Made by a program: the position numbers and the translations under genes
The notes under the pieces: model-generated
What the model was told of the DNA's origin: nothing
The model's input: only the letters and a program-made list of their open reading frames with translations
Databases searched by the model: none
Origin: Cristatella mucedo
Lineage: Eukaryota > Bryozoa > Phylactolaemata > Cristatellidae
Direction of reading: 5' to 3'
DNA length: 64,000 nucleotides
Assembly: GCA_009760855.2 (NCBI GenBank)
Contig: WPIO01000002.1
Coordinates: 4,053,001-4,117,000 of the forward strand
Shown: positions 1-64,000 of the stretch, in pieces
Numbering within the stretch: the first letter of the stretch is position 1
How the letters are laid out: every line of letters starts with the position of its first letter

Positions 1-245
1 CTCCTGCTGCCGACTAGGGCTCATTCTTTTCAGCTGTCCTGAGCTGCTACTTCCATGCTACTCACTACCACAACAGCGCTCCTGGTTCTGCCATGTTTCC
101 CACTCTCTCTTTGTTGCGTGAGATAAAGTCTGTTCGCTACCGAGTGCATACTAAAAGCCGCTATGGCTGTGAGTGGGCTATAAAAACTAACATGCATATC
201 ACCCATATAGTCTTTACGGCTTTGTGGAGTTACAGACAGAGATAC
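1..245 (+). mobile_element. Second LINE family, 3' end
   Basis: Matches the end of the 6480-7365 copy: the tttgttgcgtgagataaagt block, then agccgctatggctgtgagtg and a final gagttacagacagagatacg before acattacatta. The coding part is truncated at the window edge. Confidence 0.65.
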
Positions 246-689
246 GTTACATTACATTAGCGATCCGCTTGAGACACATAGTGATGAAATGAATTACCAA
301 AGCAACTTTTGGGTTTTGTAGGAAGAGCCCAACTCCCAAAGACCATTAGCCATAAATTCTTATGTCTAAACTTTTGGAAAACCTATTTGTGACCTTTTTA
401 ATTCATTAATTGCTTCTCTGAACAAAGTTGCTGACACAAGGCCTTTTCAATAAATCATTGTTCGACCTACACTTAAAAGCTTGGGTATATTCAGAGGTAT
501 TAGAAAATAATCACCCATGTCTCTAGAATTCCTTTTTTGTCAATTTTGTCGAATAGATTACAGCTCAGTGGCCAGTAGAGCACTTGGAAAAAAATTAGTT
601 ATAAGAAAAAAAAATTGTTCATGACTCAAGCGACATTGCTCCATTGAAAAGTCTCTAATCGAATTTTGATTGATACCCTATTGGTAAGG
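246..689. other. No gene seen
   Basis: AT-rich sequence with stops in all frames and no repeat recognised. Confidence 0.6.
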
Positions 690-800
690 AGGTTGTTCCT
701 TTCGACCAAGGTCGTCGTCTCGATTCCGGCATCGTCATCATCCACTGCAATTAGTGGTGACAGCAGTTAACTATTTATGGCACTCCTGGCGCCTTAAAAT
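690..800 (+). mobile_element. Possible degraded SINE
   Basis: A B-box-like gtctcgattccgg and body gtcatcatccactgcaatta, then gtggtgacagcag, resemble the 47840 and 61090 SINEs. The A box is weak. Confidence 0.35.
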
Positions 801-829
801 TTCAGATGTGAATTTGGACCTGAATTTTA

Positions 830-1820
830 CCTCCGTGCGACCGAAATACTAAACAGTAATGATGATGGTAATGCTACTGCCTTCACCTTGCTTGATCTTG
901 TTCCAGCTAGGTTGAACACTATTGGTTACGATCATAATTTCCACCATAAGCGATGGAGATAGGCAATCGGTCTGGAAGTAGAGGCAATTGCAAGGTCCAA
1001 ACCAACCTGCCTGATAGTGTTTAATCCGTGTCCTGTGATGGTCACGTCTCATCAAGCAGACCAGTAATTGGTGAAGTCCCACAGTTATCCGTACTCTGTC
1101 TTTTGCTGGTCTCATTGGTACCGAACCTCTTGGTAATGAAATGTGGGCCAAGGAATGGATTATCACTTTTATGCTGACAATACCCAGCAGTACTTTTAAT
1201 TTAAATCCGGAGAATCTGCCGCAGGAATTGAAAAAATGAACACTTGCCTGGCAGCCTGTGAATCGTGGATTTCTACCACTTTCTTTGAACCAAACGACGA
1301 TAAAACAGAACTCCTCATACAACAGCCTGAGCGTACGTATGAAAAATGAGACTGCCATCTCATTTTAATTGGAGATACTGTAAGTGGATCTGTACTCACA
1401 GGCAATGGCTTAAATTCTGAAAGTTTAACTATTCTTTGGTTAGAATAAGGCTGGGTTGATGCGATTCTGTTTTGGCCAGGCTACCGAAAAAAGCCATGTA
1501 GATTCTGCAGGTGGAGACTGCTAGGTTGTACCAAAAATCCCAGAGTTTAAGCCCAGTTTCTCCTTTGCTGTATGGCTCTTATGGCTCTCGGTTAATCAAT
1601 GGACACAAAGGAAAGCTTTTACATTAACCGAAATTGCGTGCCATAGTTTGGCTCCTGGGTATCTAGCTGAATCCATTATCGCATACTTGAAGCAGTGATG
1701 GTAGCCATTAAGGCACTTCTGCCTCTACCGAAATGAGGCTTCTAGATCAGCCAATCATTGAGGTATACTACAGTTACAGATTGAGAGATCGAAAATTAAA
1801 TTACACTGCCTTCACGTGGC
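830..1820 (+). mobile_element. Second LINE family, RT remnant
   Basis: On the plus strand HFYADNTQQ (1164-1190, the RT active-site box with D changed to N) and, in another frame, NDDKTELL (about 1293-1316) have the order and spacing of an L2/CR1-type RT. Then LHxLAPGYLAE-like sequence at about 1640-1670 marks the C-terminal domain. Frames are broken throughout. Confidence 0.6.
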
Positions 1821-2009
1821 TTCAGCCTCATTTAAATTATCGTTTTTTCTTAGGTTTCCCATTGATTTTCTGTCAATCTTGTAGCTCACGTAAGCACCAT
1901 CCTTAATCTATCGGCTTAAACGTTTAAGGCTGATGCCCGACAGCATTATATCATTCCTTTGATTCATTTGGAAAGATCGAATGATGCCTAACCCAGACAG
2001 ACGGAACAG

Positions 2010-2770
2010 AACGACTTTCAAAAACAGACCCAATTGAAATTGAAAAATTGCTGACGACGACAGCACAGCATTGATTGAAACTCATTTGGTAAGTCTCGTT
2101 TTACGGCACACAGTGAGTGAAAAAATAGAGTCAAAACTAATAAAGAAGATGGCGATATAATATTTGGCCCTAAAGCTGATCCTTACCAGAGGAATATGCA
2201 GTTACCTGAGCCCTTAAAAGTGTGGTCTATTACAAGAACACTAAACGATTGGCATCTCTCGCCAGCTCCAATCAAATTGTCGAGTGAATGAGCCAAGGTT
2301 TTTTTCAACGACAAGGTGTGGTCTTGCCACTGGTGTAGACTGTTGCACGGACAATTCATTTCCTGCTATGTAGAGTCTATGCAAAATGACCATTTTTCCA
2401 GGTCATTGAGTTCTTTTTCCGTGCTATCTCAGACCAAATGTTGCAGGTGCTGCTAGAGTTCTATAAGTTCTTTTCTTGGAATTAATTAGCTCCATAAGTT
2501 TTAAATAACAAATAACAACCTCTTGTGTACGGTCGGGTGTTTTAGTACAGCACGACAATGTCAACGCATAGTAGCCGGCAAAATAAAGTCCATGAACATA
2601 ATTCCTCCATATGCTGTCTTAACAAGATTCCTAGCGACTGATCTTCAATCGTAAATAAATTGTTTATGTAATAAAAATATTCAATATTCACGATAATCTA
2701 TGTTAATTGGAGTTGATTTTATACAAATATACGTGCCGAAGAGGCAATATAAAGAGCCGATATCTTTCTA
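2010..2770 (+). repeat. Duplicated block A1 (inverted partner at 37520-38275)
   Basis: ggcatctctcgccagct, ggtcgggtgttttagtacag and aaggaccacttta are found in the same order on the minus strand of 37520-38275. No reading frame is conserved between the two. Confidence 0.8.
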
Positions 2771-4306
<1,536 letters not shown>

Positions 4307-4429
4307 TATAAGCTTGTCTTGGAGAATATGATCACTAACATGGAACTATTCAGATAAAGCATTCATTGAAAAATCCAAACCTCAGAAAATCTACTCTTCC
4401 TGCGTTTTTTCTGCTTCTTCATTCTAGGT

Positions 4430-6390
4430 TTGTCAAAGGGAACTCAAAAGGCAGCGGCTAGGAGGCAAGCAAGCAGATCTTCAGCACGTGTAGACATTTA
4501 TTACCTTACATTTATCGTACTCTCACTGTTGCAGAAAGCTCACGACTACACTGTGCGTCGTGGATAACTGCTGAAAAACCAACAATAAACTGATCAAAAA
4601 ACAGAGGAACCGTCAGTTGGATTTCAGAATCTGGCCTTAACTATCAGTAGAGTTTCCCTGGTGCCGGTACTGTGTAGGCGTTTATGAGCAGAAGTCTTGT
4701 ATTGCATTAGGTCAAATTCGGTTATGGCAGTGACATCGCACATGTTGGTGGGTATATCCCGATTAGTGAGCGAGATCAGTGCAATGCTTGGTTGCTTTTT
4801 ACTGCTAAAAATGGATATATCTTGTCGCCACAAGCTTTACATCAACATTTTATCCATTGTTATTTCTTGCTTGGTTTAGCTTTTCAATGTAAGAAATAAA
4901 CTTGCAGTTCGAGCAAGCAGAGTAAAGACCCTTTCAGATTGATTTTTGTGTATACCAATATTTTGTCATCGAGATAAAATGGCACGTGCTCTGGTTCTGG
5001 CAGGGCTATGGTGTGTACACGAAAGTCTTGATTTTTACCTTTCATTTCAGTGCAAGTAAAGTGCATTTATTATCAATACTAGCATTGGCGTCACTGACGG
5101 TCGTGCCATGTACAAACACGTACATGTGTTTTTCACAGTCGGGTGTACGAGTGCGGCTATCCTCAATTCATTTACTGTTATTTACTGTAATAATCTTTCC
5201 CTGAAGCACTTTTTGTATAGCAGAGTTCAAAAATCTTTGTGGCAGCAGGTAAATTCTGATAAAATAGATCTTTTTGAAATTGAATGCATTAGATGTTCCG
5301 TCTTGCATGGGCGCAGCTGTTAAGGAGATGCAATACGTTCCTGATGGTGATGACCGCATAAAATCTTAATAATATCATTACTTACCACTGAGCTAGCAAT
5401 AATTCCCAGTGCAGCTTGCTAGAGAGCACTCAAGCCGTCTTCCATGCAGCAGTGAGGTCTACTCGTAGGAATGGAAACTTTATTAATCCAATCAGCGGTT
5501 CCTCAAATTTGCGTATCTTTACTACGCAAATGTTTGAAGATTTTATTGCGGGAAATCAATAGCCTTGCGTACCGTTGCATTTCCACTTTTACGCCTCAAC
5601 ACAGCGAGCGGAGCAAGAAGTATTAGAAATGCCCACTTATAAAATCCAGTATCAGGGTTGTCGAGGTCAGTTTCCTAAACCAGGAACAATACAATACCGT
5701 TGTAAGACTAGCAATGACAACAATACTAAGTAACTTTAGAGTGCGCTAAGAGTACCTAATTACCATGAAAGCATTTTAGAACTCAGCTGCAAGAGAAAAA
5801 ATAACCACGGGTGTACGACCAGTACACCAACATGCCTGGAATAGCGTGCAGATGCAAGCAATTAGAAGCACAGGGCCATCAGTTAGTAGCACCTCAGGCT
5901 ATTAACCAGCACTAAATCATGTATGGTAATGCATGCAAAATAGCAGTCACAAGAAATTAAGCCATATGAGATGCAGGTGTAGCTGAACGTAACATAAATG
6001 TCTTCAGCTGCGACTTACCCAAATGATGCAAAGTCCATGCGTATAGTGACGAAAGCAAATCAGCCAGCTCCAAATGTTTAGTACGTACGCCTTGAGGGCA
6101 TGGTCGCCAAAATGAGTTCAATTTAGTGCGTTTCTCAGCATTAGAGAACAAGGCACTGCACTTGGCTGCGTTTTGTATGTATTGAATAGAACAACAGTTA
6201 TGTCAGTTATATAGACCACATTCATGAAGCCAAACGTGTAAATCAGCACAAGTTTCTGTCAGCTGGTAAGTGATATCCAATGACACCATTGAGCAATTTA
6301 CAGCCATATTTGTAAAGAGACTAAAACCTAGCTAGCACGGTTCATCTGAAAGCAGCAATCTAGGATAATACTTTGGTCTAAGCTGTAGAG
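4430..6390 (+). repeat. Duplicated block A2
   Basis: Collinear with 38286-42200: gcggctaggaggcaa, aatccaatcagcg, agcagtcacaagaaattaag and gttcatctgaaagcagcaat are landmarks. It contains an exon-like segment at 5051-5248. Confidence 0.82.
5051..5248 (+). pseudogene. Exon-like segment, counterpart of 38909-39107, frame broken
   Basis: Same acceptor (tttcatttcag) and donor (GGCAGCAG|gtaaat) positions as in copy B. SQSGVRVRL is readable, but the frame ends in TGA about 50 codons in. Confidence 0.25.
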
Positions 6391-6479
6391 GCAGAAATGT
6401 CTGTTCATTGTAAATCAGCAGCCGCTCAAGCTTGTTTCAGCGCATAATTACACTTTTATTTTAGAGGACCCATAAACCA

Positions 6480-7365
6480 CTTTTTTAAATCGCCATTTGA
6501 AAAATCCGCTCAGTATTTTCGATGTCATCTTCGACAGCTGCCTGAGTTTTGAAAGCTTCGTTCAAATGACTGCTTCCACAGCTAGCCACCACTTCCGATC
6601 CCTATCTACGATCGGGAGCTTTATTCCACGGTGGCGTACGAAGAATTTAATTAGCTCTTTACTTCTATCCCCATTAGGTTATTGTATTTCTCTTTCTGCT
6701 AGCCTACCGAAAAATATCATTAGGCTGCTATAGCTGGCTATAAATATGGCTTCAAGGCTAGCCTAAAATTTCCAGAGATGTATCACGATTCTCATTTTTA
6801 TAAATAGTTGAGATAGCTTCAGGTTGATCAACGGATACAAAGCAAAGTTACTATGCTGATCCACAAAAGTCCCACGAAAACTGGGCTCCTCTATACCTAG
6901 CTGAACTGCTGCCCTAGTTTTGGCGTCCTCTTGACCTCAGGTCATGCGTGGAAAATACATTAGTCGTTCTATTCCCTCTCTTTAAGAACGTTGGCGATAG
7001 AAGATTTGGCCCTTGTGGGTCCTAGACTGTGGAACTCACTTCCACGATTCTTATGCAATGACAACTATGCTCCTGCAGCTGACTATGGCACATACTTCCG
7101 AGCAGTTCTGAACTGCTATTTTCATTTTACTCACTACCTCGAGTGCTTTCGTTACTCTGCCATGCTTCCCACTTCCTCTTTGTTGCGCAAGATGAAGTCT
7201 GTTGGCTACCGAACGAGTAAGGAAAGCCACTTAAGCTCTGAGCTATATTAATTTGCCTTAGTTGTATATGCTAGTGCTCTATGCAAGACTCTTGCTTACC
7301 ACCCACATAGTCTGTGTCGTATTTTGGAGTTACAAACAGAGATACGTACCTTTACATCTTAAGCC
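6480..7365 (+). mobile_element. Second LINE family, 3' part
   Basis: APLYLAELL-like sequence at about 6895 and the frame LALVGPRLWNSLPRFL (7001-7050), then an untranslated end with ttgttgcgcaagatgaagtc and a final ggagttacaaacagagatac. The last two blocks recur at 1-245 and, in antisense, at 32050 and 43540. Confidence 0.7.
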
Positions 7366-9185
7366 AAATATTAATTATTGCCAGTTAGAAATGACTCGGC
7401 TGATAGTGTAGCATGTAGTGACTGGCTAGAATTCGATGAAGCTCTTTTGAGAGAACTTGTATCCCACGTGCAAAGTCACCACATTTGTGGCAAAATAATG
7501 GGGACTCTGTGGCGGAAAATTAACCTGCAAGTAAACTGTGGTTGACAAAAAGCAAGGACGAGATTATTGTTTTCATTTAGACACTCTAACAAGGTAGAGA
7601 AGAACACAGATCAAACTTACCGTGAATAACCCTATGAGATTTTAAATGTGAACAAGAATTTATATGTATTACGTATGCATGGTATGCTTAAATGTACCAG
7701 CCGCGAAACCTAGAAACCCCATACGAGGCATTGGAAACCATTTATGTTTTTACGCAAGGTCACTTTGATGGCAAAAAATTACTGGCAGTGATCTAATTCT
7801 TTAGAGTCGTATTTTGACGTCCGAGAAATAAGGATCACCCTTTCTGTGCCATTTATTGCGGTTGTAGAGTCTCGCTCATAGTATCTTGCTCCGATATCAC
7901 TAATGCACGTTTCTAAAGTCACTGCCAGGTTTGAGGCTTAGCAAGCTTCTTTACAAAGTTGATGTCTTTTTCATGCTGTTTCAGTGCTGCGAGCTAGGAC
8001 ACTGTTACAAAATCTCGTTCAGCGTCTAGCAAGTACTTAAGCTGCTGCTACGTGAAACTCACGGGTATGCCTTAAAGGGAATGTCGATAATTTGTTTCGA
8101 CAGAGAAGTATGCCTAGCAGTGTATTGCTTTTTAGATTTACATGCCCACTTTTTGATTATTTTGGCTCAGATGAGTTGAATTTGGCTATTGAAATTTTAT
8201 GATCGTCCTGCCTTTGCATACCAACCAATTTTTTATGTCCATAAACGTGCTCTAGTTTCTGAGTCGGCTTGTCAATAAAGCAAATAATTCAAATTTCAGG
8301 TTTCTTTAAGAAATGACATGCATTCCGAGCTTTCTTGATCTAAGGCAGCTTTTTTCTCGATTTGCATATGCTTGTAAATCCAAGTATACGATAGTGCTGT
8401 TAAATTGGACATACGGGGCGCGATCGATGGTGACTATTTATTTTCGACAGCTCAAAATGACATTGCCCGGCCGTGCAGAAAGTAAAATGACTTGATTTGG
8501 GTGAGACTTTATTTTTGACGGATGTCGAATGTGCAACTGAATATAGAAGTGATCTTTAGCGATGAAATGTACTACACTGAGTTGCTTATGGCTCTTTATC
8601 GTTTGATGCGAGAGCCTATGCAAGTAAAACAAGCATAAGGTTGCACCTGCTCAGTTTTTTATGCGACTTGTACCTATGCTGCTTGTGGGCTAGTTTATCT
8701 AAGCCTGGCTTGCTTTAGTCATGACATGTAGCTACAGGTAGTTTATTCATCGCAGAAGATGTTTGTCATAATTTTGGGAAGTCAAATCAAGGTTCGTGAT
8801 CACCACTGAAACTATGCAGGTCCAAACTTTATGCGGGAACTTCAGCAGTCTAAAACGTGATCGTTCAGAGCTATAGAAGTCTGAAACTAGTGTGGGCATT
8901 AAGTTACTCCAGCCCATTACAATAGAGAAGTGAAGACTCATCTGTGAAAATGTGACTACTAGCATTTAGCAGATAACGCTGACGGTGGGTTTCGTATTCT
9001 GACTCATTTAGATTCTTCTCATTTGAAACTAACATCTCCCTTTCGTTTTGAGGGTTCTGTGTGCTGAGTCAGACGTGCCATAACCACCTTCTATATTACA
9101 TCTAACTTTAGCTACCTATTTCTGTTTATTATCTACCGGTCATCAATTGAGTTTATTGACTATAGAATTACCGAAATATCTGTTA

Positions 9186-9276
9186 TATAATAATAATAAT
9201 AATAATAATAATAGTAATTCACTTGATAAAGTGCCCTCTGAGAACTTGCTCTCTCTCTAGGCGCTTTACATTTGCT
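9186..9276 (-). repeat. L2 3' end: stem-loop and (ATT)n tail
   Basis: On the element's strand, taaagcgcc...gggcgcttta pairs as an outer stem and AGAGA...TCTCT as an inner stem, followed by repeated ATT. The same module recurs at the 3' end of every L2 copy in the window. Such 3' stem-loops are the known RT recognition site in L2-clade elements (for example eel UnaL2). Confidence 0.8.
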
Positions 9277-9432
9277 GTAAAGTGAAATGCAATTGAATGG
9301 TGAGAAAAATCATGCTTGAAAAACAAACGAAATGAATAATATGGTTAGGGGTGACATGCACAGGGTCAGCATGCAAATGTGGTTAGTGGCAGCATGCACA
9401 GTGTCAGCACGCATAAGCACATCAATGACGAA

Positions 9433-10788
9433 TCACAGGGAACCATTAAATGCTGTCCTAAATAGGTGTGTTTTCAAGTTCCCTTTAAATGTGGTCAGGT
9501 CAGGGGATGTTCTGATGCAGGTCGGGAGGGAGTTCCAGGCTTTGGGAGCATATGAACTAAATGCATGGTCTCCAAAGGATTTAAGGTTTGTATGAGGTAT
9601 TTCTAGACTGTTGGATTCCGAAAAGTGGGTGGTACGATGCTTGGCCTGATGGGGTAGTGTATCTGAAAGATAGGCTGGAGCCATAGAATGAAGGGACCTA
9701 AAAGTGAGCGACAAAACCTTGAAGTCAATCCGTTGCTTGACTGGTAGCCAGTGCAGGTCAGGGAGAAGTGGAGTAATGTGGCAACTGCAACGCTCACGAC
9801 AGATAAGCCTAGCTGCTGAGTTTTGCACCAGCTGCAATCGCCTGATCGCACATGCTGGTAGGCCAGTAAGCAGTGAGTTTCAGAAGTCGAGACAGGATGT
9901 CACGAATGCGTGGACCAACTTGGACGTGATATCTTTATCTTAACAAGCCCGAATTTCGGCAATGTTATGGAGCTGAAAATAGGCGGATTTGACTGTGGAG
10001 CTGATATGGTCGTCTAACGAAAGGTCGCTTTGGAATATGACACCTACATTTCGAGCTGATTCAACTGGAGATATGCTGGCAGAGCCAATTTTGAGAGTCA
10101 GCCTTTCCAATCTCTGGATCACATCGGGTTTGCCCATAACTAGTAAGTTAGTTTTATCATCGTTTAGTTTTAGAAAATTTGCTGCCATCCTTGTGCGGAT
10201 GTCATGAATGCATGCAGCCAGTGAGTTTAGAGAATTTGAGGTGCTCGAAGGCTGAGAGGGATCAAAGCAAAGGTACAACTGAGTGGCATCCGCATAGAAG
10301 TGAAAGCCAAGATTGTGCTTGGCAATCACATCAGCAAGAGGCAGAGTATAAACCGTGAAAAGAATCGAACCTAGCACTGAGCCCTGAGGTACTCCATATT
10401 TCAGAGGTACTTCAGATGATCTTTGTCCATTCACGTCAATACTCTGGAGTCTCCCACTGAGATAGGACCTGAACCATTGCAGAGCAGTGCCAGTGATGCC
10501 CAGGCGAGATGAGAGGCGCTCTAGAAGGACCTTGTGATCGATGGTATCAAAAGCTGCCGAAAGATCAAGCAAAACAAGCAGAGACACTCTACCCATGTCT
10601 GCATTCCTAAGTAGGTCGTTGTATACCCTAAGCAATACTGACTCTATGGATAGATTAGCTCTAAAGCCAGACAGGAACTTACTAGCAAGGTGTGAGGTTT
10701 CGATATACGAGTTCAGCTGGTCCGCCACGACCCCTTCGAGTGTATTTGATAGGAACGGTAGAAGGGAAACTGGGCGGTAGTTGCTCAA
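9433..10788 (-). pseudogene. LINE ORF2 part 2: reverse transcriptase and C-terminal domain, with two nonsense codons
   Basis: In one frame, 10788-9943 is the RT palm/fingers, and 9837-9433 is the C-terminal domain conserved in L2/CR1-type elements. The two pieces are split by TAA (9940-9942) and TGA (9880-9882), where the sister copy at 15523 has TTA and TGT. The catalytic second Asp of the RT active-site box is Ala. The protein could not function. Confidence 0.85.
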
Positions 10789-10829
10789 GTTCTTTTGGTC
10801 AAGTGTAGCTTTCTTGAGAAGTGGCCTGA

Positions 10830-12407
10830 CTACAGCCTTTTGAAAGGTGCTGGGACATGACCTGAGGCTAATGACATTTTTATTATGTCAGTTGTGCATT
10901 GCAGCAGCAGATCAATGCAACGTAGGAGCAGGACAGTGGGAATAGGGTCCAGAGGACTTGTTGTCTTCTTTGATTGAGATACGAACTTTAGGACTAGATC
11001 ACTAGTGACCTGCTTAAATGCAGACATTGAGGTGCAGCCAGGAACCGAGGAACAGCATTCTAGTGGGGAGGTTGTCATCGCAGGGATGGATTCCCTGATC
11101 TTGTCTATCTTCTGCACAAAGAATCGAGAGAAGCGATCGGCTAGATGAATATAAGGATCATCAGGTATGGAGCTAATCTGGGAATGGTTGAGGAGAGGGT
11201 TTATTGTCGACATCAGCATTTTTGGATTGTGCATCTGTGATTGAACAATGTTTTTACAAAAACTAGACTTAGCCTTTGCTAGGATCGATTGGTACGACCT
11301 ACAGTAGTCTTCATATGCCTGTCGATGGACAGTTAGTCCAGATCTTTTGTATGCTTTTTCAAGCTTCCGTTCAGTAGACTTGGATAGTTTAATGTCTGCG
11401 GTAAACCATAGGCCGTCTGGGCGGGGGCGCACAGTATGCTTTGTCAGAGGGGAAAACTCTTCTAGCGTGTCAGGTGGTGTCGGGTTGAAGCTATCTACCA
11501 ATGATGACAGATCGGAGTGAGGATTGACCAGCAGAGGTGAAGCAGATATTCTCACACGGACAGCATCGATTTCAAGGGTCTTGAGGTTTCGCGATTCACA
11601 TGTTATTTTAGAGGAGAATGTGGGCACACACTGTAGATTGAATGAGATCTGCATGTGGTCAGATAAGCAGGATTTGGTAATAATTGGTGATGACAAATTG
11701 CAGTTATATGAGAAAATCTGGTCGAGTGTGTGACCCTTGATGTGGGTAGGGCCATGCACATGAGCCACAAGAGACAATGACTCAGTCAATGCACGAAATT
11801 CGGTGCTGAAAGCGTCAGATAAGTTATCAAAGTGAATGTTGAAATCACCCATTACGAGGAAGGATCGATTTCTTGCACAAAGAATCGAAATGAGATTGGA
11901 GAAATCTGAGATAAAGAAGGATTTGGTACCTGGTGAGCGATAGACTACTGCCGCTATCGGTAGCTTGTTTTCGGGTGAGATTAAGTCAATTGATTCGAAA
12001 GACTGCTTCGAGGGTACAGCAAATGGCTTGAAGTTGAATTTCGAGCGCAAGACAATAGCAACTCCACCTCCAGTTTTGATTGATCTAGGGGTGTGAAAGA
12101 ACAAGAAGCAAGATGGAGTTGCGTCTTTAATTGTCGGACAGTTTATCGATTTCAGCCAAGTTTTAGTTAGGGCGAGCAGGTCGATACCATTTTCAGAAAT
12201 AAGGTCGCTTATTACTAGAGGTTTATTGCACATTGAGTGATGATTCCAAAGGCAAGCGTTAAGTCTGGCCGATGGGGTTACAACAGGCTTGATTACCACT
12301 AAGTTTGAGGAATTTACAGTGAAGCATGTGGGAGAGCGTGCTGAGTGGTTCGAGACAATGCTAGGAATACCGAACGAGCTGGTACTCAGCTTGCAGGTTC
12401 CGCCCAA
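10830..12407 (-). pseudogene. LINE ORF2 part 1: endonuclease and start of RT
   Basis: A 525-codon open frame ends at a frameshift. It covers the endonuclease domain (about residues 60-260 of this piece) and the linker up to VPAPFKRL. No ATG is needed at 12407: the frame continues upstream without a stop to the element boundary near 12530. The other L2 copy at 34740-37485 has five A bases where this one has four, which pinpoints the deletion. Confidence 0.85.
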
Positions 12408-12898
12408 CGAGCTGCGTCTGAGCTGGCGGTTCCGGCTACCCCGGCGGCTACTGGGTGCTTTTCTTTTGTTAATGCATAGTTCATGAATCTTAGCAACAAC
12501 ATTAATATCTAGGAATGCATTTGATATGCGATGACAGCACAGGTTTTAAAAGTTTTACGACGTCTCTTTAAACATTGGAATAAACTAGTACAGCAACAAC
12601 AGTCATTGCTCTGTTAATAGGACTCAGCTATACTTTTGCTTTTAGTGTTCTCATCGCTCTGCTCCCCCATCGACTCTTTACACCCCTCTCTAGAGGACAC
12701 ATTGAGCACCTTTTTAGGACACCTTAATTACTCACTAGATACGACAAAACCCTATAAATGCATCGGTACAGCCAGCTGGTAGCTCGTGACCTTTGCAGAG
12801 AGTCTTGATATCCTGTTACAGAACAGCCCTTTGCCAAAGAGCCTTTTGGTGTCCACGTTTAAGTCTTTATGTAGCCTATGGAGGTCGGAACCATCACC

Positions 12899-13290
12899 GT
12901 CAACCTTAAATCCTTTGGAGACCGTGCATTTAATTCGTATGCTCCCAAAGCCTGGAACTCCCTCCCGACCTGCATCAGAACATCCTATGACCTGACCACA
13001 TTTAAAAGGAACTTCAAAACGCTCCTGTTTAGGACAGCATTTAGTGGGTCCCTGTGATTCGTCCTTCACGTGCTTATGTGTGCTGGCACTGTGCATGCTG
13101 CCACTAACCACATTTTCATGCTGATCCTGTGCATGTCACCCCTAACCATGTTATTCATTTTGTTTGTTTTTCAAGCATGATTTTACTTACCATTCAATTG
13201 CATTTCCCTTTGCAGCAAATGTAAAGCGCCTAGAAAGAGATTAGGTTCTCTGAGGGCGCTTTATCAAGTACTTTATTATTATAATTATTA
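12899..13290 (+). mobile_element. L2 LINE, 3' fragment
   Basis: This fragment begins within the C-terminal domain (frame reading KSFGDRAFNSYAPKAWNSLP-like) and ends in the stem-loop and an ATT-rich tail. Flanking sequence on both sides aligns with unit D around 20050, which lacks it, so it inserted after the duplication. It is 5'-truncated. Confidence 0.88.
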
Positions 13291-13639
13291 CTTGATAACG
13301 AATTTGGAAGGCTGGCTTGCTCCCAATCAGCTTAGCTACGACTTGGCTCCGGTCATGACAATGTCTATTCCTTCAACACTATATTCCTACACTTCGTAGC
13401 TCATCCTATACTTTGGATAGAATAGTCTCGATTTATTATTAACAGTTATCAATATATTTTAGTGCACACAATTTGGAGAGACTGAAGTTTTTCTTGCAAC
13501 AAAAGAGCCCGAGGTCTAGATTGCTTCTCCCTATAGATAAGTCTAGCAGTGAGTGATTATTCTTGTTAAAGTTTAGGCGCTTGATCAACTTGAGATATGA
13601 ACACAACTTCCTATTAAATGTGGTTGTTACCTGGATTTA

Positions 13640-14400
13640 TTTTATAGTAATAATAACAATACATTAGTTTGGTGGAACCCTCAGGAAACTCAGCCTCATT
13701 TTATACACTTTAAATGTGATGTAAAGCAGACAGTATTATAGGGTTAGTGGTAGCATGGATGACATCTACAAGCATGACAATGTTAGAGAGGTGAAATGGG
13801 CAGAGTCTGCATGAAAATACGGTTAGTGGCAGCATGCACAGTGTTAGCATGCTTTTGCAGGCATAAGCACGAAAATAACGAAGCACAAGGACCCACTAAA
13901 TGCTGCGATAAAAAGGTCTATGTATAGCTTCTTTTTCAACGTCGCAGCATGTCGTGACGTCAGTCCGGAGTGAACTTCAGCCTTTGGGAGCGTACAAACT
14001 TAAGGCACAGTATCAAAGGATTTGAGGCTCGCAAGAGGTGTAGCTATACGATCAGATTTAGAAAAGCCTACTGTATCATACCTAGCCTAATAGGGAAGCA
14101 GTTCTGACAGGTTGGCTGGAGCCAAATTATTAAGGACCTTCATGCATGCGACCGGACCTTGCAGTTGATGCACTGCTGAATTGGGAGCCAGTGCAGGTCG
14201 GCACTAACTGGTGTAATGTGGCTACTGCGAAGCTCTCAATAGATATGCATAGCTGCAGAGTTGTGCAGCGACTGCAAACGCTCGATTGACACACTGATAA
14301 ACCAGCAAGCAATGAGATGCTGCAATCGCGTCGGGATGTTACAAATACATGGGCCAACGTGGATGTATTGTAGACCTGCTATAACATATAACTGAATTTT
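13640..14400 (-). mobile_element. Old L2 fragment shared by both duplication units
   Basis: A highly diverged minus-strand 3' part of L2 is recognised by the tail motif, the gcatgcacagtg block and the degenerate C-terminal domain (VFVTSRRDC, LHLHWLPV-like in shifted frames). The same fragment with the same ends is at 20440-21170 in unit D, so it inserted before the duplication. All frames are broken. Confidence 0.75.
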
Positions 14401-15221
14401 ACAAGAAATACTGCTGACCTTTTGCAAAATAATTTAGCATTAAGTGTAGTCTGATTAGCTAAGCTTTAGAACGACATCTAGGTGTTCCAGATTCCTGACA
14501 GATTTAGTCTAGAAAATGGTTGAGGGTCCAATTGTTTCACTGTTTCTCTCTCAAGTGATGGAAGAGTCAGTAGGCAACAAAATATGCGTGGCTACTTTTT
14601 AGTGCAGCTCAACGATAATTAAACAATTTCATTGATAAAGTTCATTTTTCAGGGCTACTAAGCTTAAAGATTATCAATTTATTTGTTTATAATACAATTT
14701 AAACTTAACCACGAATATAGTCCGAGAGTACGATTGCTCATTTTGCAGACATACTTTTGTAGCTACAAAGCTATCTCACGTTGGCATGTGGGTATAGCTT
14801 TTTAGTCAGTGGTAACATTCAACTGAAAATGAAAGAAAGTGCCAACATTACATTGCTGCTTAAAAAAAGTTTTGGTCATTTAGCCAGCAATATAGTAGTT
14901 GTTTTTTTTCAAATAATTTTAATGTTTAATTTAAACAAGTTAACCTCTTTTCTTACATCTATCCGATTGTGAATCTGTGCACACTAAGCCCTGGTGTCGT
15001 TGTTCTAACCTGTCACGTTGGTTTGGTTGTAAGCTCATGAAGACCCACAAGAACTTGGTTACTACAACTAGGCTACTTTGAGTATGGTCTAGAATTAAAA
15101 AGTTAATTCCCAATGAGCACTCACGTGACATATCTGATCATTTCTAACAAATCGGTAGGTATAGAATAACCCTATTACGGCATTTGAAAGTTTACCGACG
15201 ATGAATATGATAAGGTATACA

Positions 15222-15245
15222 GTTACACACACACACACACACACC
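15222..15245. repeat. (AC)n microsatellite
   Basis: About 24 bases of AC dinucleotides within unit C; absent from unit D. Confidence 0.9.
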
Positions 15246-15522
15246 CAACAAGGGCGCACATCTCATCAAACTGGGCAAAGTTCTTGTTAGACGACATGAA
15301 GAACAGCAATTTTCGTAAAGACCATCCATTTCGGAAGGAAGCATACAACTACTCATGGTGGCAACCGAGAAAATACATGTTTAGTTGAACGGTAACCTGC
15401 GTTCCGAAGAGGCCTTTCTAAAAATCAAGCAGGCACGAGGAGTCCTAGAACAGAAAGGTTTTCCACATTTTTAGACTTTGACTTGACCGCAAAAAGATTG
15501 CCATTCAAACTTTTGATTCAAG

Positions 15523-16308
15523 TCTGCCCGCTTTCAGCTACATAGCATTGCTAAAATTTGGATTTGTTTAGATAAGGATACCACATCCAAGTTGGTCCAT
15601 GCATTCGTGACATCCCGTCTTGACTTCTGTAACTCACAGCTTGCTGGCCTACCGGCATCTACAATAGGGCGCTTACAGCTAGTGCGAAACTCTGCAGCTA
15701 GACTTGTCTGTCGTGAGCGTCACAGTTGCAATATCACACCACTTCTCGCCGATCGGCACTGGCTACCATTCAAGCTACGTATTGACTTCAAAGTTTTGTC
15801 GATTACTTTTAGGTCACTTTAGGCTCCAGCCTATCTTTCAGATCGACTCCCCCACTAGGGCCAAGTATTGAACCACCCGCTTTTCAGAATCTAACATTTC
15901 AAAAAACCTCGTACAAAAATCAAATCCTTTGCAGACCGTGCATTTAGTTCGTATTCTCCCAAAGCCTGGAATTCACTCTCGACTAGCGGCACAACATCTC
16001 CTGATTTGACCACATTTAAAAAGAACTTAAAAACGCACCTGTTTATGACAGCATTTAGCGGGTCCCTATGATTCATCCTTGATGTGCTTATGCGTGCTGC
16101 CACGGTGCATGCTGCCACTAACCACACTTGCATGCTGACCCTGTGCGTGTCATCCCTAACCATGTTATGCATGTTGTTTAACAAGCATGACATCATTCAC
16201 CATTCAATCCCGCTTCTCTTTGCAGCAAATGTAAAGCACATAGAAAGATATTGAGTTATCTGACGGTGCTTTATCAAACGACTTATTATTATTATTATTA
16301 TTGATTAA
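15523..16308 (+). mobile_element. L2 LINE, 3' fragment
   Basis: It starts at the end of the RT region (the protein reads LVHAFVTSRLDFCNSQLAGL), passes through the C-terminal domain with one stop (tag at about 15821) and ends in the stem-loop and (ATT)n at 16287-16300. It is absent from unit D at the matching site near 22330. Its stem-loop shows paired base changes compared with other copies. Confidence 0.88.
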
Positions 16309-16700
16309 AACTTCGTTTTTCAGCTATTTACCGTAGTGTTAACATAAAGTAACTGTTCAATCAAAGCAGTTAGATGATACCTTTTGAAACTGCTGCTTGT
16401 CACCGGGTTAAAATATCTTCAGATTTTTGCACTTCTTGAGAGGGTTGCGTCACACTTTTCTGCATCAGTGCTTGCCTACCAATGGTTTTGGCTACAGTGT
16501 AAGAAAAATCGTTTTCTGTATAAGCTCGGAAAATTGCTGTTTTTATAAGACTAGTAAAACCTTTCTGCAGTATTTAAAGCGGGAAGTTTATTCGGAGCGA
16601 TTCTGCTAAAGCCGAGGTGTCTATTATAAGGAAAATAGCTCCACTCTGCAGTGGGCTTTACATATTCTGAAAGTGTTTTTGCAACCTTAGTGGGTTAGAA

Positions 16701-17787
16701 GGAGGTGACATTTTTTGGTAGCTCTGTCCGACTTATGCTTACGGTGTGTATCCTGAAGCAGGCAATAATTTAATGCCTACCGCTAAGGCTGTGCTGCAGC
16801 TACACAAAACCAGTCGTTGAATCAGCGGACAAAATTTTTTGCATCACTTTTTACACTGCTCTATTTGCACCATTATGTGCATATAGTGAAAGCTGTGCTT
16901 ATGGACTACACAATTTCAAGACCTAGTGAAATCGTAGTGCATCTCCATTCAAAGAACCTCTCTTTTACCTATTGATAACAATAATGTATTACTTCACTAA
17001 ATTGACTGCTATTACAATGTAATTGCAAAAGCCGCAGAGAGGAAAGTATTGAATATGATTCGTTCGGCGACTAATAACTATTTTAGTTGCTTGACTTGTG
17101 TGAGTACATACCGGCTACGGCTCACTTGCGTAACACCCGTGGTCAACTGCAGCAGCACTATTCATTTTTGAATGGTTAAGTGCATGAATGGTTGATAACT
17201 GCAGTTGGAAAAGAAACAGTAAGACTCGAATTCGGACTGGCCTTTGTATTGTTCCCTTGGACCAGAAATAGGCTGTTTTACCTCGATTATTGAACGCTAG
17301 CACAGTCTTCGGTTGACTTAGTAGTAAGTAATCGCCGGCATCCTTAGAAAATGTCTCTCTGTGCCAATACTGGACTTGTACTCTTGCACTACTTGTGGCT
17401 TTAGTTCAGAGTTGCTTAGATTTATTGCTGTTACTTCTGGATGATTTAAAATCTGTGATACATTTTGGACACTCTTCGCAAGCAACATCTAGATGGGTGC
17501 TTCCCATTGTATTGGTTAGTCTGTAATTAAGGAATTGTTTCTGATCTAATCTGGTACTAGGCACACTCGGTTCGCGGAGTAACGTGACTTAGAGTTCAGT
17601 GTGCTCTATGCAATAGATACATTTATCCAGAAAAATTTGGAGCTGAATTTTACCTAATTAAGGAGCATATTGTTTTGAACTTGAGTGAACTCCAGACCAG
17701 CAAAGCCTTAAGCTTAAGCCGGCAATGGGTTAGCACCTATTGATTAGAAATATGCTTCTAGATTAGTTAGACACTGATCTTTAGCCG
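16701..17787. other. Spacer between duplication units C and D, no gene seen
   Basis: About 1.1 kb of AT-rich sequence without recognisable repeats or coding signal. Confidence 0.55.
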
Positions 17788-20439
17788 AATAATAATTATT
17801 ACTTACTCAAAATAACTCGTAGGACAATATATCGGGTATCAACTGAATACAATTTGACGTTGTTTTTTGAGAGAACTTTAGCCTTATGTGCAGGGGCTCA
17901 ATGTTTGTGGCAAATTATACAGGCCACGATGGGAGGAAATTAACCTGCAAGTAAACTATGGTTCGCAGCAAGAGTGAATGAGAATAATACTGTCATGAAA
18001 AACCTCGAATAAGCTAACGAAGACAGCGGTGGTGAACTTATCATGGATGGTTTGAATATTTCAAATTTGATTAACCATCTATTTGTATTAACGATGCATG
18101 GTATGCCAGAATGTATAAAGGGTGAAATCTGGAAACTTGATACAAGGCCTTAGAGACCATGATATATGCGTGAGCTCATTAATATGACTCCCAATATTTT
18201 ACAATAATCTAATTTTGCAGTGTTGTCTTATAATTTGCTAGACAAAGGGATTGCTCATTATGTACCATTTATTGCCATTTTAGAGTACCTTACTTAGTAG
18301 AGTGTTCCGATATTGGTAACGTAAACATTTTCTGAAGTCATCGACTGGTTTGAGGCTTAGCAAGCTTCTCTACCAATCGGATGTTTAGTTCGGGTTGTTT
18401 TTGCACAGCGAGCTATGCAATAGTTGATAATTCTAGTTCAGCGGTGAACAAGTATTCAAGCTTCTACTACGTGCAATAATTGCATGCCTATCTATGTGCA
18501 GTATGCTGATAATTTGTTATGATAGAAAAGGCTGCCTAGAAATGGAATGCTGTTGGTATTAACGCACCCAATTTTTGTCTATTTTAATTTAAAGAAGTGT
18601 AATTTTGGAAATTGCATCGTCATGATCGTCCCGTCTTTGCATGCCAAGCAAATGTGTCCGTACAAGAATGCGCTCCGGTTTCTGTATAGGCATGTCAGTA
18701 AAGCAAATAAAAAAACATTATGTTTTATGTTATTGATGACCTGGATATCGAGATTTCTTGATCCAAAGCAGTTAGTTGTTGATTATATCTGGATTATGGA
18801 TGCTGGTACCTCCTAGCACTTAAAATTGCCATTGTAATGGACATACAGTGAACAATCTGGGGCAGCAAAATGTGGTTTACAGTTCTGAATGACTTGTCGA
18901 TTGGCCGGCAACCTTCCCTACTGAAAGGAATACAACTGGATTAAGGTGAGCCATAATTTTTGAATGCCGTTGAATGGTCAACCAAATTTTCAATTGATCA
19001 AGACAAGAGCAAGATATTATGCCACACTGGGTAAGTTACGGCTCTTTATAATTCGACGCAAGGGCCTATGCAGTAAACCAAACATGAAAATTACACCTGT
19101 TTTCTCTTTCTGCAAATAGCCAATGCTTCCTGTAGGCTTGTCTATCTAAGCCTGGCTTGCTGTAACCACGATTTGTAGCTAGAAGACGTGTATCATTGCA
19201 GAGGATGCTCGTCATAATTTTGGGAAGTCAGATAATGTTCGTGAGCACCATTGAAATTATCCTGGTCTGAGGTTTATGCTGGTTCTTCAGCAGTCTAATT
19301 CATGATCGCTCCAAGTTGGAGACGGGTAAAAGCAGTGTTCGTATCAAGTTAGTCTAGCTCATTAACAGTTTAGAGGTATAGCTTCCACGGTGACAATTTG
19401 AGTACTAGCGTACTGCGAAAATCTCATCACGGTGGAGTTCGCATTCTTGTCATTTGAAAGCAACATTTCCCTGTCTTTTTGGGCATTTTTGGCGCTCAGT
19501 AAATTCTGCTACAACCACCTAATGGATTACATAATACTTTAGTTACCGATTCCTTTATAATAGCCACTAATCAACGTATGCTTGTTTAGACTATAGCATT
19601 GCCAAAAGATTTGTTTTATACCACATGGCTTTAACATTTTACTACGCCTCTTTTAACATGGTAAGTATCTATCACAGCAATGTCAGCTTGTCCTTGGCAA
19701 ATAGCACACAACTGTACTTTTGCTATGACTGTTCTCATAGCTCTAACGACTCTATGCCTCTTTCGTGTAGCCTACTGCCAGAATTCACATTTATATGAGA
19801 ATTCTGTCATTTATATGAGAATTGAGTTCTTTTTGTAAGAAAATTACCACGAGACAAACTACGTTGGTATAGGACACCCTAGTTTCTCACTAGATATGAC
19901 AAACCCCCAATAGAGCGATCGGGTAAGAAAGCTGGTAGGGCATGACCTTTGCAGAGGGTCTGGATATCCTGTTACCGAAAACCCTTTCACTAAAGGGTTG
20001 TTTGATGTCCACATTCCAGTTTTAATGTAGGTTAGGGAAGTCACAAGTAACGTTTGATGCAGCATTTGAAAGGCTGGCTTGCTCCCAATCAGCTCCCTAC
20101 TACTTGGCTCCGGCCGCAGTAATGTATATACTCCTACAATAATGTATTCCTATACTTGGTAACTCATCCTATATTTTGGGTAGATCAGTGTCGCAAAATT
20201 CAAGAGTACCTGAATATGACCATTTAATTTATAATGAACATTTATCAATGTATTTTAGGGCACACAATTTGGAGATACTGGAGTTTTTCTCACAACAAAA
20301 GAACGTAAGGTGTCGATTGCTGCTCCCTATAGATGATATTAGCAGTCAGTGATAGTTATTATAGTTTAGGTGCATGATTAACTTGCGATATGAGCACAAG
20401 TTCCTAGTAAATGTGGCTATAAGCTTGATTTACTTAAGA

Positions 20440-21170
20440 ATTACAACAATTACAATAAATCATAAATTAGTAACGACCCCTTAAAGAACTTAGCCTCTTT
20501 CTAGGCCCTTAATATGTAATTTAAAGTATGCAGTATCAAGTTGGAGGTGACATGTACAGAGGTCAGCATGCAAATACGGCTAGAGGCAGCATGCACGGTG
20601 TCAAATCGCATAAGCAGGCATTAGCCTGCATAAACACGAAAAGGATAAATCACAAGGAATCACTAAATGCTGCTATAAAAAGGTCTGTTTATAGCTTCTT
20701 TTTTAATGCCGTGGCATGTCTTGACGGCAATCGGAAGGGGATTTCAGGCTTCGGGAACGTACGAAATAAAGGCACAGTATCCAAAGGATTTGAGGCTCGG
20801 ATGAGGGGAAGCTAAACAATTTGATTCAGAAAAGCGTCCAATGTAATACGTAGCCTAATAGCAAAGTAGTTCTGGAAGGTTAGCTAGAGCCACGTAATTA
20901 GGAACCGTAATGTATGCGACCCGACCGTGCAGTCAATGCATTGCTGAAGTGGAAGCCAGTGCAGGTCGGCAAGAAGTGGTGTAACATGGCGTTTTTCTCG
21001 GTAGACAAGCCTAGCTGCAGTATTATGCATCGACTGCAAGTGCCTGATTGCATTGACCAGCAAGAATTGAGGTGCAGCAATCAAGACGTGATGCTACAAA
21101 TACCTGGACAAACTTGGATGTATTGTAGCCTTGTTGTACAATATCCTGAAATTATAAAAGAAACACAGCT
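20440..21170 (-). mobile_element. Old L2 fragment, unit D copy
   Basis: This is the counterpart of 13640-14400. The tail (agaacttagcctctttctagg) is at the left, and remnants of the C-terminal domain (NTAARLVYREKRHVTPLLAD) are readable on the minus strand at about 20920-21030. It is heavily mutated. Confidence 0.75.
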
Positions 21171-22395
21171 AATCACTTGAACAGTTTAGCATTAATTGGA
21201 ACGATGCTAGCTGAGCTTTTGATCGGCATCCCAGAGTTCACTAGATGCTTGACAGAGTTAGTCTACATATTGCTTGAAGGTCCAATATCTTAGCTACTTC
21301 TATCTTAAGTGACGGTCGAGTCATTATTGTGGGCAGAGTGATAACTTTAGGTACTTTTTGTGCAGCCCAACGATATGGCAACAATTGTGCGGATAAAGCT
21401 CGCCGTTTCCGGGGTTACTAAGCTAAAATATAATAAAAATATAAATATAATCACTTCATTTGGTGAGACAAAAATTAGAAGCGAACACTTTATAGCTGTC
21501 TGAGAGTATGATTCCTTATTTTGCTGAAATAATTTTGTAGCTCCAAAGTGATTTTATGTTGGCTTGCAAGTGCAGCTTCTTACTCGGTGTCAGCATTCAA
21601 CTGAAAATTTAAGAAAAGTGTACAGCATTATACTTGCTTCAACAAGGATTTTTGGGATCTAGCTAGTTAAATGATGGTTTTTAGCACATACCCTGAGTTT
21701 TAAATGTAAACGGTTAAACGTCTCCTTTTTAAATCCATCCGATTATAAGCCGTTGAGCCCCGAACCCTGGTGTCATTGTTCTAAACTGACATATTAGTTT
21801 GCTTTTTAGCTTAGGAAGACCCAAAAGAACTTCATCTGCTGGTGGATGTTAATAAAATCCAGGCTACTTCATGCTCTGCATAAAAATTGAAAAAAGAATT
21901 ATTAAAGAGTATTCACGTGACATATCTGATCATTCCTAAGACATCCGCTGCCTTTTACTAATGAGTTCTGACATTAACTATATAAATGCTCTATTACTGT
22001 CCTGGACATGTCTATTAATGAAGATGATCAGGCATGTAGTTAATCGCATCGACTTGCAATAATGGGCAACAGCTCTTAAAACTGGGTACAATTCTTGTCG
22101 GGCGACAAGAAGGAGAGCAATTTTCATATTGACCATTCATTTTGTAAGGAAGCATAAAATTATTCATGATTCCAACCAAGAAAAATACATATTTCTTTTA
22201 AAGGTAAGCTGCGTCCCGAAGGAGACTTTTTAATAATCAAGCAGCCAGTTGAAGTCATAAAATAGGGTGGTTGTTAACATTCGTAGGTTTTTAATTGACC
22301 ACCTAAAGTCTTTCATTCAACCATTTGATTCGCACACCCTTTAGTAGCTATTTACTGTAGCGTAAATACATCGATCAACTTTTAAATAGAAAAAC

Positions 22396-22552
22396 TAAAG
22401 AGTATAATTAATTTGCATGGTGCCCTAAGAGGATATAGCCTCTATTCAGGCGCTTCCCTATGCTACAGGGCTCGAGCCTACGACCTATGCCTGACATTGA
22501 GCGGGCGTGCGGAGCAGTTTAATCATTGGGCCTAACAAGCACGTCTGCTCTT
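22396..22552 (-). mobile_element. tRNA-derived SINE with L2-type tail
   Basis: On the minus strand an A-box-like block (taggcccaatgattaaactgc, plus 22513-22534) and a B box (gtaggctcgagccc, plus 22468-22481) sit at tRNA-like spacing. A short link and the L2 3' stem-loop follow, with outer gcgcc...gggc and inner AGAGG...CCTCT, then an AT-rich end. It is absent from the matching place in unit C (about 16400), so it inserted after the duplication. Confidence 0.7.
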
Positions 22553-22878
22553 CAGCTGCTTAAAATGTTTTTGATTCTTGTACTTCTCCAGGGGTTACAA
22601 CAAACTTTCCTGTTTCAGTACCTTTGTACCTATGAAATTGGCTAGTGAGTAAGATAAATATTTTTCTATAACCAGAAAGTTCCGAAAATTGCAGATATTG
22701 CATGACCAGTAAAAACTTTCTGCAGCTTGTGAAGTGGTAATACATTGGGATCGTTGCATCTAAAGCATGGCTATCTACTGCAAGAAAACTAGCTCCAGAT
22801 ACCGCAGCGGGTTTTACATAGACTTAGCAGCCTTTAAATTATTTCTACGATAAAGGTATGCTTAAATGGCTACGAAGC

Positions 22879-22988
<110 letters not shown>

Positions 22989-22994
22989 ATATCA

Positions 22995-23460
22995 TATCAT
23001 AAAAACTAACGGTTAATGTTGTGTCTGCATTGAGAGATATGTAATAGTTGGAAATGTTCGTTCAGCATTAAACCATTATTCAAGCTTCTGCAGCAGGCAA
23101 CTCACTGATATGCTCTATATGCGGTTTGCCAATAATTTGTAATGATAGAGATGATTACCTAGCTTGTTAACGCTGTCGGTATTTACACGCCCAATTTTTG
23201 ACTATTTAGATTTATAGAAGTTGAATTTGGCAATTGCGATGACATGATCGTCATTCGTCTTCATGCCAACCAATTTCGTAGGTGCAAGAATATTATCCAG
23301 TTCTGAGTCGGCATTTCACTAAAGCGAATAAAACTTTACTGTTCTCTGTTTTTGAGATTCCGATAGAGGCTGCTAATTCTGTTCAGAAATGAACTAAATG
23401 CTTGCTGCCAATTATAGCTTCCAGACTCAGAATAATGTGGTTGAAAGCAGATTTGAGAGA
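22995..23460 (+). repeat. Partial third copy E of the duplicated unit
   Basis: Aligns with 8000-8400 of unit C and 18420-18790 of unit D (shared ttcaagcttctgcagcaggc-like start, cccaatttttgactatttag and aagcgaataaaa). It starts right after the (AT)n tract that ends unit D. Confidence 0.75.
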
Positions 23461-24494
23461 TTCAAAAACTTAAGCAATATGTTTCATACACTGGGCACAG
23501 CCTTTTTGCATTCATGAATTATAAATATAAGGTTCTCGTAAGAAAATTAAAGCTGTAGCAAGCAGTATCTATGTCTCTCTTCAGCCAACTTAACTGATGG
23601 CAACCTATACGCTGGGAAGTCCGAGATACGGAGATACTCGTTGGAGCTTGATAAGGCGTTTTTAACGGCCTGTGGCGTCGACCAATCAGTGGTCGCTACT
23701 GCAATTACGCATTTGAAAAATGCAGGCGAAAATATCGTACCGCACTTCACTTTATCGGCTGAGCGGAGGAAGGGTATCCCAGTGATTGCGTGACGCTTGC
23801 TTACGAGAAGTGAAATTGTTTTGAAACCAAGTTTCACCTCAGACGGCCTCCTGTAGCTCTTTATTTCGAAATTTAAGTTGAGATCATTAGCTTCATCTAA
23901 GTAAGTCGTGCAGTACAACATATCAAAAATGAATTACCCCGGCGAGAATTTTTTCAAAGTCAAACGACGTCTTTTGTTTAGGCTCTGTAACACTCTATTT
24001 TGCTCACTTAGTATACGGCTCTGGGTTTTTCCCGGCATGATGCTGACCTTTTGAAGCCAGCATATCAAATGCTTGCTTATGACACGACGTCAAGCAAGTT
24101 ATCGGGATTGATACTGTGGCTATTGCAATAAAATAGAATCAATGGATATTTTTAAACTATCTATGCTGCTCATATCTTTATTTCTTATTGAGTAATTGAA
24201 TAATACTGCTAAAATGTTTAGATTGTAACGTGTTTTGTTCGCACAAAGTACGTCAAACCAATAAACTTCGAATATAAGCTCATTGCTACTGAACCGTTCA
24301 GTCAGAATAGTGAGATACTACAATTTCGATTCAGTTTTTAAGCCTCCGTGCATTCTACGCATTTTTAGTTTCTGTGGAATGCAGACAAACTGGCTGTTTT
24401 CACTTTTTTTTACTACACTTCCTCAACTACAAAAAGAAAGACCGGCTAATTCTGACAAGTTGTCACCAACAAAAATCACATAGCTTTAAAGATA
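23461..24494. other. No convincing gene; one 124-codon antisense frame
   Basis: A minus-strand frame 23921-23547 starts with ATG and is open for 124 codons. It has no recognisable domain, and frames of this length are expected a few times by chance in 64 kb of AT-rich DNA. The rest holds nothing I recognise. Confidence 0.4.
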
Positions 24495-24665
24495 CCATTA
24501 ACATGGTGAGCCTTGATTGGTCACTGGGTAAAGTGGATACTTTTTACGACCTCGGTATCGAGGTCGTGGGTTCGAATCCTTTAGTTAGCGATCCTTATTT
24601 TGCAGCTAAAACCGGTGGTAATAGTCGTAAAGACTCTCCTGTTGCTATACAAAAGAGGCTGTGAA
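24495..24665 (+). mobile_element. tRNA-derived SINE
   Basis: An A-box-like tggtcactgggtaaagtgg (24519-24537) and a canonical B box gggttcgaatcc (24569-24580) share gaggtcgtggg with the 30598 SINE. The body contains ccggtggtaatag, followed by gactctcctgttgctataca, which lines up with ctctcttggggcgctacaca of the 30598 copy. Confidence 0.65.
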
Positions 24666-27600
24666 ATCAGCCAGTATTTCTACTGAGATATCGATCAACT
24701 AAATGCAGAAGACGATACAAACCAAACATGTCTCCTTATCTGACACTGGATCAATCATTGGTCACTTGTAACGATCTTTTGATGGCCATTCTGGGGAAGC
24801 ACGAGCATCTAAATGCAATCATCTGCTCTAACCACTGTTTTTATTTGAAGCAGCATATTTCTGTTTTATCTTTAGTTCACAAGGTACTCCGCATCCCTTA
24901 CGGCAACCAATTCTGAAGCATTCACGGCTATAACTAATTTTGAAAAGCTGACTTTTAAAATATGGAATATATGTTGTCACTATCAACTCTCACATGTACC
25001 GAATGATTACAGAAGCAAGGTATACATAGATTTTAAGAAGTGCTTGTGTGTGCATTATTTAAGTAAAGTTATGCAGTTAAATTAAGTTTCGTATCTAGGC
25101 CTAAATAGAACATATTTTTTTGAATGCTGACATGCTCTACCACTTTTCCAAGTAGCTCACCACAAATTTTCCAAAACAGCGAATCACCAGCAAGTCAAAG
25201 ATGGATAATACTTTAATATTTTGTTTGCAAAATCCCAAGTCTAGCAGCCTTTAAACACCAGCTAGGTGGATTAGCAACATAAATTTAAGACAGTAATTTG
25301 TACGTTTCTCATTGCGTATATGCCTCAGCAAAACGGAGTTTTATTGCTCCTATTTAGGGTATTAAAAAGTGCAAAACCGCTTTGTCTCATGAGCTCATGC
25401 TCAATTGCCATTTTTTTGGTCCTACTGCCATTCATTATAGCTGATTTCAGGGTACATTCAAGCAGATTCGACACGTGTCATCCTACAATAATACGTCCAT
25501 GTTTCACGTGTCTGGCAGTAGCTAAATCAATGCTTTGAGCCCAATTCGTCTTTGCTAATATTAAAAAGTGCTCATAACTACAGAACAGCGACTCTAACTG
25601 GAGAGAATTGGATACCAAACCTCGTGATAATTATGATGGTGATTCATAAAATTCTGAATAATGCTTCCCGGAATGACACGTGATTTTTGAATGTTTTTCC
25701 GTTCTAGTAAATATTATGCTAGCATAAAAAGGTTCAGTGACAGCATTCACGGCTCATAGAAGCAGTGTGTAGGTACTTGAGTGCAGTTTCACATTGACGC
25801 TACTTTCATCGACCATTAACCTATTGCAAGGAATCTATACTTGTATTATTTATTTTCTTAAATTAGTTCAGAATTTCATTGCAGGTCAACAATTATCAAG
25901 AAGGCGATGTTGCCTTTATTCTAGTCCTGACCTGTGTGACCGGGTTTGGCATCAGTAAAGCAGTAAGCGTTGCTAAGCTATTAGTCGTCGATTGCAACTT
26001 CATCTTCTGGGTTAATGCAATGTCAATTCTGACATCAGTATGAAAACATGTGCTCCAGGCATCTGAAGGCCAACCAGCTGCGGCTAATGTAGATAGCAAT
26101 CCAACGGAATAAATCAATATTATCATTGGAGGTACAGTAAAATTGTATTAGCTTCATAAGAAAGAATGTAGTTTGATACGCATAGATAGATATGCTGATC
26201 CAAGGATAAAATTTGCCATGAGTGAGTTTTACCGGAGTTTCTAAATTTTGCTTGTAACTTCCGAGATTATCGGAGCGGATGCGCTCCTTTGCCCTACGAT
26301 TGTGTGAACAAGATGCTAGCTAATATGCATGGTTCGTATTTCTCTAACTTCAAATACTCCGGCATGCACTCATCCAAAAGTCTTCGACAGTAAAGCATAA
26401 CATTCGTCAAAAACTAACGACTTTATAAATGGATGTAGATGCCTCCACGTCAGGCAAGAAACGGGCCTCAAGCACGGTGCCCGGGCTGGTTGTAGTCTTA
26501 GTTGATGCCTGACGAATGCAGAGGATTTTAAAGTTCCGTGTATTTTGAAGAGCTGGTGCACGCAGCACTGCACAGGGTCGTAGAATCGAGACTACCAAAT
26601 GAAATCTTAATCAGGCTTATTTAGCATGCTGCTCTTTCCACGCGTCATCAAATCAGCTACAGCATCTTATTTTCAGCTATCCACAAGTGCTTACATTGCT
26701 CAAAGTACTCAAGGTAGTAGCTACTAATATCGATTGCAGAGGACTCATTAGGCTACTATCGTCGTGTCTGCTGGGCTTTATCCGCTCCAGCCTATTAGGC
26801 ATTCTGATCTAACGATCTAACAATCAGAATTGTGACTTAATTTAGTTTGCTGACCATCTAAGATTCTAATTAGATTGACTGCCATGTGCATAGTTGAATA
26901 GAACTGGCTATTATTAATAAATATTAAGCTAATAAGGTAACAGTTTTATACAAAGCCACATCACAAAGGATAAACAATTCACCCAGCGCATTTTCATTTT
27001 GTATTTAGGCAGTCAAGTAAGGACTGTAGCTGTCCGTTCTTGTCCTTCCGGTTGTGGATTTTTGCCAGTCACTTTTGATGCAGTATTACTGACCTCATGC
27101 AAGTACCGACACTGCACTCATGGTGAAATAACGAAGTGAATATTTCTTCTAAAGCTATGTTACCAACTAATTTTCCTGTACTTTGAGCGGTAAAGGCGTG
27201 ATCACTAAATTTTTAAGTATTAATGAACTGTATACCCATGGTCTAATTTTATTCCTTCCTGATCCTAGTTTTGGTAGTGCTCATTCACCCTTGACTAGCA
27301 AAGCTACTCAGTGTACCGCATGAATGCAACGAGCTGTAATGCAAGACTTTGACTGAGTATCTAGCCTTTGAAACTTGGGCGTATTCACGCATTTCAACTG
27401 CACTGCCTAAAATGTGTAAAGTTAAAGTTTACGTGCTCTGGAATTTTCAGTTAATTAAAATTCAAAATTTAGTAAGACCACATTACTACAAGCTATCTCA
27501 GTGATCTAAGGATCATTAAAACCAATAATACAAGTATATCCTGCGAGCTTTCTGGCTTTGGACCTCAGTGTATCTGGAAAATAACTTTTAGCTGCAGCCC

Positions 27601-28383
27601 GTTCGCAGCAAATAACAAAGTCTATTCGCGTCAGGCATGGACAGCTTTATTATTCCATATATTAATGACCATGTTGCTTTTGATTGCGATTCGGAAGATA
27701 TAATTTTAAATAGAATGCAGTATCCTATCTCTTTTGGAAGCAAATTATTGTATGATTATTTGTCTGTTATGCAAAAAATGGTAAGCTCAGCAGCATTATA
27801 CAGATGGCAAATGACAGGTTCTACTGAAGTGACTAATCACGTCAAATCACACAAAATTTGCAATCAGTTCTTAGAATGTATGGTATATTATTCAATATCA
27901 TAGGATATTTAAAATAAGTTAAAGTATAATGCAAATAATCAATTATTACTTTTACAATAAACCGAAATGTATTTATAAATGAAGGCATTACCAATTCGTA
28001 AAAGTAAGAAGAAATTATAGCTATCTACTTTATCACAAAATTGCATCAGGTCATTCATGAAGTTCAACTCAATCGTCAATATCTTAATGCTCACATTGAC
28101 TTGCTGCTTACCATTTAATTGTGAATGAAATACGCCATTTGCTTCGCACCAACAAAACTACGTTTATCCTGCCACTTATAATCCTGATCAAGCATCACTG
28201 CTTCATGTCTTATTTTAATCTCTTTGATATTTCTTGAATGTGAATGCTTATTACAACTTGCGAGATTATCCGTCTCAACATACTGTGATAGATTCGGCTT
28301 AGTCGCTAGAGTCTTAGAGCCTGCTTGTCCAAAAGTCGCTGCATAATTATTTTTCTTGTTTCCTTTCTTTTCCATATGACTTC
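24666..28383. other. Mostly noncoding; weak exon candidates only
   Basis: Acceptor-like sites occur at about 25882 and 27008, and a possible ATG frame with a donor-like ATG|gtaagc occurs at 27637-27780, but no set joins in phase. No mobile element is recognised. Confidence 0.4.
25883..26050 (+). other. Exon-like stretch encoding a hydrophobic segment
   Basis: After the acceptor-like atttcattgcag a frame of about 54 codons reads VNNYQEGDVAFILVLTCVTG and continues hydrophobic. A donor-like GCA|gtaagc occurs at about 25961. It might be a transmembrane exon, but no neighbouring exon with matching phase was found. Confidence 0.15.
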
Positions 28384-28674
28384 ATGCCTGACTGTTCTAG
28401 CTTCGGCTACCAAATCTCCGGTTCCACCGGTTGCTGTACTTCAGACAACCCGAGCTCTGGTGACACCAAAAATCAAGCAGATTGAATGGGGCTTCAGACC
28501 TATTTTACCACTATTCCCTTTGTGGAGACCGGGTGTTTTGCATCCACATGAAGATTCCAACGAATTACCAAGGAAAAATCGCAAGTTGGAAGGACTATTT
28601 GGGTATGAATCAGACCACGGCCACGACTCAGGTCACTGGCATCGCTCACGTCACAGGCATCACTTACGTCATTA
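28384..28674 (+). CDS. Candidate small protein with His-rich end, unrecognised
   Basis: From a possible ATG near 28376 or an acceptor-like tgactgttctag at about 28404, one frame is open to TAG at 28673-28675. It includes SPVPPVAVLQTTRAL, PLFPLWRPGVLHPHEDS and a tail GYESDHGHDSGHWHRSRHRH. The stretch is GC-richer than its surroundings. The His-rich end is produced by a repeat of about 18 bases (ggcatc.ct.acgtca). A donor-like GG|gtatga at about 28606 could end an exon before the His tail. No family is recognised. Confidence 0.28.
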
Positions 28675-28719
28675 GTGAATCGCGTCAGGACAGTCGTCAG
28701 TGCTTAGGCCGCTGATAAA

Positions 28720-29069
28720 TCTTGTTGATTGCTAAGAAGCTACGGTTAAAGCAATGGCTATCAGATTGACAGATTCTTTGCCCTTTGAGCAAATATTAGA
28801 ACATATTTACGAGCCCAAATAAGAACCCTGTGTAATTCGAATGCAGAATTCGTTCGAGACTCGTTTTGTAAACTTCGCCTGTGCACTTAGAATACTTTTC
28901 AGAGCTAAGCGTCTACATTAATGCTTACATTATTAGGATTTTAAGTTTTCATAAGCCAAGTCTTTGCTATTATAAGATTAAACCTGCATCGATGTGATGA
29001 CCAATCTAAGTAATCATACTGTCTTGGCAGTTTAGTGATCGTCCTCTGAATCATAAAATGAGAGAAATA
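28720..29069. other. No gene seen
   Basis: AT-rich sequence between the His-rich candidate frame and the GA tract; nothing recognised. Confidence 0.55.
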
Positions 29070-29166
29070 TAGAAAGAGAGAGAGACAGAGACAGACAGAC
29101 AGACAGAGAGGGGGAGAGAGAGGGGGAGAGAGAGAGACAGGGAGAGACAGGGAGAGATGGAAAGAC
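29070..29166. repeat. (GA)n/(GACA)n purine-rich tract
   Basis: Nearly pure purine GA and GACA units of about 95 bases on the plus strand, just left of the 29225 L2 copy. The antisense Ser/Leu-rich frame is an artefact. Confidence 0.93.
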
Positions 29167-29224
29167 AGAAAAGAGTGTACACTGAAGTAATAAGTGTAAT
29201 AACGTATTTGTATAAGAAATGCAC

Positions 29225-30470
29225 TCACAGAACTTAATCTATTTTAGGCACTTTACATACGCTAATAATGTTGCACGGTCGATTGGTTAGTAGCTAGATG
29301 CACATTGACTGCAAGCATAACATGGTTGCAGTTTACATTCACCAGTTCAGCGAGCAAATATGGCTAGTGGCAGCATGCACAGTGTCAGCATGCATAAGCA
29401 CATCCAGGGTGAATCATATGGACTCGCAAAACGCAGTTATGAGTAGATACGTTGTAGCTTCCTTTTAAATTTCGTCAAGTCAGGGGATGTCGTGAAGCCA
29501 ATCTGAATTTAGTTAAAGTTTTTTTGTAGTATACATGCTGAAGGCATGATCTCCGAAGGATTCGCAGTACGTACGAGGGATAGTTAAATAATTAAAATAA
29601 GAAAACGGGTAGTACGAAATTTAGTCTCGTGGGGGAGTAGATCTGATAGGTAGGCTGGATTCCAACAGTGAAGGAACCTAAGAGTGAGCGATTGAACATT
29701 GAAGTACGATGCATTGCTTGACTGGAAGCCAGTTTAGGTCAGCCAAGATATGGTGTGTTGTAACATCTGCGATTTGCGCTACAGAAAAGCTTGGCTGCCG
29801 AGCATTGCAGCACCGGTAAGCGCCTAATTCCCCAGGCCAGTAGACCAGCAAGCAGTGAATCACAGAAGTCGAAACGGGATGTCACAAAGGCATGGACAAA
29901 TTTAGGTGTAGGCGAAAGCCGGCAGACTCGATTGTGGAGGTGATGCGGTCGTCTAACGAAGGGTTACTTTGGAACATGACATTTAGAACTCGTGAAGATT
30001 CAACAGAAGACATTCGGGCAGGCCTTATTATGAGCCTCAGCCTTTCAAATTTCTGACTCACACTTCGCTTGTCAATAACTAGTAATTTAGTTTTATCATC
30101 ATTAATTCTAAGAAAATTTGCTGCCATCCCTGTACGGATGTCATCAATACATTTAGCCAGGGAGTGGAGAGAATTCGAGGTGCTCGAAAGCTGGGAGAGA
30201 TCAAAGAAAAGGTTCAACTGAGTGTCATCCGCATAGAAGCTAAGATTGTGCTTGGCAATCATATTGGTCAGATGGAGAATGTGCACTGTAAAAAGACCAG
30301 GACCAAGTATAACGAAATGAAGTACCATATAATTCAGTGGTTCCTTGGATGATATATTGTTCGTTCACAATTATACTCTGGAATATCCCGTTGAGATAGG
30401 ACCTAGAACCATTGCAATGCAGAACTAATCATGCCCAGGAGGGATGAGCTGACTTGTTTTTCTGGTCATG
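29225..30470 (-). mobile_element. L2 LINE, RT and 3' part, decayed
   Basis: The minus strand shows SFYADDTQLNLFFD (intact YADD), then AANFLRINDDKTKLLVI, then a decayed C-terminal domain and a 3' tail at about 29225-29280. It is truncated at its 5' end near 30470 within the palm domain. Several frameshifts are present. It lacks the D-to-A change in YADD seen in the 9186-12531 copy. Confidence 0.85.
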
Positions 30471-30597
30471 GTTTTTATTGCCTTTAACTTTAACTAACTT
30501 TCACACGATACCATGCTTAGAAAATTGCATGTTACACCTCTGTAGCCATGCATCTGGCCACTAAATTCATCAATCATTTGTCATGGATGCCTAGCTG

Positions 30598-30745
30598 GTT
30601 TGGTCCAGTGGTTGAGGTGCTCACCCGATAAAGGTCTGGCTGAGGTCGTGGGCTCAAACCCTGAGGCATATGTGAAGCCCAAAATAGAGATGAATCTCTC
30701 TTGGGGCGCTACACAAATGAATTATATTATATTATCTCAGCATTG
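30598..30745 (+). mobile_element. tRNA-derived SINE with L2-type tail
   Basis: A box tggtccagtggttgaggtgc (30601-30620) and B box gggctcaaaccc (about 30650-30661) are followed by a region with inner stem AGAGA...TCTCT and outer gccc...ggggc, then acacaaatgaattatattat. The tail aligns with the SINE at 22396 and with the L2 end. The head is degenerate, so it is not a functional tRNA gene. Confidence 0.72.
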
Positions 30746-30799
30746 CACTAGTAGTGTGGCAACAATGAACTGTAGCATAGAATATCTTTTTGGTCAAGC

Positions 30800-31500
30800 C
30801 ATTCAGCCGTCCTAAGAGTTTTTCTGCAACTCACTGCTTACTGGCCTACCAGCATGTGCGATCAGGCGATTGCAGCTGGTTCAAAACTCCGCAGCTAGGC
30901 TTGTCTGTCGTGAGCGTCACAGTTGCCACATTACTCCACTTCTCGCCGACCTGCACTGGCTACCAGTCAAGCAACGGATTGGCTTCAAAGTTTGTCGCTC
31001 ACTTTTAGGTAGCTTTATTCTTTGGCTCCAGCCTATCTCTCCGACATACTCCCCCATCAGGCCAAGCATTGTACTACCCGCTTTTTTGAATCCAACAGTC
31101 TAAAAATACCTCCTACAAACCTAAATCCTTTGGTGACCATGCATTTATTTCGTATACTCCCAAAGCCTGGAACTCCCTCCCGACTTGCGTCAGAACATCC
31201 CCTGACCTGACCACATTTAAGAAGAACTTAAAAACACACCTATTTAGGACAGCATTTAGTGGGTCCCTCAGATTCTTTCTTTATATGCTTATGCTTGCTG
31301 ACACTGTGCATGCTGCCACTAACCACATTTGCATGCGGACCCTGTGCATGTCACCCCTAACCATGTTAGTCATTTTGTTTGTTTATCAAGCATGATGTTA
31401 CTCACCATTCAATTGCATTTCCCTTTGCAGCAAATTTAAAGCGCATAGAGAGATATTAAGTTCTCTGAGGGCACTTTATCAAGTGCATTATTATTATTAA
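30800..31500 (+). mobile_element. L2 LINE, 3' fragment
   Basis: Encodes QLVQNSAARLVCRERHSCHI, then the rest of the C-terminal domain with frame breaks, and ends with the stem-loop and ATT-rich tail (31485-31510). The start near 30800-30820 is a 5' truncation. Confidence 0.88.
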
Positions 31501-31504
31501 TATT

Positions 31505-32049
31505 AATATAAAAGCAGCAAATTTTGCCGCAGCAAATTTTGCAGCTCTTAGCCAGTGTTTGACTTGAATCTATTTGTTATTGCCTGTTCTCAACTAAGCT
31601 AGAATCGGACCATGTCCAGTCTCATTTTTCAAATGTTGGGATCAACCACGAAGTTTGCAACCACTCACTGAAGATTAAACCAGTATGCAGAGTTTAAGGA
31701 ATATCTGCCTTACAATTCAACCTTTCCATTCCTTAGCGACCTATAAATAGAGGAGCCATTGCCAACAATATCAATTCAGCCCAAATAAAGCTAAGGAACA
31801 CAAAAAAATTGATAACTAATTAGACAAGACTACCATAAACAAAGTTGTTCATTCGCGTGCGACATCTTGTGTCGGTCAGGATTATACTTTTTATTCGATA
31901 CTCCAGATGAGAAACTTAAATGTTCGGCAACCGTTACACAATCCACGGTCTTCTCTGGTCTAACGTCGACGGCATAGATGCAACATCACACCACTTGTGT
32001 CCGTGCTTCAAACACTCTCTATTAAGCCTCAGGTGGACTTAATCATCGT
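31505..32049. other. No gene seen
   Basis: About 550 bases between an L2 end and the antisense second-family fragment; no coding or repeat signal. Confidence 0.55.
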
Positions 32050-32620
32050 TTCTTTGATCTACAAGTCATTTAATTCACTTGCAATGGCAAGCCCATCTAA
32101 CCACTTTTCTCCACCTGTGTGTTCTTGCACCACCCTCCAATGTATCTTCGTAATGTATCTTCGTCTGTAACTCTACAATGCCATAAAGACTATGTGGGTT
32201 TAAAGCAGGAAATTTGTGCAAAGCGCACTCACAGCTTAAGCGGCTTTTGGTAGCCAACAGACTTCATCTCAAGCAACAAAGAGAATCAGGGAAGTATATC
32301 AGAGTTAGGAGAGCAGTTGAGGTACTGAGTAGCATGGAAGTAGCAGCTCAAAACCACTGAAAAGGATGAGCCATAGTCGGCAGTAGCAGAGTACTTTTAG
32401 TTTCGTATGAATTGTGGAAGCTAGTTCCACAGTCTAAATCTGCAGAGCCAAAGCTTCTTTCGGTCGCCAGCGGTCTTTAAGCTGAGGAATGGAACAGCTA
32501 ACTTATTGTCCATACTGGACCTGAGGTCACGTGGAAGCTGAAACTTGATTGCACTGGCCAGCCCATCTAACCACTTTTCTCCACCAGTGTGCTCTCGCAC
32601 CACCCTCTAATTGACTTGAA
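32050..32620 (-). mobile_element. Second LINE family, C-terminal fragment with local direct repeat
   Basis: The minus strand reads GEKWLDGLASAIKFQLPRDL, then NKLAVPFLSLKTAGDR and a degenerate RLWNS motif, followed by the antisense end block at 32250-32290. A stretch of about 60 bases (agcccatctaaccacttttc and following) occurs twice, at 32088-32143 and 32559-32613. Confidence 0.6.
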
Positions 32621-32789
32621 GTCGTCGCACTTCTCTAAAAAAAACTAATTCACACTTTTCGTTGACCGGGCATTCCGTTGGTTTGTGCTAACGTCCGAAA
32701 TTCACCACTGGTTAATATCGTTACGTGCATTGCCTTTGCATCCTAGCCTCAGTTAAAGACTGATATATTCAGCTCAGCTTTCCCAGCAA

Positions 32790-33405
32790 GCCAATTAACT
32801 TATCTTGCTGGTCTACCGGCATGGGAACCAGGTGCTCGCAGTTTGTGCAAGACTTTGCAGCTAGGCTCGTCTGTCGCGAGCGTCGCAATTGCCACATCAC
32901 AACGCTTCTCGCTGACCAGTACTAACTCTTAATCAAGCAGTGCATCGACTTCAAGGTTCTGTTACTCACGTTTAGGTTCATTCATTGTTTGGCTTCTACC
33001 CACCTATTAGATATACCACCCCAAAAACCTAGGAATCATTTCACCAGTTTTGTAAATCTAACCGTTTACCTGTACCTCATACGAACCTCAAAACCAATGG
33101 AAATCGTGCCATTATTGCCGATGCTTCCAAAGCCTGAAACCATAGCACTTCACAACGCCCACAGAAATATCAAAATTTAAAAAGAAGCATAAATCGCACC
33201 CCTTTGTTACTGCATTTGAGGTCTCTATCATTACACTTACATGCTGACCATGTGCATGTCACCCCTAACCATGTTATTCATGTTGTTTATCAAGCATGAT
33301 ACAACTCGCCATTTACACCGTGTTTCTTTTGCAGCTAATGTAAAGTGTCTAGAAATAGATTGAGTTCTCTGAGGGCGCTTTATTAAGTGTATTATTATTA
33401 TAATT
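32790..33405 (+). mobile_element. L2 LINE, 3' fragment, more diverged
   Basis: Short motifs of the C-terminal domain are readable (ARLVCRERRNCHIT-like at about 32860-32910, then HRLLDIPP-like). The family's characteristic untranslated block (catgtcacccctaaccatg) and the 3' stem-loop are followed by attattattataat. Confidence 0.8.
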
Positions 33406-33574
33406 ACTATTATTCGTCTCTCGTGTGTATTTCCTGCTTTCCCAGTGCCTGCTGCTTAAAGATGTTATCACCGATCTCCTGGTAATCATCTGCAAAGTAC
33501 CAGGAAATAAATCCTGTTCTTTGAGGATGCCATTTACATGAATAATTATTATGAACATTTTCCTTGTTCCTACG

Positions 33575-34735
33575 CGTGAATACTAATATTAATGATAATA
33601 ACAATAAATTCGATGTAGCGCTCTCAAAGAAGTCAATCTCTTTTAGGCAGTTTATATTTTCTGAAAAGGAAGGACAATCGAATGGTTACCGGTAGCATGC
33701 TGAATAAATATCCATAATAATTTGGTGGTTTACTGCTTGTCGCTCTTTCGTTCCTGTTTGCTGCTTCTATTGCGGAAATTTGAAGACATATCGATATTGA
33801 TTTGGTTCTATAAGAACGCCATGCAAGCGACTGATTACCCATGATGTTGCTATCACAATACGTGTATACAAATGCAGATTTTTGGTTACATTCTTGAAGA
33901 TTTCTACTTCACTGATAAATCTCTGTTGTGACTGGGTACTGAAATCGCACACTTTTGCAAAAATATTATGAAGACTTGTTAAGGCTCTCATTTGTAAATT
34001 TGAAGCGCGGTTTTGCGTTTAACTTTCATCGCCATTATTTACTCGGATAGTGCTGCATTCTCTTAAATATTAATTACCTTCAAGAATAATTACTATAAAT
34101 TTACACAGCGCTCCTTAAGACGGGAGCGTTTAGTTTAAATAAGTATCTGGAAGCACTGAGCTAAAGGGAGCAAACAGAATGGCATTGAACCTGCAATTCA
34201 TCAGTAGCTTGATGGTGAGCCAGTCCATGTAGATGAGAGTTAAGAGAAGCGTGTAAGTTGGCAACCATGACTCTTACGACAAAGATATGTGTGCACTAAC
34301 TGTAAGGGTTGCATTGCTAAGGCCGCAATATCTGCGAGCAGTGATCGACAGAATTCTCGTCGGGATATCGCAAATGCAAAGTCAAACTTTGCTATGGAAT
34401 CCTTGTCAAAGTTGGCAGACATTTTGTCAATATTTGTGGTAGAAGGTAGGCAGTCATAACTTGGGTGCACATGCAGCCTTCTAAATAACGGTCATAACAG
34501 AAAATGTAAGAAATAATGCCTGCAGATGTTTTCGGATTAGCCTGAACGAGTAGTTAACGGGTTATGTTTTAAATTTCTAAGTACTGAAATAACAGGTTGA
34601 CTTTAAATTTGAATTTAATTTTACCATCTTTCAATTTTATGAATTGTAGGGCACTCCATGCCTTAAAAGCTCCCATCGATATAGGACCTGAAGCATTTCA
34701 ACGAAGTGTGAGTAATGTCTGTGCGAGGTAGCCGA
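33575..34735 (-). mobile_element. Old L2 fragment, minus strand
   Basis: Only scattered motifs remain: the tail at the left (about 33600-33660), FAFAISRREFCRSLLAD and LQLVHTYLCRKSHG on the minus strand at 34260-34390, and the ataggacctgaa block of the RT region at about 34678. It abuts the plus-strand copy at 34740. Confidence 0.6.
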
Positions 34736-34739
34736 CGGT

Positions 34740-37485
34740 AGAGAATTCTCGCCTCCCGATGCGAGGCGCTACAACCGTTTCTTGTCCGTTGTCGAGTTCT
34801 CTTTTGCTCGTTTGGCGGGAGCAGCGAGCTGAGTAACCCGCTCGTTTAATATTCATAGCATTGTTTCGAAACGCTTAGCACATTTTCCGTCAAGCATTAC
34901 TGTGAATCTCTCTAATCTAGTGCTCATTAGGCGTGTTATGTTTTATTATTTATCAGTAGGGTCCAGCGTGGTGCTTCTCTTTGTAATCCTCACTCTATGT
35001 GCTATAAAACCCTTGCAATAAGCGACCTGATTTCTAAAAAGAAAGTGTCAACCTGCTCGTCTTGCCTAAAACTCGGCTGAAATCGGTAAACTGTCGGACA
35101 ATTAAATAAGCAACTTCGACTTGCTTCTCCTTCTTATAGACTCCCGGATCAATCAAAAATGGAGGCCGATTGGCCATCATCACACATTTAACCTTTAATT
35201 ACAAGCATTTACAGTACCTTCGAAGACAAATTTCGAATGTATTGTCTTGATTTCACGCGACAGCAAGATACTGATGGTGGCCATAGTCTATCGCCCACCA
35301 CGCACCAAGTCCTCTTTTAATTCTGGTTTCTCTGATCTCATTTTGATTACGTGTACAAAGGATCTATCTTTCCTTATTATAGGTGATTTCAAACTTCATA
35401 TTGATAACTAATCTGACGCCTACAGCACCGAATTGTGTGCACTGACCGACTCGTTACCTCTTTTGGCTCATGTGAATGGCCTTAATCACATCAAGGGGTC
35501 ATACACTTGACCAGACTTTTTCATGCCACTGCACGCAATCATCACTAGTTATTACTAAATTCTGTTTATCTGACCACATGCAAATCTCATTGAATCATCA
35601 ATGTGTGCCCTCCTCCTCCTCCACTTCCTCCTCAACTAAAATCACCTGTGAATCATGATATCTCAAGACCCTTGACATCGATGCTATTCGTGCGAAAATA
35701 CCTGCTTCACCTCTGCATCTTAATCCCTATTGCGACCTGTCATCGTCGGTAAATTGCTACATGACACTGGCTGATTTACTTGGTGAGTTTTCACTTCCGA
35801 CTAAGCGAACTGTTCACCCTTGAGAAGACAGTCAATAGTTTATTACAGACATTAAAATTGCTAGGTCTACTCAACCCAACCTTAAAAAAGCATACAAAGA
35901 TCAGGACTGGCTGCCCATCGACAGATATACGAGGATTACAGTATTTCACAGCAATCGATCGTAGCAAAGGCCAAGTCTGGCTTCTATAAGCAAACTGTTC
36001 ACTTACAGATGCACAATCATAAAATGCTAATTTTGGCGATCAATAACCTCCTTAACTGATCCAAGCTTAGCTCCTTACCTAGCGATCACAATGATGATCT
36101 CGGTGATTGGTTCCCTAGCTTCTTTGTCAACAAGACAGGCAAGATCATTAAGTCCGTCCCTAAGGTGGATGCATTCCCCTGGAATCCAGTCTCTCAATTC
36201 CATGTGGCACCTCGATGTCTACATTCAAGGAGATAACTAGTGACACTGTCCTAAAGTTCGCATCCTGATCAATGAAGACAAATAGTTCTCTGGACCCTAT
36301 CCCCACTGCTTTGCTTCAATGATGCATTTTATCTACTGTAGCTAGGCATAACAAACATCATAAATATATCTTTAGGTCAGGTCCCAGCACCTTTCAAAAA
36401 GGCCAATATTCAAAAAAGCATCACTGTACCCAGAGACCTTAAGCCATTCTGCCCATTCTTCCTTCAACCTTTCCTATCAACGAAACAGAAACGAGTCGTT
36501 TCAGACCAGTGAAACTCATATTGAAACTTCAAACTTCGCTAGCATTTACCAGTTCTTTATGGAGCTAATCACTCCAAAAAATGTTTGTCTCTTCGGGTGT
36601 ATAACGACCTACGTAGGAATGCAGTGTTAGGTAGAATCTCTCTGCATGTTCTGCTTGATATTACATTAGCTTTTGATGCTATTGATCCCCCAGTCCTTCT
36701 TGAGTGCCTCACGTTTCGTTTGGGCATCACTTGCATTGCTTTGAATTGCTTCAGTTCCTATCTCAGTGGGAGACTGAAGATTATTTAAATGAATGGAAAA
36801 AGATCATGTCTGCCTACTTCCAGTTACATAGCATTGCTAAAATTCAGTCTTTTTTAGACAGGGATACCATGTCTAAGTTAGTCCTTGTATTTGTGACATC
36901 ACGTCTTGACTTTTGTAACTCGCGGCTTACTGGCCTGCCGGCCTGTGCAATAAGGCGCTTACAGTTGATGAAAAACTCTGCAGCTAGGCTTGTCTGTTCA
37001 GAACATCAAAGTCGCCACATCATGCCACTTCTCAATTACCTGCACTGCCTCTCAGTCAAGCAACGCATCTACTCGTTTATCTATAAAACGTAAAAATCTG
37101 AAATGATTTGAAGACCGCGTCTTTAGTTCGTATGCTCCCAATGCCCGGAACCCACTTCTGAGGCATTAGGGCAGCTCCTGATTTGATCACTACTTAAAAG
37201 AAACTTAAATGCTCCTATTAATCACGGCTTAAGTGGATCACTGTGATTCGATCTGTATATGCTCATGCTTGCTGACATTGTGCATTCTGCCACTAACCAT
37301 AGTTGCATTCTGACCCTGTGCATGTTTCCTCTGACCATGTTACTCTTGTTGTTTTATCAGCATGCTACCATTAACCATTTGATCGTGCTTCCCCTGCAGC
37401 AAATGTGTATTACCTGGAAATAGATTTAGCTCTCTCAGGGAACTGTGTCAAGCATATTAATAATACTATTATTATTATTAAATTC
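34740..37485 (+). mobile_element. L2 LINE, long but with internal deletion
   Basis: This second long copy reads on the plus strand: a 5' part collinear with the 12440-12240 region of the main copy, endonuclease remnants (LTLDQTFSC near 35500, SDHMQISLNHQCV near 35570), a linker containing the five-A run (about 36388), and RT fingers (LRVYNDLRRNA, LLDITLAFDAID). At about 36785 it jumps directly to YFQLHSIAKIQ, so the palm with the catalytic YADD box is missing. The C-terminal domain and the 3' tail (to 37485) follow. Many stops and frameshifts; inactive. Confidence 0.85.
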
Positions 37486-37519
37486 CAACGTCGATCTAAA
37501 AGACATTTCAATGAAGTGG

Positions 37520-38275
37520 TCCTTAAAACATTATCGGCTCATTATATGGCTACTTCGGCATGTATCTTTGCATAACATCAGCTTCACTGAACGTTGATAT
37601 TTGCGAAATTCAACGAAAAAAGAATGCAAATTCACGACTAATTATAGAATTTTTATGTGACATCTTATTCAGAAGGCATATGTAGAAATTATGAACGTCG
37701 ACTCTCCTTTGCTGGCTAATAGGCAGTGATATTGTTATTCTGTACTAAAACACCCGATCGTAATCAGTATAATCTTATTATTTACAAACCATTTATAGTG
37801 CATTTATTCAGGCGAAAAATTTATGAAAGCCACACTGTACCAGCAACATTGGGTCTGATAGAGCACGGAAAAAACTCACTTATATGGAACGACGCTCATG
37901 CGTAGGTCACCAATAACAGGAAATGGATTGTTTGTGCAACAGTCAACACCAATGATGAAACCTCACCTCGCCATTGAAAAAACCTTGGCTCATTCATTCG
38001 AAAATTAGATCTCAACTGGCGAGAGATGCCAATAGTTTTGTGTTTTTTTAATACACCACACTGTTAAGGACTCGGGTAACAGCATGTTTCCCACGGTAAG
38101 GATCATCCTTGTGGCTGAATCAAACATCGCTATCTTTGTCATTAGATAACTCAATGTTTCTTTGCTCATTGTGTACCGTAAAATGGGACTTACTTGATAA
38201 GTTTTAATCACCGCCAAAACATTGCTCCATATCCCAGGGCCATGCGAATCTCTACTCAACTTGCCTTATTTTTTG
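37520..38275 (-). repeat. Duplicated block B1, inverted copy of A1
   Basis: The reverse complement follows A1 over about 750 bases. The next block, B2, is in direct orientation, so the inversion breakpoint is within about 38275-38290. Confidence 0.8.
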
Positions 38276-38908
38276 CTTCTTTGTTATAGGATTTTCAAAA
38301 TGAACTCAGACACTAGCAGCTAGGAGGCAATCACACTGAGCTGTAGCACATGCGAATAGGCATTAACTTATCATTCTGCATACCCTTACTGTTGCAGAAA
38401 TGGCAAGACTACACTGTGTGTGAACCTTCGTGAGTAATTGCGGAAAAACCAACAATAAACCGATGGAAGAATCAAGGAACCCGTCAGCTGATGTTTCCGA
38501 CACCGGCCTTAATTATCACCAGAGTGGCCCTGTAGGTGCCGATTACAGTGTGGGTGCTTTTTAGCAGCAGGCTGCTCCTACATTAGTCCAAAATGCAGTT
38601 ATTGCAGTGATAGTGTCAACTTTTGTGGTATGTCGCTGTTAGTGATGCATGTTCACTGCTATGCTTGTTTGCCTCCTACTGCTAATAATGGATGCCACTC
38701 AAAACTTTAGGGCATCATGTTATCCATTATTTCTTGCTTTCTTTGCCTCTTAGGTAGGAAATATACATGCAGTTCAAGTGAGCAGATTAATGAATCTTTC
38801 TGAAGATCGATTTTATTAAATATCAATATTTTTTTATCGAGTTATGCATTGGTTCAAGAATGGCTGTGATGTTTAAACGAAAGTGTTAATTTGTATTTTC
38901 TCTTCCAG

Positions 38909-39107
38909 TGCCAGCAAAGTGCAGTGCTTATCAGCACTAGCATTAGTGTTACGTACAGCCGTGTCAAGTAAAAAAATAACCGTATGTTCCTCACAGTCGG
39001 GTGTCCGAGTACTGCATCCTCAATTTTTAATTACTTTCGAATACTGTTACACTCATTCCCTGGCGCAGCTTTTCTATATCAGCATTCAACAATCTTTGAT
39101 GCAGCAG
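38909..39107 (+). other. Exon-like segment, open frame of 66 codons
   Basis: Flanked by a good acceptor (ttctcttccag) and donor (GCAGCAG|gtaaat), both also present in the duplicate at 5051-5248. One frame (phase 2 in, phase 0 out) is open for all 66 codons and contains SSQSGVRVL. In the older-looking copy A the same frame is broken by TGA after a small length difference. No family is recognised. It may be an exon of a duplicated gene whose other exons I could not find. Confidence 0.3.
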
Positions 39108-39644
39108 GTAAATTCTCACGAAATATTTATTTTTACAACTGAATGCCATGGATTTATTCGTGATTCGTGTGCGGAGATGGTCAAGGAGTTGCAATAGGTA
39201 CCTGCTGGCGAGGACCATATACAATCTTAGTGGTTGCATTTCTTACCACCGAGCTAGCCAATTCTTCCCTGTGCAGCTTGCTAGAGAGCATTAAAGCAGT
39301 CTTCTATGCAGTATCGCGATATGCTTGCAGGAATGGAGACTTTAGTAATCCAATCAGCGTTTCATCAACTTTTTTTTGCTTTACAATGCTTCTATTTGAG
39401 ACTTGTAACAGTAGGAAATCCGCAGCCTGTGTACATTTCCACATGTACGTGTCAACATAGCGAGCGAAGCAAGAAATATTATTAATTGCAACTTCAAAAA
39501 TCCACTGGCATGGTTGTCGTGGTCAGTTTCCTAAAGAGGGAACAGTACAAAACCACTAAAATAATAGCAATAACAATAATAATAGATTGTTTTAAATTGC
39601 CCTACAAGTATTTAATGAAGGTATTTTAAACTCAGCTGCAGTAG

Positions 39645-40185
39645 AAGGTTTTGTTTAAGGTTTTGTCGCTCACTTTTAGGTCCCTTCATTCTATGGCTCC
39701 AGCCTATCTCTCCGACATACTCCCCCATCAGGCCAAGCATCGTATCACCCGCTTTTCGGAATCCAACAGTCTAGAAATACCTCGTACAAACCTTAAATCC
39801 TTTGGAGACCGTGCATTTAGTTCGTACGCTCCCAAAGCCTGGAACTCTCTCCCGACCTGCGTCAGAACATCCCCTGACCTGACCACATTTAAAAGGAACT
39901 TGAAAACACACCTATTTAGGACAGCACTTAGTGGGTCTCTGTGATTCGTCCTTCACGTGCTTATGCGTGCTGACACTGTGCATGCTGCCACTAACCACAT
40001 TTGCATGCTGACCCTGTGCATGTCACCCCTAACCATGTTATTCATTTTGTTTATTTGTTAAGCATGATTTTACTTACCATTTAATTGCATTTCCCTTTGC
40101 AGCAAATGTAAAGCGCCTAGAAAGAGATTAAGTTCTCTGAGGGCGCTTTATCAAGTACATTAATATTATTATTATTATAATTATA
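39645..40185 (+). mobile_element. L2 LINE, young 3' fragment
   Basis: The last part of the C-terminal domain is an uninterrupted 97-codon frame from about 39651 (FKVLSLTFRSLHSMAPAYLS... to FRTALSGSL), followed by the untranslated end, stem-loop and ATT-rich tail. It interrupts the duplicated segment B relative to segment A near 5795. Its intact frame suggests a recent insertion. Confidence 0.92.
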
Positions 40186-40409
40186 GAAAAATTAAGCAGG
40201 TGTTTATGACATGTACACGAACATGCCTGGAAAAGCATGCAGACGTATGCAATTAGATGCGTATAGCCACCGGTTAGTAGAACCTCAGGCGATTAACCAG
40301 ATCAAAATTATCCTTGGTAATGCATGAAAAACTAGCAGTCACAAGAAATTAAGCCACCTGAGACGCAGGCGTAGATAGGCATAACACAATTTTTTCGGGT
40401 GAGACTAAC

Positions 40410-41790
40410 TTATAAAAAGTAATAGTACATTTTATCGAGCTTACTCAGAGAACTCAATCTCTTTCTAGGTGCTTTACCGTTGCTGGAAATAAGCAGGATT
40501 TAATAGTTAGTGGCAGCTTGCTCAATAAACGACAAGAATAGCACGGTTAGGGGTAGCATGCATAGGGTCAGCATGGAAGTGTGGTTAGTGGCAGCATGCT
40601 ACGTCATCACACATAAGCACATAAAGGACGAATCATGGGGACCCACTGCATGCTGTTATAAATGGATAGGTTTTAGTTTCTTTTTAAATGGGGACAAGTA
40701 AGGAGATGTCGTGACGCAAGTCGGGGGTGAGTTCCAGGCTTTGGAAGCATAAGAACTGAATGCTAGGTCTCCATAGGATTTGAGGATTGTATGCGATATA
40801 GTTAAGAACTTAGATTCCAAACAGCAGGTGAATCGACGCTTAGCCTGGTGGAACAGAAGATCTGATTGATAGGCTAGAGGCAAAAAATAAAGGGATGTGG
40901 AAGTCAATTGACAAAACCTCGAAATCAATGCCTTCCTTTAGTGGGAGCCAGTGCAGGTAGGCGAGAATCGGTCTGATGTGGCAACAGCAGTGCTCGCGAC
41001 AGACAAGCCTAGCTGATGAGTTTTGCTGCCGCAGTAAGCACCTGACTGGGCAGTCAGGTAGGTCAGCAAGCAGTGAGTTACAGATGCAAAGACAGGATGT
41101 CACAAATGCGTGTGCTAATTTAGATGCCGTATCCCAGTCAAAACAAACCCGAGTTTTAGCAATCTTATATAGTTGCAAGTAGTCAGACTTGACTGCGGAG
41201 CTGATGTGGTCGTTGAATTAAAGATCACTTTGGAAAATGACACCTAGGTTTTGTGCATATTTAAAAGGAGATGCTCTGGCAGAGCCAATATATAGCGTTA
41301 GGATTTGCATTTTCTTAATCGCACTTGGTTTTCCCATAACCAGTAAGTTGGTTTTATCATCATTCAGTTAAAGAAAACTTGAGGCCATCCATGTGCGGAT
41401 GTCATCAATGCATAAAGAAAGGGTGTTGGGAGAATTCGACTTGCTGGAGGGCTGGGAGGGACCAAAGCAAGGGTATAACTTAATGTCATTCGCATAAAAG
41501 TGAAAATCTACATTGTGCCTGGCAATCACATCGGCAAGAGCGAGAGTATAAGCCGTGAAAAGAACTGGACTAAGCGCAGAGCCCTGCTCTACCCCATATT
41601 GTAGGGGTTCCTCTGATGATCTTTGTCTATTCACATCAACACTCTTGAGTATCCCACTAAGATAGGATTTGAACATTTGCAGAGCAGTGCCAGTGATGCG
41701 CAGGCTACATGAGAAACGCTCAAGAAGGACTAACTGGTCTGTTCTACCAAAAGCTGCCGAAAGATCAAGGAAAACAGGCACAACAATTAT
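40410..41790 (-). mobile_element. L2 LINE, RT and 3' part
   Basis: The minus strand reads VFLDLSAAFGRTDQLVLLER, GVEQGSALSPVLFTAYT, HFYANDIKLYPCFG (YADD changed to YAND) and then the C-terminal domain with breaks. The 3' tail is at the left (about 40425-40490). It is absent from segment A near 6030 and so is a later insertion. Confidence 0.88.
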
Positions 41791-42200
41791 ACTCAACATG
41801 TGTCTGCAATCTATACTTATATGATGCAAATTCAGTGCATATAGCAACTAAAGAGAGGCTTCCAGCTCCAAGATTTTGGTACCAACGCATTGAAAGCCTG
41901 ATCTCTAAAGTGATCTCAATTTAGTACGTATGTCAACATTTGAGAACAAGTCACTGCACTTAATTGGCCGTCCTACGCATTGAATAGAATACCTGTTATC
42001 TCGGTTATTTTAGACTCAATTTATGACGTCAAACATGTAAATCAGTTCATTAAAGAAAGTACCTTTCAGTTGCTAATTGGAATTTACTGACAGCACAGAG
42101 CCAGTTATAGCTATTTGTTTAATGAGACCACAAAACTAGCAAGCCCCAGTTCATCTGAAGCAGCAATCCAGGGTGATACCCGGGTCTAGGTATTTTAAAA

Positions 42201-43539
42201 CCTCGTATAAACAGCCAGTGTTTTTTCTACTTGCCATAATTACTACCAGGAAGGCAGTCCGGTGTTTCGCTGGTGTTTAAGGGTGGGTATCTTAATGAAC
42301 TCGACCGGCCAAATTAATCCAGTGAATTGATATATGGTCTTGGTCATGACAGCATGTAACTGTTGTCCACAAACAAGTATTCTTGCTCGTAGCTCATCTT
42401 CACCAATGCCATTAGATGGTAGAGGAACATGGATGTATCAATCGCTACACAAGGTTTGAAGTCCCTTACTACTAGATATACTTATTAGGAGATAGCTCAC
42501 ATAGTGCTGGAGGTCACTGTAAGCCAGTTGCTATTGTAGCTGCGAAAAATAACACTACCATCGGGCTACGAGCATGTCTGCGGCTTTCATTGACTGATTT
42601 CCTGTAGCAATCGACCAGCATTCAACGTACTAAGCAGAAATTAGCATTTGATTAGCTGAAAGCTGATGCGCTGGCTGAGCCTCACGCCTGTGCTTAAGCA
42701 TCACCTGAAGGTCAGGTCTTGTCGCTTAAATCGATAATGGAGAGCAGGCTTTCTAGTCACTACCTCCTTTTGGGCAAAGGCACGTACAAGTAGAGTGATC
42801 TACGAATGTTAAAAGAAGTCATGCCTTAATTTTCAGATCTTGTGAAATGCCTTCTAAGGCCATCGAATGAAAATTCAACACAAGTGCGAAGCAGTTGGGT
42901 CCTCTAAGAAGCATACATCTATCTAGTAATAGATTAAACATGTTTTGGGGGTATCTTCGCACCTTGTTTTGTATGTCAATCGACAGCATCGGGGTCACGA
43001 ACATTGCTGATGCTTCTTATTCTGCTTGTTGCCGTCGTTCCATTGCCCGTTTAGAAGGATTGTAGAGAGGATTTGCTGTATTGATGCAGCTCAAAGAAGC
43101 GCAGATCATCTTGCTTCGCAGTAGTCAAGATTTCTGCAGTCAAAAACATCCTGGCTGACATGAGCATCTCAAACTTGTGCTCCTCGCTGCACCCCGTTCA
43201 AACTTCAGCATGTGTAATTGCTTCGCTTGATTTGGCAAGTGGTCATTGCATTCTCTTGGTTGGCATTGGAATTAATTGTGTCGATATTTCTTAAGGGGCC
43301 TTTTCGTCAGTTTCTTTATGCTTCTACCAAAATCTGTACAAGTGTTTACCAATGAGCCAACTTTTCAGGACCCTTAATCGAAAACTCTCTTGTCTACTCC
43401 CACCTTGACTATCGACCTCTATGTAGGCTAGTTTGATAGTGTGGCACTCTCTACTGGCACGGCCGATTGGACCTGAGTGTTTTTGAAGGACCCAACAGCT
43501 ACTTGTGCCTGTAGCATCAACTTGGGAACGGTTTAATGT
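42201..43539. other. No gene seen
   Basis: Sequence of more balanced base composition than the region average but with stops in all frames; no family recognised. Confidence 0.5.
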
Positions 43540-43870
43540 AAATAATAATTAAAAGAAGAATATACCTCCTTAAGTAACTTCTCAAAGCCACAAACACCAA
43601 GTTTGTGATACTCGGAAAAAATTTCTATAGCCCACTCAAGGATTCTAATTGGCTTTCGATACATTCGTATTCGGTAGCAAACAGACTTCCTCTCACGCAG
43701 CAGTGAGAAAGTGAGGAGCATGCGGAATTCGGAGAGCGGTTGAGGTAGTGAGTGGTATGAAAGTAGCAGCTCAGGATGGCTAGACAGGACTTGCCACAGT
43801 CGGCTGCAAGAGAGTGGATTTCGGCGCCTAAGAATAATGAGAATGAGCTCAACATATGAAAACCTGGTAA
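43540..43870 (-). mobile_element. Second LINE family, 3' fragment (antisense)
   Basis: The plus strand contains ggtagcaaacagacttcctc and agtgagtggtatgaaagtag, which are the complements of end blocks in the 1-245 and 6480-7365 copies. ARNPLSCSRLWQV-like sequence remains on the minus strand. Confidence 0.6.
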
Positions 43871-43889
43871 GCAAAGGCTTCTGCCACCA

Positions 43890-43985
43890 AATGCCTTTAT
43901 AATAATAATAATAATAATAATAATACACTTGATAAAGCCCCATCAGATAGCTTGATCTCTTTCTAGCCGCTTTTTTAAGAGTAGG
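43890..43985 (-). mobile_element. Short L2 3' tail
   Basis: (TAA)n at 43902-43924 is followed by the antisense stem-loop (agcttgatctctttctagccgc). Only about 85 bases of the element remain, an extreme 5' truncation. Confidence 0.75.
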
Positions 43986-44194
43986 AATTTAAAAGCATTT
44001 TCATTTTCTGTAGAGGCGTAACGGTACGAGGAGGTAAGGAGCCAAGCTGTGGTGGGAATTATGGGTCAGCATAAAAACTGTCTCATGTATCCAGTAGTCC
44101 ACCAGAAACCATGGAAGCTTCTTGAGACACGTAGTAAAACCTCCGGTATTTGTAAGATACCGGCTTTATCGAATAGAGGAAATATGGTGGTATT

Positions 44195-44315
44195 ACCGCT
44201 TTCAATACAGCCGCTTATGCTGGGTGTGGGCTACACAAAACTCTTTTGCGTAACAACCACATAGTTTTAGTGGCTTCACAGATACAGAGGGAGATACAAT
44301 ACATTGCAAAACCCC
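44195..44315 (+). mobile_element. Second LINE family, 3' terminus
   Basis: agccgcttatgctgggtgtg and cttcacagatacagagggag align with the terminal 110 bases of the 1-245 copy, including the final acaatacatt. Confidence 0.5.
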
Positions 44316-44354
44316 GAGGCATGTGAAAAGAGCTAGATAGAATATATATATACA

Positions 44355-44607
44355 TATATATGTACATGTGTGTGTGTTGTGTGTGTGTGCGTGTGTGTGC
44401 GTGTGTGTGTTGTGTGCGTGTGTGTGTGCGTGTGTGCGTGTGCGTGTGCGTGTGCGTGTGTGCGTGTTCGCGTGTGTGTTGTGCGCGTGTGTGTGTGCGT
44501 GTGCGTGTGCGTGTGCGTGCGTGTGCGTGTGCGTGTGCGCGTGCGCGTGCGCGTGCGCGCGCGCGTGCGTGTGTGCGTGTGTGTGTGCGCGCGTGCGTGT
44601 GCAGTTG
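44355..44607. repeat. Compound (TG)n/(CG)n microsatellite, Z-DNA prone
   Basis: About 250 bases are almost purely alternating purine-pyrimidine: TGTG and CGTG units grade into GCGCGCGC near 44540-44570. The several long open frames on both strands are artefacts of the dinucleotide repeat. It lies about 0.8 kb upstream of exon 1. Confidence 0.95.
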
Positions 44608-44689
44608 AACCTCTGGTATTTGTCAACTAGCCTTGCAGACATATTCATCATGAGCTAAAGTGGTCTAATGGTGCTCTATGTGAAGAAGA

Positions 44690-45405
44690 ATACTGTTGGG
44701 GGCTAGCTAGCAAGGCGGAAGGATATGTCGAACCATCGCCCGGAACTTGGAACCTGTAGCCGAGGAGAAAGCTGAAGCGAGGGCCGTGCCGGCTGTCGCT
44801 CTTGCTCTCGAACCCCTTTGAATCGAGCCGGCACCAGTCAGTGGGAAAGACTTCGAGCTTCGTGTGCGATGAGCAACCGGTATTGCTTGTAAGACCGGCT
44901 GCGGCTTTTTGTTCTGTCCGATTAGGACGCGTCTGCATTCCGATTAATCAAATAGTAGAGCCCTGTGCCCTAGAGCGGTGCAGTAAATCACATGGCGTAT
45001 GCATACAACAAATGCAACGGTCCAAGGAAAGCGGTAAATGCAGCTGACCACCGATATATCAGTCGACAGGCATTGTTTCTAAAGCTTCGATCGTGGGCGT
45101 GTCGTACGTGTACGACAGACACACCGCCCAAAGGAAAGCCTAATATGCAGCTATCCACTAGTAAATCGATAGGCAGGCATTGTTACTGGAGCTCGGATCC
45201 CGGGTTTCAGCCGACATTTAAGTTCAGAGCCACTGCTTTGTGCCTAACAGCTGCTAAGCAAACACGTCTCACGAGCTCAATTGTTCTTGGACAAGAGCGA
45301 CGTGAAGGATGCGGAAAATAGACCAGCTTGAAAACCGAATGGCTACAAAAGGAGCTAGGTGCATGCTTCGGCGTCGCACTGACCCGGATATTGCCATGAT
45401 CCTTT
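44690..45405 (+). promoter_or_regulatory. GC-rich leader/promoter region of the coiled-coil gene
   Basis: About 700 bases immediately before exon 1 are markedly richer in G+C and CpG than the sequence around them, like a promoter plus 5' UTR. I see no convincing TATA box. An imperfect direct repeat of about 55 bases (45032-45091 and 45140-45199, both containing aggcattgttactgg or a close variant) lies inside. Short open frames on both strands here look like composition effects. Confidence 0.4.
45032..45199. repeat. Imperfect direct repeat, two copies about 107 bases apart
   Basis: The two copies share atgcagct, then cagt/gatag, then aggcattgtt and a purine-rich end. They lie 200-370 bases upstream of the gene's ATG, so they could be duplicated regulatory sequence. 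No binding motif is recognised with confidence. Confidence 0.45.
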
Positions 45406-45828
45406 ATGGCCACCATAGACGCTCGGCAGGCTGCAGCCGAACGTAGTGCGAACGCTCTGTCGACCAAACCGGAGTCCGGCAGCTTATACATGCCGGAGAT
45501 GCCGGCCGACAGCCGCCGCTCATTCAGCTCCAAGGTGTTCTGGCTGACGGCATTGGCAGTCGTCGGAATAGCCTGCTACTTGGTGGTCTCCAATCGAAGA
45601 GAAATGATAGCGAACTCGGACAGAGTGGAGGCACGCCTGAGATCTGTGCAAGCCGAGAGCGACGAGGTGCAGGCGAAGCTAGGCAGCTTAGCTAACGAGT
45701 TCACCAAGCTGAAAGAACTGAACTCTCAGCTCAGTGGAACCATCGCAGACTGCAATATCGCAGCAGCCAAGCTACGTGCCTCACAGGCTGAAGCCGAGGG
45801 AAAGGCGGCCACTTGTGCAGACCAAAAG
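45406..45828 (+). CDS. Exon 1 of the coiled-coil membrane protein gene
   Basis: This exon encodes residues 1-141: the N-tail, the membrane helix and most of the coiled coil. It ends AAAAG|gtgagg, a strong splice donor, after codon 141. The ATG at 45406 has G at +4 but T at -3. A second ATG 10 bases upstream (45396) is out of frame and has G at -3; it opens a short reading frame that could dampen translation. If intron 1 is retained the frame runs on to a stop near 46047, giving about 213 residues with an unrelated, non-coiled tail. In-frame ATG codons at residues 29 and 32 are alternative starts. The exon is clearly more GC-rich than the sequence around it. Confidence 0.72.
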
Positions 45829-48800
45829 GTGAGGCACGGCAGCCACACCACCACTTGCCCAGTTATGTTGGCTGGGTGGACTTGGGGGGCGGCCGGAGTG
45901 CGGTGGTTTGGGCTAATGTCAACAGTCAGCCGACGTCAATTTGAAGTCGTGCACAGCATTTTCTGCATGCCTTACCACCACACCAATCGTGGGAGCGTCA
46001 CGTGCTCAAATCGGCTGAACTTGCCCGTGCAGTCTCGGATTGTGTAGGCACGTGTCTAAGTCGACGTGTTTCAGGCTAGTTGAGCGATTTGGACCGATTA
46101 GTGAAACGGTCAGCGACTTTCCACGAGTCCTTCACCCAATTTCTTCTTAAGCTGTTCTACTTCAGAGTCACCCCTAGATACATAAATGTGTTCTGGATAT
46201 AAAATGTGCGTTGTGCCCTTAGAGAACTTAATCTCTATACAGTCGCTTTGCATATGCTGCAGTGGGTATGGCAGAAGCGCATAATGCGCTTCCGCCACTA
46301 TGTACATGAACCTGTTAAATTAGCTGACATCGAATTTAGTGTATGCAGTGCCCTTGGGGTAAGATACTGGAGTTTCTAATATCTCGCTATAACTTACTGG
46401 TACTATTGAATGCCCCTTGCTAACGATAGTAGCTCAAGATTCGTGGGAATTTTGCAATATTATGTCTTTCATCAACATTTGATAAGCGCTGAGAATGCTT
46501 TCAGAATGCATATCGCTGGGTCAGGAGTGATATCACTGGATCTATAAGGTTTCTTGTATAAAATATTTAGTTAATTATCCCATTGCAAATAATTCAGAAA
46601 CCCTGCTCAGAAGACGTCTCTGCTTAGCCGTGGGCAGCCAGGCTAGAACGCGGGCAGCGAAAACCTGCTTCAAAAACTGTTTTCCATATCTGACTCTGAA
46701 AAATGTTATGAGGCACGACGTCTGGTGCCATATATGAGCTTGCAGTCTTCTGTCGTCTCTCGGCTTCCCAAGATGAGCTGGGAATAATAATCGCGACCTA
46801 GCAAAACCTTTGTCAGCACAATCGTACATTAAAGCACTGTCTTCATGTAATAGCTGAGCTTCTCCTAGACCGCTGCTCACCTGTTTTTAGAAACTTCAAG
46901 CATCTGGTGGGCAACTGGAAGAAGCTAAGTGCATCAATTCCTACTTTAGGCAGCGAAAGAGAAAGAGGGAGACAGTGACAGACAGATAGAGTGAAGAGAG
47001 AGAGAGAGAAAGAGAGGAAGCCGATGTGTAGTGGAATTATTGAGAGGACCATACTGCGTTCATCCATCGATTTCCAAGGACGCAGCGACATATAGAATTT
47101 CCGAAGGCTCTCAGTTGCGAAAGTACGCTTGTAATTCTAACCAAAAATCGGTTTCCTAACAATGTATTTGCCGGTTAGAGTTGAATCGAGCAAATAATTA
47201 CTCCAAAGACGTTTCATTATTATTAACCATCGTTCATTGGATTAACTGAGGGATTTTACTCCAAATACCCAACTAGGATTAATAATGAGGTTCTTAATCA
47301 TTAATAAAAACGACGCATAAGCATTTATTTTTTAAATCAACATTACAAGCGGGCGGAAGAATGCATTTTTGTATGGCATATTACTTTTGAACCAATACTG
47401 GTGGGGAAGTATGCCTCGAACGACTAATAACTCTCTGTAACACCCACCTGAGGCCCAGATCACCAACCTGCTGAAGTACTGCTAATATTAAAGGAAAAGC
47501 AATGAGTAACTTTTTTTAGAGTATGTGGACTTTTCACTCGTGGTTGGGTATGCCTTTATTGTGATTTAAGACTGTTAGTGATGGTCGTCTAAATGAGGCC
47601 ACCAACTCGATCACAGCTGTGCAAGGCCATGTCCTAAACCCCGCATGCAACCCGTAGAAGACATTTCTTAAGCCAGAATATAATGCCGCTGCGAGTGCCG
47701 TGGTAAATACTTTCATAGTAACACAAATCGATAGATTATTGTTTCGTCAGTCACCAACCAAAATGAGTTTACTAAGATGGCTGAGCCTAAGAACCCGACC
47801 GTCCTTGCGTGCTTTTAGTACTGCAGTTGTTAGTTGGTTCGGTTAGGGTTCAGTGGTTAGCAAGTCGGAGAGCCGGAATATTCAACTTGTACCGACGACA
47901 GAGAAGTGTCATCACCACCCATTGGTCAGCTGAAGCAGGCAAGCGACTAGTCATAGTTGCCTATGCAGACTAGCTACGTAAGACCTATTAAGGCAGTAAC
48001 AAGACAGCACATCCTCATAAGTTTTAAAATGCAGTTCCTTATTTGCGACAAGCATTAAACTTGCTAATAATAATAATAACATTAATGCACATGATAAATT
48101 GCCCTAAGAGAACTCAATCTCTCTCTAGGAGTTTTACATTTGCTGAATAGTTGCACATTCCGGATCACTGCAATTAGTGGGTCCCTTTGATTCGTCCTAT
48201 GTGGTTGTGCTTGCTCACACTGTGCATATTGCAGCTAACAATATTTGTATGCTGATCCTACGCATGCCAACCCCTAAAAATGTTATTCATGTTGTTTATT
48301 CAGTATGCTACTACTAACCATTCGATCGTGCTTCATTTGCAGCAAACTTAAATTGCTTTGAGAGAGATTAAGTTCCCTGAGGGTGCAATATCGAATGTAT
48401 TATTACCATTATCATGTCTGCTACTTGTACGCCGGTTTCTTGCAGATGAAAAAATTGTCAAGTCATATTGAATATTCGGATATCAGACTGTGACCCTACA
48501 TTTCATGCTACAAATTATGCACGAGCCGCGAATCGGTCAGCTGGTAAGAAAACAAATCCTAGGAAGACCATGACCAGGCCATACTTTCCAAGTTAAATCA
48601 CCATAGCATATTAGAAGTACATGACTTCAAAGAGTAAACCAAATCATATCCCTGTATCTCATTTTTGAAGAGGAACTTCCCCTGACCTGACCACATTTAA
48701 AGGGAACTTGAAAACACGCCTATTTAGGACAGCATTTAGTGGGTCTCTGTGATTCGTCCTTCACGTGCTTATGCGTGCTGACACTGTGCATGCTGCCACT

Positions 48801-51749
48801 AACCACATTTGCATGCTGACCCTGTGCATGTCACCCCTAACCATGTTACTCATTTTGTTTATTTGTTAAGCATGATTTTACTTACCATTTAATTGCATTT
48901 CACTTTGCAGCAAATTTAAAGCGCTTAGAAAGAGATTAAGTTGTCTGAGGGCGCTTTATCAAGTCCATTAGTATTATTATTATTATTATTAAACTGACAC
49001 TGGTGGTTGCACCAAAAATGTATAATCAATTCATCCCATTGGAGCCTGGACTTCATTTGCTCTCACCAACGTTCACCGTGGAGACACTAACGAGTATCTC
49101 TCGTTAACTACCTTGCAAGGTTAAATAATAATTCAATAATAATTCACTTGATAAAGCGCCCTCAGAGAACTTAATCTCTCTCTAGGCGCTTTACATTTGC
49201 TGCAAAGTGAGATAAAAAGAGCTTCGGGCTCAGCATTTAATCGACGAAATATGCTCAACAATTTTTACGTAACCTAAGCATCTTGACTATAGGATACAGT
49301 GTGAGACTGAGTCTGTTCAACGTCATGGACGTGAAGTCTTAGCTCATATTTCGCACTCTATTGTGTTCCTATGTCCATTTTATGATACCAGCTTGAATGT
49401 GAAAATTTTTTTCAGGCTCAGATCGAAAACGAAAAGGGAAATATCGTTAAACAGGAAGAATCGTGCAGAGGTATGTGCCTCTGTCTGTAGATTGGTCTTG
49501 GGAAACTAATTTAAGTGATACAAAATTTAGTAGCTTATTTTCGCGGACAAGAAGATTACAAACACTGCCCTGCTGTTCAACGAGGGAGAATTTAGAACGA
49601 TACATCCTGCGAAGTTAATTGTTTTTCTTCCTTCTCGAAACTTGGTGGTTATTTAAACTGAATCTCTGGGTTCACAGAATTCTTTATTTATTTGCTTCTT
49701 CCCAGCCATATTTTGGGGTTCCTGATTTAAACAATAACGACAATAGTTTTCGAGAGATTTTTTTCTACTAAATCGTTGTTCTTGGTGTGGGTCACCAGAA
49801 TCGTTGACAGACACCTGTATATAGGTTTTCCTATCATGCCATAATGAATACAGAATTTCTTTAATTAGTGGTCATTTTAACATCCATGAATTTATTTTAG
49901 CATGATCTGGTTGCACTTTTAAATAGCTCAAAAAAGCACTGTGCTATTGGTAGTAGCTCGATCATAACAACCCATCTGTTATAAGATTGAGGAAAACTTT
50001 TGTGTTCCATGTTTAAGTCATTATTTTATAAACTAATCATTAGGTTAATTTTTTTTAAGTTTATGAATACATATTTCAACACGGAATAGCGAAACACAAT
50101 CTGATATCTCCACAGAGGCTGGGAGCTCAGCCATTATGAATTTAAACTTTTCTGCTGCAGTACTTTCTTATGCTATATCTTGATATGGCTAAACAATAGC
50201 TTATGTTTTTGCATGTACGATAAATAAAACATATTAAAAATTGATCAGAAGATAAATTTTGTTTAATACATGTTTGATGCTTTTGCTTTCGATTTTAACC
50301 ACGCTGTAACTATAGCAAATACTCACTTTGATTTAATGATAACCTAGATTATATTGCGAAGGCTAAACTAATGAATTAATTTCTGAATACAGTAACTAAT
50401 TGCAGTATGTGAAATATTTACATATAATACAAGGATACATTAGGGAAATTCTTTCAAGTCCCATTATTATTACCATTAATCTTAAGTAATGTTTATGTAA
50501 AACTAGTCCACATCCCAGCCGTATGTGTTACATAAGGTATTCTATTCTAACGATCCCAATTTATGACTTCAAACGTTTCATAATACATTATGCGTGACGA
50601 AATTGGCTGCAGAGCAGGAGTCAGGAAATAGGCGTAACTAATTCAAACTCTGTAAAAATGAAAATATTTGGGTAATGAGAGATTAAAATGCAAAAACTAT
50701 AGCGAAAGAATCAAACTCATTCGCCTAATAGTCTTGCCCCTATTTTTAAAATATCTGGAGAGTATTTCTGGATTTATAAAAATTTAGGAAAATCTCGACG
50801 ATTTCGTAAAACGACCTAATTAAAGATGCTATTTTTGACTCATTTTGAAATTAGAAGGTAATTTAATGCACTAAAAATAGGCTGTGCACACTACCTAATG
50901 TATTGATTACAAGAATACCTGGAAAAAGTGGAACTCTAATGCAGTTCAAGTGGTCCCCTGAGCCCTTTTGGCAATTAACTTAGGCGATAATTCTAAATTC
51001 TACAAGAAATACTAACCAGCTGCTGAATGAGTCTATACAGGCTCCAAGCAAAAACGTCCATATCTCACACATGAATCTAAAGGACACAAAATAAAGTAGT
51101 GTTCTATGACGTAACTTATAATACGGTTCAACGAAGCTCGATTCCTGAACTTATCATGAAAATGCATAAACTTGAGAGAGACCATCTTAAGAGCCTCGTA
51201 TAAGCTTGTTGGATTTTGATTAAATTTTATGGTGCGATTGCTGCGGCAGTTCCCATTTATTCACAGTTCCTACTAGCATGCATGTGATCTCTCAGTAAGT
51301 GAATTCTCGTGTGTTTCATCAACGAAACTAAGTAGATAATTATAGTTAGTTTAAACTCTTTCCATATTTCCGTTTGAAGCCACTCCTTAATGAAAATAGC
51401 TAACTGCATATCATGGACGAGCAAGGTATGCCTATTTCTTTCACTCAGAGTAAGGGTACCTATTTAACGATAGCATAAATATGATCTGTATATCTAAAAA
51501 GGAAAACACCCATGAACCACTTTTTCACGAAGCAGTCTGTTTTCAAAGGCGAAGTTGGTCCACATTAAGTAAATTGGGCCTTTTTGGAAATTGATGCATC
51601 TTCTCTTAGCTGGTTTAGCTAGACCGAAAAGTCCTTAATCCGGTTAGCTATCACTTGATGCTTTTATTATCTGCCAAGCCCTTCGAGTTCGCTGTGGGTT
51701 ACACATCGGGCTAAATTCCTCGTTTGAAAAAATTTTGTAATCTCACGGC

Positions 51750-51787
<38 letters not shown>

Positions 51788-52434
51788 AATTAATAATAGT
51801 GATATGCTAATAATATAGCTCCTCAGAGAACTTAATCTTTTATAGGCACTTCACATTTGCTGCAAAGAAAGCACAATCGCATTTTTACTGATCCCTCTAG
51901 CTGGCTAGCTAAAAGGTCAGTGAGTTACTGGAAAGCCAAGTGTAGGAAATATATATTGTAATTGAGCGATAGAGGTTAAAGTAGTAATACTGCAAGACTG
52001 TATTGCTACTCAAAGTGAGCTCTCATCGAAAGGTACTGAGTTACAGTCTGAGGCAGAGTATGAGCAAAACTGACTGCATATTGAACTAATGCAAGTGATA
52101 AAAAACTGCCTAAATAAGTCTTTCGATGTCACCATGCTGAATAGATTCAAGTTTAACGTCAAATGTTACTGTCTTAAAATTTGTTTTTGCTCCTCAATGA
52201 TATAAACAGTAAGATTTGCTATACTTTCAAAGGTTATACAATTTCTTTTTTGCTTATGAAAAAATTCCAAGGAATGCCCTATGAGATCGACCACAGGTCA
52301 ACATCCTATATTGGGTCTATACTATATCTTGGTTTTCGATACCTATTCGAGAATGCGAATGCGTGCCTAAAAATTCAGAAAATGAAAACACGATCGCAAG
52401 TAATATCTAAGCCATTAGAATGTGTAATATATAC

Positions 52435-52474
<40 letters not shown>

Positions 52475-54494
52475 ATAATAATAATAATAATATAAAAATG
52501 TATTAATATGCAAGTTAACGTAAATAGTTGGAAATCATTAACATAAAAAGCAACCACTTTAAGCTTTACACTAATTATGAAAGTCTGAGTACGATTTCCT
52601 CTAGTGTTACTAGTGAGGCACATTGCGAAATCATATTGCTTCAGGGATTGCAATGGTTGATCAAAAAGCCTAAAAAGTTCAGTCATAATTTTTTTTTGTT
52701 GAAAGAGCAATGATGGCTCGTTTTTGATGCGCGGATGCAGAACATAATCTTTACTCTGCCCTACAAAGCCCTTTCACGGTTAGCTCGTTCGTACATGACT
52801 AAACTGCTTTACCAGTTTTAGCCTCCCGTACCGTCACGTTCTCTTTGTTCTCCGAAGCTTTTAATCTGCAGACTCAAGACTGTGAAGCTCAACGGCAAAA
52901 TTCTCTGGCAAAGGACTTTTGCTCTGCTGCTGCCAACTATAGCACATTCGTTGCAGCCTTTTTACCCAACTTCCTTGATTTTCAAACCTTTGACTTCCAT
53001 TTTGACTCAGTTTTTTTTCTCAAGTTAATTTTGAATTAGAAGGTGTTAGTTGGCTACCATGTAGGCATTGAAAGTCTCTTAGCAGTGCACTGATGAAAAA
53101 CTTTTAAATGGAACATTTTCATTTTTACTTGGAAGCTATGTGAAGTTACAAATGGACATAAGCAAATTTGCGCAAGCTCACACACACACACACACACACA
53201 CGATGATGACGGAACGTAGCAGCAGAATATAGAGGTTTTAGATACAGTTTTATTTTTTAATTTACACATAGTGGCTTAGCTCTATCGTTCACTGCCGACT
53301 TGCAATAACCAAGTCTCAAAAATCTGCTGCCATTGCAAAATGCAACATAATGACCTAGACTTAGCCACTAGCACTGCTTGTTTGCATCGCCTAAATTACG
53401 ACTGATTAAGGTCATCACTTTAGAAGTGCTATGCCGCTTCATTTTCCATGAACACTCGCATAGCCTGACGGCATTTCGTATCCCTGAGACGGCTTCAGAT
53501 ATTTTTGTGAAATTTATTTAATCCTTTCTGGTTCTTATCTAGACAGCTGAAATGACTAGAAGTAAATCGAATCTAAAAGCCTTACTTATGATTCACTGAT
53601 TGACAGGGGCTTATTCATACATTTTTACGCCACGCATGAAGTTGGTGGTTTGAAATGTCAATAATTGTCATGACTGCAAATAAGTTGTTAAAACGCTTTC
53701 GTTTAGGGGCTTACCTCTTATGCATACTTAATCTCGAATTTATTGTTACATTACACGATTAAATGAGTGCTGGAGAGACTTCAAAACTTTACGGTGAAAG
53801 AACAAGCACCTGAGGCAACCTAAGGATGTTATTTACAGAGCCAATAGAGTTATGACATGTTAATGCTTCAGCTCCATAAATAATGCTGCCAAAACGCTTC
53901 AGACAGCACAAAGTGTCATGTTTTTAAGAAGAATCGACGTGCACGCTTCATGGCCGCTGCAAATTTGAAAGCAAAATATTACACCGTGAAAAATGGCTGC
54001 AAGAGATTGTTACGGACTGTCTTCAGCCTGATCAATACTTTCTCAAGGCCTGACCTCTGAAGAAATAATTTAGAGATCGAGCTTGCACGAAGTATGATGC
54101 TAGCCTCTCTAATTTTTTATTAGAGCCATGGAAAGCCCTTAACGCTAATACGTTGCATTACTACTTGTAGCGGGTCATGAAAGCTTGACCAAAGAACTGG
54201 TTGCCTTAAAAGCAGAGCTGGCCAAGATAAAAGCAGTCACTGAGTAAGTATATGAAAACGCCAGCATGCAGGGACAAAATACTTGAAGAAAACGCTGTCA
54301 GCGCCCAAGAAAAAGAATATGGAGAGAGGGTCCTTAAGGCTGTGCTCGGCGAATTTTTCCAGCCTATTATTACGCCGATGCTATACGCCGATGCTATACA
54401 CCGATGATATACAGCCAATGATTTTTCTTTTAGGCAGCCACCCAGCAATCAACTGGCGGATGGCGGAAAGCCTGCTGTTTCTGGGCATCGCTAA
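45406..54494 (+). CDS. Single-pass (type II-like) membrane protein with coiled coil, four-exon gene model
   Basis: Four exons join to 203 codons: 45406-45828 (ends phase 0), 49416-49470 (phase 0 to 1), 54171-54243 (phase 1 to 2) and 54434-54494 (stop TAA 54492-54494). Every intron has GT at its start and AG at its end, and the phases match. Residues 1-43 are a polar, probably cytosolic tail ending in a basic RRSFSSK patch. Residues about 44-62 are one hydrophobic helix (starts VFWLTALAVVG). Residues about 70-184 are Ala/Glu/Lys/Leu-rich with heptad-like spacing, typical of a coiled coil. The last 20 residues are Pro/Gly/Ser/Asn-rich and likely disordered. I see no N-glycosylation sequon and no enzyme motif. 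The layout resembles Golgi type II coiled-coil proteins of the GOLM1/CASC4 kind, but that is topology, not proven homology. The introns (3.6, 4.7 and 0.2 kb) contain L2 tails. Further exons could be missing. Confidence 0.68.
46200..46290 (-). mobile_element. Short L2-like 3' tail in intron 1
   Basis: The block gcccttagagaacttaatct, the intervening tctatacagtcgctttgc and gctgcag match the antisense L2 tail. It is diverged and lacks a clear ATT run. Confidence 0.55.
46300..47839. other. Intron 1 of the coiled-coil gene, no element recognised
   Basis: Antisense frames at 46575-46880 and 46843-47091 carry no motif. A purine-rich run (about 46960-47010) is the only simple sequence. Confidence 0.5.
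47840..48010 (+). mobile_element. Possible tRNA-derived SINE in intron 1
   Basis: gggttcagtggttagcaagt looks like an A box. A B box is poorly preserved, and the body (gtcatcaccacc; ctagctacgtaagacctatt) resembles the bodies at 690 and 61090. Confidence 0.4.
48065..48160 (-). mobile_element. Short L2 3' tail (antisense) in intron 1
   Basis: (TAA)n, then the antisense stem-loop and gttttacatttgctgaa. It is followed within about 15 bases by a plus-strand L2 end, making an inverted pair. Confidence 0.75.
48170..48415 (+). mobile_element. L2 3' end (sense) in intron 1
   Basis: It begins at the block agtgggtccctttgattcgt just after the LINE stop codon region and runs to an altered stem-loop (aaattgc...gcaatat, still pairable) and attattaccatt. 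Confidence 0.8.
48670..48990 (+). mobile_element. L2 3' end, young, in intron 1
   Basis: The end of the C-terminal domain (cctgacctgaccacatttaa, frame to FRTAFSGSL) is followed by the untranslated end, stem-loop and (ATT)n at 48970-48990. Very similar to the copy at 39645-40185. Confidence 0.9.
49130..49225 (-). mobile_element. Short L2 3' tail, young, in intron 1
   Basis: About 75 bases nearly identical to the family consensus in antisense (cttgataaagcgccctcaga, then the loop and gcgctttacatttgctgc). It ends abruptly after gcaaagtgag. Confidence 0.82.
49416..49470 (+). CDS. Exon 2 of the coiled-coil membrane protein gene
   Basis: A 55-base exon lies between a pyrimidine-rich acceptor (tttttttcag) and the donor AGAG|gtatgt. 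It adds AQIENEKGNIVKQEESCR and one base of the next codon. The charged, helical composition continues the coiled coil of exon 1, and its start phase 0 fits exon 1 exactly. A short L2 3' tail in antisense (49130-49225) sits about 190 bases upstream in intron 1. Confidence 0.62.
49471..51752. other. Intron 2 of the coiled-coil gene, first part, nothing recognised
   Basis: Strongly AT-rich with stops in every frame and no repeats matching elsewhere in the window. Confidence 0.5.
51753..51784. repeat. (TA)n microsatellite in intron 2
   Basis: Short TA run directly preceding an L2 tail. Confidence 0.9.
51785..51895 (-). mobile_element. Short L2 3' tail in intron 2
   Basis: AT-rich start, then agctcctcagagaacttaat, a loop and cacttcacatttgctgcaaa, the antisense L2 end. 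It follows a (TA)n microsatellite directly. Confidence 0.7.
52432..52500. repeat. (TA)n then (ATA)n microsatellite in intron 2
   Basis: TA dinucleotides followed by ataataataata. The ATA part could be a leftover LINE tail, but no stem-loop is attached. Confidence 0.85.
52501..54170. other. Intron 2 of the coiled-coil gene, last part
   Basis: Contains the (CA)n tract and short chance frames; otherwise nothing recognised up to the exon 3 acceptor. Confidence 0.45.
53177..53202. repeat. (CA)n microsatellite in intron 2
   Basis: About 24 bases of CA dinucleotides. Confidence 0.92.
54171..54243 (+). CDS. Exon 3 of the coiled-coil membrane protein gene
   Basis: A 73-base exon lies between the acceptor ctacttgtag and the donor TGA|gtaagt, which is close to consensus. 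Read with one base from exon 2 it encodes AGHESLTKELVALKAELAKI followed by KAVT and two bases of the next codon. Leucines recur at coiled-coil spacing. It enters in phase 1 and leaves in phase 2, matching both neighbours. Confidence 0.62.
54370..54420 (+). repeat. Short tandem repeat before exon 4
   Basis: About three and a half copies of a unit near 13-14 bases (gccgatgctatac with drift) directly upstream of the exon 4 pyrimidine tract. Confidence 0.75.
54434..54494 (+). CDS. Exon 4 (terminal coding exon) of the coiled-coil membrane protein gene
   Basis: The acceptor is atttttcttttag. The first base completes a Glu codon, then QPPSNQLADGGKPAVSGHR and TAA follow. The tail is polar and disorder-prone. 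A short tandem repeat (about 54370-54420) lies directly before the pyrimidine tract. No AATAAA is close behind, so the 3' UTR either runs far or the real end lies in the downstream alternative exon. Confidence 0.5.
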
Positions 54495-54610
54495 AATAGA
54501 CTGACTCTCATCGTCATGGTATGGCTAGAGAGGTTTGTCAGCGAAATTAGCTGCACTATACGAGAAAGTGACAGCGTGAGCCGCAATCCGAGTTCAACTA
54601 ATCACGCTAG

Positions 54611-54783
54611 GTAGCTCAGATCTGGCCAAGAAGCACGATGGGATTACGCGGCAGAAGAATACTCAGCAAATTGAAGAAGCTCAACCAATTGCAAAAGCTA
54701 TTGGTGAATCGTTCTGTTATTCAGGCTTTCTAGGAGGCGCACCAAAGGTTGAGCGCCCCCCCCCCCGCTTATTGAAAAAGCAG
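54611..54783 (+). other. Possible alternative exon with coding-like frame
   Basis: From the weak acceptor site at 54610 one frame is open for 58 codons to TGA at 54784-54786. It reads SSDLAKKHDGITRQ, continues helical and charged, and ends in a proline run made by a ten-base C run at 54757-54766. Its start phase (1) would fit exon 2, so it could replace exon 3. The acceptor is poor and the frame is short. I keep it only as a candidate. Confidence 0.2.
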
Positions 54784-55271
54784 TGATTATGTCGTAGTCT
54801 TGCGGCTACTTGTGAGAAAAGTGCATCGTTCTACTTACTTGTTCATGAGTTCACCTTAAAGCCCGATAACAAGCTTTATCGTGGGATTAATGAGAATTCT
54901 GCAATTCGAGCGCTGCATTTTCACATGTATACCTGCATTTATCACGCTTTTACACTCAATCCATGTGAACCTGTAGTCACCTAGGTCATCTCGCTATGCG
55001 CTGTTACAAGGAATTATTCAAACCTAGCCGCTAGAGGTGTGAGTTACAGCAAGTGGCACGATATTTCAATTTTAAAATAACTTAAAGCCACAGAAAAGAT
55101 GGCTGCACTCTTGCCATGGCCTAACACTTAATTGTATTGAATACCACAAAAGTCTTCGGCCAAAGACTTGTTCATAATCTGATGTTTGGCCAAGCTTAAA
55201 TGATAAGACAGGGGAAAGAGAGAAAGATTTTTCCTGTCTTACCATTAAAATACCTTCATGTTTTGTTACAG

Positions 55272-55611
55272 TCGCGGCGTATTTGACTCCAACCAAAGTC
55301 CCTCGGCCAAAAACCACGCGCTCGTAACGGTGATAGCCCTTGCCGACGAGGAAACAAATGTCTGCAAAGCCCTGAGCCTTAGGGCATGGCTAGTGACTTC
55401 TCGTTGCGGCACGCTGGGTTGCCGACTGCGATAGAACACAGCAATAATGCAGAGCGTAGCGTTCTTACCTTATGACATATATTCCTTACCCGCAACGGAG
55501 ACCAGTCTATTCAACAGCTACGGAGGGTTACAGATGTCCAACCCCAGCCATGGCGTACAGTTCTCGTATGGCGCTAAGAGCACCACTGAACTGCCAACCG
55601 CCCCAAACTAA
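55272..55611 (+). CDS. Candidate alternative last exon of the same gene, interrupted by one TAG
   Basis: A strong acceptor (ttttgttacag) precedes 55272. Joined to exon 3 (phase 2), the first T completes an Asp codon, and 53 codons beginning RGVFDSNQSP follow before TAG at 55432-55434. The same frame then stays open to TAA at 55609-55611 and reads as a polar Ser/Thr/Pro/Asn/Tyr-rich tail ending STTELPTAPN. There are 112 codons with a single stop in a stretch that is GC-rich for the region. Three readings are possible: an exon ending at the TAG, a small unrecognised intron removing the TAG, or chance/decay. A 60-base GTGACT...ATGCAG removal would keep the frame, but that is speculative. Confidence 0.35.
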
Positions 55612-55807
55612 AGGGGACGCAACTCTTATGTGGCTCAAATTTTTGGGTCCCATCTAACTGCCTGTTACGTGACGTGGGTTTTTATATCACTTGACACTGT
55701 GGATTCAGGCATAACGGGTTGCTAGTCGCAAAAATTCAGGAACCGCAAGTAGCATAATGCCACACAATTTTTCAGATCTAGCAGGCCCTCATTTTAATGT
55801 AATATGT

Positions 55808-55850
55808 ATATATATATATATATGTATTTATATGTGTTTATAGGTTATAT
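55808..55850. repeat. (TA)n-rich short tract
   Basis: tatatatatatata interspersed with tgta/tgtt, downstream of the candidate last exon. Confidence 0.7.
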
Positions 55851-56242
55851 AACCTACACATACGCATTTGCACTGTAATACAACTATGCCGAGCTTTCAT
55901 AAAAACACCCGCAGAACATTCTGCAAAGGCGTTTTTCGAGCACCACTGTATGCCGGTACAAAAAGCGACACACCCGACCTTCTTCCCCGGTCGAGCACAA
56001 CTACCTACCACACATACTCTTATATTTTCGCAATCAGATATTTTAATTTCAGTTTATTGAAACTTTAATTTCGATCTCAGGATATTTTAACCTCATAACA
56101 TATCTAGCGGCATGAAAGGGTCATCAAGGCAGTAGTCACTCGACTGGGTATACAGCCACATCAAGGGCTAGCAAGTACAATACCAAGCCACATAGCTAAA
56201 CGCCAAGCCACTTGTCTATATGTCTGTATTTCAGCGGGTGTG

Positions 56243-56248
56243 AATAAA
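56243..56248 (+). terminator. Candidate poly(A) signal of the coiled-coil gene
   Basis: AATAAA is followed by a GT/T-rich stretch (ttgtcttgtatttc). I noticed no other AATAAA between exon 4 and this point, and it lies 0.63 kb past the alternative last exon. That favours a transcript running through 55272-55650. Confidence 0.35.
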
Positions 56249-56411
56249 ATTGTCTTGTATTTCTATTGCCCCGTCCTAAATTTTCCTATTGGAATGCATC
56301 TTAATATGAAACTGTATAGAAAGCTCTTCTTCCCAGCGTCATTGAAAACAAGGTCAAAAGTTAGATGATTCAAAAGCCTTATTTATACTGCAGCAGAAGA
56401 GCCTTAACTGT

Positions 56412-57115
56412 TTAAAATAATAATAATAATTCACTTGATAAAGCGCCCTCAGAGAACCCAATCCTTTTCTATGCACTTTATATTTGATGCAAATAAAACA
56501 CGATTGAATGGTGAGTGGCATCATGCTTGATAAACAACATGAATAGCATGATTAGGGATGACATGCACAGGATCAGCATGCAAGTGTGGTTAGTGGCAGC
56601 ATGCACAGTGTCAGCATGCATAAGCACATATAGGACGACACACAGGGACCCACTAAATGCTGTCATAAATAGGTGCGTATTTAAGTGCTTTTTTAAATGT
56701 GGTCAAGTCAGGGGATGTCGTGACACAAGTCGTGAGTGAGTTCCAGGCTTTGGGAGCATACGAACTAAAGGCACGATCTCCAAAGGATTTGAGGTTTGTG
56801 TGAGGTATAGGTAAGCAGTTAGTTTCCGAAAAGTGGAAGGTACGATGCTTGGCTTAGTGGGGGATTCGACCTGATAGGTAGACTGTAGCCAAAGAATGAA
56901 GGGACCTAACAGTGAGCAACAAAACCTTGAAGTCAATGAGTTGCTTGACTGGTAGTCAGTGAAGATTGGCGAGCAGTAGTGTGATGTCGCAACTGCGGAA
57001 GCTCACGACAGACAAGCCTTGCTGCAGAGTTTTTCATCACCTTTAAACACCTGATTGCACAGTCCGGTAGGCCACTAAGCAGTGAGTTACAGATGTCAAG
57101 ACGGGATGCCAAAAA
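56412..57115 (-). mobile_element. L2 LINE, 3' fragment
   Basis: On the minus strand the C-terminal domain is readable in pieces (the frame with MTSRFCCSLLGPFILWLQS; SLPTHDL-like), preceded at the left by the 3' tail (taataataattcacttgata and the stem-loop). It is truncated near 57115 at the DLFCNS-like motif. Confidence 0.87.
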
Positions 57116-58369
57116 TTTACTCAGCTGAATACATTCTCTAAAGTGCGAGTTCCCACAATAAAGATACGCATTATTTGCTTAAAAATCGTTTACTTTTTAC
57201 TTCCATTGATTAGCGAGGCCCCAGCAAACTTCAATTTACCGTGACGAAGGCATACTGTGGATGGCTTTAGTTTCGCTACATGTTTTCAAAATTCCTGCTC
57301 ATACATAAGCTGCTCATGAAATAAAAAAGCTGAGACACTCTTTTTCAATACCGAGTGTGAGTCGGCAGGCGCGAGAACTCAAAATGAGCAAATTAAGAAT
57401 CTCGGTGTTCCTGCCTCTTTCTAATCAACCGCCACATTGGTCATAGAGACGGAAGTTATTTCACAGAGTTCGAAAAGCGAACGAGCTTAGTCACTGTGCA
57501 TTGGTTTAAAGATACTCACGCTGCACTAATGCAGTCACTACAAATCATTGATATAAGGTCACATCGAGCCCATACGTCAACGGGAGAATCCGCAGTTGAA
57601 AAAGAAGCAGTTGCAATGTCCGATCAATCAACAAGGTCGCTTTTAGGAGTGGAAATTGCTACATGGGCATTCTTCCCTACGAGTACAGGTGATTCGGCTC
57701 ATTTCATGATGTGAATGCCACGGGAACATTTTCTGGATTTGCATTTGCTGAAGATTGCCAATGAGATATAGCTAGAAAGCAGACTAATGGGTTGATGCCC
57801 TGCAAAGGCCTTAGTTAGAAGCAGTAAGCGCAACTTGGACAAACAGACATGCAAATATAAGTTCTGGCGAACTCAAAATTAAAAATGAATACCAGTCCCT
57901 TAACATTGCTTTATAATATGCCGTGCGGTTTGACGAAAACGATTGGTGGGATCTGACAACAAATGTCCATATTCGGCCAAATTAGCAATGCGTTCCTTTT
58001 TTAAGTGTACCATTCACTGCCGGTGGTTATAATTGTGCACAGTATTATAATCTAAGCTGCTGCTTGCCGGATTCTCCCTAACGCCCTACAAACTTAACTT
58101 ACCGTTACTAGGGCTTCTAACAGACTGCTGATTTCAATCAACTCTAAGGTTTGTGATGAAAGCTGTGGAATTTTCAGAGTTTGCAGAGCAAGTGGTTTAA
58201 ACACTTGTCTACATAACCAAAGTTATGATACAATTCCGTATTCCACATGAGAAACTTTTTGCTCTATAGTATCACGGGTCTTGGGCTCTCGATTTAAATA
58301 ACATTATAATAGATTATAAATATAATAAGTTTTCTTTTACTAAATTCATTACTACGGTGGATATAGTTA
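57116..58369. other. No confirmed gene
   Basis: A 72-codon frame at 57496-57714 lacks an ATG start and a good acceptor. The rest is AT-rich and featureless. Confidence 0.45.
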
Positions 58370-58475
58370 ATAATAATAATAATAATTCACTTGATAAAGC
58401 GCCCTCAGAGAACCTAATCTCTCTCTAGGCGCTTTACATTTGCTGTAAAGTGAAATGCAATTGAATAGTTGCTTG
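58370..58475 (-). mobile_element. Short L2 3' tail, young
   Basis: (TAA)n and about 90 bases of near-consensus antisense tail ending in aatgcaattgaatag. The rest of the element is absent. Confidence 0.82.
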
Positions 58476-61089
58476 GTTAAAGCTGAGCAGTATTACCTCG
58501 GGATATTAATTGTGTACCTGAACAATATTCGGTCTTCGGCGTTTTAGTGAAAATTACAGACGTCTGTGCATCCATTAGGCCACACCCGCTAGCAAGCGTT
58601 GAGTCACAAGCTGAAGCGTCCTCTTAAAAGTTTACGTTAAGTAAACGCGAGATACCATAGGCCAGTAACATGGCTCTTAAATAACAAACCCTATAATAAC
58701 CCCTCTTTAGTCGTCACTGATGTATACAATTCGCTAATCAATAAAATTAGGTCCGGTTTATAATGCTTCACTTAGTTGAGGCACTTCTCCAAGACCATTC
58801 GATTCCTTAATCGTACTACCAAAACTTAATCGCTCGGATTGCATTCCGAGGCCCTAGCACATCATCGCTTTGTCTTCTACCTTATACCTTTACTTAAAGA
58901 TTTAGAATAGTTGTTTCTGAACAGCAGCGGAGCGTATAGACTAGAGCTACTTTTCAAGAAAAGTTTAACCGTTATTTAAATGACACGATTTCACGAAAAC
59001 TGCCATACTCTTTGAGATCTGTGACATTTGGGGTGGCAATAATGGTGCTAATGCCTCTACTCTATTCCTGACCGATCAATCGGACGATTTCCAGCCATTG
59101 ATCCGAAGATCCGCCCAGGAGCGATTGAGAACAAAACAATATCTAGCTTACGAGGCTCAGCAGTGTTTTTAATCGCACTTGTCCGATTCCACCTATTACG
59201 CTTGTCGTACCGTGTTCAAGACTCATCTAGCAGGCTAGTAATCAGTCGAGCTACGCATTGTACTGTTCTGCATTCATAGCTGTTTGCGATAGCATGCAGA
59301 ACCTCTGGCGAATTTATATTAGTCCCATCGCCAGCTGCTGCTGTACTTGATCAACTGAATGTCCGTCTTGCAAACATTCACTAATGGATTTAGGTGCCGG
59401 ATTTAGGTGTTAATTCGCCTCCAATTTCCTTAGGATAAGAAATCGCAAAAAACTCCTTCTCGCAGGTCCCACTATATATAGGTAGAGATTAACAACTGAT
59501 TTTGCACGCCTAAGTAGAGCCGCTTGAGATGACCATCATCGATTTTGCCGACTTTAAAATGATTGTTGACATAACAGATTCATTTGTATAGCGTGAGAAG
59601 AGCCTTAAAAAGCTATCGCCACCGCTTGCAGCTTCTAATAAAGGACCGTCCACTTTAGGATTCGACCTCGGTCGTGAAGAGCGAGCACCTTACCTCATGC
59701 GCTACTGCGGCTCGCAATTTAAGAGCCTTCTGTGACGGCTGCTTGATGCAGACAAGTACAATTCAGAAGACCACTTCCGCGGCTTGTTATGATTTCTTAA
59801 CCATGTTCAAGATTAGAGATTACCACAGTGCCTGGATAAAGACTTTACTCCCTTTTTTATTCTGCCAGGAAGCTGATTCAGTAGTGGTAGAGCTATCAAA
59901 ACACGACACCGCCGAGCCTTTTTGAACGGCGATGAATATGTCCGTAGATTGCTCCCTATAGTCAATAAATTAAGTCATTCGTTTCCCTTGCTAATGGAGC
60001 TTAGATGACTCCGGGTGCATTAATAGATAGAGAACAGTTCTTACTGAAGTCTGTAAGGCCTGCTATGATTGGGCTTCTTAATGCCTATCTATACTTCCTC
60101 GCCAGTTTTAGCCTGTTATCCCAGCACAATACATTAGCTGTACCACTCTTTTGCATACACGCCGTCCTCTGCCGGCACAGACTCGAATCGATAGTTCATT
60201 CTGTTCTCCGACTGTTGTTGGATGGAGAACATCGTCGGTGTATTTCTTGGCCAAGAAGGACTTAAGCATCCACCTGATGACCAATCAGAAGCGTCTTCAG
60301 GCTGCCACATTTGCAGCATAGGAAAAATGTTGGGATGACATTGTGGACGAGTATATCCTCAGAAAATTGGCTGCTTCTATCAAAGTGAACCGCAACAGTT
60401 CCTAGTGTGACATGTGAATAAATAATCACCTCTGATTGCGTTAACATATCTCTTAAGAGAAGAGTCAGTGAACCCATAGGAAATAAGTTCAAGAATGTTT
60501 TACCGGCGCCTACTCTGTGGGTGGAACGAGTAAAAAGACAAAGGAAACATGTGGCTGGTTGTCGGATAATGTAAATACTTAAAAAGATTATATGGAACAT
60601 CATCTCTCATACAGCTGTTGGTGTCAGATCAGAGGGTACAGACTTAAGCTGCTAATACTTTTTGCGACAATCTCACGAGCTGCGCAAAATGTACTATATC
60701 GTAGCAAGGAGATTAACTGGCAGGAAAGTATATGTGAATTAAGTAGGGACTAGTATTAGTATTATAAATTAAAACACGCTATTGTACTCATGAATAGACC
60801 ATCAGGAGAAATTTGCATGACTCCAAAGGTGGCTGAAACTCAGTTAGGTTTATTTTAGCTTGGACATCGTATCGCTAGAACGAGATGGCGACCGGAACTC
60901 GCGCTCGGAGCTCAATTAAATGCCGTAGTAAATTTTTTCAAGAGCAGCAAGTCAACGTTCGTCGCACACTCACTGCGGCTGCAAAACGTTGCAAGGGTCG
61001 CAGCACCTTCGTGAAACGGTGACTAGAGGGGAGCGGAAGCGAATTGCGAGCTTACGGGTCGTCAGATACATGTGAAAGTAAAAGTGTAG
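58476..61089. other. No confirmed gene; mixed-composition unique sequence
   Basis: Frames at 59674-59925 and 60005-60265 (plus) and 60603-60262 (minus) overlap one another, are short and show no domain. No repeat family is recognised. Confidence 0.4.
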
Positions 61090-61265
61090 GTCAGCTTATT
61101 CAGCAGACTTACCTACATAGCGTCAGACGAGCCTGAGTAGCTATGCTATTACCACCGCTCTCAGAAGGCGATGAAGGATCGCCAGTTGCAGGGCTTGAAC
61201 CCACGATCTTTCATGAAGTGCGAAGACCTTATCCAATTAGAGAGCCAAGTAGCGAGTAGCCGTTG
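61090..61265 (-). mobile_element. tRNA-derived SINE
   Basis: The minus strand holds a tRNA-like head with B box gggttcaagccc (plus 61191-61202) and an A-box-like ttggctctctaattgg. The body contains gcggtggtaatagcatagct, related to the 24495 copy. Stem pairing of the head is imperfect, so a working tRNA is unlikely. Confidence 0.6.
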
Positions 61266-62048
61266 GCTGCGCTCAATGGCGCCGCAGCCGCAGCACCGTA
61301 CGAGCGGTCTTCGAAAGCCACGCTCCGAGTAGCGATAGTCATCAAGGCACGGTATTAATTAGCTGTTCTACGCTATAATACAATTCAACTATTAACACCG
61401 CTCTTTATTAAAAGTTCTCAGCAATATAAATGGTAGTGCGAGAGTCTTAAGCTACCCAATCCAGTAAGTTACGGCTACCTAAGTGGATGCATATCTGGAT
61501 TTATTTTTTGAGATCTCATTAAGAGACTGCAAGCATTTGGAAGACTCATTTTGAAACTTCAGGCCTAATTAACCAGAGAAGGGGGAAAGTATTCCATTGA
61601 GCTCCTGCTACGATTCGTGGTGCGTACACTGCATATTTCAGCGGCTGGCGGTTGGGGTTAGCACAAACGCTGGGCACCTCAAATCCCCCTACGGGAGCTT
61701 CAATGTATGCTATAACTTTTACGTGTGTGAAATTTATTAATCACCGGAAAAATTCTTCTCATTAACTATTATCAGTTTAATTAGATATTAGTAGGAAGAC
61801 ACTGAGGAGAGAAATTGCTGTGCAGTTTTTTAACGTAAGAGCTTTAGCGGGAATCCATTTACAATTAAAGCAACCTCCTCCTGCGAGTTGTGGATCCTTC
61901 TACGCGTTGTGCTACTGATACTGATGCACGCTTGTTATCGCCTAAACAGACCTAGCTTCATCGATCTCACCGGGGCCACAATAGCATACGGCTCCTCGTT
62001 TCAACTCCATTGAAGAGCACTACCCTTCTTCAGCAGATGGCAGCAAGT

Positions 62049-62049
<1 letters not shown>
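61266..62049. other. No gene seen
   Basis: Begins with a GC-rich stretch (gccgcagccgcagcac near 61285), then AT-rich sequence with no open frame of note. Confidence 0.45.
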
Positions 62050-62125
<76 letters not shown>

Positions 62126-62126
62126 A
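62050..62126. repeat. (GA)n microsatellite with G run
   Basis: About 70 bases of GA dinucleotides ending in a run of G. It may form triplex or quadruplex-like structure. Confidence 0.97.
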
Positions 62127-62399
62127 ATATTTCGTAGATCCAGCTGAAAATTTCAGAGATTCAGCTGACGAAATAAACCCACAGATTGTACAAGCAAAAA
62201 GACTACGCAGACTTGACGATAAAATATCTTGGCCCCGCCAAGTCCGATAGTGAGTTTGTGACGTCCACGCTGACGCATCTCGTGGAATGAAAATGCGCCT
62301 ATAGTCGAAGGTCCGAGAAAACGTCCCCTAGCTCTATTCAGCCTCTTTTCACGTCACGATGGGCTCTACTTCTGACACAATGCAATCAGTCTGATCTAG

Positions 62400-63412
62400 C
62401 CAACGGCGTTGCTACTAACCAGTATACAAATGGTGCTGAGCTCGCAAGGAAGCGTTAAAGCCACACTGCTACTCAACGAGAACAAGTGCCTGTCTCTTCT
62501 TCTGGGTCACTCGGTGCACCTCAAGTTAGATTACGCTGACGGCAAGGCCTCACTGGACGCTGTGAGGTGTGCTGAGATTAATGCTGGGAGGTCATCCAAA
62601 ATAGTTCATGCGTTCGTAATCTAGTGTCTAGATTATTGAATCTGCCTTCGATCAGGAGTCCCGGCCAGTGCCCTTAATTATCTACAGCTAGTGCACGACG
62701 CTAAGCGGCTCGTCTGCTCTGCCGTCAACGGTCTATCAGCCACATCACTTTACACGCTGACTGAGCTTCAATCGCTCCCATATCAAGCATCGAATCGATT
62801 TCCCTCGAAGACCCTCTGTCTGGCTCACAGGTCACTTCACTCGCTAGCACCAGTCTAACTATCCGAACTCCATACATCTCCTGCGTTGCACCCCCTCCAC
62901 CCGCCACTAACCCTCTAGTCATCTTGCCATCTCTCGAACTCAATTTAAACAGTTTGGCAATTGAGCTTTGAGCTCCATTGCACCAAATGTCCGAAACTTC
63001 CTTCTGGCTACAATGCTGCCTCTAATGACCTTATATCCATTTAGTCTCAGCTAAAGCTGCATCTGTTTGGATCAGATGCACCTTCGCCCCCAATGAACTC
63101 GCGTTCCGCTTGTTCCTCTGTGCTTTTCGTCCGTATCTGTGCACGATTCAATGCGTTTTATTCATCGTGGCTTTCAATAATCTGTGACTTCGAGTGTCTT
63201 TATGTTTGCTTTTGCGTCCAGGACAAATAATGAAATAATTTGCTTTTACATGCTTGATATGTGCACGGCACTAGCCAATAGGCACCTATTCCCTTACAGT
63301 GAGTCCTCAAAAAGCGTCTTGACACAGACTGCGTTCTCATAGAATGATATGCAAACGAAGTACTTTTATCAAAACAATTATTATCATTATTCTTATTATT
63401 ATTATCAAGGAC
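62400..63412 (+). mobile_element. Third LINE remnant (L2/CR1-like C-terminal domain)
   Basis: In shifting plus-strand frames KIVHAFVI, YLQLVHDA, RLVCSAVNGL and LCLAHRSLHSLAPV appear in the order of the L2-type C-terminal domain, with several stops. The end is an ATT-rich run (63377-63412). Sequence outside these motifs does not match the main family, so it is a different or much older lineage. Confidence 0.6.
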
Positions 63413-63667
63413 TTCAAGATAGCGCCATTCCTGCCGCGCCTCCATTGTAGCCTTAACGATTTTCTTTGCCATCTTTTCCTTTTAAACAGTAGAGACCAAC
63501 ATGCACACTTGGTTGACCCGCCCTCGCCTCGAAGATGCTGATGCAACATTATGCCCAGTGGGTTGGGCATTATAAAAATATCTTCGCAAGCTCTACATAA
63601 CGAGTTTGCACCCTTAGCTGTCTAATGCAGAAGTCAAACCCGGTGTCTTTGTAGGATACCAAACAAA

Positions 63668-63835
63668 ATGGGCGTCGAGAGAAAGAGAACCGTAAGGTCA
63701 CTAAAAAAATTAAGGAGAACATGGGTGCTTACTCAATGGAGCAATGCAACCAAGCACTTCCGCCAGCATCTAGAATTTGAACGCCGCTATAAACTGTACA
63801 ACTTTTTGGAACTACGTTTAAGGGCAGATTCGTGA
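63668..63835 (+). CDS. Candidate short basic ORF or first exon, unrecognised
   Basis: The ATG has A at -3 and G at +4, a good animal start context. The frame gives 55 residues starting MGVERKRTVRSLKKLRRTW and ending in ELRLRADS, then TGA at 63833. It is rich in Arg/Lys and helical. An acceptor-like ggtgtctttgtag (end about 63655) lies just before, and a donor-like AAA|gtgagt just after the stop. It may be a small protein, an exon of a gene that runs out of the window, or chance. Confidence 0.3.
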   Translation: MGVERKRTVRSLKKLRRTWVLTQWSNATKHFRQHLEFERRYKLYNFLELRLRADS

Positions 63836-64000
63836 AAGTGAGTAGCAGTATAATTTTAGGTTTAAGAAAATATTTTCATTTGCTTTAATTTTCATTTAAC
63901 TTTGTACGTCGATAACTTTTAAGTGTAACTCATTTGTTGCTATTTTCTGACTAAATGGAATCTAAAGACAAAAATGTTTCCGTTTTAATATCCGTAATGG

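What the first reader, a model, noticed from the sequence alone, without database searches (positions are those of the whole stretch)
45406..54494. A four-exon gene for a small coiled-coil membrane protein, three of its exons very short
Only exon 1 is visible as a long ORF. Exons of 55, 73 and 61 coding bases were found by their splice sites, and each start/end phase (0, 0-1, 1-2, 2-stop) fits the next. The joined protein keeps a continuous coiled-coil pattern across the exon borders. Chance agreement of three phases plus composition is unlikely. The protein family is not recognised, so this may be a lineage-specific secretory-pathway protein.
Basis: partly seen in the sequence, partly recalled or inferred. 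Interest (0 to 1): 0.72.

Follow-up and report, generated by a model that had tools for sequence, protein, structure and literature searches.

The report
Single-copy gene for coiled-coil membrane protein
The stretch very probably holds an ordinary spliced animal gene for a small membrane-anchored protein whose long coiled coil runs unbroken across exon borders, resembling in build (not provably in ancestry) known disulfide-linked membrane stalk proteins; its family and function are unknown.

Summary
The four exons lie as stated, with GT-AG borders and fitting phases (203 aa). Phase agreement alone is weak: 37 candidates, exon 3 included, match exon 3's splice score. Better evidence supports exons 1-3. 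One heptad register, V74 to I179, crosses both borders without a skip, with cysteines 116, 137 and 158 at 'd', 21 residues apart. In that register exon 2 ranks first of 8152 candidates, and exon 3 (with its own shorter variant) first of 8647, on contrast plus helix propensity. Host codon usage makes the proposed frame best of six in 4 of 4 exons, marginally for exon 4. No second copy was found in the 572-Mb host assembly. The C-terminus is uncertain: exon 4 has a rival acceptor 4 nt away, and unspliced exon 3 stops at once. The start is uncertain too. No family is recognised: the best Pfam match is under its cut-off and hardly better than shuffles reach. Best reading: a single-pass, probably type II protein forming a disulfide-linked parallel dimer, built like PLVAP, tetherin or GOLPH2; orientation, dimer and role are inferred.

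The parts
45406..45828 (+). Exon 1: N-terminal tail (43 aa), transmembrane helix (about residues 44-62), first half of the coiled coil, Cys116 and Cys137; donor AAG|gtgagg, phase 0
   Evidence: codon score best frame of six, 22.4 bits; no second copy found in the host genome
49416..49470 (+). Exon 2 (55 nt, AQIENEKGNIVKQEESCR): continues the same register, Cys158; donor GAG|gtatgt. A rival, higher-scoring acceptor at 49422 would remove 2 residues and break the register
   Evidence: (first of 8152 on contrast plus helix)
54171..54243 (+). Exon 3 (73 nt, AGHESLTKELVALKAELAKIKAVT): end of the coil; donor TGA|gtaagt; a TAA stop follows in frame if unspliced
   Evidence: (first, with its own shorter variant, of 8647 on contrast plus helix); weak on splice score alone
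54434..54494 (+). Exon 4, proposed terminal coding exon (EQPPSNQLADGGKPAVSGHR stop); rival acceptor 54438 gives DHPAINWRMAESLLFLGIAKID stop
   Evidence: weak codon support, 0.6 bits
45829..49415 (+). Intron 1, with repeat fragments at about 48067-48415, 48673-48993 and 49120-49213 and a short one at 46215-46261
49471..54170 (+). Intron 2, with a short copy of the same repeat at about 51779-51874
44500..46000 (.). GC-rich stretch around exon 1 (GC 0.51-0.57 per 500 nt; CpG observed/expected 1.24, 1.06, 0.73 against 0.74 for the window), possibly the promoter region
56243..56248 (+). First AATAAA downstream of the gene, possible polyadenylation signal (an ATTAAA lies at 55244)

Best explanation
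A real, spliced protein-coding gene of the host animal, with no second copy found. Its product has a 43-residue tail, one uncleaved transmembrane helix (about residues 44-62) and a continuous coiled coil of 16 heptads from V74 (roughly 16-17 nm if straight, from a recalled helix rise), then a short tail that is not settled. Most likely it is a type II signal-anchor protein whose coil faces the lumen or outside and forms a parallel homodimer locked by up to three interchain disulfides at Cys116, Cys137 and Cys158. It would act as a rigid membrane stalk or tether in the secretory pathway or at the cell surface. Shown here: exon coordinates, frame, register, cysteine positions, no second copy found. 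Inferred: splicing, orientation, dimer, disulfides, place and role.
For: Phases and borders. One unbroken register with V,V,V,L,L,L,C,L,A,C,I,I,C,L,L,I at 'd' over both exon borders. Top rank in that register among 8152 and 8647 open candidates on contrast plus helix. Codon frame best of six in 4 of 4 exons, by a test that works on host exons. The four exons are the four best of 8 hits of the joined protein in the host genome, in order; the next has E 2.26. No exon matches elsewhere in the window over 40 nt or more. One strong hydrophobic window. PLVAP and GOLPH2 show that type II single-span proteins with cysteines in the coiled-coil part form disulfide-linked dimers (passages read).
Against: No RNA evidence. 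Exon 3 is unremarkable on splice score. Exon 4 is weak and ambiguous. Upstream ATGs in another frame overlap the proposed start. Charge over 15 residues is +1 on each side of the transmembrane helix, so orientation rests on the cysteines. Eight of 16 'a' positions are polar or charged (S,N,Q,K,K,E,H,T), so the core is imperfect. No relative was found, so selection cannot be tested.
Confidence: 0.62

Rival explanations
1. The gene is real but the coil faces the cytosol: an N-anchored protein (kinectin- or p180-like topology, recalled) that binds cytoskeletal or vesicle partners; its cysteines stay reduced.
For: Charges flanking the membrane helix are equal (+1 and +1); no N-glycosylation sequon in the protein.
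Against: The three coil cysteines sit at 'd', exactly three heptads apart, as expected for interchain disulfides in an oxidising compartment; PLVAP's interchain disulfides include Cys178 and Cys199, also 21 apart.
Confidence: 0.2
2. Exons 1-3 are right but the C-terminus differs: exon 3 is terminal by intron retention (184 aa), or exon 4 starts at 54438 (205 aa), or the last exon lies elsewhere. (Compatible with the best explanation apart from the tail.)
For: The TAA in exon 3's donor ends the frame at once; acceptor 54438 scores higher (5.69) than 54434 (3.48); exon 4's codon score is only 0.6 bits.
Against: The donor carries gtaagt, and the same TGA|GTAAGT was the best site picked near a host chaperonin exon; the 54438 frame scores lower (-1.0) than the 54434 frame (0.6).
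Confidence: 0.35
3. Only exon 1 is a gene fragment or chance ORF; exons 2-4 are chance splice-like segments.
For: 37 candidates, exon 3 included, match exon 3 on splice score; blind ranks are 9 and 76 of 961.
Against: Register and codon tests and the ordered, same-strand placement.
Confidence: 0.06
4. A true orthologue of GOLM1/GOLM2, tetherin/TMCC(aT)/PLVAP or another named family that has diverged beyond sequence recognition.
For: Similar architecture: tail, one membrane span, coiled coil with cysteines.
Against: No match to them among the Pfam and PDB hits shown; different cysteine spacing from GOLPH2; no sequon, not acidic (GOLPH2); no GPI-like C-terminus (tetherin).
Confidence: 0.1

Closest known systems
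PLVAP (PV-1), vertebrate diaphragm protein (PMC10083539, passages read, parts of the abstract among them)
   Same: Single-span type II protein; coiled-coil ectodomain segment is a parallel dimer; CC1 has five interchain disulfides at Cys142, 153, 178, 199 and 224, one neighbouring pair 21 residues apart as here.
   Different: Ectodomain about 390 aa against about 140 here; nine ectodomain cysteines against three; no PLVAP chain in the PDB hits; homology not settled.
GOLPH2/GOLM1 (GP73) (PMC3226628, passages read, part of the abstract among them)
   Same: Type II Golgi membrane protein; coiled-coil stem; disulfide-bonded dimer.
   Different: Two cysteines 11 apart (C159, C170) near the end of the stem, against three 21 apart; pI 4.9 and N-glycans, against pI 7.6, no sequon and a C-terminus of about 20 residues here.
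Tetherin (BST2) and TMCC(aT) (PMC10617486 and PMC6546079, passages read)
   Same: Cytoplasmic tail, membrane span, coiled-coil ectodomain; tetherin has three interchain disulfides; avian TMCC-S lacks the GPI anchor, as here.
   Different: Tetherin's C-terminal GPI or membrane anchor has no counterpart here; described in vertebrates; no tetherin chain in the PDB hits.

Membership tests
GOLM1/GOLM2 | Type II single-span protein with luminal coiled-coil stem | tested here: inconclusive
   One span and a coil are met; orientation not determined.
GOLM1/GOLM2 | Two conserved cysteines 11 residues apart at the end of the stem | tested here: not met
   Cysteines 116, 137 and 158, spacing 21 and 21; the feature is from passages on GOLPH2; for GOLM2 not checked.
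GOLM1/GOLM2 | Acidic, N-glycosylated protein (GOLPH2) | tested here: not met
   pI 7.64, no N-X-S/T; feature.
GOLM1/GOLM2 | Sequence similarity to the family | not testable with these tools
   No profile named for this family appeared among the Pfam hits shown (the best 25 of 41).
Tetherin (BST2) | C-terminal GPI anchor signal | tested here: not met
   C-terminal 20 residues hydrophilic, mean Kyte-Doolittle -1.26; the rival 22-residue end has a short hydrophobic patch with charges after it. Judged by hydropathy; no GPI predictor was run.
Tetherin (BST2) | Three disulfide-forming ectodomain cysteines in a dimeric coiled coil | tested here: inconclusive
   Three cysteines at 'd'; disulfides and dimer not shown.
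PLVAP | Sequence similarity in the coiled-coil segments | tested here: inconclusive
   No PLVAP chain among the 7 PDB sequences at E up to 5; that the PDB copy holds the PLVAP segment is inferred from the paper, not checked.
Pfam DUF7491 (PF24319) | Score over the curated cut-off | tested here: not met
   25.4 bits, cut-off 30. Among seven heptad-preserving shuffles the best match to any family is E 1.8e-5 (KASH_CCD) and to DUF7491 22.0 bits, E 1.9e-4. The real coil scores 25.8 bits, E 1.3e-5, so slightly above every shuffle: kinship is not supported but not excluded.

The most novel reading that the evidence does not exclude
An invertebrate protein family, not yet recognised, that independently reached the tetherin/PLVAP build: a membrane-anchored, disulfide-zippered parallel coiled-coil rod of 16 heptads with three cysteines three heptads apart. 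It would act as a cell-surface or Golgi tether, and the exon borders fall inside the coil without shifting the register.
Probability: 0.12. Interest if true: 0.55.

Novelty: new member of a known kind. Interest (0 to 1): 0.3.

Why it matters
Genes like this (one long exon, then exons of 55 and 73 nt kilobases apart, no recognised relative) are easily missed or truncated by annotation. The heptad register gives a way to support short exons from genomic DNA alone. If the disulfide-zippered dimer is real, it adds an invertebrate example of the membrane-stalk design used by PLVAP, tetherin and GOLPH2.

Tried and rejected
DUF7491 as the family: not supported. The match is under its cut-off, and of seven shuffles one reached E 1.8e-5 to KASH_CCD and one 4e-5 to Cep57 (seven of the eight shuffles made were given). 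Against this, the real coil (E 1.3e-5) is still slightly better than each shuffle, and the match needs both halves: exon 1's coil alone does not list DUF7491, exons 2-3 alone reach E 0.043. Other Pfam, NCBIfam and PDB hits shown look like coiled-coil background: the Pfam and NCBIfam ones are under their cut-offs, the PDB ones have E 0.071 or worse. No Rfam family in the window at gathering score. Exon 1 as a repeat or multi-copy element: no second copy found. Extra coiled-coil cassette exons: one search listed 18 coiled-coil-like candidates in any register; besides exons 2, 3 and a piece of exon 1, four score above exon 3's 5.1 on splice plus codon (13191-13229 minus, 2402-2446 plus, 40078-40116 minus, 46136-46173 minus), each only 12-15 codons and none inside the gene on its strand; I judged none convincing. 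The minus-strand ORF over exon 1 (45207-45575): no Pfam match at E 0.01, and the minus frames of exon 1 score lower in codon usage (best 10.5 against 22.4).

Changed criteria: a first ad hoc register test kept exon 2 (one of 3 of 7575), but exon 3 was not among its 5 of 8068 because of a hydropathy limit. I replaced it with the contrast test, in which plus-strand acceptors inside exon 1 were left out and at least three 'd' positions were asked of a hit. On contrast alone, exon 2 is one of 2 of 8152 and exon 3 one of 28 of 8647; the added helix criterion leaves 1 and 2 (the 2 are exon 3 and its shorter variant). The splice matrices are recalled human-like values, not trained here. The host splice sites are best-scoring sites near match ends, not verified borders. 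Loci L018, L029 and L036 were left out of the codon table (27 of 30 used).

A first pass at the chaperonin loci read minus-strand loci in the wrong orientation; one search replaces it. The structure job for exon 1 was accepted but not finished, so no model is used. Paper searches for DUF7491 and CLIMP-63 found no paper; those gave listings from which only PMC10617486, found too, was opened.

Full report
Setting. The window is bases 4053001-4117000 of contig C222 of a 572-Mb, 688-contig eukaryote assembly. The mitochondrial contig C688 reads sensibly, by eye, with ATA as Met and AAA as Lys (table 5). Its block nad1-trnP-nad6-cob-trnS-trnT-nad4L-nad4-trnH-nad5, with trnP and trnT opposite, was placed by eye; from recall, it fits a lophotrochozoan invertebrate.

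The observation. The exon 1 donor AAG|gtgagg lies in the top 0.03% of 6941 GTs on both strands of the window. Between 45.9 and 54.17 kb three open phase-0 candidates, exon 2 included, score as high as exon 2; two of them share its donor, and one of these, from acceptor 49422, scores higher. But 37 open phase-1 candidates between 49.5 and 64 kb, exon 3 included, score as high as exon 3. In a blind splice-plus-codon ranking of 961 candidates exon 2 is 9th and exon 3 is 76th.

What makes exons 1-3 convincing. From V74 a single heptad register runs 16 heptads without a skip; the 'd' residues, to I179, are V,V,V,L,L,L,C,L,A,C,I,I,C,L,L,I. Exon 2 supplies I144, I151 and C158; exon 3 supplies L165, L172 and I179. 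The three coil cysteines (116, 137, 158) are each at 'd' and 21 residues apart. Eight of the 16 'a' positions are polar or charged, so the core is not perfect. With exon 1's register fixed, I scored every open AG..GT segment of 40-109 nt on both strands of the window (plus-strand starts inside exon 1 left out). On contrast plus helix propensity, exon 2 is first of 8152 and exon 3, with its own shorter variant, first of 8647; on contrast alone they are among 2 and 28. An earlier ad hoc version of this test kept exon 2 but not exon 3 (see Tried and rejected).

Codon usage. A table from 27 exon matches of the host's chaperonin family (1891 codons counted; 3 of 30 loci left out) gives the proposed frame the best score of six in 4 of 4 exons: 22.4, 4.5, 4.2 and 0.6 bits. 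The last is weak: the next frame has 0.2, and 11.5% of random open segments do as well. The method picks the true frame in 27 of 27 whole host exons and 64 of 84 20-codon pieces in leave-one-out. Donor TGA|GTAAGT, as in exon 3, and TAG acceptors also appear among the best-scoring sites near host chaperonin exons.

Uncertain ends. Acceptor 54438, 4 nt past the proposed 54434, scores higher (5.69 against 3.48) and would give DHPAINWRMAESLLFLGIAKID; its codon score is lower (-1.0 against 0.6). If exon 3 is not spliced, the frame stops at the TAA inside its donor, giving 184 residues. Upstream, ATGs at 45309, 45339, 45363 and 45396 share one frame that overlaps the proposed start at 45406, so either the transcript starts just before 45406, the 5' leader is spliced, or translation starts elsewhere, for instance at ATG 45490. 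Codons 1-28 still have some coding support (4.0 bits, 2.7% of random segments); codons 29-66, the tail end and membrane span, have less (-1.4 bits, 12.9%).

Copy number and repeats. The joined protein gives 8 matches at E up to 10 in the host genome: its own four exons in order (E 1.3e-82 to 0.03), then four with E 2.26 or worse. The search scores only its best candidates, exon by exon, so a distant paralogue in short exons could be missed. No exon matches elsewhere in the window over 40 nt or more, while intron 1 carries several repeat fragments. One, 48673-48991, matches 9512-9194, just downstream (minus strand) of the endonuclease and reverse transcriptase frames at 9943-12542; I infer 3' ends of that LINE-type element.

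Family. No Pfam model passes its cut-off. The best, DUF7491 (25.4 bits against 30), is not specific enough: of seven heptad-preserving shuffles one reached E 1.8e-5 to KASH_CCD and one 4e-5 to Cep57, and DUF7491 itself was listed for two, at 1.9e-4 and 0.015. The real coil, at 1.3e-5, is only slightly better. PDB gives nothing better than E 0.071. No animal proteomes could be searched, so 'lineage-specific' is untested.

How it most likely works. One hydrophobic span (best 19-residue window from residue 44, mean 2.29) divides a 43-residue tail from the coil; flanking charge is +1 on each side and there is no sequon. Cysteines at 'd' three heptads apart suit a parallel dimer with interchain disulfides. 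[quoted passage not shown] I therefore favour a type II stalk or tether in the secretory pathway or at the cell surface. Orientation, disulfides and role are inference. A cytosol-facing coil is the main functional rival.

Verdict.

Noticed in passing
window 9943-12542 (-): A LINE-type retroelement with endonuclease (Exo_endo_phos, E 1e-7) and reverse transcriptase (RVT_1, E 3.6e-24) domains in two overlapping frames; repeat fragments like the stretch just downstream of it recur over the window, including intron 1 of the gene.
   Followed up: partly
window 41371-41847 (-): A weaker reverse transcriptase fragment (RVT_1, E 6.2e-6, below cut-off).
   Followed up: no
L018 (G000:C3:162547-164052, -): An uninterrupted GroEL-like frame of 549 aa (match GC 0.39, locus GC 0.35) in the host assembly, unlike the other chaperonin matches, mostly short pieces; possibly a bacterial symbiont or contaminant contig.
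   Followed up: no
L005, L008, L009 (G000:C688): The 21-kb mitochondrial contig repeats a stretch: the same ORFs recur at an offset of 2115 bases in L005 and again, on the other strand, in L008 and in part in L009; duplications or an assembly artefact.
   Followed up: no
window 4100-4310, 44330-44630, 51750-51782, 52430-52500: Simple-repeat arrays (TA- and CA/GT-type), seen in the ORF list and sequence.
   Followed up: no
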